Positions 1-48,366 of a stretch of 48,366 nt of DNA are shown piece by piece (positions within the stretch are counted from its first letter, which is position 1; each line of letters begins with the position of its first letter). The translations under genes and the position numbers were made by a program. The stretch comes from an uncultured Pseudomonadota bacterium (lineage in GTDB: Bacteria > Bdellovibrionota_B > Oligoflexia > Oligoflexales > CAIYRB01), in the NCBI GenBank assembly GCA_903915625.1, contig CAIWTN010000032.1, positions 1 to 48,366 of the forward strand, given 5' to 3'. The notes under the pieces were generated by a model, which searched no databases, had not been told where the DNA came from, and was given only the letters and a program-made list of their open reading frames with translations.

Positions 1-191
1 ATGCGGGCGCGCATTTCGCCGGCGGCTTTTTTCGTGAACGTCACTGTCAGCACCGAGCCGGGCTGAGCGCCGGCACTGATGAGATGGAGAAAGCGCTGAC
101 TGAGTTGAAAGGTCTTGCCGCTGCCGGCAGACGCGGCGACGAGAAAACTGGAGTAAGGGTTCTGCGGATTATTAAGTGGATCTTGCTGCAT
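1..191 (-). CDS. addA: UvrD/RecB-type helicase-nuclease subunit, N-terminal fragment (AddA-like)
   Basis: Partial gene cut by the left edge; only the first 63 or so residues are present. They carry the Walker A motif ASAGSGKT (about residues 20-27) and helicase motif Ia, TFTKKAAGEMRAR, as in UvrD/RecB/AddA superfamily 1 helicases. The ATG at 191 lies 5 bases downstream of the stop of the AddB-like gene and has a GAGG ribosome-binding site inside that stop region, so the two are surely co-transcribed and probably translationally coupled. With an AddB-like partner directly upstream, the expected role is the helicase-nuclease subunit of a double-strand-break end-processing enzyme that prepares ends for RecA. 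The C-terminal nuclease domain cannot be seen here, so AddA is inferred from the pairing; another UvrD-like helicase remains possible. Confidence 0.85.
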   Translation of the reverse strand, partial: MQQDPLNNPQNPYSSFLVAASAGSGKTFQLSQRFLHLISAGAQPGSVLTVTFTKKAAGEMRAR

Positions 192-196
192 GAAGC

Positions 197-3100
197 TTAG
201 ACCTCTTCGCTCAAATGGAGGGCAGCGCCGGAACCGCCGGAGTCTAGGACTCCGAGGCCATCTAGGGATTCTGTCAGGTCGCGGTGGAGCGCGAGAGCAG
301 GGTCATCGCGTCGGCATACGCCGCTATACTCACAGTAGCCGCAACGCTTGGCATCTGGGCGGAACATACCTTCGCTTAAAATTTCGTCGTGACGCTGTTG
401 CCACAAGGCTTTCAGGTTGTCGATCGAAGCCTCTAGACCATCTTGGTCGCGACCGCCAAATACACCGGCTGCGCGTGCGGAGCTAACAGCGGCTTCGCCG
501 GCGAGTCCTTCTCGCCATTCGCCAGCCAGGATGCTCCAGTAGCCAACCACGGCACGGTTGATGTCGAGATCAGGCTGCATTTGCTGAACTGCAAGGGCAT
601 AGAGAAGGAGCTGAGGGGCATGGCCTCGCTTAATCATCTGCTTATCGGGTGAACCAAAACGCTTGTAGTCGGTGATCAGGTACCAGTCGTCCCAGCTGTC
701 GACACTGTCGATGAGGCCGTTTATTTGAATGAGGCGACCTCCCAGTTCAATTTGAACAGGCCGTCCGTCGGGATGTCGCAGTTGTTGCTCGCGCCACCCG
801 GCGCGGGCGGCCTGGCGATGGAGTTTCAGCACGTGGTCGCTGAAAGCTGGCCAAGCGTGGCGCTGCAGATGCAAGGCCAGGGGAGACTCCTGGGTAGCGG
901 CAGGCATGAGTCGCTCCGTCAGGGTCGTCAACCTGGCCATGACCTCTGAGCGAGCGTCAAACCCTAAGTTGGCCGTACTGAATGGAGGTAGCACTTGCTC
1001 TTTGTCTATACACCCAGTGAAAAACGCCTCTAGAATGGCATGCAGCCAATCACCTTGTTGCCGGCTGTCTTTGTCTTCCGGTAGGTCGGCTCGAGCGACT
1101 TTCAAACGCTGCAGCAGAAAGCGGTAAGGACATGCCAACAGGTACTCTAAGGATGTCGCCGATTGCATGGCTAAGAGTTGCTCTGCGCCGCCCTTGGCAA
1201 AGACTCCGCGCGGTCCGCTGCGCCGACTCAGTCGGGCATTTAGTTCGGGATCTGCCGTGGTATCTCCACTGCTGCCTAGCCCCCAGGACATCTGAGTGAG
1301 GCGCGATATCTCACCATCAGCGGCAACTTCTCTGGCCTCGCCAAGTGCCAGGGCGGTTTCAATAAAACGCGAGCGCACGGCTGTTTCGCCGCCACGGCTC
1401 TCCGGATAAAGCAGTACCATGCCGGGAAGGCGGGCACGCAGCAGGTGAAAGGTCGTGTCTTCGATCGCTTCCAAAAGGTGCCATCCCGGTAATCCGATCC
1501 GAGTCTTGAGGTAGTGGTCCACCAGGTGATCGCGTGGCAGCGCGCGGGGAAAATCGCCCTCGCTGCAGCCAAGCACAATGCCTAAGTCGAACGGCACATA
1601 GCGAGCTTCAGCCACGCTTAAGACCTGAAGGCCGCGCAGCGGATCGCCAACGCTACGGACGTCTAGACTAAGCAAGCGCTCGCGCACCAGCGTGATAAAG
1701 TCACGTTGGCTAAAACGCCCGGGCAGTGCCGCCGCCGTCGACGATAGCTGGCCTAAAAAGTCTTCGATTCCAGCTAGAGCTGAAGCCGTAAGCCCGCGGT
1801 CGCGTTCTCTGGTGTTTAGGGTGGTTTCTGTTTGCGCGAGGAAAGCTCTCAGATTCCAGGCGAAGCTGTCGGCCCATGTGGCTAAGGCTAAAGCAGGGGC
1901 GCCCTGTCTGGGCACAAGCGGCCCGAGACGCTCTAGAAGGGCAGCGCCAAATGGCTGAAGTTCTGGCGATAGTGCGGTCGCTAGCTGAGGCAGCGCGACT
2001 ACTTCTTCCCAGCTACAAATTTCTTTGGTGAGGCGCAGGGCCAGTGGAGCTGCCGCTGCCCTGGTTGTTCCTGGTCCCGTGCTTTCTGCTGTTTTGGGAG
2101 CGTTTTCGGCCTGACTCTCCCACCAAGATAGCGTCAAAGGGTGGACTAAAAAAGCCAGCAGCCTGGCGCTGCTCGGCTCGCCACTCAGAATATCGAAAAG
2201 TGCGGTTAGCCACGTTCCTAGTTCGGTTTGTGCGAGCGGCGTGCCGATGGCAAGGTTGGGTGTTAGCGGTGAGTCTGCAAGTAAGGCGCGCACTGGCTTG
2301 CCGTAGGCGGCGTCGTTGGTAACGAGCAGGGCGATGGCGGATGGAGCCAGGCCCTCGGCCACGGCCTTTTCTGCGAGGTGCAGGGCGTGGTTAACCTCGC
2401 TGAGTAGTGAGGGTGCTCGCACCACTTGCAAAGTTGTATCTGGCTGAGTCCTGGTTGAGGTGCGGTGACAGATGACCGGTGCTTGGTTAGCCTGAGCACC
2501 ATCGGGCGTCAGCATGCCGAGTAGCATCGTCAGTGGATTATGGGTGCCGCTTAGCGGGGGCGGCTCATTGAGCCAAATGCGCACGTCACTGCGGCCGGCC
2601 AAAGTTTGCAGCAGTGGGGCGTGCATACCCTGCGCACTGGTTAGGCCGACAATATAAAGTTGTCGCCATGGCGGAGTGGACTCTCGCCAGTGCTCGGCTA
2701 ATGCTTGGCTTTGGCGTGCCAGGTGTAATTCAGAGGGTACTCCGCCGAGTAAGTCGTTCGCTGCCTGGTAGTAGCGTTGGGCTAGATCATGTAGCTCAGT
2801 GAAGCGTTCGCCAAGCGTATCGATGCCGCCGTCGCTCAGGAAGGCACTTTGTTTGACCTCCTGAGACAGCTCTGTGATCTTGTCGAGGCCAAGGTTCCAG
2901 TCGACTAGCTCGGCTAGGAACTGCTTCACCTCATGTTCATGCCCCGGCAGTAGGTGGCGGTAGGAGCTGTCTTTAAGCAGAGCAGCTAGCAGTAGCTCCT
3001 GGGCCAAGTCCGATAGTGCAGGTTGTGCCGTGCCTATGGCGAGCGGTTCGGCATGATTACGGATGAAATCGTCGAGCGTGTAGCAGCGTGGTGGTACGAA

Positions 3101-3289
3101 AGCGGGTCGCGAGCGTGCCATCAGAGCCAGAAGCCAGGGCACTAGTCTTTTGGTCGGCAGAACTAGCTGACAGTCACGCAGCTCGCTTGGGCTTAGCGTG
3201 GTCAGCATGAACGCCAATTCTGAGATCAGGCAGGTTTCAGAGGGCCAGAGAGTAATTTCGGCTGTGATAGAGACCTGCTCGGAAGCCAT
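197..3289 (-). CDS. addB: AddB/RexB-like PD-(D/E)XK nuclease subunit
   Basis: A 1030-residue protein, close to the usual size of AddB/RexB. The N-terminal region resembles an inactivated helicase (LPTKRLVPWLLALMAR) with no clear Walker A, as in RexB. The C-terminal nuclease domain has the PD-(D/E)XK core: Asp861 in GLID, then Asp874 and Lys876 in TDYK. Cys720 together with Cys983, Cys986 and Cys992 matches the four-cysteine iron-sulfur pattern that staples AddB nuclease domains. The open frame extends upstream to 3463, but I chose the ATG at 3289 because the preceding 58 codons look non-coding and overlap the divergent gene. The expected role is end resection for RecA-dependent repair together with the helicase gene that follows. 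The family is certain; AddB rather than another PD-(D/E)XK protein follows from the iron-sulfur motif and the neighbour. Confidence 0.85.
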   Translation of the reverse strand: MASEQVSITAEITLWPSETCLISELAFMLTTLSPSELRDCQLVLPTKRLVPWLLALMARSRPAFVPPRCYTLDDFIRNHAEPLAIGTAQPALSDLAQELLLAALLKDSSYRHLLPGHEHEVKQFLAELVDWNLGLDKITELSQEVKQSAFLSDGGIDTLGERFTELHDLAQRYYQAANDLLGGVPSELHLARQSQALAEHWRESTPPWRQLYIVGLTSAQGMHAPLLQTLAGRSDVRIWLNEPPPLSGTHNPLTMLLGMLTPDGAQANQAPVICHRTSTRTQPDTTLQVVRAPSLLSEVNHALHLAEKAVAEGLAPSAIALLVTNDAAYGKPVRALLADSPLTPNLAIGTPLAQTELGTWLTALFDILSGEPSSARLLAFLVHPLTLSWWESQAENAPKTAESTGPGTTRAAAAPLALRLTKEICSWEEVVALPQLATALSPELQPFGAALLERLGPLVPRQGAPALALATWADSFAWNLRAFLAQTETTLNTRERDRGLTASALAGIEDFLGQLSSTAAALPGRFSQRDFITLVRERLLSLDVRSVGDPLRGLQVLSVAEARYVPFDLGIVLGCSEGDFPRALPRDHLVDHYLKTRIGLPGWHLLEAIEDTTFHLLRARLPGMVLLYPESRGGETAVRSRFIETALALGEAREVAADGEISRLTQMSWGLGSSGDTTADPELNARLSRRSGPRGVFAKGGAEQLLAMQSATSLEYLLACPYRFLLQRLKVARADLPEDKDSRQQGDWLHAILEAFFTGCIDKEQVLPPFSTANLGFDARSEVMARLTTLTERLMPAATQESPLALHLQRHAWPAFSDHVLKLHRQAARAGWREQQLRHPDGRPVQIELGGRLIQINGLIDSVDSWDDWYLITDYKRFGSPDKQMIKRGHAPQLLLYALAVQQMQPDLDINRAVVGYWSILAGEWREGLAGEAAVSSARAAGVFGGRDQDGLEASIDNLKALWQQRHDEILSEGMFRPDAKRCGYCEYSGVCRRDDPALALHRDLTESLDGLGVLDSGGSGAALHLSEEV

Positions 3290-3453
3290 GAATCGACGTC
3301 CTAATCTAGCTTTTATGACACCATGTGCGGTACAAATTAAGAAGGCCATCATAGCAAGGCTGTCAGTTGCCGCCTTAAAAAATGGAATCCCCCGCAACTT
3401 AATTTTCGCCGGGCGTTGCGACCGCGGTGTCGATTTTTCACTTGGAGTGCATA

Positions 3454-4305
3454 GTGCCCACAAGTCAGAACTTGATCAGCTATCTGATTGCCTTGTACGC
3501 CCGTAAAGACACAGTGATAGGCTCGCTTTTGCGGACATTGCCGCTCAATCCAACGACGCGGCAAGTGCTTAGTCTGACTTACAATGAGCAGCTCACCTAC
3601 CTGCAGAAATTGTGGGATTTTAACCAGACATACCGGAGGCTTGAACCTACTGATGCGAGCTCGCTTTATGCGGGGCAAAAGACCGCTGGCTTTCTGCGGC
3701 GGTTCAATCAGCTCCCCTGTACACTGGCGACCAGAAGGGCCAGGGCTGATTTGTTGTCTGGGCGCGACTTAGAGAGTAGTCGCATCTTGATTCTGGGTGA
3801 TGACGACTTGCTTAGTGTGGAGCTGAGCAAGCGAGGCTTTAAGCAGGTGGCCGTTGCTGACTGTGACCCAGTGCTGCTGGACCGTATTCGCCGTGAGACA
3901 GCGGACTGTCCGACACCGCCGCGCATTATCCTGGCGGACTTTCATAAGCTGGACCAGCTCAAGGAGGTGGCGGATGTCGTGATTCTCGATCCGCCTTATA
4001 GCACCGAGGGGGCGACAGCATTTCTCAAGTTGGCGATCAGTTTAGCTGCGCCGCAGGCCACCATGTACATGATGGTGAATCCGAATGTGCTGGGCGCGGC
4101 CTATCAAGAACTAAATGCAAAAGCGGTACAATCGGGCTTTCGTCTAACTGCACGCCGCGAAGGCTTCAATGCGTACCCAATCGGCGCTATACCGAGCCTT
4201 ACAATGCGCCTGGCCTGGTGGCACTACATGCGACTGCCGCTGCGCAAGACAGCGGGCCGTGAGCTTTGCTTTTTCTCGGATTGTTTTGAATTTGTCCGAG
4301 GGTAA
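3454..4305 (+). CDS. Branched-chain polyamine synthase A-like aminopropyltransferase (BpsA C-terminal domain)
   Basis: A 283-residue protein with the hallmarks of the N4-bis(aminopropyl)spermidine synthase (BpsA) catalytic domain: GDDDLLS at about residues 115-121, an acidic nucleotide-binding loop (VAVADCDP), and DPPY at 179-182. In characterised BpsA, decarboxylated S-adenosylmethionine donates aminopropyl groups to spermidine to make branched polyamines. The start is the GTG at 3454, preceded by GGAG with 6 bases spacing; a GTG at 3427 in frame lacks such a site. It is divergent from addB and followed by about 200 bases without a gene. It is somewhat shorter than archaeal BpsA and no other polyamine gene lies nearby. 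The fold is well supported; the substrate is not, and a methyltransferase-like activity is an alternative. Confidence 0.72.
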   Translation: MPTSQNLISYLIALYARKDTVIGSLLRTLPLNPTTRQVLSLTYNEQLTYLQKLWDFNQTYRRLEPTDASSLYAGQKTAGFLRRFNQLPCTLATRRARADLLSGRDLESSRILILGDDDLLSVELSKRGFKQVAVADCDPVLLDRIRRETADCPTPPRIILADFHKLDQLKEVADVVILDPPYSTEGATAFLKLAISLAAPQATMYMMVNPNVLGAAYQELNAKAVQSGFRLTARREGFNAYPIGAIPSLTMRLAWWHYMRLPLRKTAGRELCFFSDCFEFVRG

Positions 4306-4503
4306 TCCCACAGACCCGCAATTCTCAGATTCAAATGCTGCTCGGTATTCTGTTGAGTCGGTAATCACGGCGTTGTTCCAGAGCTAACCATAACCAGATA
4401 TTTACGATAAGCGATGATCGGCTCCGCCCAGTGAATTGTCGGCGACCAGCAGTTAGCGGTATCATTCCATAGAACTTCCTTATAATTTTGGAGATCCGCG
4501 TCC

Positions 4504-5607
4504 ATGCGCATGAGACACCTGAGCTTGCTTTGTCTGGCAGTGTTATCTGCAAATGGCTGTAAAACAACCAGCGGTAGAAGCGCTGTTAAGGTGGTCAATG
4601 GCACCATTGACGACCAGAGTTTTCCGGCTACCGTGGCTCTGGCATCTCTCAATGCAAACGACGATCTATTACTTTATTGCACGGGGACGTTTATACGCGA
4701 TGATTTGTTAGTGACTGCTGCGCACTGTACGCAAGGTGCAGGCACAAACAAATTTGTCGTCTTTAGCAATCATGAGCCCTGGAGCAAAGAAAGACCAACT
4801 TCGTCTCAATATACGGTGCATGAAGATTTCACGATGGATGAGCCGTCACCGCGTCCATCAGATGTTGCCTTTATTTTATTTCCGAAAAATACGGCGCCAG
4901 CAAACATGATTGCTCAGTTAGCGAGCGAAGAAGATCAAGCCAGTGAAGTCCCGGTGACGATGGTTGGTTACGGTGGTGCGACGCCTAATTGGCAGTGGGA
5001 CGCGCTAGGGGTGCGGCGCATCGGTAAGAATCAGATCGCGGGTCTTTGGTACGGCGGACCTTACCGGATGATCAAGGTGAATACGGATAGCGAGTTTACT
5101 CCGGCAGATGCATCGTCCATCAACGAAGGTGATTCGGGTGGTCCGCTCTATAACGCCAAAGGTAACCTCATCGGAATCGGTCAGTCTGGTAGGTATCTCG
5201 AAGACAAGAAATACTGGGATAGCCGCTTTATTGATCTTCTCGTGCCTCGCATAGCTAATTTCGTTAAGAGCCAACTAGAGGGTAAAAATCCTGTGGTGGA
5301 CGTTGCCGGGCAGAAACCCTACGTTCCTGCCAGTGGCAACAAAAATACAAATAAATACTGCGTAGAAAATAATGGTCAGGGCTACGGACCGGTCACGGCT
5401 TGCAGTACGGGTAAGTGTGCCAAGCTCGGTGCTGACCTCAAAGTAGCTTGCACCGTTTCGCCTAACTGGGGTGGACGGAGTTTTTGTAGCAAGAACTCGG
5501 GTCGCGGTTACGGCGCTATATTTGATTGTAACGGACTCCGCTGTGCCAAAGTCAGTAAAGAGGACAGTAAAGAGTGTGTTCTGCTGGCGTTTATCCCTGC
5601 GGATTAA
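4504..5607 (+). CDS. Trypsin-like (S1) serine protease, putative lipoprotein with duplicated Cys-rich C-terminal module
   Basis: A 367-residue chymotrypsin-fold protease. The catalytic triad is visible: His74 in TAAHC, Asp120 in PSDVAF and Ser211 in GDSGGP. The N-terminus is a short signal peptide ending SANGC, so Cys19 may be lipidated (the lipobox is imperfect), followed by a VVNGT sequence like the activation site of S1 zymogens. After the protease domain (about 30-260) come two tandem modules starting at Cys286 and Cys328, with a period of 42 residues. Each has a Cys, a G-x-GYG motif, a second Cys, a CAK motif and a final Cys. The module is probably a disulfide-bonded binding domain for cell surface or substrate; I do not recognise it as a named family. 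The ATG at 4504 follows GGAG about 10 bases upstream; an internal ATG at 4510 is also possible. Confidence 0.88.
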   Translation: MRMRHLSLLCLAVLSANGCKTTSGRSAVKVVNGTIDDQSFPATVALASLNANDDLLLYCTGTFIRDDLLVTAAHCTQGAGTNKFVVFSNHEPWSKERPTSSQYTVHEDFTMDEPSPRPSDVAFILFPKNTAPANMIAQLASEEDQASEVPVTMVGYGGATPNWQWDALGVRRIGKNQIAGLWYGGPYRMIKVNTDSEFTPADASSINEGDSGGPLYNAKGNLIGIGQSGRYLEDKKYWDSRFIDLLVPRIANFVKSQLEGKNPVVDVAGQKPYVPASGNKNTNKYCVENNGQGYGPVTACSTGKCAKLGADLKVACTVSPNWGGRSFCSKNSGRGYGAIFDCNGLRCAKVSKEDSKECVLLAFIPAD

Positions 5608-5786
5608 GTTTGATCGAATGAGATTTACGAATAATTGTCAAAAATATAGGCACCGCTGCATGTCTTAAACAGCCTATCAGGCTAAAAAGGGTAATGAGTA
5701 CGGCCAAGTAAAATTAGTGCACGCCTTGCACATGCCTCCTTTGCGGTCAACAAACTTGACCCGTCACATAAAGGGACATTTGCCTG

Positions 5787-8015
5787 ATGAAGCACCTACT
5801 GCCTGACGCTCCTGATTCCCGTTTGCCCTGCCTGATTAAACGCGCAGCCATTTGGATCTTGGTTGCCGCCCCTTTGACTGTATGGGGCTGTTCCTCCGCA
5901 GCACCCAAGTCCAGCACTACGTCGTCTGCAGGTGAGGAGCAGCGTGTAGCGATGGATACCGACGAAGTTACCTCGATATCTCTTTTGGGCGATGACGTCC
6001 GGGTGATCGTTGTCTTCAAAGATGAAAATCCAATTTTAGGTAAAAAGGGCACACAACGTGCGCTCCGCCGCGCTGAGTTGCGCGCCCGTGCCGAGGGGTA
6101 TTCCAAGACTAAGCGCACTGTAGTGGATAGACTGGCGTCCGACGATCTATCTGTCGAAAAAGATTTTGAGCATCTGCCGATCCTACGTATGCGTTTGAAA
6201 TCTCAAGATGCCCTAGTTAAACTTAGGGCCGATGAGCGGGTCGTGCGCATCCTCAAAGACAGTAAACTGAAGCGCTCAGATTTGCAGAGTTTTCCTCTCA
6301 TTCGCCAGCCCGAGGCTGTCGCCAAAGGCTTTACCGGCTCCGGCACGTCTGTAGCTATTTTAGATTCAGGTGTTGATTACACGGAGCAGGCATTTGGCTC
6401 GTGCACCGCACCGGGCTTACCGGCGGAACAGTGCCGCGTGTCGGTCGCCAAAGACTTTGCTGCTGAAGACAACACTCAGGACGATACAGTCCGCCACGGT
6501 ACCAACGTTGCTGGAATTGTCAGTGGCTTCGCGCCAGGCACAAATATACTGGCACTTGATGTTTTTGACGGCGATTTCGCCTACACCAGCGTCATTGTCG
6601 ACGCTATCAATTGGGTGATCGCTAACCGAGAGACTTATTCCATCGCATCGATGAATCTTAGCCTGGGCGGTGGGCGTTACTATCGTGAGTGTGACCTAAA
6701 TCCTATGGCTGTGGCGCTCCAACAGGCTCGCGAAGCAGGCGTGTTGGCCGCTGTTGCCAGTGGTAATGAGGGTCACACGGACTCTATGGCGGCGCCTGGT
6801 TGCGCACCTGCCGCCGTATCAGTGGGTGCCGTTTACGATAAGGATTATGGTTTTGCTAACTGGGGCGACTGCACTGATTCAACTACTGGCGCGGATAAAA
6901 TTGTTTGTTTTGCCAACGTACCAAATTTCCTTAAAGTGCTCGCTCCAGGTGTATCGATAACAGCTGCGGGAATCACCATGAGTGGTACATCGCAGGCCAC
7001 TCCTCATGTCGCAGCGACGATCGCTGTACTTCGGTCATTATATCCAGACGAGTCCCCAGATCTAATTGAAAAACGTTTGATATCGACGGGCGTCTCGGTG
7101 GTTGATGCGCGCAGTGGCATTGCGAAGCCGAGGATTGATGTGTTAGCTGCGGCGTCGGTAAACTTTTGTGAGATTAAAGTGACCCCCGGCACTCTGACGG
7201 CCGGCCCGGCTGCAGGCAGCTATTCGCTTGAGCTGGCAACTGGCGGAACTTGCGAGTGGACACTCAGTTACGATGCCACTTGGCTGAGCGTGGCTGAGAC
7301 GTCACGAAGCGGCAAAGGCTCCGCCACCATTCAAGTCGATGTGACTGCGTTTGAAAACGCGGCGGCCCGCGAGACAGTCCTTGATTTCACCAGTGCCGGC
7401 ACCTCAACCAAAGTTACCGTTAAGCAACAAGGCGACGTAATACCTCCGACTGGTAGCGTGAGTATCACTGGCAATGCGACTTATACCAAGTCGGCCGCTG
7501 TCACGCTTAGCCTGAGCGCTCAGGATCCGAGTGGTGTCAGCCAAATGTGTATCAGCCAGACGACCACCTGTTCTGCATGGGAGCCCTATCAAACAAGTAA
7601 GGCCCTGACTCTATCGGCTACCCAGGGTGAGCGGACTGTATATGCTTGGTTCCGTGATGCACTCGGCAATACAATGGCTGCACCGGTCTCGGATAAGATC
7701 ATACTTGATTCGGTTGCTCCAACTCTCGGCAGCATCCGCTCTTCCAGCACGGTCAACTCGGTGACTCTAAGTTGGACTTTGGCTACAGATGCTACGTCTG
7801 GTGTGGCCGGCTACAAGTTGGTTTACACTCGGTCGAATACTGCCCCCGCCGTCGGTTGCTCCAATGGTACGGTCGTCCCGACCACCAGCGCTGGGCGAGT
7901 GACCGTGACTGGTCTAAGTCGTTACACTGTCTACCGTTTCCGCCTATGTGCCCAGGACAAGGCGGGTAATATTGCCAATGGCGTAGTAGCAACCGTGTCG
8001 ACTCAGTGGCGCTAA
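5787..8015 (+). CDS. Subtilisin-like (S8) serine protease lipoprotein with propeptide, BACON-like and fibronectin type III-like domains
   Basis: A 742-residue exported protease. A signal sequence ends near VWGC, making Cys35 a lipid-anchor candidate. An inhibitor-I9-like propeptide follows (about 65-165). The S8 domain has Asp193 (ILDSG), His237 (RHGTN), oxyanion Asn327 (SGNEG) and Ser402 (MSGTSQATPHV). Downstream are a BACON-like all-beta domain (about 460-548, containing CEWTLS and WLSV), a second beta-sandwich repeat (about 551-643), and a fibronectin type III-like domain (about 644-742) ending at the stop codon. BACON and FN3 domains usually bind glycan or protein surfaces, so this is likely an anchored degradative enzyme rather than a processing protease. 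A long AT-rich inverted repeat directly follows the gene. Confidence 0.92.
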   Translation: MKHLLPDAPDSRLPCLIKRAAIWILVAAPLTVWGCSSAAPKSSTTSSAGEEQRVAMDTDEVTSISLLGDDVRVIVVFKDENPILGKKGTQRALRRAELRARAEGYSKTKRTVVDRLASDDLSVEKDFEHLPILRMRLKSQDALVKLRADERVVRILKDSKLKRSDLQSFPLIRQPEAVAKGFTGSGTSVAILDSGVDYTEQAFGSCTAPGLPAEQCRVSVAKDFAAEDNTQDDTVRHGTNVAGIVSGFAPGTNILALDVFDGDFAYTSVIVDAINWVIANRETYSIASMNLSLGGGRYYRECDLNPMAVALQQAREAGVLAAVASGNEGHTDSMAAPGCAPAAVSVGAVYDKDYGFANWGDCTDSTTGADKIVCFANVPNFLKVLAPGVSITAAGITMSGTSQATPHVAATIAVLRSLYPDESPDLIEKRLISTGVSVVDARSGIAKPRIDVLAAASVNFCEIKVTPGTLTAGPAAGSYSLELATGGTCEWTLSYDATWLSVAETSRSGKGSATIQVDVTAFENAAARETVLDFTSAGTSTKVTVKQQGDVIPPTGSVSITGNATYTKSAAVTLSLSAQDPSGVSQMCISQTTTCSAWEPYQTSKALTLSATQGERTVYAWFRDALGNTMAAPVSDKIILDSVAPTLGSIRSSSTVNSVTLSWTLATDATSGVAGYKLVYTRSNTAPAVGCSNGTVVPTTSAGRVTVTGLSRYTVYRFRLCAQDKAGNIANGVVATVSTQWR

Positions 8016-8037
8016 TCCGTACGTCACGTTGATATTG

Positions 8038-8096
8038 CGATAGAATCTTTTAAAATAACATTGCTTTTTAATGTTATATTTTATAAGATTCTATCG
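8038..8096 (+). terminator. Long AT-rich inverted repeat, probable terminator
   Basis: The arms CGATAGAATCTT and AAGATTCTATCG close a stem that continues inward through ATAACATT/AATGTTAT with only a few mismatches, leaving a short GCTTTTT loop. It starts 22 bases after the subtilisin stop and ends 15 bases before the next reading frame. There is no clear run of T after the stem, so it could instead be a transcript-stabilising structure or a miniature inverted-repeat element. Confidence 0.5.
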
Positions 8097-8123
8097 TTAT
8101 AAACTCAACGCGTGCGGGTCATT

Positions 8124-9419
8124 ATGTGGGGCTGTCTTAAAAAGCACCATGGTCTAGCGGTCTTATGGCTGCTCGTGGGAGCTTGCGGCAGCCAGGCGCG
8201 CCGACTATCGGAGCAAACGCAGCCAGCGGAATACCCGGGGGCCTCGGTGGCGCAAGGCCTAGAAAGTCCGCTGCCGGACGGCTCCATCGGTGATTCTGGT
8301 ATCCCGGGAAGTGATTCACGCCGACTTTCGAGGACGGGTACGGCACTAGAGCTATCCCTGGCTGAAGGTATGGTGATTCCCACCTCGCTTAAGGCAAGTT
8401 CATTCGTAGCGAAGTTTCGCGCGAGTGATGCGAGCGCTGCCTTTGAATGCGCCCGCGAACTGAGTCCTGAGTGGCATCCCTGCCTCGGTGGGGATAGCTA
8501 TGATTTTGGCCGGCTGATTCACCGCCAAGGATATAGTTTACGCGTGCGTGCTCGCACTCCTGACGGGCGGCTGTCGCAGTCGGTTCTTGGTATTAGCTTT
8601 GTCGCCGATCTAGTGTCTGGAGCGAGTCCCATTGTACCTTCAGGAGCTCCTCAAACTCAGGCACCTGAAGTCAATTTACCGAGAACGGCAATCGATCTGC
8701 CCTTGCCTATCGATCCAAGTAATACGTCAGGGTCGATCTCATCAGTAAGCCGCAGTCTGCAGGTTGGGAGCTACTACGCGGTGAATGTGCCGCCAACAGC
8801 TAGAGTCATAACCTACGCGAGTGATAAGACATACAACGGCAGAATACTCACCATAACCACATTGAATAATCAATTATCTGATATATTCGGTCACTCCAAG
8901 GCATGCCAGCTGCCATTCGAAAAAGTGGTCACGGTCGCTGACGGAACTCAGTACTGCGAAGCGACTCCAACCCCGGCAGATATCACGGCGAATGCACCTG
9001 CCATCGCACCGATGAACTTTGTCACCGTGTCCCTCGGGAGGGGCGATGAGCGGATGCAGGAGATCATGACATTTGGCGTTTTTGATGATGCCTCCGAAAC
9101 GGAAGCAGAAGCAAAAATGGTGCTGACTCAATGCCGCTCAAATTTGGCGCACGGCACAACCGCGCTCCCAATGGTGCCGCAGTTTTATGGGATCGCAAAG
9201 GTGGCCACCATTACGTGGTGCCAATACACAGACAGAAACGGAGCCTGGTGGTGGGGCGCAGCGGTAAGTTCAAAACTAACCGACTCTGCCGAAGGGCCGC
9301 ACATCAAGATGATTTATCTTGCATCGGCCAGTTTGGGGATTGTCTCCCAGACCCAATTCCTAGACCGCGTTAGGCTGCAAATTGGACCTCTGCTTCAGCC
9401 CATAGCAGCGGCGATGTGA
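8124..9419 (+). CDS. Putative lipoprotein of unknown function
   Basis: About 431 residues. The N-terminus has a basic stretch, a hydrophobic core and the lipobox VGAC (Cys21), so it is probably a lipid-anchored envelope protein. Residues 25-80 are low-complexity linker; the middle part (about 90-170) looks like an immunoglobulin/cadherin-type beta domain of the kind that compares an expected with an observed value (FRASDASAAFECARE, SLRVRARTPDG). A separate C-terminal domain (about 215-430) contains several cysteines and a WCQYTDRNGAWWWG segment. I do not recognise it as a named family. I chose the ATG at 8124; a GTG at 8112 in the same frame is possible, and neither has a strong ribosome-binding site. 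Confidence 0.72.
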   Translation: MWGCLKKHHGLAVLWLLVGACGSQARRLSEQTQPAEYPGASVAQGLESPLPDGSIGDSGIPGSDSRRLSRTGTALELSLAEGMVIPTSLKASSFVAKFRASDASAAFECARELSPEWHPCLGGDSYDFGRLIHRQGYSLRVRARTPDGRLSQSVLGISFVADLVSGASPIVPSGAPQTQAPEVNLPRTAIDLPLPIDPSNTSGSISSVSRSLQVGSYYAVNVPPTARVITYASDKTYNGRILTITTLNNQLSDIFGHSKACQLPFEKVVTVADGTQYCEATPTPADITANAPAIAPMNFVTVSLGRGDERMQEIMTFGVFDDASETEAEAKMVLTQCRSNLAHGTTALPMVPQFYGIAKVATITWCQYTDRNGAWWWGAAVSSKLTDSAEGPHIKMIYLASASLGIVSQTQFLDRVRLQIGPLLQPIAAAM

Positions 9420-9561
9420 TCACTGAAGTAAAAAGACCAGAAGTTGCGCCATTTTGGCATCAAAATCTGCGACGGAAAAACTGCTTTCTCAGGCCGGTCT
9501 CATAATGCTAAAAGACGGGGGTAAAGATCATTTAACTCGAATTGGGGCCAGAAGTAAGACC

Positions 9562-10974
9562 ATGAATACCTATGCCCATCATGCTGATCGAACAGTGGTG
9601 ACCTCTGAAGATAGCCAAAACCGGACCCTGCGCGGCCCGCTACTCCTAGCTACCTGTGTAGCCGCCCTGGGCGGATTTTTGTTCGGTTACGACACAGCCG
9701 TAGTCAACGGCGCGAACCAGTTCCTTAAAGCCCATTTCGTCTTGGACCCCATGCAAGAGGGCTTAGCGGCGGCCAGCGCCATCCTCGGTTGCATTCCAGG
9801 AGCTATGTTTGCTGGCACTTTGAGTGACCGTTACGGCCGTAAAAAGACGCTCTTTCTTTGCGCCTTTCTGTTTGCGGTATCCGGTATATTCTCGGCGTTG
9901 CCGGAGACTTTTACTCAGTTTTTTATCGCTCGCTTCATTAGCGGTCTCGGGATCGGTGCCTCGTCTATGGTCTGCCCGATTTATATCGCTGAATTGGCGC
10001 CTGAGAAATGGCGGGGCCGCCTCGGGACTTTGTTTCAACTAGGCATTGTGACCGGAATTTTTTTAACTCTCTTCATCAACATGCGCATCCAAGGCGCTGG
10101 TGATGCAGCTTGGAATACGGAAACTGGCTGGCGTTGGATGCTGGCGGCAGAAGTGGTGCCAGCTGCTCTGCTCATGCTGTTCTTGGTAAAGGCACCGGAA
10201 AGCCCGAGATGGTTAATCCAAGTTGGACGCGTGCCTGAGGCTAAGCCAATCCTGAGCCAAGTCGTCGGGCGTGCTGAAGCAGATCGTGAGATCGCCGAGG
10301 TGCAGAAGGTCCTCGCTGGCGCGGGCACTAAAGGTCGTTTTTTTGATGTTTTTAGTCGCGCCTATCGCCGTCCACTGCTGTTAGCGGTTCTTCTGATGAT
10401 CTTTTCGCAGTTAAGCGGCATCAACGCTGTCATTTACTATTCGACCAAAATTTTTGCCGCTTCCGGAGCGGATCAAGCTAGTGCATTTAGCGGGTCGGCT
10501 TGGGTCGGCTTGGTCAACTTACTCTTCACACTAGTAGCGATTGCATTCGTAGACAAAGCCGGGCGTCGCCCATTGCTTCTTATCGGCACTGCGGTACAGG
10601 CTGTAGCCTTGGCCTGGATGGGCTGGATGCTCTACAGCGGCCAAAGTGGTAGCGGGCTTCTTATTGGCGTGATCGCATTTATCGGCGCATTTGCAATGGC
10701 GATGGGCCCGATCTCGTGGCTATTTTGCTCGGAGATTTTCCCGGCTCAGGTGCGTGGACGGGCCATGTCCATCGCTACATTTAGCAACTGGGTCTCCTGT
10801 TTCTTAGTCGCGCAGACCTTTCCCATGCTGAACGACAGCCCAAGTGTAGGTCCGGGGGCTACCTTTTGGATTTATGCGGCCTGTAGCCTGCTTTCATTTA
10901 TTTTTGTTTGGAAGATGCTGCCGGAGACCAAGGGTCAGACGCTTGAGGCTATTGAGGCCTCGTGGAAAAACTGA
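9562..10974 (+). CDS. Sugar-porter family MFS transporter
   Basis: A 470-residue twelve-helix major facilitator of the sugar porter family (XylE/GlcP/GLUT type). Family signatures are present in order: GGFLFGYDTAVVNGA in helix 1, DRYGRKK in the loop between helices 2 and 3, PESPRWL before the central loop, QLSGINAVIYYSTKIF in helix 7, DKAGRRP between helices 8 and 9, and PETKGQ at the C-terminus. Such proteins move hexoses or pentoses by proton symport or facilitated diffusion across the inner membrane; the sugar cannot be read from the sequence. The frame is open from 9454, but the 36 extra residues are not transporter-like, so I start at the ATG at 9562. It has no sugar-metabolism neighbours and ends in a strong terminator. 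Confidence 0.9.
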   Translation: MNTYAHHADRTVVTSEDSQNRTLRGPLLLATCVAALGGFLFGYDTAVVNGANQFLKAHFVLDPMQEGLAAASAILGCIPGAMFAGTLSDRYGRKKTLFLCAFLFAVSGIFSALPETFTQFFIARFISGLGIGASSMVCPIYIAELAPEKWRGRLGTLFQLGIVTGIFLTLFINMRIQGAGDAAWNTETGWRWMLAAEVVPAALLMLFLVKAPESPRWLIQVGRVPEAKPILSQVVGRAEADREIAEVQKVLAGAGTKGRFFDVFSRAYRRPLLLAVLLMIFSQLSGINAVIYYSTKIFAASGADQASAFSGSAWVGLVNLLFTLVAIAFVDKAGRRPLLLIGTAVQAVALAWMGWMLYSGQSGSGLLIGVIAFIGAFAMAMGPISWLFCSEIFPAQVRGRAMSIATFSNWVSCFLVAQTFPMLNDSPSVGPGATFWIYAACSLLSFIFVWKMLPETKGQTLEAIEASWKN

Positions 10975-11004
10975 TCGGACCGGGATTTCATAGATCTTGA
11001 TGAT

Positions 11005-11060
11005 GAAGCGGATAGTTCAGGTCCCATAGCTTGGGCCTGGAGTATCCGCTTCCTCTTTTA
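11005..11060 (+). terminator. Rho-independent terminator of the MFS gene
   Basis: The outer arms GAAGCGGATA and TATCCGCTTC enclose a second inner stem (CAGGTCCCA with TGGGCCTG), followed by TCCTCTTTT. It lies 31 bases after the transporter stop and overlaps the last codons of the convergent membrane-protein gene, so it can separate the two converging transcripts. Confidence 0.75.
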
Positions 11061-12009
11061 CCAATCCCGAAATGGCTATCGCCATCACTAAACTAATGGC
11101 GAAGACTTCGAGCCAGCCGCTAACCACTTCCGCTGTGCCGACTAAGCGCAAGCTTTCTGCTGCTCGGCTGCTCTGGGCCTTTATAAGGCTCACCTCGGCA
11201 GCAAAGTCTGGGTTATTCCAAGCTTGATTCACAAAATCTGAGATCATCGGCCCAACGATAGCCATTTCACTTAATTCGGCCAACTTAGGGTCGATCACGT
11301 TGGCTTTGACATCCCCAAATCGGCGAGCACTCTCCAAAGTCGCATGGTGGTAGCCAGGGATGTAGCCATCGCGGATCACACCCAATCCTGTGTACACACA
11401 AAGTCCGAGCACTCCGGCTAGGAGTGGCTTCAAGGGGCGGTGGTTGATAGCGCGGAGGACGATGAGCGTGGTGGTTGTTCCATATAGAACAACATTCCAG
11501 TGATCCCCCCAGTCCCAGGATCTAAGGGTCAGAAATTGTGCAAACAATAGAGACACGGCAACAATCAGTGGAGTGCCTAAAACACAGGCTAGATGCTGAT
11601 ACAGCCGACTCCTTAGCTTCACGACGACGATTAAGGACCAAAGTTGGATCGCGGCAAGTAACAGCAGTCCGAAAACAGCCCAATGGAAGATCTGCGGTGC
11701 ATCGAAACTAATGCGCGCAGGAAAGGGCTTCAGTATTGCCTCGCTAATCGTTTTGCGCGCTAATCCCGAAATGCCACCACCACCGGCGAAGGCATCCACC
11801 ATGCCCATGATCCCACCCATATCGTTTGCATCAGTGAGATTTTTGATGCGCTGTGCGGCACCGCTAGCTGCATCTTGCGCAATCTGTTCAGCCTTTGTCC
11901 GCACCGAATTTACGACGAAGAGTTCCGGTAGGTAGGCCATGTAGACTAAGGAGAATGTCAGAACTGAATACAGGGACACGCGTCTCAGGTTGAAAGCGCC
12001 AGAGGCCAT
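11017..12009 (-). CDS. Multi-pass inner-membrane protein of unknown function
   Basis: 330 residues. Hydrophobic segments are visible at about 12-32 (uncleaved signal-anchor), 108-130, 145-165, 172-190, 195-213 and 298-316. Between the first and second lies a Gly/Ala-rich soluble segment, and between the fifth and sixth a roughly 85-residue soluble loop containing a predicted helical stretch. No enzymatic motif or family is recognised. It stands alone, convergent with the MFS gene and divergent from the lipoprotein gene at 12175. Its 3' end overlaps the MFS terminator. Coding is supported by the long frame, the regular membrane pattern and the clean ATG. Confidence 0.7.
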   Translation of the reverse strand: MASGAFNLRRVSLYSVLTFSLVYMAYLPELFVVNSVRTKAEQIAQDAASGAAQRIKNLTDANDMGGIMGMVDAFAGGGGISGLARKTISEAILKPFPARISFDAPQIFHWAVFGLLLLAAIQLWSLIVVVKLRSRLYQHLACVLGTPLIVAVSLLFAQFLTLRSWDWGDHWNVVLYGTTTTLIVLRAINHRPLKPLLAGVLGLCVYTGLGVIRDGYIPGYHHATLESARRFGDVKANVIDPKLAELSEMAIVGPMISDFVNQAWNNPDFAAEVSLIKAQSSRAAESLRLVGTAEVVSGWLEVFAISLVMAIAISGLVKEEADTPGPSYGT

Positions 12010-12174
12010 TTAAGCACCGTCCCAATTCTCATCGTGATTGACTTCAAGAACTATAACCATCCGTATCTAAATAAAAAAGAACAATATCAGTACCGAAGTC
12101 CCATGTCTTGAGCGTCCGGAGCAGAGCTAAACATCCGGGTAATTTTTGCCGATCTCCCTCTCAGGAGACCCTCC

Positions 12175-12966
12175 ATGCAAATGAAACTTGGAACATTTTT
12201 TGGTGTGACCGCAATATTACTGCTGAGCGGTTGTATTAACGGGCTGCTGCAGAATCCGGAAGATCCCGCCATGCACCGCGATGCGAATAATTGTTTAAAT
12301 ATTGCGCTGGAAAATGCGCTACATCCGGTGCTTGGCTGCGAATACGGGCGAAGCTATCAGGTACGAGTCATTGATAAAGTCACTAACTATGGCAAGCGTG
12401 AGTTTCAAGGGCGATTCAACGATCATTTGATGCGTTTTTTTGCCCGAAGCGCTCTACCTCAGGTCAATCTAGTTGGCAGCCGCGTCGATATTTGGCTAGC
12501 CGCTCCGGTGCTTGAGCCAGAAGAGGCCTTTCTCATGGCGGTGGTGACATCGAGTGATGGCAATTTCTCAATCCGACTGCCTCTGAATCTAGATGCCTGG
12601 GCTATCACCGGAGACAACGTAGCTTGGCTGGGTAAAGATATACATCCTAGTCCGCGGTCGATGCGTACGGACCGCCTGATTCTAGCTCCTCAGCCTTTTT
12701 TCACCCCACAGAAGCTGAACCGGTTTCTGAGTGAGACAGGAATTCTCACTCGTTCTGATAGACAAGGGCGTCCCCTGGTCCAGCAGGTAAGCGGCGATGG
12801 CACTGTGATTCGCCTAGACACGCTGCCGTTTGGCGCCCCCCAGCTGGTTAGATTTATCCAAGGATTACCGGACGTAAAACAATCATTGGCTGCGATTAAT
12901 TATGAAACGGCTCCGGGTGTAGATACTTACCAGGCGAAGGTATTTAGATTCTCTATTAATGAGTGA
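12175..12966 (+). CDS. Putative lipoprotein of unknown function
   Basis: 263 residues with a classical lipoprotein signal: basic start, hydrophobic core and LLSGC with Cys20 as the lipidation site. The ATG has an AGGAG site about 8 bases upstream. The mature part contains two early cysteines (NNCLN, LGCEYG) that could form a disulfide, and is otherwise an unrecognised alpha/beta sequence. It is followed 42 bases later by a second lipoprotein gene in the same direction, so the two may be one operon serving the same envelope structure. Confidence 0.75.
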   Translation: MQMKLGTFFGVTAILLLSGCINGLLQNPEDPAMHRDANNCLNIALENALHPVLGCEYGRSYQVRVIDKVTNYGKREFQGRFNDHLMRFFARSALPQVNLVGSRVDIWLAAPVLEPEEAFLMAVVTSSDGNFSIRLPLNLDAWAITGDNVAWLGKDIHPSPRSMRTDRLILAPQPFFTPQKLNRFLSETGILTRSDRQGRPLVQQVSGDGTVIRLDTLPFGAPQLVRFIQGLPDVKQSLAAINYETAPGVDTYQAKVFRFSINE

Positions 12967-13008
12967 AGCAAAACAGCAGCTAACCATAACCAAGAAAGTG
13001 ATATTGAT

Positions 13009-13581
13009 ATGGCAACGAAATTATCCCCAAAAGGGAAACTCACCCTGCTCGGACTGGGCTTCGTTGTGGTTAGCGCTTCTGGCTGCTCTGCCTTAACGTC
13101 TGCCTCCTCGATAGTCACAAAATTAAACATCGGGATGAATGGCATGCCGACCATCCCAGATGGAGCTACGGGCAACAACGACCCAATCTATCAGCAATAC
13201 AGCCTAGAAACTGTCACCCTAACTAAGGCTGATGGAACCTCGGTGGTAGCTTATAGTGGCGATGCGAAAGACCTGCGTATCATCAACCGGCCTCAGATCA
13301 TAACTACGTACGATATGAGCAACGACGTAGGCAGCACCTTTAACAGCATCGCGGTCACATTTTCGAGTACTGTCACTGGGGCAGGACGCTACCGCAGCGA
13401 TCTATCAGTAGCCTTAGAGAATCCGACCCTTACGTATTCTGTACCATTTACAGTCGCTAAGGCTCAAGATCGTCGACTCGATATCTATGTAAACTGGCAA
13501 AACACGGTGACAGAGTCGGATTCTGATAAGAGCGATAGCCTTCAGGCTCCTGGCTTTGAGCTAAAGCTCACCCCAAATTAA
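13009..13581 (+). CDS. Putative lipoprotein of unknown function
   Basis: 190 residues. The signal peptide ends SASGC (Cys26 lipidated by prediction). The mature part is rich in Ser, Thr and Val and alternates short polar/hydrophobic stretches, consistent with an all-beta domain (about 50-190); apart from Cys26 it has no cysteine. It follows the other lipoprotein gene closely and precedes sppA by 113 bases. No family is recognised. Confidence 0.72.
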   Translation: MATKLSPKGKLTLLGLGFVVVSASGCSALTSASSIVTKLNIGMNGMPTIPDGATGNNDPIYQQYSLETVTLTKADGTSVVAYSGDAKDLRIINRPQIITTYDMSNDVGSTFNSIAVTFSSTVTGAGRYRSDLSVALENPTLTYSVPFTVAKAQDRRLDIYVNWQNTVTESDSDKSDSLQAPGFELKLTPN

Positions 13582-13694
13582 CCGGGGCCTTAACCGTTAA
13601 AGCCACCCAAGTTACCAATTTATACTATGTTTTAGCACCGCGATGATTAGAATGACTGGTACTCATTCTAATTTCCCGTGGGAGTCGTAAGTTT

Positions 13695-15614
13695 ATGGCG
13701 CCGCAGCATACGAATATCTTCAGCCGGATTTTTTTCGGTATCCTTCGTTTTATCCGCAATTATTTTATTTTTGTCGGTGTACTAGTCACTCTCGGCTGGG
13801 TTGCCACCATCTTGCTCATCAGCCAAGGCAGTAAGATGGAGATCGAATCTCCACTGACGAGTCTAAGTTCGACAGAGCCCTCGGCTCTTTGGTTGGAGCT
13901 TTCCGGTAAGGTGAGCGAAGAGGAGCCCAGCTTCTCACAACTGATTTTCGCCAAATTTATGGGCAGCGAGCACGAAGTCTATCTGCCGAAATTAAGGCTG
14001 GCACTCAAGCGCGCTGCTAAAGACGACCGGATCAAAGAACTGATCATCAATGTGATGCCGGTAAGCGCCTCTGCTGCAGAATATGCATCACTGCGCAAAG
14101 CCATCGCCGATTACCGTGAGGCCAGCGGCAAACCAGTACGTGTTTTCATGGCTGATATATCCGACTGGAATTACTATATCGCCAGTGCGGGCACGAATAT
14201 CACCCTCAATCCTACGGGCGAAGTGGCGTTGCCTGGACCAACCTTTCAGCTCATTTATTTTGGCGATGCTTTAAAGAAACTCGGCGTTTCCATCGATGTG
14301 GTGAGAGCCGGCAAGTACAAATCGGCATTTGAGCCTTTCGTCCAAAATAAGCCAAGCGAGCCCACCTTAGAAGAATACAATAGCATGCAGAAAAGCCTGC
14401 TAGACCATATAGTCGCCGCAGTATCTAACGGCCGAGGCAAGGACGAATCTACGGTGCGGGGATGGTATAAAAAATCCTTCTTCACCACCGAAGAAGCTGT
14501 AAAAGCAGGTATCGTCGATAATGTCGGATATACTCCTCAAAAACCAGACGACGAAGACTATGAAGCCCCTGCAGCCAAACCTGGGCAGCCGAAAGTCGAA
14601 CAAGAGATAGCCGACGCAGTTGAGATTGAAGATTATCTCGCTGTAACTAAACACGATAAACACAAGCAAGAACAGGTGACCAACAAGGGTGGCATCGCGC
14701 TTATCGACGCCATAGGACAAATCAATCTCACCTCACGCTCTGCCGGCCCAACCTCTGACGACGAAGGAATCAATCCCGAAGATATGCGCCGTCAGCTCCG
14801 TTGGGCGTTGGAGAATCCTGAAGTCAAAGCGGTAGTGTTACGTATCTCCAGTCCAGGTGGATCAGCAGTCGCCTCCGATATGATCTGGAACGACGTGAAG
14901 ATTCTGGCTAATGCCAAACCACTCGTGGTGTCGATGGGGGCTTACGCTGCTTCTGGTGGCTACTACATCGCAGCACCTGCTAAACGAATTTTTGCCGAGC
15001 CAACCACCGTTACCGGTTCGATTGGAGTCATCGGTATGCTGCCAAGCGCCGAAGGCTTCGAAGATAAATGGGGAGTCAGTTTTCACATGATCAGTTCCAG
15101 CGATCGGAAGCAGCTTCTTGATCTGGGAGCGAAAGCCACAGCCGAGGACAAAGCTCTCCTCGAGAAGAATATTGCCGCCGTATATAAAACCTTCATCCTA
15201 AAAGTGGCCGAAGGTCGCAACATGCCAATCGAAAAGGTCGAAGCCATCGCCCAAGGGCGCGTCTACACCGGGCTTCAAGGCAAGGATATCGGGCTAGTTG
15301 ACGAGATTGGTGGCGCGGACGCGGCACTACGGTCGGCGAAAGAGTTAGCCGGCTTCGATAAAGATAAACTCTATCCAGTGCTACGTTACGAGGAAAAGAG
15401 CTTTAGTTTATCAGATTGTCTGAAGCGCCCGAGCCAAATGGCCCAATGCTTGAAGCACGCCGGCGTTCGTTCAGGGGCTCCGGAATTGCTGTCTGCAACC
15501 GCCTTAGACGGACCTGAGAAAGTAGCTCGCACCGTCGCAGCGTGGGCCTTAGCGCCCCAAAGAGAGCGCACTCTGACGCTGTGGAGTGGTTATCTCAGTC
15601 TGGCTTGGCAGTAA
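13695..15614 (+). CDS. sppA: Signal peptide peptidase SppA, long (67K) type
   Basis: A 639-residue membrane-bound serine protease of family S49 with an N-terminal anchor (about 17-45) and two tandem ClpP-like domains, as in the long proteobacterial SppA. The Ser-Lys dyad is visible: Lys209 in GKYKSAFEPF of the first half, and Ser420 in YAASGGYYIAAP of the second. It cleaves released signal peptides within the inner membrane or periplasm. An acidic, proline-rich insert (about 275-325) lies between the two domains. The C-terminal tail after about residue 570 contains two cysteines (SDCLKR, AQCLKH) and looks like an extension. The last 20 bases overlap the convergent membrane-protein gene. Confidence 0.94.
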   Translation: MAPQHTNIFSRIFFGILRFIRNYFIFVGVLVTLGWVATILLISQGSKMEIESPLTSLSSTEPSALWLELSGKVSEEEPSFSQLIFAKFMGSEHEVYLPKLRLALKRAAKDDRIKELIINVMPVSASAAEYASLRKAIADYREASGKPVRVFMADISDWNYYIASAGTNITLNPTGEVALPGPTFQLIYFGDALKKLGVSIDVVRAGKYKSAFEPFVQNKPSEPTLEEYNSMQKSLLDHIVAAVSNGRGKDESTVRGWYKKSFFTTEEAVKAGIVDNVGYTPQKPDDEDYEAPAAKPGQPKVEQEIADAVEIEDYLAVTKHDKHKQEQVTNKGGIALIDAIGQINLTSRSAGPTSDDEGINPEDMRRQLRWALENPEVKAVVLRISSPGGSAVASDMIWNDVKILANAKPLVVSMGAYAASGGYYIAAPAKRIFAEPTTVTGSIGVIGMLPSAEGFEDKWGVSFHMISSSDRKQLLDLGAKATAEDKALLEKNIAAVYKTFILKVAEGRNMPIEKVEAIAQGRVYTGLQGKDIGLVDEIGGADAALRSAKELAGFDKDKLYPVLRYEEKSFSLSDCLKRPSQMAQCLKHAGVRSGAPELLSATALDGPEKVARTVAAWALAPQRERTLTLWSGYLSLAWQ

Positions 15615-16341
15615 CTTTTTCCGGTTTACTCTTAAAGACTGTGTCGAGATCAAGATCCGTAAGTTTCTTGATCCCGGCCAAAAGTCGCCAGAGAGCGAAC
15701 ATCGTGATCACCATACACGGCAAGACTACGGCTGGATAACTCACTGCAGTCATCCGGCCGAGTTCTTGGTTGAATTCAACCGAGCCCGTGGGACTGTTGA
15801 TGATGATTTTTGCCAAGACGTAATTTAACACTGCACTGAGTAAGAACGAGCAGGCTAAGAGCCAGGTTGTGTTCACCAGAAGCTTATTAAAATGTTCAGT
15901 ATTGCCGCGCGCAGCCAGCTCTTGGTCCACGCGGGCCACGTCCATCATTTTCTCATTATAAAGCAGCGTCCGAACCAGCGGCGATTTGGTGCGCAGTGAT
16001 GCCAGCACAGCTACGCCCATCAGTGAGGGGATGACGGCCTCTTTAATGGCAAACCACTTGCTGTCGAGCTGCATCAGGCCAAAACTGCCTGTAGCCAATA
16101 TGCTGACGAAGCCCAAGATCGAAATGGGGTTGGCTTTACGCCGGAGGTAAAAGTCGTACAAACCGAAGGCGGTAGGGAAGAAAACTCCTAACCCCAGGGC
16201 TCCCATCGGACCGAGGCGGTTCGGACCGCTCAGCTTAAAGAGGATCAGAGCGGGTAGGGCGATATTAAAAATCAGGACGTTAAGGGGATTCTCGGTGACG
16301 TGTTGCTTGACGGCGACTGCTTCAGACACGGCGACCTCCAC
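15595..16341 (-). CDS. VC0807-like multi-pass membrane protein
   Basis: 248 residues with about six hydrophobic segments. The pattern NPLNVLIFNIALPALILFKL, followed by a polar turn and GVFFPTAFGLYD, then RRKANPISILGFVSIL and a WFAIKEAVIPSLMG helix, recalls the VC0807 family of inner-membrane proteins, whose function is not established. A roughly 40-residue soluble loop (about 125-155) precedes the last two segments. It overlaps sppA tail-to-tail by 20 bases and is divergent from the small basic-protein gene. Family assignment is from memory of the sequence pattern. Confidence 0.75.
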   Translation of the reverse strand: MEVAVSEAVAVKQHVTENPLNVLIFNIALPALILFKLSGPNRLGPMGALGLGVFFPTAFGLYDFYLRRKANPISILGFVSILATGSFGLMQLDSKWFAIKEAVIPSLMGVAVLASLRTKSPLVRTLLYNEKMMDVARVDQELAARGNTEHFNKLLVNTTWLLACSFLLSAVLNYVLAKIIINSPTGSVEFNQELGRMTAVSYPAVVLPCMVITMFALWRLLAGIKKLTDLDLDTVFKSKPEKVTAKPD

Positions 16342-16430
16342 TTATAGTTACGGATGATTGACGGATGCCGACTCAAGGGATAAATAAGACAATCGTTTTT
16401 ATCCCATGTTCAGGGCAGGAGGATACCCCG

Positions 16431-16610
16431 GTGGCGATCAAGAAAGCCAGTGATTATACTTTTGTGAAGCGTCGTAATGGCCGTTTTGCAGTGCGCAAAC
16501 GCGGCGGTGGCCTCGTCCACGGCGAAGAAAAAACCAAGGCTCTGCAAGCCGCAGGTAAAGTTAAAGTGCTGAAATCAAAGCCAAAAGCTGAAGCTGAAAC
16601 GCCTGCTTGA
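16431..16610 (+). CDS. Small basic protein, 59 residues, unknown function
   Basis: The start is the GTG at 16431, with a perfect AGGAGG 8 bases upstream; the longer frame from 16365 lacks such a site. The protein is very basic, with YTFVKRRNGRFAVRKRGG near the N-terminus, then a GEEK segment and a Lys/Ala-rich tail. Small proteins with a similar YTFVKRRxGRxAV start occur in several proteobacteria without a known role, and a nucleic-acid-binding role is a guess from charge. It is a single-gene unit with a strong terminator 83 bases downstream. Confidence 0.75.
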   Translation: MAIKKASDYTFVKRRNGRFAVRKRGGGLVHGEEKTKALQAAGKVKVLKSKPKAEAETPA

Positions 16611-16693
16611 AGCACGACCATCGCCCTTTGTGTCACTGCCTAGAGATGGGTTAGGGATGGGTGGGGCTGTTGTGAGTCTTTGATATCGCTAGT

Positions 16694-16720
16694 AAAAAGC
16701 AACACAATGTGTTGCTTTTT
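16694..16720 (+). terminator. Strong rho-independent terminator
   Basis: A perfect 12-base stem (arms beginning AAAAAGCAACAC and ending GTGTTGCTTTTT) with a tiny loop, followed by GCGTTTT. The A and T runs at both ends make it potentially bidirectional. It closes the small basic-protein gene. Confidence 0.85.
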
Positions 16721-16797
16721 GCGTTTTAAAAGCTCCAGACTGCGCAATGCTCAGATGGGCGCGAGAATATCCGATAAGCTGGTGAGGAGACCAGCGG

Positions 16798-17196
16798 ATG
16801 GGCGCCAGCGCTAAAACCAATCAAATCGAGATTACTGATGACTATCAGTACTTTAAATCTCGTGTTGGGCTGGTGGATTTTTATCAAGACCTAGAATTTC
16901 TGGGCTTTGAGATGTTCGGCTATTCGGGGGTATTTTTTCCTGATCAGGTCCCAGAGTTAACTGATTTTATCGCCCAAAACTCAGAATACCACATTGTTAC
17001 TATCACTGCGTCTGGGCGATACGAAAATCGCTTTGTACCTGGCAAAAGACTCTACCTACTGGCAAGCGGCGATAAAAATCCAAATCTAGTCATGTACGAA
17101 TTCTTAAGAAAAAGTCCCGCATTATTCGTCGAAGAAGGGTTTGCACAAGCGCTTGCCATACTTGCGCAAGTCGATGGAAGTGACGAGAGCGAGTGA
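16798..17196 (+). CDS. Hypothetical cytoplasmic protein, 132 residues
   Basis: The ATG has GAGGAG about 8 bases upstream. There is no signal peptide or membrane segment. The sequence is a compact acidic alpha/beta protein rich in Phe and Tyr (VDFYQDLEFLGFEMFGYSG). I do not recognise a family. The last 75 bases overlap, on the opposite strand, the end of a less certain frame at 17122-17583. Confidence 0.65.
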   Translation: MGASAKTNQIEITDDYQYFKSRVGLVDFYQDLEFLGFEMFGYSGVFFPDQVPELTDFIAQNSEYHIVTITASGRYENRFVPGKRLYLLASGDKNPNLVMYEFLRKSPALFVEEGFAQALAILAQVDGSDESE

Positions 17197-17583
17197 AGAC
17201 TTCTCCCTGATGAAGAACGCTGTGCTCATTTTACCAAGGTGAAATCTCGACATCCGCAGCATGATGTCGAATATCTTGGTGTGTTCACCGTATAACCGCA
17301 ATGCTCGGATGAGCATGAACTCAAACGCCCAGTAAGCATCGAAGCTATCATGAGAATCATGGTCGCTGGTTTGTGATTCTAAATACCCAACATCCTCGGT
17401 TTCGTGGGCGTATATCTTCTTTCCAGATCGGGTGTCTGCAATATAGTGCTGAGTAACAATCAAGGCTGCCTTCCTTGGTAAATTTGCGATGAGTCGATTC
17501 AAAGTCGCAGAAGACTTTGATTTATCCGGAAAATACCGCTGGCCGGGCGCAGATTGCCAACGACATACTAACCGACCGCTCAC
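17122..17583 (-). CDS. Hypothetical protein, about 153 residues, uncertain
   Basis: This frame fills an otherwise empty stretch between 17197 and the topoisomerase start. Starts available are GTG at 17583, with GGGGGA about 6 bases upstream, or TTG at 17601; no ATG is near. The part from about residue 30 looks protein-like: ALIVTQHYIADTRSGKKIY, an acidic His/Asp/Ser run, then a hydrophobic helix with FEFMLIRALRLYG. The first 25 residues look less convincing. Its tail overlaps the 132-residue frame antisense for 75 bases. It could be a real small gene or a decayed one. No family recognised. Confidence 0.4.
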   Translation of the reverse strand: MSGRLVCRWQSAPGQRYFPDKSKSSATLNRLIANLPRKAALIVTQHYIADTRSGKKIYAHETEDVGYLESQTSDHDSHDSFDAYWAFEFMLIRALRLYGEHTKIFDIMLRMSRFHLGKMSTAFFIREKSSLALVTSIDLRKYGKRLCKPFFDE

Positions 17584-17696
17584 AGGTCGTCCCCCGACCA
17601 ACGAAAACCCGTCAAAAGTCGCTGGTATCCGCCCCCGTGACAGGCGATAGTAGGGGAGTTAGCCCAGAAACCGGGCTGCATTTCCCTGAGGCAAGA

Positions 17697-20351
17697 GTGG
17701 CAAAAGCGCTGATCATCACCGAAAAGCCGAGTGTTGCGAAAGATATCGTGGCGGCTCTTGGCGGGTTCACGGCGCGTGCTGGTGGCGCTTACTGGGAGAG
17801 CGATACTTATCTTTGTAGCTTCGCCGTGGGCCATATCTTCACTTTGTTTGAGCCCGAGGATATCGACCGGGCCTACAAGAGTTGGAAGATCTCGCTCCTG
17901 CCAATCCTGCCGAAGGCGTTTCAGCTTAAGCCAATTACTGGGCATGAAAAGCGGATCAAGATCCTGCAAGAACTCATAGATCGCCCCGACGTCAATTGCC
18001 TGATCAATGCCTGCGATGCCGCGAGGGAAGGGGAGTTGATCTTCCGCGAGATCGTTGGCTACTTGGATGCCAAGCAGTGGGTCCGCCGTCTCTGGCTGCA
18101 GTCCATGACTCCGGAAGCGATCCGGTCCGGGTTTGGCCGATTGCGTGATGGTACTGACTTAGATGGACTCGGAGCAGCTGCGGAGTGTCGAGCGCGCAGT
18201 GATTGGCTGATAGGTATGAATGCCACTCGGGCTTTTAGTGAGAGGTTGCGCTCGCGTGGCGAGCGAACACCGTGGTCGGTCGGCCGAGTCCAGACCCCTA
18301 CCCTAGCTTTATTGGTCGAGCGGGAGCTGCAAATACTTGGCCACCGGTCGCAGCCGTTTTTCAAGTTAGTCGCGACGTTCGATGCTGGTAGCCATACCTA
18401 CGAAGGCACTTGGTTTGATCCGGGGTTCAAGGCCAACGAGCTCGCCCCCGACCGTAAAGACGACCGAATCTTCGACCGGAGCAAGGCCGAAGCATTGGTG
18501 GCCAACTTAGAGGGCGCTAAAGCTACGGCAAGTGAGACCCGCGACGAAAGTTTGCGGCATGCGCCTTATTTGTTCAATTTAACCGGCCTGCAAAAATATA
18601 TGGCCCAGCGCTATAAGTGGTCATCCAAGCGGACTCTAGAGGCAGCCCAACGCTGCTACGAGAGGCATAAGGTCCTCACCTATCCGCGTACCAGCTCCCA
18701 GTGTCTGCCGGAGGACTACCGGTCCGAAGTCGAGAGGCTGATCCGGGCACTTAGTAATCAAGATGATTACGGTGAGGCGGCTGGATATCTGCTCGCTAAT
18801 GGCCGGCGTAATGACAAGCGCACCTTTAATAATGCTGGAGTCAGTGATCACTTTGCCATCATTCCAACGGGCAAGTTTAATTCCTTAAGTGGGGACGATG
18901 CCAAGGTCTTTGATGCCGTGGTGCGAAGATTTCTCGCCACCTTTTTTCCACCCGCGGTATACGACCGGGTTCGTCGCATAACAGTCGCTGCGGGTGAGTC
19001 CTTCCGAACTGGCCCCGTCGAGACTTTGTCTGTACCCGGTTGGCTTAGTGTTTACGACCGCTCTGCGGAAGAAAAGCCCACCAAGAGTTTGCCTCCTCTG
19101 CGACCAGGTCAGAAGTTGTCGGAGAACATCCCAGTGGGGATTACTAACCGTAACCTGAAAGAAGATATAACTAAGCCACCCAGTAGAATTAACGAAGCTG
19201 GGTTGCTCAGCCTCATGGAGCATGCAGGCCGACAGATCGACGACCACGAGCTCCAAGCCGCCCTTAACGGCGCCGAAGGTCTAGGTACCGCAGCGACCAG
19301 GGCCGATATCATCCAAAATCTGAAGATCAAAGAATACGTCGATGAGTCTCTGCGCCCGACTTGCAAGGGCATTCATCTGATTCAAACGCTGCATCGCCTG
19401 AAAGTCATGCGCCTCACCTCACCCGAGCTGACCGCCCGACTCGAATTGGAGCTGGCCGAGGTAGAGGAGGGTAAACGTCAGCAGGCTGCTTTTATGGCCG
19501 AGATCAATCGCTATACGGCCGAGGTGGTGGATGCCGCTAAGCGTCTCGACTGGCAGCAGCTGTATCCGGACCGCGATCCGCTTGGACCATGTCCCGTTTG
19601 TAGTACCGAGAAAAGCGGCGCACCCAGCGCCTCGCAGCCCCAAGTGTACGAACGGCAACTCTACCATGCGTGTGCCTCTGTGACCGGACCAGACACTGGC
19701 TGCGGCCTTCGCCTCTGGAAGAACGTCAGCAGTCGCTACCTTGACCGTAATACTGCAGAACTACTAGTTAATAAAGGTCGGACCCCGGAGCTGGACGGCT
19801 TCAAAACTAAGGCTGGTAAAGACTACCGCGCCGCCCTTGAGCTGCGCGGCTCTAAGGTGGCGATCGTTGACGGAGACGAAATAACTGGGGACGTAAGCGA
19901 AGCCAGATCGGCCGAAGGCGGCGAGTATAAGGGGCAGCGCCAATCAGCCCAGGCTCGCGCCAGCATCGCCACTTGCCCAGTTCACGGTAAAGACTGCCAG
20001 GTCCTCGAAACTCGGGGCGCGTATGTTTGTGCGACTCGGCTAGCTGCGTTTGCCGGGGGAGACAAAAATCCGAGTGGTCTGATGCTACCGCGTATTCTCT
20101 GCAAGAGGGAGCTGACTCCAGCGGAAGTCTCTGGCATGCTCGCGACTGGCACCAGCAGCGAGCTCCGCGGTTTTATATCTAAGTCGGGCCGGCCGTTCAG
20201 TGCCAAATTAAAACTGACTCAAGAGGGTGGCTTCACCTTCGAATTTGCAGAAAGGTTGCCTCAGTCTGATGAACGACAACGTCCCAAATTCCCCCGTCGC
20301 CGAGCCGGCGCCAAAGGACCCAAAGCAGCTAGAGCAGAGCGCGGGCTCTAA
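17697..20351 (+). CDS. topB: Type IA DNA topoisomerase (topoisomerase III-like)
   Basis: An 884-residue topoisomerase. The Toprim domain starts at once (IITEKPSVAKD, Glu9) and includes CDAAREGELIF at 106-116. The strand-cleaving tyrosine is Tyr329 in TYPRTSS; SVGRVQTPTLALLVERE marks the central domain. The C-terminal third has zinc-ribbon-like cysteine groups (CPVC, later CPVHGKDC) and two topoisomerase C-terminal repeats, each with an ELxGFxxKxG-like segment. It relaxes and decatenates single-stranded or negatively supercoiled DNA. The start is the GTG at 17697, with GAGG 5 bases upstream; the frame is open from 17517 but the extra 60 residues do not fit the family. Position 109 is Ala where many type IA enzymes have the second Asp of DxD, a variation known in part of the TopIII group. 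Confidence 0.93.
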   Translation: MAKALIITEKPSVAKDIVAALGGFTARAGGAYWESDTYLCSFAVGHIFTLFEPEDIDRAYKSWKISLLPILPKAFQLKPITGHEKRIKILQELIDRPDVNCLINACDAAREGELIFREIVGYLDAKQWVRRLWLQSMTPEAIRSGFGRLRDGTDLDGLGAAAECRARSDWLIGMNATRAFSERLRSRGERTPWSVGRVQTPTLALLVERELQILGHRSQPFFKLVATFDAGSHTYEGTWFDPGFKANELAPDRKDDRIFDRSKAEALVANLEGAKATASETRDESLRHAPYLFNLTGLQKYMAQRYKWSSKRTLEAAQRCYERHKVLTYPRTSSQCLPEDYRSEVERLIRALSNQDDYGEAAGYLLANGRRNDKRTFNNAGVSDHFAIIPTGKFNSLSGDDAKVFDAVVRRFLATFFPPAVYDRVRRITVAAGESFRTGPVETLSVPGWLSVYDRSAEEKPTKSLPPLRPGQKLSENIPVGITNRNLKEDITKPPSRINEAGLLSLMEHAGRQIDDHELQAALNGAEGLGTAATRADIIQNLKIKEYVDESLRPTCKGIHLIQTLHRLKVMRLTSPELTARLELELAEVEEGKRQQAAFMAEINRYTAEVVDAAKRLDWQQLYPDRDPLGPCPVCSTEKSGAPSASQPQVYERQLYHACASVTGPDTGCGLRLWKNVSSRYLDRNTAELLVNKGRTPELDGFKTKAGKDYRAALELRGSKVAIVDGDEITGDVSEARSAEGGEYKGQRQSAQARASIATCPVHGKDCQVLETRGAYVCATRLAAFAGGDKNPSGLMLPRILCKRELTPAEVSGMLATGTSSELRGFISKSGRPFSAKLKLTQEGGFTFEFAERLPQSDERQRPKFPRRRAGAKGPKAARAERGL

Positions 20352-20766
20352 ATCCAAAATCAAAGGTATCATCACCCTACTGCTTTTTGCCCTGTTGCCC
20401 TTTGTGGCGCTAGCCATCCTATGGCGCGACCGATGCGTCAGGACCTCGGTTCAATCGCTAGTTGGACCAAGTGGCGAGATGGTATTGGAACAGATCAAAG
20501 TGGACTGTGGCCCGAGTATGAGGGTCGCCTCTGAGGTGCGCCTTAGAAAGCTAAAGGACGGTAAAACTACGGATGAGGAGACGGTATTGATATTGCCCTC
20601 AAGCGATACCTTAAAGATTGCCTGGGCCGATAACAAAACTGTCACCATTGAACTCCCAGACAGTCAGTCGCAGATCGTTAGGTACCGCAACGAATGGTCC
20701 GGAGTGCATGTTGGCATCGTTGGCGAAGTGATTAGCTCGGCACCAAAAGGCCTCGAAAACTTGTAG
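20269..20766 (+). CDS. Single-pass membrane protein of unknown function
   Basis: About 165 residues: a Pro/Lys-rich N-terminal part, one membrane helix (about 33-51, GIITLLLFALLPFVALAIL), and an extracytoplasmic domain with two cysteines (DRCVRT, VDCGPS) and alternating beta-type residues. The start codon lies inside the 3' end of topB (83-base overlap in another frame), which suggests co-transcription. Upstream of the ATG there is only a weak AAGG. No family is recognised. Confidence 0.62.
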   Translation: MNDNVPNSPVAEPAPKDPKQLEQSAGSKSKIKGIITLLLFALLPFVALAILWRDRCVRTSVQSLVGPSGEMVLEQIKVDCGPSMRVASEVRLRKLKDGKTTDEETVLILPSSDTLKIAWADNKTVTIELPDSQSQIVRYRNEWSGVHVGIVGEVISSAPKGLENL

Positions 20767-20803
20767 ATCGAAGAATAAACCAGTCGCAAGGCTGGGAAGA
20801 TGC

Positions 20804-20833
20804 GTGCCCGGCGTCGAAGTGACAGCCGGGCAC
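20804..20833. terminator. GC-rich hairpin between convergent genes
   Basis: Perfect 9-base arms GTGCCCGGC and GCCGGGCAC with a 12-base loop, placed between the stops of the membrane-protein gene and ettA. Neither side has a strong T run, so termination may be weak or assisted. Confidence 0.5.
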
Positions 20834-20840
20834 TCTCATA

Positions 20841-22532
20841 TTAGCGCTTCAATTTGGCGTAGCGAATCCGGTGCGGAGTGTCAGCTTCACGGCCGAGACG
20901 CTCGCGGCGGTTCTTCTCATAATCGGAGTAGCCACCCTCAAATAGGGTGATCTTACTGTCGCCTTCAAATGCCAAGATGTGGGTGGCGATCCGGTCTAAA
21001 AACCACCTATCGTGACTAATGATAACGGCACAGCCGGGGAAGTCGCCTAAGGCCTCTTCCAAAGCCCTGAGCGTGTTGATGTCTAGGTCGTTGGTAGGTT
21101 CATCGAGGAGGATGACGTTAGCCTCTTCGCGAATCAACAGTGCCAACTGAACGCGGTTGCGTTCACCACCGGATAGTTCGCTCACAGACTTTTGCTGGTC
21201 CGTTCCGGTAAAGTTAAAGCGTCCGGCAAAGGTACGGCCATTCACTTCGCGTTTACCCAACTTGACCACTTCATTGCCGCCTGAAATCACGTCATAAACA
21301 CTCTTTTTTGGATCAAGTGCCAGACGCGACTGTTCCATATACCCGAGCTTGACGGTCTCACCAATCGTCAGCTTGCCGTTTGTGGGCTCTTCCTGACCCG
21401 TGATCATGCGGAACAGGGTGGTCTTACCGGCACCGTTAGGACCGATGACGCCAACGATACCACCGCGAGGCAAATCAAAATTGAGGCCCTCATAGAGCAA
21501 CTTGTCGTCGTATGCCTTGCCCACGCCCTCGAAACGAATCACCACATCGCCAAGACGAGGCCCCGGAGGAATGAAAAGACGCATGTCGTCTTGGGTCTTG
21601 TCATGCTCTTGATTGGCGAGGTTTTCGTAAGCTGTGATTCTAGCCTTGCTCTTCGCTTGGCGAGCTTTAGGACTCATACGAATCCACTCGAGCTCACGCT
21701 CCAGCGTCTTACGGCGCTTATCTTCGGCCTTCTCTTCGTTGGCTAGGCGTTTTTGTTTTTGCTCTAACCATGAGGAATAATTACCTTTCCATGGAATCCC
21801 GTGGCCACGGTCAAGCTCCAGAATCCAGCCCGCTACGTTATCCAGGAAGTAGCGATCGTGAGTCACGGCGATGACCGTGCCTTTGTATTCCTGCAAATGC
21901 TTCTCTAGCCACGCAACGCTCTCGGCATCGAGATGGTTAGTAGGTTCGTCGAGGAGCAGAATGTCGGGCTCTTGCAGCAGCAACCGAGTCAGCGCAACGC
22001 GGCGACGCTCACCACCAGACAGCTCGTTCACCGGTTGATCCGGTGGCGGACAGCGCATGGCGTCCATGGCGAAGTTGAGTTTGTCGTCTAGGCTCCACGC
22101 GTCGTGCGCGTCCAATTTGTCTTGGACCTCAGCCTGGCGGTTACACAGCTTTTCCATGTCATCGGGATCGAGATTTTCGTCACCTAACTTGGCGTTGATG
22201 TCCTCGAATTCCTTGAGCAGAGCCACAACCTCGCCGCAGCCCTCTTGGACGATTTCTTTAACCGTCTTTGTGCCATCTAATTCAGGCTCTTGCGGCAGGA
22301 AACCGACAGAGTAGCCCTCGGTCAAGTGAGCCTCACCGGCAAACTCTTTATCTACACCAGCCATGATCCGGAGCAGCGTCGACTTACCCGATCCGTTCAG
22401 ACCCAAGACGCCAATCTTCGCTCCGTAGAAATACGACAGCGAGATATCTCGCAGCACCTGCTTGCCGGTCGACCTGTGAGTCTTGGCAACACGCACCATG
22501 GAATAGATAATTTTTTGTCCCGCATCACTCAT
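20841..22532 (-). CDS. ettA: Energy-dependent translational throttle protein EttA (ABC-F ATPase)
   Basis: A 563-residue twin-ATPase of the ABC-F family. The first cassette has GLNGSGKST (44-52) and LSGGERRRVALTRLLL with LLLDEPTNHLD; the second has GPNGAGKTT, LSGGERNRVQLALL and LLDEPTNDLD. The P-site tRNA-interaction linker between them contains the basic helix WIRMSPKARQAKSKAR typical of EttA. Length and motifs match EttA (about 555 residues in enteric bacteria) rather than Uup or YheS. In characterised EttA, the protein sits in the ribosomal E site and gates the first peptide bond according to the ATP/ADP ratio. It is a single-gene unit, divergent from the tyrosinase gene. Confidence 0.94.
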   Translation of the reverse strand: MSDAGQKIIYSMVRVAKTHRSTGKQVLRDISLSYFYGAKIGVLGLNGSGKSTLLRIMAGVDKEFAGEAHLTEGYSVGFLPQEPELDGTKTVKEIVQEGCGEVVALLKEFEDINAKLGDENLDPDDMEKLCNRQAEVQDKLDAHDAWSLDDKLNFAMDAMRCPPPDQPVNELSGGERRRVALTRLLLQEPDILLLDEPTNHLDAESVAWLEKHLQEYKGTVIAVTHDRYFLDNVAGWILELDRGHGIPWKGNYSSWLEQKQKRLANEEKAEDKRRKTLERELEWIRMSPKARQAKSKARITAYENLANQEHDKTQDDMRLFIPPGPRLGDVVIRFEGVGKAYDDKLLYEGLNFDLPRGGIVGVIGPNGAGKTTLFRMITGQEEPTNGKLTIGETVKLGYMEQSRLALDPKKSVYDVISGGNEVVKLGKREVNGRTFAGRFNFTGTDQQKSVSELSGGERNRVQLALLIREEANVILLDEPTNDLDINTLRALEEALGDFPGCAVIISHDRWFLDRIATHILAFEGDSKITLFEGGYSDYEKNRRERLGREADTPHRIRYAKLKR

Positions 22533-22712
22533 TAACGATGATTCCTCGAAAGCTTAGGCTAGGGCGAAGGTGACGCCCCGCTGATTTGTCTGACCCGACT
22601 GACCGAATGGGTGAATATAAAAGAACGCTTCCTTCTATGCTGCAAAAAAATTTGCCGCACACCCGACATGGGCGGCTAGGCCCTGGGAAGTTGCTAGGCA
22701 CCCCATTTAACC

Positions 22713-22732
22713 TTTAACCGATCTCGGTTAAA
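22713..22732. promoter_or_regulatory. Perfect palindrome upstream of the tyrosinase gene, candidate operator
   Basis: TTTAACCGA and TCGGTTAAA separated by TC form a 20-base perfect dyad 55 bases before the tyrosinase ATG, in the space shared with the divergent ettA gene. Its size and symmetry are those of a dimeric repressor or activator site. No regulator gene is adjacent. Confidence 0.55.
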
Positions 22733-22749
22733 CTTACGCTAAGACTTGA

Positions 22750-22765
22750 AAACTCTTAAGAGTTT
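22750..22765. promoter_or_regulatory. Second perfect palindrome before the tyrosinase gene
   Basis: AAACTCTTAAGAGTTT is a 16-base perfect palindrome 21 bases before the tyrosinase ATG, 17 bases after the first dyad. It could be a second operator or, in the transcript, a short hairpin just before the GGGGG ribosome-binding site. Confidence 0.45.
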
Positions 22766-22786
22766 ACCATTCAATTGGGGGCGTAA

Positions 22787-24340
22787 ATGACGCATGGACC
22801 ATCGCGTAGACGTTTTGTACGTGCCTCTATGTCCGTTGGTGGCTTGGCGCTCCTGGGTTGCAAGACGCTGAATGACCAAACTGCAAATCAGCTTCAGAAT
22901 GCAAACACAGCCACACTACAGGTACCTACAAGGTACCCCACCGTGCCAGCAAAGTTGCCTAGGCGCAAAAATTTGAGTTCTGCGGCGGGAGCAAAAGACC
23001 TCGCCACCTTCCGGACCGTCGTTGGACTGATGAAACAAAGCGGGCAATGGGAAGCTTGGGCCAAGATCCATCATGATTTCTGTCCGCACAATAACTGGTT
23101 CTTCCTGCCGTGGCACCGTTGGTACCTCTTTTATTTTGAGGAGAATTGCCGGGAAGTTTTGCGACAAAACAAACTTAGTGCCGATTTCAGCCTGCCCTAC
23201 TGGAACTGGCCCGAGAATAACGGTGTTATTCCGGACGCATTTTGGGGGGAAGGTAACCCTCTGAACAATAGCACTCGGTATGTGAGCAAAGGTTATCTGC
23301 TACCAATGGAAACCAACAGTGCCGAGGTTATTCAAAACATCATGGCCGTTGATGATTTTTTGATTTTTGGCAGCGGTCGTTCTGCTAGCCCACGCGACTT
23401 TGGTACTACCGGCCAAATGGAGGGCACACCACATAATACCGTACATGCACAACTTGGCGGCGATATGGGCACGTTCGCGTCACCACTGGATCCCATTTTT
23501 TGGGTTCACCATTCTAACGTTGATCGGCTTTGGAGCGAGTGGGCAGCAAAACACCCCGGCAGCATTCTGCCGTCAACGCCCAAACCGATAGATCTATCGA
23601 TAACTGATCCTGCTACGATCGATCCCAGAGAGCGACTAACTCCGGAATTTTGGCGAAAATTCAGCCTTAATATATATCAAACTGCGAGCGGCAGCATGGT
23701 GTCCGCCACACCTGAAAGTGCTTTATATACTGAGAAAATGCCTGTTCCATATACTTATGACAGTATCAGCAATAAAGGCTTACAGCTCGCTGACGGCGAA
23801 GTCCCAGTACCAAAATCTAAAATTCAGATCATACATATCGAATCGGTAAACGAGCAGGCAGTTAGGACTGTTGATTCACAGAATCTGATATTAAGCGCGC
23901 AGATTGCCTATTCCGCGGAGCTGAAGCCATACGTCAAAAAGCTTTTGTCTGGAAATGCTGATCGTGGGCAGCTCGTTTTAACAATTAAACACGTGCCGGT
24001 ACCTACAGATCACATTAAACACACCATCATGCTTCGATTTTTCGCTAATCATCCGCAGATCAATAAAGGCAGTAGCTACAGTGACCCACATTTTTTGACG
24101 ACGCTGGCTTTTTTCTCCCATGGACATCATGGGGACCATGGAGCCGCCGAATCTCTAGATTTCACGATTGATTTAACCAATATTCTGCCTAGACTGGCCA
24201 AGGCTGGTGTCGACGTGAGCGATCACTTGACCTTGGGCGTGGTTGTGGTCGACCGCAATTTGACTAGCCTTCCAGATCTAGATTTCTTTAAAAAGATTAG
24301 CCTGCGCCTCGACTATACTGAGACTGAGGTCGGCCAATAA
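22787..24340 (+). CDS. Tyrosinase (type 3 copper enzyme), Tat-exported lipoprotein
   Basis: 517 residues. The N-terminus is a twin-arginine signal (SRRRFVRA) running into the lipobox ALLGC, so a folded, copper-loaded enzyme is probably exported and anchored by Cys25. Copper site A: His95/96, His101 and His110 in FCPHNNWFFLPWHRWYL. Copper site B: His216 and His220 in GTPHNTVH, then HHSNVDRLW at 241-249. Cys99, two residues before His101, has the C-x-H spacing that makes a Cys-His thioether in fungal tyrosinases and hemocyanins. The family oxidises phenols to o-quinones. A further beta-rich region (about 360-510) follows the catalytic domain and ends in a His-rich stretch (SHGHHGDHGAAE) that could bind metal. 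The gene has its own promoter region with two palindromes and its own terminator; no melanin-pathway gene is adjacent. Confidence 0.92.
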   Translation: MTHGPSRRRFVRASMSVGGLALLGCKTLNDQTANQLQNANTATLQVPTRYPTVPAKLPRRKNLSSAAGAKDLATFRTVVGLMKQSGQWEAWAKIHHDFCPHNNWFFLPWHRWYLFYFEENCREVLRQNKLSADFSLPYWNWPENNGVIPDAFWGEGNPLNNSTRYVSKGYLLPMETNSAEVIQNIMAVDDFLIFGSGRSASPRDFGTTGQMEGTPHNTVHAQLGGDMGTFASPLDPIFWVHHSNVDRLWSEWAAKHPGSILPSTPKPIDLSITDPATIDPRERLTPEFWRKFSLNIYQTASGSMVSATPESALYTEKMPVPYTYDSISNKGLQLADGEVPVPKSKIQIIHIESVNEQAVRTVDSQNLILSAQIAYSAELKPYVKKLLSGNADRGQLVLTIKHVPVPTDHIKHTIMLRFFANHPQINKGSSYSDPHFLTTLAFFSHGHHGDHGAAESLDFTIDLTNILPRLAKAGVDVSDHLTLGVVVVDRNLTSLPDLDFFKKISLRLDYTETEVGQ

Positions 24341-24352
24341 GATGCGAAAAAA

Positions 24353-24382
24353 GCCGGCAGCTGTGGACTGCCGGCGCTAAAG
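24353..24382. terminator. Bidirectional rho-independent terminator
   Basis: Stem GCCGGCAG/CTGCCGGC with a 7-base loop. On the left is AAAAAA, which is a T run for the leftward transcript; on the right GATTCTTTTT serves the rightward one. It lies between the convergent tyrosinase and lipoprotein genes and can serve both. Confidence 0.88.
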
Positions 24383-24399
24383 ATTCTTTTTAAAAAAAA

Positions 24400-26043
24400 T
24401 TATCTAAATTCAGTCCGGTAGCTAGCATTACCAATCACGTAATAGACCGCAAAGGCAGTAATGTTACTGGTCGCCACTGAAGGGTTTCGAGCTACGCCTT
24501 GATCATCTTTCTCATTACCGTCGAAGACTCCGGTAATCCGGTTGTCGTCGCCAATTTTCAGCGTAGTATTGATATCTGCATTAGGAGACGTCTGGGTGAT
24601 CGAAGCATTGATGTCAGATACTAAGCGACTAAATCCACCTAAATCCTCGACTTTCACATATCCTGTGCCATTCCAACGATAGAGCTCAACTTCAACACCC
24701 GTAACTTGTCCATTGGATGTAATGAATTTTGCACGCGGAATCAGAGTCACTGGCTTACCGTCGACTATTGGCGACGCTAAATCAAAGTCGTAACGCCCCA
24801 CTTCTACGTTATCCACCGTGAGCTTCCATAAGCCTTGTGGGCTCGTAGTAATCGACCCACCGGTACCGAAGTTCAGCATATAGCTGGTCCGACCGCCGTA
24901 GATATCCTCACGGGCATAATAGCCATTCGCAGTACAGATACGGCTATTATTTTGTGTACTGGAAGTAGCGCCAGCATTGCTAAACGACGCTGCTGTGGAT
25001 GTTTGATTGCTGTCGTCGACCAAAGTCACCGAAGCTGGAGGAGTAAACACGACAGATTTGGTGCCGCAGAGATTATCGTAAGTTAATCCCTGATCACCGC
25101 TACTTTTAACGTAGAAGCCATACCCTTTGTACGAACTATTTGCAGGTTCAGAAAATTTATCAAGGGCGTCCGTATAGTGATCGCTAGATTTCCAAAAATA
25201 GAAGGGCTCTGCCGTCCATTTGTCGTTCATGTATGAGTTAACAACGTTTTTCAGCGAGCGGCCGACATCAGCCAAAGACTCCAATGCGCCTGGACTCAAA
25301 TCAAGGGCATCGCTAGACGATGCTTCGCTGGTGACATCGCGCTTTGAGCCACTAATTTTTCCTAGAGAGACGTCCCCTTTCAGGCGCTCTGTGGGAATCG
25401 CACTTAGAGCTCTGTTCTCAGGGGTTGGTAGGGAAATAAAGCGGAAGGATTGAGCTTCGGTGACTTTATCGCCAGTTTTGTCGTAAGCAACTAACAGAGT
25501 AACTGGTCCAGACTTCTTTGCTTTCGCAGCTAGCTCACCGACTCCGGACTGAATTTCGCTCTCAGGCATCGCCTTAAGTCTTTCTACGGTCAAGTCGCTA
25601 GCTTCGCCACCCATAAAGTTACGCGCAGCTTGCAACATCGCGTCCCAATTGCGATCTGCTGGAGCTTTACCAGCCTCGGCTACCAGTGTAGCGACTGCGT
25701 CTTCCGTACGGACCACATTTACTTTGAATTTACCTTCGGCATCGACATCAATCACTTCAGGGGTACCGTTCACTGAACCTTGACGAGCCTTGAAGGCCAA
25801 GACTCCTTTTGGAGCATCTGCGAGTGACAAACCAGTGATCGCCAACTGCCCGGCAACTACAAGGTTATTGCCGGAGTTTGCAGAGATACCTGGAGTACCT
25901 CCAGCGGCGGAGCTTGTGCCTGTGTCAGAGGAGTTCGTGCCATCCCCACCGCTGCTTTTTTTGCTACAGCTTGCCGAGAGAAATACAGCTAATGTTAGAC
26001 ACCAACTTAGACGCTCAGCACCTGTAAAATAGGCTTTTCTCAT
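24400..26043 (-). CDS. Putative lipoprotein of unknown function, 547 residues
   Basis: The signal peptide ends LSASC (Cys26), followed by a 40-residue Ser/Gly/Thr linker typical of surface lipoproteins. A first beta domain (about 62-130) resembles a carboxypeptidase-regulatory or transthyretin-like fold. The middle is Ala/Ser-rich and probably helical; the C-terminal half (about 290-547) is an aromatic-rich beta domain containing two cysteines that could pair (NLCGTK, RICTANG). The ATG has a strong GAGGAGGGG site. It may share a transcript with the recombinase gene 111 bases upstream, but the two have no obvious functional link. No named family is recognised. Confidence 0.75.
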   Translation of the reverse strand: MRKAYFTGAERLSWCLTLAVFLSASCSKKSSGGDGTNSSDTGTSSAAGGTPGISANSGNNLVVAGQLAITGLSLADAPKGVLAFKARQGSVNGTPEVIDVDAEGKFKVNVVRTEDAVATLVAEAGKAPADRNWDAMLQAARNFMGGEASDLTVERLKAMPESEIQSGVGELAAKAKKSGPVTLLVAYDKTGDKVTEAQSFRFISLPTPENRALSAIPTERLKGDVSLGKISGSKRDVTSEASSSDALDLSPGALESLADVGRSLKNVVNSYMNDKWTAEPFYFWKSSDHYTDALDKFSEPANSSYKGYGFYVKSSGDQGLTYDNLCGTKSVVFTPPASVTLVDDSNQTSTAASFSNAGATSSTQNNSRICTANGYYAREDIYGGRTSYMLNFGTGGSITTSPQGLWKLTVDNVEVGRYDFDLASPIVDGKPVTLIPRAKFITSNGQVTGVEVELYRWNGTGYVKVEDLGGFSRLVSDINASITQTSPNADINTTLKIGDDNRITGVFDGNEKDDQGVARNPSVATSNITAFAVYYVIGNASYRTEFR

Positions 26044-26154
26044 CTTCCCCTCCTCTATTTTTTTGCCGCAGATCGACGCCGGCCGGGGAAGATATCGGTT
26101 GATTGGCTCGTTACTTTAGGTTCATGACACTTTCACATGATTATCCTCTGCTTT

Positions 26155-26793
26155 TTACGCCTCAACCTGCTCGTCCTCTTTCGCTTTCTCCGCTTCTTTG
26201 ATCATTTTATGCACAGATCCAACGCTCAGCTCGAGTCGCGCCGCAATGGCTTTGTAGGATAGTCCCTGGGCCTTCATCGCCCTCGCCTCTTTTTGCTTCT
26301 CCTCCGACACCTTGGAGGGAGCCCCGAGCTTAACTCCCCGCTTGCGCGCTGCATCAAGTCCGGCACGGACCCGTGCGACGATGGTCTCGCGCTCGATCTC
26401 TGCAATCTCAGCAAACGCCGCCAGCATCGTGCGGCGGAATGGATTCTCATGCCCAAGATTTAACACAGGCTGAGTCACAGATATGAACGCTACCCCTGCT
26501 TGATCAAGGTTCAGTAGTAGATTGATTGCGGTCGTGGCATCACGGCTGAACCGGTCCAGCTTATAGACCATTATTGTGTCTATTTTTCGCGCATAGGCCG
26601 TCTCGAGCAATGCTTGGAACCCTGGTCTGTTGAGGGTCCGTCCCGATATCCCTTCATCTGAGAATACGAGTGGCTCTATGGTTGGTTTTTTTGCGGCAGG
26701 CAGATCTCTGAGCCACTGCTCTACTGCGTTTTTTTGGCTGTCCAGATCCTGCTTCTCAGTTGATACGCGGTAGTAGATCCCAATCCGCTCCAT
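26155..26793 (-). CDS. Serine recombinase (resolvase/invertase family)
   Basis: 212 residues. The resolvase catalytic domain has the nucleophile Ser11 in YYRVSTEKQ, then SDEGISG and KLDRFSRD, all characteristic of small serine recombinases. A long helix (FAEIAEIERETIVARVRAGLDAARKRG) follows, then a C-terminal helix-turn-helix (about 163-205, GLSYKAIAARLELSVGSVHKMI) and an acidic tail. Such enzymes resolve or invert DNA between short crossover sites. There are no transposase or phage genes beside it; the 447-base region upstream carries short repeats that could be its target. It may be a remnant of a mobile element or a resident resolvase-like gene. Confidence 0.92.
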   Translation of the reverse strand: MERIGIYYRVSTEKQDLDSQKNAVEQWLRDLPAAKKPTIEPLVFSDEGISGRTLNRPGFQALLETAYARKIDTIMVYKLDRFSRDATTAINLLLNLDQAGVAFISVTQPVLNLGHENPFRRTMLAAFAEIAEIERETIVARVRAGLDAARKRGVKLGAPSKVSEEKQKEARAMKAQGLSYKAIAARLELSVGSVHKMIKEAEKAKEDEQVEA

Positions 26794-27240
26794 CCCTGCC
26801 CCCTACTTTCCTATTCAGCTTTGTCCGCTGAAATGTGCATTTTTTGAGCAGCTACCGTGACTTAGCCCTTATGGAGCGCCTATGCCCCCCTGGACGTTCA
26901 TTTAACCCACCCTCTCACATTGTAACATACTAATATCATTAATAAACTTGGCTTCAGCGGAGGCGTTCAAAATAGACCTGTTTATTGAACGATATCCCAT
27001 GAGGATAGGGGATTTTGGTCGATTTGAGAAGATTTACGCTAAATTTGCTGTGTTTATATACAGCAACACCAGCACAAGTGCTGTTGTGTGGTTAACTTGT
27101 AATCAACAGCAGCAAAAACGGTGCTGTTGTGTTGTAATTTTGACCCCAGTTGCACAAAAAATGCACTATGCAACCGAGTAAAAGCACCTCACACTATGAG
27201 AGTGAGTTAGACCCCGATTTTTGAACGGAGCTTAGGAAAG
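26794..27240. other. Non-coding region between recombinase and cca, with short repeats
   Basis: 447 bases between two divergent genes. The left part (to about 26950) is plain and AT-rich, probably holding the recombinase promoter. The right part has the repeat cluster described separately. A frame of about 77 codons that opens with TTG here has a repetitive, improbable sequence, and I do not count it. Confidence 0.6.
27070..27132. repeat. Cluster of short direct and inverted repeats
   Basis: GTGCTGTTGTGT occurs at 27078-27089 and again at 27121-27132, in the same direction 43 bases apart. CAGCACAAGTGCTG at 27070-27083 is a palindrome, and CAACAGCA (27104-27111) is inverted against TGCTGTTG (27122-27129). 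Two half-site-like units at this distance resemble recombinase or repressor binding arrangements, but nothing proves which. Confidence 0.5.
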
Positions 27241-28485
27241 ATGTCGGCCCCCGACCGTCGCTATAATGACGCCCTGAAAGCCATGAAGAGCCTAGAAAAG
27301 GCTGGGTATAGGACCATGATGGCCGGTGGCTGTGTCCGCGACCGACTTCTAGGCAAGACTCCTGCCGACTATGACTTGGCTACGACGGCAACTCCGGAGC
27401 AGGGGATGCTGCATTTTCGCACAGAAAAACTGACCACCGTGCCGACCGGGGTGGACCACGGGACTTTCACACTATTGATGCCGAGTGGACCGGTCGAAAT
27501 TACGACGCTGCGAAAAGACGTCAGTACCGATGGCCGTCATGCCGAGGTCGCGTTCGGAACGGACTTCGCAGAAGACGCAGCAAGGCGAGACTTTACCATA
27601 AACGCCTTGTTTGAAGATGCTGAAGGACAGATCGTAGATTTTGTCGGCGGCCAAAATGATCTAAAAAGCGGAGTATTGCGCTTCGTAGGCGAGCCAGAAA
27701 CACGTATTCATGAAGATTATTTACGGATTTTGCGGTTATTTCGGTTTTGGTCAACGCTAGGATTTACTCCAGATGCCGAGACATTAGTCACAGTAGCTGA
27801 TGCCCGTGACGGACTTGCGCGGATTAGCCAAGAGAGAGTGACGCAAGAGTGGTGGAAGATGAGCGCCGGTCCTGCACTGGCCCCAGCTCTACAAGCGATG
27901 ATATCAGCGGGAGTCTTCCGCATGATTTTGCCGGAAGTCACGCCGTGTGTGTTTCCCACATTAGTCGACTTGAAAGCATGGCAGTCGACCTTATCAGCAC
28001 CAGTCGCGGTGCTCGCTGGACTTTGTTTAGCCGACGGATTGCACGAAGAGGCAGCGCTAATTGCGCTGGCCGAGCGCATGCGGATGTCGCGGCATGACGG
28101 CAAGCGCCTCGCATTCTTTGCCACAGCGAGACGCCAACTATTATTAGGCGAACCCAAAGATATAGCCGAGAGACTCCTATTCTTGGATGGTTGCGAGGCA
28201 GCAGCGGGGCAGGGGAGCTTCGAAAAACTCTACGCCCCAGTACTCGGGTCCATAACAGACTTAGCTCATGCCCTCAAAGCAGTGCAATTAACTGAGGCGA
28301 AGTTTGGGCACCGGAGACAAGCCGAGCTGCCGCTTAGCGGCAAGGATGTCGTTCGGCAGACGGGGCTGACACCCGGACCGGAAGTAGGGACCATTTTAGG
28401 CCAGCTGAAGCGCGCCTATTACAACGGCGAGTGGACGACCAAAGAGCAGGGGATTGCTTTGCTAGCGGCGCACCGGAAAGAGTGA
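27241..28485 (+). CDS. cca: CCA tRNA nucleotidyltransferase / poly(A) polymerase family (class II)
   Basis: 414 residues, the usual size for a bacterial CCA-adding enzyme. The class II nucleotidyltransferase core is plain: GGCVRDRLLG (about 30-39) and the metal-binding DYD with DLATTATP, then RRDFTINALF (about 115-124) and EDYLRILRLFRF (about 160-171). It adds or repairs the 3' CCA end of tRNAs; a poly(A) polymerase activity cannot be excluded by sequence alone. The C-terminal helical part (about 200-414) is typical in length and lacks an HD domain. The ATG has AGGA about 6 bases upstream. Confidence 0.88.
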   Translation: MSAPDRRYNDALKAMKSLEKAGYRTMMAGGCVRDRLLGKTPADYDLATTATPEQGMLHFRTEKLTTVPTGVDHGTFTLLMPSGPVEITTLRKDVSTDGRHAEVAFGTDFAEDAARRDFTINALFEDAEGQIVDFVGGQNDLKSGVLRFVGEPETRIHEDYLRILRLFRFWSTLGFTPDAETLVTVADARDGLARISQERVTQEWWKMSAGPALAPALQAMISAGVFRMILPEVTPCVFPTLVDLKAWQSTLSAPVAVLAGLCLADGLHEEAALIALAERMRMSRHDGKRLAFFATARRQLLLGEPKDIAERLLFLDGCEAAAGQGSFEKLYAPVLGSITDLAHALKAVQLTEAKFGHRRQAELPLSGKDVVRQTGLTPGPEVGTILGQLKRAYYNGEWTTKEQGIALLAAHRKE

Positions 28486-28573
28486 GCCGAAAGTAGGAGA
28501 GCGGCGGACTTGTGCCAAGTCGTTGGCTTATTTAGTCTTTTCAGCCACATATGAGAAGTGCCTGACCCCATTG

Positions 28574-29470
28574 TCAGTATTTATAGGCGTCGCAGTTATC
28601 AGCGAACTGGTTATTTATGGTCAGATTCACTTTCAGGTCGGCATCGACCTCAAAGGTGAAAACTGACCATACACGTCCGTTCTGGCCAACAGGAACCCGC
28701 AGCTCACGCTGGATATTGCCGATAAAGAGCCTAACTCTGGCACCGCTGTCCTTCGATAAACGCGCCTGCTGCGGCTCAAAGCTGGTAACGCAATCACTGA
28801 AGTTAGCTACGCGGTAAGCATAGCGTCCGGGCACTAGCTTCGGCAGGGACATGGTCTCGGGGCCAAACCCTGTTTTACTGTCGTAGTCCATCACCGCCAC
28901 TGGGCTGTTCTTTGCTAGATAATAAACATGAAAATTTTTGCCGCCAGTTGGTTGCACGTAAAGGTGCCCATCTAAGTCTTTCGGCGTATCACCCCATGAC
29001 AAGACTATGCGAGTCTCGCCCGACTTAAGCACCGGACTTAGTAGCAGGAGCATTTCACCCTTATCTGCAAGCAGCTGCTGACGATCACTGACGTATCCGG
29101 CAGCTGATGCCGCGACATACGAATCTGCAGCTGAAAATGTCACAGACGCCATGCCTGCAGCGTCCGTTGTTGCAGTTGTGTTTGAATCGCTAGTCGCTAC
29201 TTTGGCACCAGCTAAGGGTTTGTTGTTTGTCGCATCGAGCACGGTCACTTGCAGTGAGCCTTTAACTCCGACTGCAGTAAATGACGCGTCAGACGGAGCG
29301 TTTGTTCCGGAGGAGGTTTGAATGATGCTGGATTTGCCATCGTTAGCCTCACTGCTTCCCGAGACGGATTTTTCCCCGGAGCCTTTTGGCGACTCGCTGG
29401 CAAAATTTGAGGCGTTACAACTCACCGCGACAAGGCAAAGGAAGACATAAAGCATTTTAAAGCGCGTCAT
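28574..29470 (-). CDS. Putative lipoprotein with carboxypeptidase-regulatory-like domain
   Basis: 298 residues from the ATG at 29470; upstream codons to 29545 lack a signal-like sequence. The signal ends AVSC (Cys18). After a Ser/Gly-rich linker comes a CarboxypepD_reg-like domain (about 72-140: LQVTVLDATNNKPLAGAKV, TTDAAGMASVTF). A C-terminal beta domain contains SWGDTPKDLDGHL, a motif seen in secreted proteins of the YfaP/DUF2135 kind. Two cysteines (SDCVTS, DNCDAY) may form a disulfide. The exact function is unknown; such domains are usually adhesive or structural. It ends close to the end of cca, tail to tail. Confidence 0.75.
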   Translation of the reverse strand: MTRFKMLYVFLCLVAVSCNASNFASESPKGSGEKSVSGSSEANDGKSSIIQTSSGTNAPSDASFTAVGVKGSLQVTVLDATNNKPLAGAKVATSDSNTTATTDAAGMASVTFSAADSYVAASAAGYVSDRQQLLADKGEMLLLLSPVLKSGETRIVLSWGDTPKDLDGHLYVQPTGGKNFHVYYLAKNSPVAVMDYDSKTGFGPETMSLPKLVPGRYAYRVANFSDCVTSFEPQQARLSKDSGARVRLFIGNIQRELRVPVGQNGRVWSVFTFEVDADLKVNLTINNQFADNCDAYKY

Positions 29471-29595
29471 CGGTGCCCCGTTTACGTAATAAGCTAAAGT
29501 CTTTCCCGCCCTTAGGTTTGGCCTACCTATCGGCATAAACAGCAAAAAACTTTAGCCTTTTACTAACTTTTTAGAATTGCAGCAAATTACAGCAA

Positions 29596-31410
29596 TCAAA
29601 CCGGCTCAGCCGAGGCGGTTTCCTTATCTACCACGTCGGTATCCAACTTACGGAATGGTGCCGCCGGGGCCCGCATGGCCTGCCCTGCCAGCAACGTGAC
29701 CGCCTGCCACTTGCCTACGGCACTGGCATGGTCATACCGAAGCACTTGATGCTGTAAGTCACCATCCTCGGTCACGGTCTCGACATACTGACGCCCGAAG
29801 AGGTCGCCATCAAAGCCAAGTGTGGCATGAATTAGCTGCGAGCTCTCCGGTAGAATCGGCGCCCACATGGTGCTTAGCCAAGTAATGCACTGCAGAGCCA
29901 CGTAGACAGAGGTTGCAGCGCGCGCTGGGTCAGTCTTCACAACAGTCCAGGGCGCATGATCACTGAGGTATTGGTTTACGCGCTGACTAAGCCGACGAGC
30001 CTCGTCTAGGGCGGCCCGCATTTTCACAGCCTCGTATTGGCCGCCAACCGTCGTGAAGCCAGCCTTGACCTCGGCCAGCAAAGCTTCGTCATCTGCGGAC
30101 AAAGTAGTGCCTGGTTCGGGGATCTTTCCATCGTAGCGCTTGAAGGCGAAGCCAAGCATCCGGTTAGCTAAGTTGCCCCAGTTCGCTACAAGTTCGTTGT
30201 TCACCTTCTCGACAAAGTCGTCCCACGAGAAATCGACGTCGCCAGTTTCCGGCGCGAGTGCAGTCAACACGTAACGCCACGCATCCGACTGGTAACGCTC
30301 AAGGACGTCAAGCACCGTGATGGCGCCACCACGACTCTTACTGACCTTGCGACCACGGTTGCTTAGGTACTCATTCGCCGGCACATCGTAAGGTAGGTTT
30401 AGACCGCCCTTAGCGATGAGATAGCCTGGCCAGTGGATCGTATGGAAGGTGATGTTATCCTTGCCGATAAAGTAGTAAGTCCGCGCATCAGGAGCGGTCT
30501 TACTGTCCCAAAACCGTCGCCAAGCATCAGGCTTACCGGAGACTTGCGCATACTCTTGCGTGGCACTGAGGTAGCCCATGACGGCCTCGAACCAAACATA
30601 AATACGTTTAGTATCGTAGCCTGGCAAAGGGATGCTAACACCCCACTCGAGGTCACGGGTGATGGCGGTGCCGCGCAACTCGCGTTTTTCTAAAGTGCCG
30701 CGCGCAAAGTTGAGCACGTGCTTACGCCAATGTTCTTTGCCATCAGACATCCATTCGAGCAAAGGCTCGTTGAGCTTTCCTAAGTCGATGTAGAAGTGCT
30801 CAGTTTCCCGCACTTCTAAATCGCGTGAGCCCGTCATTTTCGATACGGGGTTCTTTAATTCAACAGCATCATAAGTCTTGCCGCAGTTGTCACACTGATC
30901 ACCACGCGCCTCTTTGAAAGCGCAGAACGGACATTCCCCCTCGATGTAGCGGTCCGGTAAAAAGCGCTTCGCCTGGAGGTCGAAAAGCTGCTTTGAGGTC
31001 GCCTTGTAGATGTAGCCCTTTTCCAAAAGATCGAGAAAGAATTCATGCACAACGCGGGCATGATTACGTGTACCCGTATGGGTAAAATAATCAAAGGTGA
31101 TGCCTATCTTCTCAAAACTCTCGATGAACTTGCCGTGGTAGCGCTCAACAACCTGGGCCGGGGTGCTCCCCTCTTTCTCAGCCTGGATGGTGACCGGAGT
31201 ACCGTGCGTGTCGGACCCACTCACCATTAATACGTCGCGACCAGTCATCCGCAGATACCTAGCAAAGATATCCGGTGGCAAGTAGGCACCAGCGATATGC
31301 CCAATGTGCAAAAGGCTATTGGCATAAGGCCAAGCAACGCAAACTAGCACTGGCTCTTTGGCTACTTGAGTATTCGAACTATCGCTCGGATGATTGATCG
31401 CCGCTGTCAT
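29596..31410 (-). CDS. metG: Methionyl-tRNA synthetase
   Basis: 604 residues, class I synthetase. HIGH is at 35-38 (LLHIGHIAG), the zinc knuckle is CPFC followed by CDNC (about 160-180), and the signature lysine loop reads KVSKS near residue 353. There is no extra C-terminal tRNA-binding (Trbp111-like) domain; length and ending fit the short form. It charges initiator and elongator tRNA with methionine. Its ATG begins at the base next to the thrS stop codon, so the two synthetases form one transcript. Confidence 0.95.
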
Positions 31411-33336
31411 TTACAGTCCCCAAAGCTGGCCACAGTCGGCCTTTAATTGCGCGATAAACTCTGCCACCGGCATTGCAGCTAACTGCTTACCGTCGTGGAA
31501 GCGCGCCGCAACCGTCTGCGACTCTTTTTCCTTATCGCCCAGCACGAGCATATAAGGCGTCTTCATGACTTGAGCTTCACGGATCTTAAAGCCTAACTTC
31601 TCGTTGCGCAGGTCAATCTCGGTGCGCACACCAGCCGCCTGAAGCTCAGCTTCGACCGCTTTGGCGTAAGCTTCTTGTTCTTGCGTAATGTTGATGATGC
31701 GAACCTGAGTAGGCGCAGCCCAGAGGGGGAAGTGACCTGCGTAGTGTTCGATAAAGATCCCCATAAAGCGCTCGAGACTCCCGAGCACAGCACGGTGGAT
31801 CATGACGGGCGTGTGGCCTTTGTCGTCACTGCCGACGTACTCAAGGTCAAAGCGGCTAGGCATCGAGAAATCTAGCTGCACCGTGCCGCATTGCCAGCTG
31901 CGCTCTAGGGAGTCGATCAGGTGGAAATCGATCTTCGGACCGTAGAATGCACCGTCACCGGGATTTAGTTTGTATTCGCGACCCGACTTCTCGAGTGCCG
32001 TTTTCAGGGCGTCTTCCGCCTGCGCCCAAATCTCGTCACTGCCGATCGACTTCTCCGGTCGAGTGGATAATTCAACGCGGTAGCGAGCGAATCCAAGAGC
32101 CGAATATGCTTGGTCAATCTGAGTCAAGACCCGAACGATCTCGTCTTGGATTTGCTCTGGAGCACAGAACACATGGGCGTCATCTTGGACGAACGTACGC
32201 ACCCGGAAAAGGCCGTGAGTCACACCGCTGCGCTCATGCCTGTGGACGCGACCGAATTCGCTCAGGCGAAGCGGCAGCTCGCGGTAACTGTGACGGCCAG
32301 AACTGTAAAGCAAGCAATGACCGGGACAGTTCATCGGCTTGATTGCCGACTCCGAGTCGTCCACTTGAGTAAAATACATGTTCTCGCGGTAGTTGTCGTA
32401 ATGTCCGCTCTTTTTCCAAAGGTCGACATCCATAATCAGCGGTGTGTTTACTTCGGTGAACCCGAACGCTGCATTGCTACGGCGCATAAAGGCCATCAAC
32501 TTGTTGTAAACAGTTGCCCCGGCTGGATGAAAGAAGGCGTTTGCTGGCGCCTCTTTATGGAACGAGAACAAGCCAAGTTGTTTACCGAGGACACGGTGAT
32601 CGCGCTTTTTAGCTTCCTCGATCCGGTGCAGGTATTCGTCGAGTTCTTTTTGGGTAGCCCACGCTGTACCGTAGATACGGGTCAACTGCGCATTACGCTC
32701 GTCACCACGCCAGTACGCTCCAGCTACACTCATCAATTTAAAAGCACCGACCTTACTGGTCGCAGGTACGTGAGGACCGCGGCAGAGGTCGAACCATCCA
32801 TCCATAGCGTATATGGACACTTCGTCCGTCTCAGGTATCGCGCTAACTAGCTCGACCTTGAACTTCTCGCCCAGCTCATCAAAGCGCCGCACAGCTTCAT
32901 TACGCGACACAACTTCGCGAGCGACTTTGTGATCCGCTTTTACGATCGCTTTCATTTCGGCTTCGATACGCTCAAGATCTTTATCGTTGATCTTGATGTC
33001 GTCGGGGAATTTGAAGTCGTAGTAAAAGCCATTGTCGACAACCGGGCCAATCGTGACCTGTGTCCCGGGCCAAAGCTTTTGTACGGCCATAGCCAACACG
33101 TGCGCCGTGGAGTGTCTAATGACCTCCAGCCCATCAGCCGACTTGGCCGTGAGGATTTCGAGCTCGGTATCTACGCTCACAGGGGCGTTAAGATCCAGTA
33201 ATTTACCGTTGGCCTTCACAGCCAGAGCCGCCTTAGCTAGCCCAGCACCGATACTTTGGGCGACCTCGGCAAAGGTCACTCCCGGTGAATAAGAACGCTT
33301 CGATCCGTCCGGTAGACGGACATGCACCTGCGACAT
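31411..33336 (-). CDS. thrS: Threonyl-tRNA synthetase
   Basis: 641 residues, full length. The N-terminal TGS domain (about 1-62), the second editing domain containing HSTAH (about 75-80), and the class II core are all present. The core includes the zinc-site Cys in MNCPGH, HERSGVTHGLFRVR, and DDAHVFC. It ends with a typical anticodon-binding domain (QVRIINI to the C-terminus). It ligates threonine to tRNA and hydrolyses seryl-tRNA in cis. It is the first gene of the thrS-metG unit. Confidence 0.96.
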   Translation of the reverse strand: MSQVHVRLPDGSKRSYSPGVTFAEVAQSIGAGLAKAALAVKANGKLLDLNAPVSVDTELEILTAKSADGLEVIRHSTAHVLAMAVQKLWPGTQVTIGPVVDNGFYYDFKFPDDIKINDKDLERIEAEMKAIVKADHKVAREVVSRNEAVRRFDELGEKFKVELVSAIPETDEVSIYAMDGWFDLCRGPHVPATSKVGAFKLMSVAGAYWRGDERNAQLTRIYGTAWATQKELDEYLHRIEEAKKRDHRVLGKQLGLFSFHKEAPANAFFHPAGATVYNKLMAFMRRSNAAFGFTEVNTPLIMDVDLWKKSGHYDNYRENMYFTQVDDSESAIKPMNCPGHCLLYSSGRHSYRELPLRLSEFGRVHRHERSGVTHGLFRVRTFVQDDAHVFCAPEQIQDEIVRVLTQIDQAYSALGFARYRVELSTRPEKSIGSDEIWAQAEDALKTALEKSGREYKLNPGDGAFYGPKIDFHLIDSLERSWQCGTVQLDFSMPSRFDLEYVGSDDKGHTPVMIHRAVLGSLERFMGIFIEHYAGHFPLWAAPTQVRIINITQEQEAYAKAVEAELQAAGVRTEIDLRNEKLGFKIREAQVMKTPYMLVLGDKEKESQTVAARFHDGKQLAAMPVAEFIAQLKADCGQLWGL

Positions 33337-33427
33337 GCTTCCTCCAAGTTCCTCTAGACGACGCGCGAAGCCGCGCCGATCTATTGGTATAGCACGTCAT
33401 TTGGATTGCACAACATGGGCTTACGAG

Positions 33428-33454
33428 AAAAACCGCGGGGGTAGGCCGCGGTTT
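33428..33454 (-). terminator. Rho-independent terminator of the 103-residue hypothetical gene
   Basis: AAACCGCGG and CCGCGGTTT pair across a 7-base loop; on the leftward strand the stem is followed by TTTTTC. It is placed 27 bases past the stop of the small leftward gene and just upstream of thrS, separating the two transcripts. Confidence 0.82.
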
Positions 33455-33480
33455 CCTGAGGTTACATTGAGTTAGCCGAT

Positions 33481-33792
33481 TTAGTGAATTTGGCTGACGC
33501 CAAGTTCTTTGGCCATCCGAGACATGATGTAGGGAGCCTGATCAAGAAATTCGGCAGCCTTTTCGTGGCCGAGATCGTAGGCTGCAGCCACGGCATCAAT
33601 TGCGTCCACTGCTTCGTCCGCACCTAGCCGAGATGCCATGTCGTCCAGAACGTGGCCAACCAGCAGGCCAGTTGACTCTTCAGCGTCTGAGATGATGCCA
33701 AACGGCAGCGTCAAACGATTGAGCGTCAAAGGCGAGTTTGAATATCCCTTGAGGAAGGCTAGATATTGTTTGAATGGCATGGACAATTTCAT
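33481..33792 (-). CDS. Hypothetical protein, 103 residues
   Basis: A cytoplasmic-looking helical protein rich in Ala, Leu and Asp (DDMASRLGADEAVDAIDAVAAAYDLGHEKAAEFLDQ). The ATG has a GGAG site about 10 bases upstream, and a good terminator follows the stop, which supports a real gene. It is divergent from rarA. No family is recognised. Confidence 0.68.
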   Translation of the reverse strand: MKLSMPFKQYLAFLKGYSNSPLTLNRLTLPFGIISDAEESTGLLVGHVLDDMASRLGADEAVDAIDAVAAAYDLGHEKAAEFLDQAPYIMSRMAKELGVSQIH

Positions 33793-33928
33793 GCGTCATC
33801 ATCTCCGTGCCGGTCCCGATGCCGGTTGGTCTGGAAATATGCTAGGTACTTATGGTCTATCGGCAGTACCCTGGGCGGCATTAATTGCCGAGAGAAAGTC
33901 GGCCGGTAGCGAATCTCCAGGAGTAGTG

Positions 33929-35239
33929 ATGTTCTCTGAGATGTTGGATGGTTATAGCGCACCGTTAGCGGCGAGGAGTCGACCACAAGAACTCGACGAC
34001 GTGGTCGGTCAGGATCAAATTTGGGCACCGCAGTCCGCATTAAGGGCTCTGGTGGCGGCTGACAGATTCACGTCCCTGCTATTCTTTGGCCCGCCCGGCA
34101 CAGGCAAGACCAGCCTCGCACAGGTCATAGCCAGCGCAGGCAAGCGGCCCGTAGAGCTTATGTCAGCTGTGCTGCACGGCGTTAAAGAGATCAGGGCCCA
34201 GATTCAGCGCTCAGAGGCACGTCTACAGTCAGGCCAAAGTGCACTGCTCGTTTTCATGGACGAGATTCACCGGTTGAGTAAAAGCCAACAGGATGTCCTG
34301 CTACCCGCACTGGAAGCTGGCACCATAAAGTTCATTGGCGCGACCACAGAAAATCCGTCCTTTACTGTAAATAACGCGATTTTATCGCGTACTTTAGTAT
34401 TCAAGCTCGAACGACTGCAGCCCGAGGCTCTCAGGGCCATCATCGGCAAAGCCCTCAACTCACCGCAAAGCGGGCTGCCTCGCCGTGATGTCGAAGACGC
34501 TGTGATCATGGCCATTGCCAACGCCGCGGACGGTGACGCCCGGCGAGCGCTCAATCTTTTGGAAGCTGTGGTCGTCAGTGCACCGGCCGACATTAGCCCG
34601 ATCAGCCTGAAAGCCCTAGCTGCTGTAGCGCCAACCCTGAACCTGCGGTACGACAGCAGCGGCGATGGTCATTACGATCTCGCCTCAGCCCTGATCAAAA
34701 GTATCCGCGCCAGCCAACCGGATGCTGCGGTTTATTATCTCGCTCGAATGCTCGAGGGCGGAGAGGATCCGATGTTCATCGCACGGCGGTTAGTCATTGC
34801 TGCTAGTGAAGATATCGGCAATGCCAATCCAACGGCGCTGTTGCTCGCAACGAGCTGCATGCAGGCAGTGCACGCGGTCGGCATGCCCGAAGCACGCATC
34901 AGGTTGTCGCAAGCTGCGACGTATCTTGCCGCATCCCCCAAAAGTAACCGCGCTTATTTAGCAATAAACCAAGCGCTTGCTGATGTGCAAGCCACTGGCT
35001 CTCTCGAAGTGCCGTTGCACTTGCGTAACGCGCCGACCAAACTCATGCGTGAATTTGGTCACGGAGTGGGGTATGTCTACGCCCACGATGACCCAGTGGG
35101 AGCGCAACGCCTCAGCTATCTACCAGGGGAGCTAGCCCACCGGCGTTATTACGAGCCGTTAAATACCGGCGTAGAAGCACAATTAAAGGCTAATTTGGCG
35201 CGCCTTCAAGCGACCAGCAAAGGTCAGGGCGAACCATAA
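33929..35239 (+). CDS. rarA: Replication-associated recombination protein RarA (MgsA) AAA+ ATPase
   Basis: 436 residues, close to the usual 440-450. Walker A is GPPGTGKT (54-61) and Walker B ends MDEIHR (Asp111, Glu112); sensor residues lie in FIGATTENPSF. A helical C-terminal tetramerisation part follows. RarA acts at stalled replication forks, next to SSB and clamp-loader functions. The frame is open from 33638, but the ATG at 33929 has AGGAG 5 bases upstream and matches the family start (ARSRPQELDDVVGQ). It is 14 bases before purH, so the two are co-transcribed although functionally unrelated. Confidence 0.93.
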   Translation: MFSEMLDGYSAPLAARSRPQELDDVVGQDQIWAPQSALRALVAADRFTSLLFFGPPGTGKTSLAQVIASAGKRPVELMSAVLHGVKEIRAQIQRSEARLQSGQSALLVFMDEIHRLSKSQQDVLLPALEAGTIKFIGATTENPSFTVNNAILSRTLVFKLERLQPEALRAIIGKALNSPQSGLPRRDVEDAVIMAIANAADGDARRALNLLEAVVVSAPADISPISLKALAAVAPTLNLRYDSSGDGHYDLASALIKSIRASQPDAAVYYLARMLEGGEDPMFIARRLVIAASEDIGNANPTALLLATSCMQAVHAVGMPEARIRLSQAATYLAASPKSNRAYLAINQALADVQATGSLEVPLHLRNAPTKLMREFGHGVGYVYAHDDPVGAQRLSYLPGELAHRRYYEPLNTGVEAQLKANLARLQATSKGQGEP

Positions 35240-35253
35240 TTCGAGGAGTTTTC

Positions 35254-36828
35254 ATGTCATCCGTCGTTCAGCAGCAACCAATCGCCTTACTCTCCGTCAC
35301 CGACAAAACAGGACTCGTGCCGTTTGCACGCGGCTTGAGCGAGCTTGGATTCAAATTGCTTTCGACAGGTGGCACAGCGAAGTTACTGCGTGAGCAAGGC
35401 GTCCCGGTGACGGATGTGGCTGAGTTTACCGGTAGCCCGGAAATTCTTGGCGGCCGGGTTAAGACCCTGCACCCTCAGATTCACGGCGGGATCCTGGTGG
35501 ACCGGGACCGTCCAGAGCAGATTGCTGAGGCTGCAAAGCACGGCATTAAGCCGATCGATTTGGTTGTAGTGAACCTCTATCAGTTTGTTAGTGAGGCAGT
35601 GGCGAAAGGTCTCGATCTAGAATCCGCCATTGAGCACATCGACATCGGCGGCCCCACCATGCTGCGTGCAGCCGCGAAAAACTGGCGCCATACCCTGCCG
35701 GTGATGGATCCGCATGACTATGATGAAGTCCTGACTGCACTGAGCCGCCGCGATGTGAGCCGCTCGCTGCGCCTGCGCCTCGCGGTGAAGACCTTCGCGA
35801 GCATCTCGACCTACGACCAAACTATTGCCAGCTATTTGGGCGGCGCTGGTGGGTCAACCACGCCAGCTGATGCTTTGACGTTTAACCTTCGCCAAGTCCA
35901 GAGTCTGCGCTACGGGGAAAACCCGCATCAATCGGCCGGCCTGTTTGCCGACACTGCTGTTCCAGCCGTGGGCTTCGCAAAAGTTGAGCTGCTTGGTGGC
36001 AAAGAACTCTCCTACAACAACATCCTAGACCTTGATGCTGCCACGGCTTTAGCAGCCGAATTTGAGCAGCCAGCCGTTGTGATCGTTAAGCACACCAATC
36101 CCTGCGGCTGCGCTACCGATGCATCTGGCAACATGGCAGAGATTTTTCGCAAAGCCCTAGCCTGTGATCCAAAGTCGGCATTTGGCGGGATTATAGCTCT
36201 CAATCGCACCGTCGATGCTGCTGCGGCCACAGCGATTACATCGATCTTTACCGAATGCGTCGCAGCACCTGATTTCAGCCCGGAAGCTTTGGCTATCTTC
36301 AAACAAAAGCCAAATCTGCGCATTTTAAGAGCACCATTTGCTCGCCTTGGTCAGCGACCACTGCGTCAACATGTGCGCTCCGTACACGGTGCCATGCTGG
36401 TTCAGTCAGAGGACGGGGGCAGCTTCGCAGCCGACGCGTGGAAAGCCGTGACCAAAAAAGCCCCCGACAAGTCGACGCTGAACGACCTTCAATTTGCCAT
36501 GATCGTTGCCAAGCACGTCAAATCGAATGCTATTGTCTTCGTCAGGGACGGCGTGACCGTGGCAATCGGCGCTGGCCAGATGAGCCGGATCGATGCCGCT
36601 AATATCGCCGTCGCGAAAGCCGCGTCAGAGGGGCGTGATGTTAAGGGTAGCGTTCTAGCCAGTGATGCCTTCTTCCCGTTTGGCGACACGGTTGAATTTG
36701 CGGCATCACACGGTGTGAAAGCCATTGTGCAGCCAGGCGGGTCTAAACGCGATCAGGACTCCATCGACGCAGCCGATCTGCACAACATCGCGATGGTATT
36801 CACAGGTGAGCGCCACTTCCGCCACTAG
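35254..36828 (+). CDS. purH: Bifunctional AICAR transformylase / IMP cyclohydrolase
   Basis: 524 residues with both halves. The N-terminal MGS-like cyclohydrolase domain (to about 200) has STGGTAKLL, GGRVKTLHPQIHGG and DIGGPTMLRAAAKN. The C-terminal AICAR transformylase domain has LRYGENPHQSAG, VIVKHTNPCGCA and the FPFGD-type end. It catalyses the last two steps of IMP synthesis. A GAGGAG site is 6 bases before the ATG. The second gene of the rarA-purH unit. Confidence 0.96.
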   Translation: MSSVVQQQPIALLSVTDKTGLVPFARGLSELGFKLLSTGGTAKLLREQGVPVTDVAEFTGSPEILGGRVKTLHPQIHGGILVDRDRPEQIAEAAKHGIKPIDLVVVNLYQFVSEAVAKGLDLESAIEHIDIGGPTMLRAAAKNWRHTLPVMDPHDYDEVLTALSRRDVSRSLRLRLAVKTFASISTYDQTIASYLGGAGGSTTPADALTFNLRQVQSLRYGENPHQSAGLFADTAVPAVGFAKVELLGGKELSYNNILDLDAATALAAEFEQPAVVIVKHTNPCGCATDASGNMAEIFRKALACDPKSAFGGIIALNRTVDAAAATAITSIFTECVAAPDFSPEALAIFKQKPNLRILRAPFARLGQRPLRQHVRSVHGAMLVQSEDGGSFAADAWKAVTKKAPDKSTLNDLQFAMIVAKHVKSNAIVFVRDGVTVAIGAGQMSRIDAANIAVAKAASEGRDVKGSVLASDAFFPFGDTVEFAASHGVKAIVQPGGSKRDQDSIDAADLHNIAMVFTGERHFRH

Positions 36829-36862
36829 GCCATCAGGCTGGTAATGAATCGGCATACATGCG

Positions 36863-37357
36863 CTAGAGAGCGACATGCGTGCCGATATCGATATGGACGA
36901 CAAAGTGCTGGTCTTCAGACCAGTTCAGATTTATTCCGCTACTGTAGCGATCGGAACGACCGATTTGAATGAACACTAAGCGGTCAAAGACGCGTAGGGT
37001 TTCGTAATTGTCGTTATCTTGAAGGGCGAGCGAATCTATCCCAACCAGATAACCCAAATCGGCCTCTTTCATCCCCAACCAACGCGGTGATGCCCGCTGA
37101 GTCGTTGGTGACTCCAAAGCATATGCTGGAACAGACGCACGCGGTGACACTAGATTGACTAGGCCGCTTGGTGAAATCTCGAGCACCCACGTTTCCCTAA
37201 AAGACTCGGTCACCGTCGTGGAGCTTCCGTCCAAAATCAGTGACCGGGTGATCTGCCAAGCCACGGGCAAATTGATGCGCTGAATCCGAGCATCGGCGAA
37301 GCCGACTAAGCTCATGCTCAGTATAAATATTAAACAAGTGGCTAGGGGTCGACGCAT
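36863..37357 (-). CDS. Exported protein of unknown function
   Basis: 164 residues. A cleavable signal peptide (about 1-23, ending GFADA) is followed by a beta-rich domain of 140 residues with no cysteines. No family is recognised. It is divergent from the exported-protein gene at 37425 across a 67-base AT-rich gap that must hold both promoters, and convergent with purH. Confidence 0.7.
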   Translation of the reverse strand: MRRPLATCLIFILSMSLVGFADARIQRINLPVAWQITRSLILDGSSTTVTESFRETWVLEISPSGLVNLVSPRASVPAYALESPTTQRASPRWLGMKEADLGYLVGIDSLALQDNDNYETLRVFDRLVFIQIGRSDRYSSGINLNWSEDQHFVVHIDIGTHVAL

Positions 37358-37424
37358 GACAATATTTTATCTATATTTAAGAACAATAGAAATAGCGATA
37401 ACGACCATCATATCGAGCTGATTC

Positions 37425-38759
37425 TTGCGCCGACTTTTTGCCGTACTGCTGCTCATGGTCTGGGGCCTTAGCCCCACTGCTCATGCAATGATTCACTCGG
37501 CACCCGTCGTCATCAAGGGCGACGCCATCAAGCTGATCACGCACTACCCACTTGGGATGTACCGACTATTTCGCAGCAATGCCAATGGTAAAGCCGTTAG
37601 CATCCCGTTTCAAATAGATGAGATTAACGACTGGGGCGATTATGTGCTGCCTGACGGTGGCGACATTACCGCCAAGACCGGCAATGGCTTGTTTGATCCC
37701 CAGGATGAACTTTCATTTATGGGCGACGATGTTGGGCCGGCTGTGCCCCCAAGCGACTGGGCTGGGATAGGCAAACCCCCCATCGTGATTGAAATTAAAT
37801 TGAACTTCCCCACGCAAAATCAGTCGGGAGACAACGAAGGAGCGGTCTATTTAGGCGTCTACTTCATGAATGCCCCGCAGATCTCTGAGCGAAAATATGT
37901 CTCTTTTGACCGTCAAAATGCCGAAGTAATGACATCGCGCTACCGTTACAGCTTCGACCAGAAAAACTGGCTGGTAGCCCGCAAGGTTGAAATGGTCCGA
38001 CGTGGGACAGAAACTCAGCCGCAGCGCGAGTTTGTGCCGTTAATTGATTCGACCACCTTCTTTATGAGGGCAGACCTCAAGTATTTCCTCACCGTAGAGG
38101 CCAATCACAGGTCCATCGATAGTCAGCTCGAGGCTTATAAAATAGGACCCATACGTTCGATCATCCGGATCAGCTTTGTCTACAACTTCCTCAAGCTCAA
38201 TTTTGAGTTGGGCATGTATACCGAAGTGAGCTTCTTCTCTAATGCCGTCTTTTTGCCCGCAGTACTTTATAACCCGCTCGATGGAGCCAAGAACCTCAAT
38301 CAAGGGAGCGGCTTCTACTACGGTATGGCGCTGCGCGAGAATCCAGAGACCTATAAGATCGAAACGAATATGCCACGCCAGAAAAAAACTGGTTTCTTAG
38401 ACTTCCTGGGCGGGAGGCCACAATCACAAAACACCTATTGGATCACCGCCGCAAGCGATGACCGCATCTTGTATATGGAGATCAATCCCTCCGAGGAAAT
38501 GCGCAAGCGCAACAGCATCCCGCTCTATTACCAAGAAAACACTCCCGGCAGCGAAGTTCTCAAAAGGGGCAATGATCAGCCGAAGGAACTTGGCAAGAGT
38601 CCTGTGAATTTAGCTCTTTATTTTGATATGACGAAATTTGCTGAGGGCGAACACAACATGTCACTGCGGCTCTTTTTTGAGAATACGAACGAGCAGCAAA
38701 GACTGGCGTCCTTTAAAACTTTGCGTGACTGGATCGTTAAACCTAGGCGGGTGAATTAG
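37425..38759 (+). CDS. Exported periplasmic protein of unknown function
   Basis: 444 residues with a signal peptide (MRRLFAVLLLMVWGLSPTAH) cut after about residue 21. The start is a TTG at 37425; using the later ATG would lose the basic end of the signal. The mature protein is rich in Tyr, Phe and charged residues. Segments such as VSIPFQIDEINDWGDYVL and GLFDPQDELSFMGDDVG recall secreted proteins that read as beta-sandwich or propeller-like. No cysteines and no known catalytic motif are visible. It precedes the coiled-coil gene by 42 bases, so one transcript is possible. Confidence 0.72.
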   Translation: MRRLFAVLLLMVWGLSPTAHAMIHSAPVVIKGDAIKLITHYPLGMYRLFRSNANGKAVSIPFQIDEINDWGDYVLPDGGDITAKTGNGLFDPQDELSFMGDDVGPAVPPSDWAGIGKPPIVIEIKLNFPTQNQSGDNEGAVYLGVYFMNAPQISERKYVSFDRQNAEVMTSRYRYSFDQKNWLVARKVEMVRRGTETQPQREFVPLIDSTTFFMRADLKYFLTVEANHRSIDSQLEAYKIGPIRSIIRISFVYNFLKLNFELGMYTEVSFFSNAVFLPAVLYNPLDGAKNLNQGSGFYYGMALRENPETYKIETNMPRQKKTGFLDFLGGRPQSQNTYWITAASDDRILYMEINPSEEMRKRNSIPLYYQENTPGSEVLKRGNDQPKELGKSPVNLALYFDMTKFAEGEHNMSLRLFFENTNEQQRLASFKTLRDWIVKPRRVN

Positions 38760-38801
38760 CCGGTTGATGACAAGTCCGACACGGGCGGTTAAGATCGCAA
38801 C

Positions 38802-39746
38802 ATGACGGATACCGAACTACCCATGATTGTTTGGCTACGCGGCGACGAAGATCACTGCGCTGATTTTGTATTGGACGCCGATGCGGTCATGCAGACGCTT
38901 GGTATCAAGCGTTCGCGTTTGACGCAAATTTCCGGCAAAGAGCTGCGAGTTGGGCGCATTCGGCGAGGGCGCTATATCAGTCCGGTCTACCGCCAAGCCG
39001 ATGTCGATGTCTACCTCGAGTGGACCCGCGCCAGCGCCTCCCAGCTTAAATCCGCTAGCGCAGTGACGGAGGCGACGGCCGGTTTATTAGAACAGAGCGA
39101 GAGACTCGGCGCAGCTCTGCACTCGATCCCTGAGGAATTAACTAGCGTCATTCGCCGCGATTTGGCGCAGACAGCGGTGAGCCTCACCACTCACATGCAT
39201 CATATTTTGGAGCAAGCTCACGATGTGAGCCGCCAGCATCAGGGTGCGGTTCTTGGTGTGGAAAACAGGCTTAAGTCTGTCATAGCCGCGCAGCAAGAGT
39301 TTCTGACCCAAATGATGGGCCAGATGCACAAACAAGACGCGCAATTACAGCAATTAAATCAGAACCTAACCGAACTTAGCGCCCTAGCCCGCATGCAAAG
39401 ACAAGATCACCTCGAGCAAATCCAACAGCAAAAAGCTGAGCAAGAGGCGCTGACCGAGGAATTGGCGGCGTTAAAGACCCAGTTCTCGTTGGCTCCGAAG
39501 CCGCGCCGTCGAGCCACCGCCGACTCTCGCCGTATCAAGGGCGTAGCCGCTAGGCCGCAGTCCGCTATCGCAAAAGCCGCGCAGCGCCCACCAAGAGCGC
39601 GCGCCTACGCAACGGCTCAGCCAACCAAATCGCGCTCTTTAAGCAAGCGAATCAAAGCCAAGATCGACTCTTCCATCGATAAGTCGCTCGTATCAAGCAC
39701 TACAGCGTCGGATGCCTGCTTAAGCGGCGCCGTATCGCGGCCCTGA
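38802..39746 (+). CDS. Coiled-coil protein with MerR-like N-terminal region and basic tail
   Basis: 314 residues. The N-terminal 75 residues suggest a helix-turn-helix of the MerR type (DADAVMQTLGIKRSRLTQISG, then RGRYISPVYRQADVDVYLEW). A long helical region rich in Gln and Glu follows (about 85-225), predicted to form a coiled coil, and the last 90 residues are very basic (Lys, Arg, Ala, Ser). Together this looks like a DNA-associated dimer. The last 130 bases run antisense over the 3' end of cmk. No named family is recognised. Confidence 0.72.
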   Translation: MTDTELPMIVWLRGDEDHCADFVLDADAVMQTLGIKRSRLTQISGKELRVGRIRRGRYISPVYRQADVDVYLEWTRASASQLKSASAVTEATAGLLEQSERLGAALHSIPEELTSVIRRDLAQTAVSLTTHMHHILEQAHDVSRQHQGAVLGVENRLKSVIAAQQEFLTQMMGQMHKQDAQLQQLNQNLTELSALARMQRQDHLEQIQQQKAEQEALTEELAALKTQFSLAPKPRRRATADSRRIKGVAARPQSAIAKAAQRPPRARAYATAQPTKSRSLSKRIKAKIDSSIDKSLVSSTTASDACLSGAVSRP

Positions 39747-40309
39747 TCTCGTTCGTCACGACGGGCAATGCCCTTGCGGATATCTTCTAGGGCCTGAGGC
39801 TCGGTGTCGGTTCCAAGCTGATGCATGCGCCGACGCGAGCGCTCCTCCAAACTAGCAGTCACAAACACTTTCAAATCGGCATCGGGGAACACTACGGTCC
39901 CAATGTCACGACCATCGACCAAGGACCCCTTAGGGGCTGACAGCGTTAGTTGCCTCTGCACCGGCAAGAGGCAGTCGCGGACAGCAGCCTGCTTGGCAAC
40001 TTTACTCGCTGCATAGCCAGCCTGCTCTGAATTCATTTCTAAGGTAAGGTTGCGATCTTTATACCAAAGAGAACGCTCGTCCGAGCGCCAGGCAAGACCC
40101 GGGGCGATCTCGTCGACCATGGCTGCTAGACTGGCGCTATCATTCAAATCAATCCCGCGGCTCAATGCCAAAAGACCGACTCCACGGTACAAGGCGCCGG
40201 TATTGATGTACGTCCAACCAATGCGCTTACTCACCTCATCGCAAATGCTGCTCTTGCCTGAGCCTGCAGGCCCATCCACGGCGACAATTTTGGGTTTTGA
40301 GTGAGTCAA
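39617..40309 (-). CDS. cmk: Cytidylate kinase
   Basis: 230 residues. The P-loop GPAGSGKSS is at 13-21, followed by YINTGALYRG, the DGRDIGTVVFPDA segment and RDERDQGRDTAPLKQASDAVVLDTSDLS near the C-terminus, all standard for bacterial Cmk. It phosphorylates CMP and dCMP. I prefer a TTG start at 40309, preceded by GAGGGG 9 bases upstream and giving a family-like N-terminus; an ATG at 40333 in the same frame has no ribosome-binding site. It is the third gene of an accA-aroA-cmk unit, and its 3' end is overlapped antisense by the coiled-coil gene. Confidence 0.93.
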   Translation of the reverse strand: MTHSKPKIVAVDGPAGSGKSSICDEVSKRIGWTYINTGALYRGVGLLALSRGIDLNDSASLAAMVDEIAPGLAWRSDERSLWYKDRNLTLEMNSEQAGYAASKVAKQAAVRDCLLPVQRQLTLSAPKGSLVDGRDIGTVVFPDADLKVFVTASLEERSRRRMHQLGTDTEPQALEDIRKGIARRDERDQGRDTAPLKQASDAVVLDTSDLSMEESILALIRLLKERDLVG

Positions 40310-40389
40310 ACCTGTACCCCTCGCGCATGCCAAAGCGTATGCTTCGGCGAATCAATGACCGTCCACAACGTATTTTCGGTCTTTGCCTA

Positions 40390-41745
40390 TTATCCCAAAT
40401 GGGACAAAACTTCAAAGAAATCTGGGAAACTAACGGCAGCACATTCTGGATCTGCAATTTCGCAGGGACCATTGGCAAACTTGGCTAAAATAGCCGCTGA
40501 CATGGCTAAGCGGTGGTCCTCATCGGGATTGAAAGCAAACGAGGACACCTGGCGCTCCCCCCCTTCAATTAAGAGGTCGTCCCCTTCAGTCCAGACGTTG
40601 GCACCGACCACCTTGAGCAACTCGACCACCTTCGCCAGGCGATCCGACTCTTTGACGCGGAGCTCACCAAGGCCGCGCATGCGGGTAACGCCTTGCGCAA
40701 AAAGAGCTGCGACTGCCAAAATCGGAACTTCATCGATAAAAGTGGGTGCAGCAGCAGCCTCAGTTTCAATAGCTTTAAGACTAGCACCACCGTGAACCAC
40801 CAAATCCATCACGGACTCTAAGTAACCGGTGGTATCGTCTGCCGGCTGACGCTCGAAATTCACACCCATGCGGCTCAATATCTCGAGAAAGCCTGTGCGC
40901 GTATGATTGTCGAGCACGCCTCGGATCGTCACCCGGCCCGAGCTTAACGCCGCTAAGACTGCAAAAAATGCTGCCGAAGAGGGATCACCTGGGACTAAGT
41001 GCTGACGCGCTGGGGGGCGAAATGGACCGCGTAAACTTACCGTTTCATGACCGCCTAAATGCGCAACATCAATATCGGCACCAAGGGCCGCAAGCATCTT
41101 CTCGGTGTGATCACGGCTCCCTGAGGGCAGAGTGACCTGGGTAACACCGCTGCAGTTTAGTCCAGCTAGGAGCAGGGCGGACTTAACCTGTGCCGTCGCC
41201 TTGTCAACGCTGTGCTCAGTTGCTCGCAACTGCTGGCCAGAGATGGCCAGGGGCAGGAGCTTGCCGTCATCGCGCCCCATAATTTTAGCGCCAATTGCGC
41301 GCAGCGGAGTGACCACCCGCCCCATCGGCCGAGTACTTAAACTGGCATCGCCGAAACAGGTCACAAAAAGAGCGGGAGTCGCCGCAAACAGCCCCGTCAA
41401 CAAGCGCGCAGTGGTGCCGCTGTTACCAAAATCGAGCGGCACTAAAGGAGATGCCCACCCATCCCAGCCGGGCGACTGGACCGTGATACTTGCAGGCTTA
41501 CCTGCCGATGCCTGGTGCTCTTCAATCCGGACACCTAATGCCCGCATTGCTGCCATGGTCGACTTACAATCGGCTCCCATCAGGGGATTGATCACTTCGC
41601 TCTTGCCCACTGCCATAGCCGCAAACATAACCGAACGGTGCGTTACAGACTTGTCGGGTGGGCAAAGCAGCCGGGCATTTAATTCGGTTTGTCGCCCCTG
41701 CGGCAAAGGCCGGATGATCGCTCGCTTGCCCGATTCATTTTGCAT
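40390..41745 (-). CDS. aroA: 3-phosphoshikimate 1-carboxyvinyltransferase (EPSP synthase)
   Basis: 451 residues. Substrate-binding segments are PPDKSVTHRS near the N-terminus, DFGNSGTTARLLTG, RPMGRVVTPLRAIGA, VPGDPSSAAFF, LRVKESDRL and DEDHRLAMS, all typical. It makes EPSP from shikimate-3-phosphate and phosphoenolpyruvate in the chorismate pathway. The start is the ATG at 41745, with GGGAG about 10 bases upstream; this codon overlaps the accA stop, so translation is coupled. A GTG at 41769 is an alternative. The glyphosate-contact loop reads DFGNSGTTARLL, with an Asp where NAGTAM-type enzymes have Gly/Asn. Confidence 0.95.
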   Translation of the reverse strand: MQNESGKRAIIRPLPQGRQTELNARLLCPPDKSVTHRSVMFAAMAVGKSEVINPLMGADCKSTMAAMRALGVRIEEHQASAGKPASITVQSPGWDGWASPLVPLDFGNSGTTARLLTGLFAATPALFVTCFGDASLSTRPMGRVVTPLRAIGAKIMGRDDGKLLPLAISGQQLRATEHSVDKATAQVKSALLLAGLNCSGVTQVTLPSGSRDHTEKMLAALGADIDVAHLGGHETVSLRGPFRPPARQHLVPGDPSSAAFFAVLAALSSGRVTIRGVLDNHTRTGFLEILSRMGVNFERQPADDTTGYLESVMDLVVHGGASLKAIETEAAAAPTFIDEVPILAVAALFAQGVTRMRGLGELRVKESDRLAKVVELLKVVGANVWTEGDDLLIEGGERQVSSFAFNPDEDHRLAMSAAILAKFANGPCEIADPECAAVSFPDFFEVLSHLG

Positions 41746-42712
41746 TGGCAATGAGCTCCCGACCGTCACCCACGTAACCTAAATTCATAAATTTCTTGAT
41801 CCGATGCTCACGCATTTCCGGGCCTGACAAACGGCCGAGCTCCGCCAAATCAGCAATCAGCTGCTGACGAATGTTGCGTGCCGTGATCTCAATACTGCGG
41901 TGCGCTCCACCCTCTGGCTCGGGAATGATCCGATCGATAACCCCGAGCTCCAAAGCACTAGGAGCTGTCAGCTTTAAAGCCTCAGCCGCAGCGGCAGCAT
42001 TTGAGGCATCCTTCATCAGGATCGAAGCGCAGCCTTCTGGGGAAATAACTGAGTAAATTGAATACTGAAGCATGTGAACTTTGTTGGCGACACCAAGGGC
42101 CAGTGCGCCGCCGCTGCCACCTTCACCAACGACGACGGCGATAATTGGCACCTTCAGCGTCGACATGATCATAATATTCTTAGCGATCGCTTCCGATTGG
42201 CCGCGCTCCTCGGCACCAACGCCTGGATAGGCGCCAGGTGTGTCGATGAACGTCACAATCGGCATACCAAAACGCTCCGCCATGTTCATGATGCGCAGCG
42301 CCTTGCGGTAACCCTCCGGACGGGGCATGCCAAAGTTACGATAGATGTTGTCTTTGGTGCCGCGGCCCTTTTGATGACCGATTACTACAATGGAGCGGCC
42401 TTCGAAGGTCGCAAGACCACTGACAATTGCTGGATCGTCAAAGAAGTTGCGGTCACCATGCAGCTCGACAAAGTCTGAGCACAGCGCGCTAATGAGTTCC
42501 AGGGTGTTGGGGCGCCTCGGATGACGCGACAACTGGGTAGTCTCATAAGCACCTAAGCGCGAGAACATCTCTTGCCGCAGTACATGAGCACGGGCCTCGA
42601 GATCATGAATCTCTTGGTCTAGATTTATAGACTGAACCGTCGCCATCCGGCGCAGCTCGTCAATTTTAGTTTCCAGATCGGCAATTGGCTTTTCGAGAGG
42701 AATGTATTCCAT
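41735..42712 (-). CDS. accA: Acetyl-CoA carboxylase carboxyltransferase subunit alpha
   Basis: 325 residues, usual length. The N-terminal helical part is followed by the crotonase-type core with TLELISALCSDFVELHGDR, GHQKGRGTKDNIYRNFGMPRPEGYRKA, DTPGAYPGVGAEERGQSEAIA and the oxyanion-forming GEGGSGGALALG. It pairs with AccD (not in this window) to carboxylate acetyl-CoA for fatty-acid synthesis. It is the first gene of the accA-aroA-cmk unit and is divergent from the IHF/HU gene. Confidence 0.96.
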   Translation of the reverse strand: MEYIPLEKPIADLETKIDELRRMATVQSINLDQEIHDLEARAHVLRQEMFSRLGAYETTQLSRHPRRPNTLELISALCSDFVELHGDRNFFDDPAIVSGLATFEGRSIVVIGHQKGRGTKDNIYRNFGMPRPEGYRKALRIMNMAERFGMPIVTFIDTPGAYPGVGAEERGQSEAIAKNIMIMSTLKVPIIAVVVGEGGSGGALALGVANKVHMLQYSIYSVISPEGCASILMKDASNAAAAAEALKLTAPSALELGVIDRIIPEPEGGAHRSIEITARNIRQQLIADLAELGRLSGPEMREHRIKKFMNLGYVGDGRELIANAK

Positions 42713-42764
42713 TTATTTTTCACCATTGAGTTGGAAAGGTCCTTTATCCCATAAGTCGATTAAG

Positions 42765-42794
42765 TTGCCAAGATCGTTCGGTTCTTGTTATGAT
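42765..42794 (+). promoter_or_regulatory. Sigma-70-like promoter of the IHF/HU gene
   Basis: TTGCCA at 42765 and TATGAT at 42789, 18 bases apart, lie about 33 bases before the IHF/HU ATG in the divergent space with accA. Confidence 0.55.
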
Positions 42795-42826
42795 AAGAAG
42801 GCTTCTGATTGTAGAAAGGGAGAGCT

Positions 42827-43135
42827 ATGGTCAAGTCTGAGCTGATCGAAAGTCTGGCAGAGCGCGCTGATATCACTTTGGCCAAGGCCGAGGAAATCGT
42901 AGACCTATTTTTCGATGCCGTCGGCGACACGCTGTGCAACGGGCACCGAGTAGAGATCCGCGGATTTGGCGCCTTTACCGTTCGTGAATACAAGGCCTAC
43001 GAAGGGCGCAACCCCAAGACGGGCGAAAGAATTACGGTGCCACCGAAGCGCCTGCCGTTCTGGAAGACCGGTATGGAGCTGAAGCAGCGTGTGGACTCGG
43101 CTTTCCCACCGACGCCGGTCAAAGCTAGCCGGTAG
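42827..43135 (+). CDS. HU/IHF family DNA-bending protein (IHF-beta-like)
   Basis: 102 residues. The start KSELIESLAERADITLAKAEEIVDLFFDAV and the beta arm GFGAFTVREYKAYEGRNPKTGERI are family hallmarks; the beginning and the PPKRLPFWKTG end resemble IHF beta more than HU. Such proteins bend DNA as dimers and shape the nucleoid, recombination and transcription. GGGAG stands 6 bases before the ATG. Confidence 0.9.
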   Translation: MVKSELIESLAERADITLAKAEEIVDLFFDAVGDTLCNGHRVEIRGFGAFTVREYKAYEGRNPKTGERITVPPKRLPFWKTGMELKQRVDSAFPPTPVKASR

Positions 43136-43139
43136 TCCC

Positions 43140-43168
43140 TTGACAACTAGCGGACACGGCCTCAAATA
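43140..43168 (+). promoter_or_regulatory. Candidate promoter of the FmdB gene
   Basis: A perfect TTGACA at 43140, with CAAATA or TCAAAT as a loose -10 element 16-17 bases downstream, about 60 bases before the FmdB ATG. Confidence 0.4.
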
Positions 43169-43228
43169 AGGTCTCATGGTTCTGCCATCAGGCAGTACCA
43201 AGCCGCGTTCATTGTCAGGAGACCGCCG

Positions 43229-43618
43229 ATGCCGATTTATGAGTACGAATGTAAGTCCTGCAGCACCGTGCAGGAGGTCCTGCAAAAAATAAGTGATCCC
43301 GCCCCGGCGGAGTGCCCTTCCTGTCACAAGGGGCCGCTGGTGAAGCTGCTCAGCCGTACTGGCTTTATCCTAAAGGGAAATGGTTGGTACGTGACTGATT
43401 TCCGCGACGGCGGCAAAAAGGCGGCCAGTGGCGCGTCTGAAGGGTCATCCGGTGGCTCGTCAGGAAGCTCGTCGAGTTCCGCTTCGAGCTCAGAAAGTGC
43501 TTCTAGCAGCAGCTCCAGCGACAGCTCAAGCACCACAAGCTCGACACCGTCCTCCTCCGCAAAAGACGGCGGCGGTGGGTGTGCAATGGGCGGGTGCGGT
43601 ACCGGCCACTCTCACTAA
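43229..43618 (+). CDS. FmdB family zinc-ribbon protein with Ser-rich tail
   Basis: 129 residues. The start MPIYEYECKSC, then CPSC about 20 residues later, gives the CxxC pairs of the FmdB regulatory zinc ribbon; LLSRTGFILKGNGWYVTDF is the usual continuation. The tail is unusual: about 45 mostly Ser residues with some Ala, then GGGGCAMGGCGTGHSH, where two more Cys and two His could bind metal. An AGGAG site precedes the ATG. Related proteins occur as putative regulators or as small metal proteins; the role here is unknown. Confidence 0.88.
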   Translation: MPIYEYECKSCSTVQEVLQKISDPAPAECPSCHKGPLVKLLSRTGFILKGNGWYVTDFRDGGKKAASGASEGSSGGSSGSSSSSASSSESASSSSSSDSSSTTSSTPSSSAKDGGGGCAMGGCGTGHSH

Positions 43619-43637
43619 GACGTTAAAAATCATAAAA

Positions 43638-43666
43638 TGTTTAAAATGATCTTGTTATTTTAAACA
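43638..43666 (+). terminator. AT-rich hairpin after the FmdB gene
   Basis: Perfect 10-base arms TGTTTAAAAT and ATTTTAAACA with a 9-base loop, 20 bases after the stop. It is weakly stable and has no strong T run, so termination is uncertain. Confidence 0.5.
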
Positions 43667-43714
43667 ATATTTATTAGTATGCCGTGTTCAGTGAACCTAT
43701 TTCAGGGGACCGGC

Positions 43715-45169
43715 ATGCTAAAAGCTAGCGCTTGTTTGCTACTTTCCCTTGTTTTTTCATCGGCTTGTGGGTCGGATCGCGATATTTTTGGCCACCGCAA
43801 ATCCGCTGACCCCGCACCGGCTCCGGCCGATGACCCCGATAAGACCACTGGCACCTCACCCGGAGGCACCAATGTCTCGCCGGGCAGTCCTATGACCACT
43901 AAGGCAGTGCTGGACCAGGCTGACGGCGATTCTTATCTGACCAACGTCGCAGCCCTCATTGCTTCCGTAGGACTTGGTCCATACCATCAGCTTGGTAAAC
44001 ACGGAAAAAATATCAAGGTAGCCATCCTCGACAACGGCTTCGCCGGGCTAAACAACAGCCTTGGTAAGCGCCTCCCCCCGGACACCGAACTGGTCAAATC
44101 CCCATTGGATCAGATGGAAAATACAACGCACGGCACCAAGTTGGCCGAAGTTCTATATGCCTTGGCTACGGGACAGAATAAGTACTCCGAGAAAGTGGAC
44201 GGACCAAAAATTATTTTGATGAACACGAATGGGTTTACCAACTTTAAGCATGCAGTAAAGCAGGTCATTGAACGCAAGATTGATATCGTCCTTTACGCTC
44301 AAGTCTGGCAATACTTCGGCAACTTCGATGGCAAAGGCTTCATCAATACAGAAGTAAACAAAGCCACTAAGACTGGCGTGCTGTGGATCAACGCAGCAGG
44401 TAATATGGGACAATCGACCTATAATGGCCCTGTGAACATCGGCAGCGATGGCGTCACAGTAACACTCCCGCATGAACAACGGTTCGTGCGTTTCACCGTT
44501 CCCCGTGATCAAACTTCGGTTAGTATCGCACTAAACTGGAACGACTATAAAGACACGACCAACTTCGCCACTCAACAAGATCTGGATTTGATCTTGGAAG
44601 ATACTTATCAGCATCAACTCGGTACGGGGCGGTTGCGCCAGACTGGCCCGAATGGCAACAAGAGCGATCCTCAGTACTCAGCTTATCCGCGAGAAACTAT
44701 TTCCACCGTACTCAATACAGGCACCTATCTGCTCCGGGTCGAGGCCAACAACCGCAACTTTACAGCGGCTTCACAGCTAAGACTTAGCATCGACGGCGAA
44801 GGCGTCAAGATGCTGGATCAAGTGAGTGACAACAGCGTTGGCATTCCTGCGGATAATCCGAGCGTGCTGACGATTGGTGCCGGAGATGTCGACTATAGCG
44901 GTAAAATGCCCGCAGCAGGCAGCAACAAAGCTAAACCGGAGATCCAGGTCGCATCATCTGAAGTACGCTTTTCCGACGGTGAACGGCATTTTGGGACGTC
45001 GGCTGCATCGGCGATCGTAGCGGCTGGGCTGGCAGTGTTTCAAGGCACCTACGGCACCTTCGATAGAGCCAGAGCGTTGGACATGATCGGGAAAGGTGTT
45101 TTAGCTACTGCAGAAAGTAGACAAGCACCCTCCCCTACTTTCAAGCTAGGTGTGCCGAGGACGCGCTAG
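43715..45169 (+). CDS. Second subtilisin-like (S8) protease lipoprotein
   Basis: 484 residues from the ATG at 43715, which has AGGGGA about 6 bases upstream. A lipoprotein signal (Cys18 in SSAC) and a Pro/Asp-rich linker precede the S8 domain. The residues are Asp106 (ILDNG), His139 (THGT), oxyanion Asn230 (AAGNMG) and Ser429 (FGTSAASAIVA). A beta-sandwich insert (about 235-375) lies between the oxyanion Asn and the Ser, as in some PPC- or PA-like-domain-containing proteases. The order of the triad is subtilisin-like, but motifs are divergent (Asp in DNG, Ser in GTSAA). The gene is directly followed by a transposase relic, and a short piece of it is repeated near 47.5 kb. Confidence 0.9.
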   Translation: MLKASACLLLSLVFSSACGSDRDIFGHRKSADPAPAPADDPDKTTGTSPGGTNVSPGSPMTTKAVLDQADGDSYLTNVAALIASVGLGPYHQLGKHGKNIKVAILDNGFAGLNNSLGKRLPPDTELVKSPLDQMENTTHGTKLAEVLYALATGQNKYSEKVDGPKIILMNTNGFTNFKHAVKQVIERKIDIVLYAQVWQYFGNFDGKGFINTEVNKATKTGVLWINAAGNMGQSTYNGPVNIGSDGVTVTLPHEQRFVRFTVPRDQTSVSIALNWNDYKDTTNFATQQDLDLILEDTYQHQLGTGRLRQTGPNGNKSDPQYSAYPRETISTVLNTGTYLLRVEANNRNFTAASQLRLSIDGEGVKMLDQVSDNSVGIPADNPSVLTIGAGDVDYSGKMPAAGSNKAKPEIQVASSEVRFSDGERHFGTSAASAIVAAGLAVFQGTYGTFDRARALDMIGKGVLATAESRQAPSPTFKLGVPRTR

Positions 45170-45437
45170 ACTTACGAGTTATCTGCGACGTCAGCTCCAA
45201 AGCGCCAGTATGCACATCCTGACGATAGACGGTGTTTACGCGACGCCGGCGGTGGAAGGCTTGGCGCCGTGCCTCCACACGATTTGCGGGCCAAGCAACA
45301 AGGATGTCGGTACGACCGTCGAGAAGATTGCCAGACGCTCAGTCAAACTCCTGCGGCGCCGGGGCTATCTTGATAGCGAAGCCGAGTTCATCATGAGGCC
45401 GGATGCCGACGAGATGTTCCTGGGGCCGCCTATATAA
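45168..45437 (+). pseudogene. IS91-like transposase remnant
   Basis: About 88 codons. HILTIDGVYATP, then IARRSVKLLRRRGYLD and PDADEMF, follow the order of the conserved central part of IS91/IS801-type rolling-circle transposases (HFHxLxLDGVY). The N-terminal zinc-binding and the C-terminal catalytic parts are missing, and the frame ends at 45437. It begins exactly at the stop of the subtilisin gene. A relic, not a working element. Confidence 0.72.
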
Positions 45438-45777
45438 TTGACTTTGTGTCCAAGCAGATTTTGGTGTTTTCGGGCGAAGCATTGACCAGCGGAACTCGCA
45501 AATTTAACTAAGGAAAAACGGAGAAAGGAAAGGTGGGCAGCAACAAGCAGTACATCATTTTACAATCAATGGGCTCAACTTGTGGTGATCTGATTTAATG
45601 CTCTAATAAAGAGCTCATATATATAAGACACTAACACGCGGTATACGGCCTTGCTTAAAAAGCGACTAAACAAAAATATTATTATATGTTAACGAATCTA
45701 CCTTCCTTCGTCGTTCTCTGTTCCCTGATTAACATGAATAGCCTGATTGACACCTAAACTTCAGAAAGCTTTGGTCC
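45438..45777. other. Non-coding AT-rich region
   Basis: 340 bases without a convincing frame. The second half is AT-rich (TATATATAA, TTATTATATG). A small hairpin, GCTCT-AATAA-AGAGC, sits at 45600-45614. It probably contains the promoter of the following lipoprotein gene and decayed insertion-sequence remains. Confidence 0.5.
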
Positions 45778-47097
45778 ATGGCAAAGAAACTACTGTGCGT
45801 CCTATCGTTGATCATCTTCACAAATTTGTTGGCGGCTTGTAGCGACAAAACCCAATCGGACGACGACGGAGCAAAGCGGCGCAGTTCAGCGCCATCAGGC
45901 GGCCCGGCATTACCGCCAATCGCAAATAAATCACCGTTAATCTCGCCAACAGCTCAGCCTGCACCGGATCAAAGTAACAACGCGTCCAGCTCAGCTACTG
46001 CGACCGCTCCAGTTGCGCAACCAACGCCGAACGCAGCCACCACGGCAACAGTCAAGGCAGCGCCCAGCTGCAGTGCTACAGACATGCTGGAACTACGTAG
46101 TCGGATCAAGTTCACAAAAATCACCGCCGATGATGATTATTTCACGGCAAGAAATCTCAATTACATTCTTCAATTCGGCGTGTCCGGCAAATACATCATG
46201 GTGACCTATGTCGACCCAAGCACCAGTCTTGGACACGTCATCAGCTCGGTCGATAGCGGCCTTTCCTGGAGAAATTCGACGACTCTTGGCGGCGAAAATA
46301 TCGACAGCTTGCCGCAGATGAATGGATCCGCGATTGACCTAGCCGGGGATAAAAAGATAGCGCATTCCCCAGATCTCGGCGCCACCTGGCAGTACTACAA
46401 CCTGCAAGACTTGGGTCTACCGGTAGATACCAAGTTTATAAACCTTACTGGTGATGGCGACCGACTGCTGACCTCCACGTTTACTGCTAAGTCTGAGTCA
46501 CCTCGTTATTTAGCGCAATTCTGGCTTCGAGAAGGATCTAAATGGCGCGAAATTCTAGGACCGAAGATTGATAAAGTTATCACCTCGGACTTGTATCTTC
46601 ACGGCCAGGAAGTGGTAGCCGTCTTTGGCGACGAAGTGGCTTACAGTTTAGATTTAGGGAGAACATGGAGCAATTACTCCGTAGGATGTGAAGCGAAGAT
46701 CCGGAGTAATGCTGATAAGTGGTTTCTTACCTGTCGCGACGGGACTATAGCCTACTTAGCAGACGATAAGTCGGAACGAGTTAGGTTAGGCGCTGGTCGC
46801 GGTGAATTGGCTGTGCCTTATCTTGGGTCCGACTTTGTTCTGCGCATGGACTCTTTCGCGGTTTCTTTTTCTTTTGACAGTGGTACGAGCTGGAAAGCGG
46901 TACCGACATCTGCGTTATTCGCTACCCAGCGTTTTCCTAAACGATTTGGTGACGACGAGTGTGCATCTTTCGACCGCCCCCTTACGGTCTATGACGTGAT
47001 TGGAAGCGAGAATAAGGACGTCTTCTACATCGCGACTTACACCGGGATCTGGAAGGCCGAGCGGATCGTTGCGGCTACCGACGCCAAAGCTCCGTAA
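45778..47097 (+). CDS. Lipoprotein with Asp-box (BNR-like) propeller
   Basis: 439 residues. A clean lipobox (LAAC, Cys21) is followed by a 75-residue Pro/Ala/Ser linker. Then come Asp-box motifs of the sialidase/YCF48 kind, SxDxGxxW: SVDSGLSW, SPDLGATW, SLDLGRTW and SFDSGTSW, spaced 50-110 residues apart. These mark the blades of a beta-propeller. Known relatives hydrolyse glycans or bind partner proteins; the catalytic arginine triad of sialidases is not evident, so binding is more likely. No operon partner. Confidence 0.78.
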   Translation: MAKKLLCVLSLIIFTNLLAACSDKTQSDDDGAKRRSSAPSGGPALPPIANKSPLISPTAQPAPDQSNNASSSATATAPVAQPTPNAATTATVKAAPSCSATDMLELRSRIKFTKITADDDYFTARNLNYILQFGVSGKYIMVTYVDPSTSLGHVISSVDSGLSWRNSTTLGGENIDSLPQMNGSAIDLAGDKKIAHSPDLGATWQYYNLQDLGLPVDTKFINLTGDGDRLLTSTFTAKSESPRYLAQFWLREGSKWREILGPKIDKVITSDLYLHGQEVVAVFGDEVAYSLDLGRTWSNYSVGCEAKIRSNADKWFLTCRDGTIAYLADDKSERVRLGAGRGELAVPYLGSDFVLRMDSFAVSFSFDSGTSWKAVPTSALFATQRFPKRFGDDECASFDRPLTVYDVIGSENKDVFYIATYTGIWKAERIVAATDAKAP

Positions 47098-47135
47098 GTA
47101 GAATTATGATTGGGTAGCCGTAGTCTTCCGTGTGA

Positions 47136-47469
47136 TTAATTGACTCCGACCGCGGACCATGCAGCAGCTACAGCTGCATACTGGACAGAGCTCTCCGTGA
47201 ATAAATCGCGGGCTGCATTGAGAGTGGCCCTGCAAGCACCAGGATTGTTCCAAAGCGCGCTGCTAATGAAAGGCGATCCATTCGTTATTGGGTGGATTCA
47301 ATTGGTCAGCTGATTCCGTGATTTTAGGTCCCGTCCAATCGGCTGCTATCTGCTCAATCGACGTCGATTTGCCAACCTGTCGCGGGCCTATGAGTACAGG
47401 ATCTGTGGTATCAGGGTTTTGATAAGTATCAATGATTAGATTGGTTAGAGCGAGAGCCTGGCACCATAA
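47136..47469 (-). pseudogene. AAA ATPase (DUF4143-type) remnant
   Basis: The leftward frame 47263-47469 encodes an N-terminal helix (ALTNLIIDTYQNP) and the P-loop DPVLIGPRQVGKST, followed by an ADQLNPPNNEW segment. These fit the start of the ATPases of the AAA_14/DUF4143 type. A stop at 47263 ends it, and a related continuation, frameshifted, may run to 47136 (NAARDLFTESS). There is no start codon and no Walker B; it is a decayed piece. Confidence 0.6.
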
Positions 47470-47590
47470 TCTAAATGCTCTGACGATTGGTGCCGGGGAT
47501 ATTGATTATAGCGGCAAAATGCCTTCAGCTGGCGGCAACAAAAGCCAAGCCGGAGTTACAAGTATCGTATTCTGAAGTACCCATGACGCG
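47466..47590 (+). pseudogene. Truncated, frameshifted copy of the subtilisin gene
   Basis: The stretch coding LTIGAGDIDYSGKMPSAGGNK, then in another frame AKPELQVSYSEVP, is a clear copy of LTIGAGDVDYSGKMPAAGSNK... in the subtilisin gene at about 44852-44973. One extra A after the AACAAA run shifts the frame. The copy begins where the ATPase fragment starts on the other strand. Confidence 0.75.
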
Positions 47591-47658
47591 GGTTATAGGG
47601 CGTGTTTTTTTGGCGTTGAAAAATGGGATGCCTAATGGCTATCGCTTCCGCAACATGG

Positions 47659-47820
47659 CTACAACCGCTGTCGAAAGTCCGGTAATCTCTGGATGACCGG
47701 GCGCAGCTCGGTGTAAAAGTGGCCCTTTTTAAGCTCTGACGAGTACATCCGCGAGCCAGAATACAGAGCCCGTTTAGCCAGTGCATCGCGTGACGACATC
47801 TGTCGCTGACCGGTGCTGGT
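47659..47820 (-). pseudogene. Rpn-type PD-(D/E)XK nuclease/transposase remnant
   Basis: The leftward frame reads LAKRALYSGSRMYSSELKKG then YTELRPVIQ, which matches the central ALYYxSRLYSxQLKKG-xYxxLKPVI segment of Rpn/transposase-31-type proteins. It ends at a stop at 47659, and the upstream frame is closed by a stop near 47842. The catalytic part is missing. Confidence 0.62.
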
Positions 47821-47959
47821 GCAGCGCGGACGAGTCGTAACTCATGATATTAAAGAGTTGCCGAGAGTGCCTGACCCGGGCTCCTTTAGGCGGGCGTTTA
47901 AAACCATAAATATTACAATATGTTGAGATAAATTTGTGGTGTCAAAAAAATATGCTTAA

Positions 47960-47976
47960 GTATTTATGGTAAATAC
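47960..47976. promoter_or_regulatory. Palindrome upstream of brnT, candidate autoregulatory operator
   Basis: GTATTTA and TAAATAC with TGG between them form a perfect 17-base dyad, 27 bases before the brnT ATG. BrnT-BrnA complexes repress their own promoter in characterised systems, so this is a plausible operator. Confidence 0.5.
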
Positions 47977-48003
47977 CGATAATATTAAAAGTGGAAACCA
48001 GTA

Positions 48004-48300
48004 ATGGCGGGTTATGATTGGCATGACGAAAAGAACAAAGAAAACATCAAAAAGCACAGAGTCAGCTTCGAAGAAGCGATCACGGTCTTCAGCGATCCGT
48101 TCCTCCGAATCGCCGGTGATCGCAGCGAAGACTACCCAGAGGACCGGTTCATCGCGCTCGGACAAAGTGGCTCAGGACTCAACCTTTTCGTCGTCTTCTG
48201 CGAGCGAAAAATCGAGGAAGAAGAAGTCATCTGGATTATCTCAGCGAGAAAACAAACGCCTAAAGAAAAGCGCACCTTGGCAGGACTACGATTACGATAA
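48004..48300 (+). CDS. brnT: BrnT family toxin
   Basis: 98 residues. WHDEKNKENIKKHRVSFEEAITVFSDP at the start, then the ALGQSG and VVFCERK strands and ISARKQTPKEKR at the end, are the family pattern of the RelE/ParE-like BrnT toxin, an mRNA-cleaving ribonuclease. Full length. It is followed by an overlapping BrnA-like frame and preceded by a palindrome, the normal brnTA order (toxin first). Confidence 0.9.
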   Translation: MAGYDWHDEKNKENIKKHRVSFEEAITVFSDPFLRIAGDRSEDYPEDRFIALGQSGSGLNLFVVFCERKIEEEEVIWIISARKQTPKEKRTLAGLRLR

Positions 48301-48366
48301 TTTACCCGAGTTAAGCCCTGAGCAGCTTTCTACTTTTAAAGTTGTCACTCAGGATCAGCATGCCAG
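48167..48366 (+). CDS. brnA: BrnA family antitoxin, partial at the right edge
   Basis: At least 66 codons in the frame one base ahead of brnT, open to the right edge. LSQRENKRLKK, then DYDYDNLPELSPEQLSTFKVV, resembles the BrnA N-terminal part (K...DYSDIPELTxEQL). No ATG lies in this frame; the only usual start upstream is GTG at 48167, which would make an overlap of 134 bases with brnT. The DNA-binding C-terminal part lies beyond the window. The start is uncertain, the family likely. Confidence 0.62.
   Translation, partial: MAQDSTFSSSSASEKSRKKKSSGLSQRENKRLKKSAPWQDYDYDNLPELSPEQLSTFKVVTQDQHA

Follow-up and report, generated by a model that had tools for sequence, protein, structure and literature searches.

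The DNA that follows the subtilisin-like lipoprotein gene at 45.17 kb very probably belongs to a small variable island, located between this gene and a convergent HEAT-repeat (HEAT) gene upstream of fusA, which is a decayed insertion hotspot whose pieces are relics. The corresponding site is empty in the congeners and occupied in the genome studied here and in its nearest relative, and it holds degenerate pieces of mobile and toxin-antitoxin (TA)-type genes that have intact relatives elsewhere in these genomes. The site is a real but ordinary decayed insertion and recombination hotspot; it documents, for a little-studied lineage, how mobile and TA-type genes come to land repeatedly between two convergent genes and decay there.

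The window, that is, the whole stretch of 48,366 nucleotides that was analysed, is contig C32 of a 252-contig, 4.42-Mb metagenome-assembled genome (own genome, G000), which is 96% complete. It was compared with the nearest relative (G005), with two congeners (G003 and G002) and with members of another family (G013, G024 and G035). The left flank and the available part of the island are:

43679..45169, + strand: subtilisin-like (Peptidase_S8) lipoprotein gene, intact (PF00082, E=1.7e-9); left flank of the island
45170..48366, no strand assigned: left part of the variable island, truncated where the contig ends; missing in G003 and G002, different DNA in G005

The subtilisin gene has syntenic orthologues in G005, G003, G002 and other families, and the gene order accA-IHF-fmdB-subtilisin-HEAT-fusA is kept across families, being found whole or in part in G013, G024 and G035. 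Only 12-20 bp separate the subtilisin gene from the convergent HEAT gene in G003 and G002, which represents the empty site, and fusA follows the HEAT gene in G003. The own-genome HEAT and fusA genes are located at the left end of contig C137. The earlier note had raised the possibility that 45.1-48.4 kb is absent from relatives, and 45.17-48.37 kb is indeed missing from both congeners. The region is not conserved in synteny with intact genes in relatives, and its pieces do resemble the gene families that had been named.

The own genome and G005 are collinear at 94% identity up to position 45070, and beyond this point the DNA differs. The G005 subtilisin gene (contig C130) is about 32 residues shorter and is followed by rpn, DUF2283/DUF4258 and RelE/XRE-like genes, and its HEAT gene is on contig C49. 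When the available island parts of both genomes were compared, nothing detectable was shared except a dispersed 109-bp element and rpn remnants. An empty site in G003 and G002, together with different DNA at the same junction in G005, bears out the proposal of a site of repeated insertion and recombination. The suspected island edge was also recovered: because the site is empty in the congeners and filled with different DNA in G005, sequence comparison places the left edge at 45169/45170. From synteny we infer that the right edge lies on contig C137 and that C32 joins C137; this join and the total island size are indirect because both island ends reach contig ends in the 252-contig metagenome assembly. 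In the own genome and in G005 alike, the HEAT gene terminates in the 109-bp element, which supplies its last codons, and since the same element has this position in both, its presence at the right boundary is judged to predate the split of the two species.

As in known insertion hotspots and small genomic islands, relatives carry an empty site with conserved flanks, neighbouring genomes have different contents at the same position, and TA and mobile gene remnants are present. The difference is that the island yielded neither an integrase nor a tRNA nor a flanking target repeat (tRNA and RNA-family scan; ORFs of the available island part) and is not closed by the assembly; an integrase, a tRNA target and att repeats are typical of integrative islands and optional for a hotspot. 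An artefact of metagenome assembly or binning could in principle give such a picture, and on either side of the island the contigs do terminate within or close to repeats. This explanation is very improbable, however: the flanks are collinear with G005, and chimeric joins are disfavoured because the pieces, at 78-88% identity to their own-genome homologues, are too diverged to stem from those copies.

The patchwork that the earlier note had described at 45.17-47.96 kb is real. All named pieces (IS91, lipoprotein, AAA ATPase, subtilisin copy and rpn, followed by brnT) were recovered close to their proposed positions by ORF analysis, family scans and homology searches, with E-values far below chance. 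Absent from its inventory were two pieces: 49 bp from the start of a reverse-transcriptase gene (47581-47629) and most of the ~109-bp element. The features are:

45228..45423, + strand: IS91/ISCR-type transposase gene fragment, 196 bp (NCBIfam ISCR, E=2e-4)
45778..47097, + strand: Asp-box (BNR/sortilin-like) lipoprotein, intact ORF of 439 aa (lipobox LAAC and four SxDxGxxW boxes)
47237..47397, - strand: internal fragment of an AAA_14/DUF4143 ATPase gene, 161 bp, one in-frame stop (homology to L010)
47378..47470, + strand: ~109-bp dispersed inverted-repeat element, a RAYT-associated TIR dimer (79% to L011:1549-1624; covariance model 25.9 bits, E=0.003)
47466..47580, + strand: copy of subtilisin codons ~392-430, 115 bp, frameshifted (direct repeats D1/D2, 81% and 75%)
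47581..47629, + strand: start region of a reverse-transcriptase gene, 49-bp fragment (82-84% to L012:1840-1794 and L037:1695-1649)
47639..47697, - strand: 3' end (C-terminus) of an rpn (PDDEXK_2) gene (83% to the Rpn C-terminus on G005 C130)
47692..47802, - strand: middle part of the rpn gene, codons ~96-134 (88-95% nt identity to intact rpn on own C246 and G005 C115)
47799..47877, - strand: DNA upstream of rpn, ending in the TIR-like terminus GAGTGCCTGACCC (90-92% to G005 C115/C109)
48004..48300, + strand: brnT toxin gene, intact (PF04365, E=1.7e-23, 83.1 bits, cut-off 34.5)
48262..48366, + strand: predicted start of the brnA antitoxin gene, start position inferred, cut by the contig end (complete frame in G003 L038)

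The IS91-like piece shares 68% aa identity over 65 aa with a decayed element on G003 C14 that has a Y2_Tnp (PF04986) match; intact Y2_Tnp genes are present in G003 and G002, and no intact relative of the piece was found in the own genome. The lipoprotein gene was correctly described as an intact gene amid fragments, its 439-aa frame being open. Its match to Sortilin-Vps10 (E=2e-5) is below the cut-off of that family. No relatives were found among 55 related genomes or in plasmids, and on this comparison the protein is classed as species-specific.

Intact homologues of the AAA, rpn and reverse-transcriptase pieces are present elsewhere in the own genome. The ATPase piece matches an intact gene on own contig C199 (L010:3753-4922) with 90% aa identity over 51 aa, and the stretches matched by the reverse-transcriptase piece lie at the starts of RVT_1 genes. 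These RVT_1 genes (L012:430-1800 on contig C200, and L037:286-1593) are located near HigBA-like genes, the one on C200 also beside ParA-like genes, and display weak similarity to group II and antiviral reverse transcriptases. The subtilisin copy has 80% nt identity to the own gene and 83% to that of G005, over a length too short to date the copy. We also considered it as a direct repeat marking site-specific integration, a reading that was dropped because the copy covers an internal stretch only and is decayed.

The rpn copy in the window is dead, having lost two internal stretches that intact copies retain, and in this it differs from the Rpn genes described before (PMC5350276, PMC10327210); the likeness lies in the family match of its intact paralogues (TIGR01784/PF12784) and in insertion ends that vary, a feature reported for rpn loci. 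The window piece has 79% aa identity to an intact homologue (L009) with a PDDEXK_2/TIGR01784 match. The own genome contains four full-length rpn genes. The piece had been called an Rpn-type transposase, and a decayed rpn piece is present, but Rpn proteins are TA nucleases (genes-within-genes), not established transposases. They are now described as unable to transpose by themselves (PMC10327210), so the "Rpn transposase" should not be taken as a mover. The brnTA module said to follow the patchwork is represented by an intact brnT and by the predicted start of brnA, whose frame stops short because the contig ends, not through decay. From position 47900 on, the module is also found on G003 C41, beside a ParA-like gene, and on G005 C85, and it starts at this same base at unrelated sites in both genomes.

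To account for these pieces, we propose that the gap between the two convergent gene ends tolerates insertions, so that TA modules, rpn, IS91 and plasmid-borne genes would have landed there repeatedly. Most arrivals would have lost their function, deletions and illegitimate end-joining would have left adjoining pieces of 50-200 bp, and the lipoprotein and brnTA would be intact passengers. The joins show 5 bp in common (AGCAC) between the ATPase piece and the element and about 1-4 bp elsewhere, which is not clearly beyond chance; a strong microhomology signature was not upheld, since BLAST overlaps of 4-6 bp fell to this single 5-bp case on inspection. The right two-thirds of the element are clear (47393-47465), the ATPase piece replaces its left end, and its other end meets the subtilisin copy exactly, in keeping with insertion of the element at this point.

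Alternatively, template switching, in which microhomology-primed copying draws on several loci, could have joined the pieces within a single event or a few. Rpn may have provoked it, as proposed for RpnA of E. coli, which is known for RecA-independent recombination and frees 3' ends, for which a template-switch model was put forward (PMC5350276). In favour are several short pieces of different origin in the genome that adjoin without spacers, overlapping by 0-5 bp, and the four full-length rpn genes mentioned above. We consider this improbable, since the pieces are unequally diverged from their homologues (78-95%), which suggests different ages, the rpn pieces lie in order so that simple deletions suffice, and the exact coincidence of element and subtilisin join points to insertion.

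Besides the decayed hotspot, the 109-bp element deserved attention of its own. About 35 copies were found in the own genome and 52 in G005, and 20 aligned copies have inverted ends with 11 conserved pairs. The covariance model gave 31 strict hits in the own genome, 52 in G005 and one each in G001 and G002, a few of the hits being one palindrome counted on both strands, and none in the other relatives searched. The element motif GGGGTCAG fits GGGGWSAS, and copies with GGGGTCGG differ from it at one base; terminal repeats of this type were described for RAYT-like transposases (TIRtron/TIRYT, PMC3733652). A RAYT-like gene of 183 aa on contig C147 (L106/L131) carries the ends of the element: GGGGTC heads precede it, and a tail follows 7 bp after it; it matches Y1_Tnp above the cut-off and reaches 64 bits with NF047646, under the cut-off of 80. 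The family combines a multi-copy inverted-repeat dimer having a GGGGWSAS end with a RAYT/Y1 gene flanked by the same ends, as do RAYT-associated TIRs. It resembles TIRtron/TIRYT and REPINs (PMC3116915) in the type of end, hairpin dimers, RAYT-like gene with the same ends and tens of copies. Unlike anything found for those systems in the literature searched, it forms arrays in which elements of the same direction enclose complete TA or ATPase genes.

Some copies are located at or near gene 3' ends (L011:1519-1628 on C137; L119:4441-4525; L131:6033-6142). On C137, the HEAT gene takes its final codons and its stop (GVRHSL*) from the element, and the C-terminus at L119 is similar. The left end of C137 (L011:4-1348) belongs to a large family of repetitive, tail-fibre-like proteins, of which the own genome and G005 contain dozens of partial copies.

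The elements are clustered, with 7 adjacent pairs within 2 kb in the own genome against 0.5 expected and 13 in G005 against 1.2 expected, exceeding all 20,000 random placements, which ignore contig structure. Arrays were seen on G005:C139 (L116), G005:C126 (L120), G005:C6 (L118), G000:C22 (L117) and G000:C186 (L119), with the elements mostly in one direction, 0.6-1.6 kb apart, and one or two genes between them. The enclosed genes are TA-type pairs, AAA/DUF4143 ATPases and two unnamed small families. One element-ATPase-element unit is 90.5% identical over 1.6 kb between G000:C22 (4969-6575, L117) and G005:C139 (2705-4321, L116), that is, at different loci in two species, and the homology stops at the elements. 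Among the element-containing loci, other flanks common to the own genome and G005 also end at elements. Such breaks, sampled from element-containing loci only, suggest a fit with cassette-like exchange.

Palindromic repeats of ~109 bp and constant length with small TA genes between them recall the cassette array of a chromosomal integron, an explanation that we regard as barely conceivable and rejected. No IntI integrase family exceeded the cut-off in the own genome (96% complete), the repeat ends GGGGTCRGGCACT...AGTGCCYGACCCC are without the GTTRRRY/RYYYAAC boxes (attC R boxes) by visual inspection of the 20-copy alignment, and the RAYT-like gene has the same ends as the repeats.

A tentative and rather doubtful possibility is that the 109-bp elements border exchangeable cassettes in the two species, in which TA pairs, AAA_14/DUF4143 ATPases and unnamed convergent pairs would move, or be exchanged, from site to site as element-gene-element units, an HUH-transposase analogue of integron cassettes; the ATPase-element remnant of the window would then be a dead cassette. 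That the window itself is part of such a gene-cassette system, with elements delimiting mobile blocks of which one decayed here, is unlikely. The arrays enclosing TA and AAA genes and the interspecies breaks at element ends speak for it. On the other side, the window has one clear element, which is degenerate and joined to broken genes on both sides, element insertion at gene ends plus ordinary recombination could look alike, and the loci were picked for containing elements. A cassette system would be compatible with the decayed hotspot, to which it would add a mechanism.

TIMEs (PMC4133298) and pdif/dif modules (PMC7885321, PMC13141974) likewise have short repeats bounding blocks, often with TA genes. 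Unlike the RAYT-type repeats, for which mobility is only putative, they use Tn3-type (TIMEs) and XerCD (pdif/dif) recombination enzymes. If the 109-bp repeats do border exchangeable blocks, this would be a RAYT-type system moving host genes, of which no description was found in the literature searched, and the arrays are a lead of possibly wider interest than the hotspot.

The two small families (~131 and ~115 aa) form convergent pairs with overlapping 3' ends, present as diverged copies between elements:

L116:4965-5651; L118:2068-2802; L120:3813-4481; L128:2154-2867: convergent small-family pairs

The two proteins tested had no Pfam or NCBIfam match, and the pair is possibly an undescribed two-gene module.
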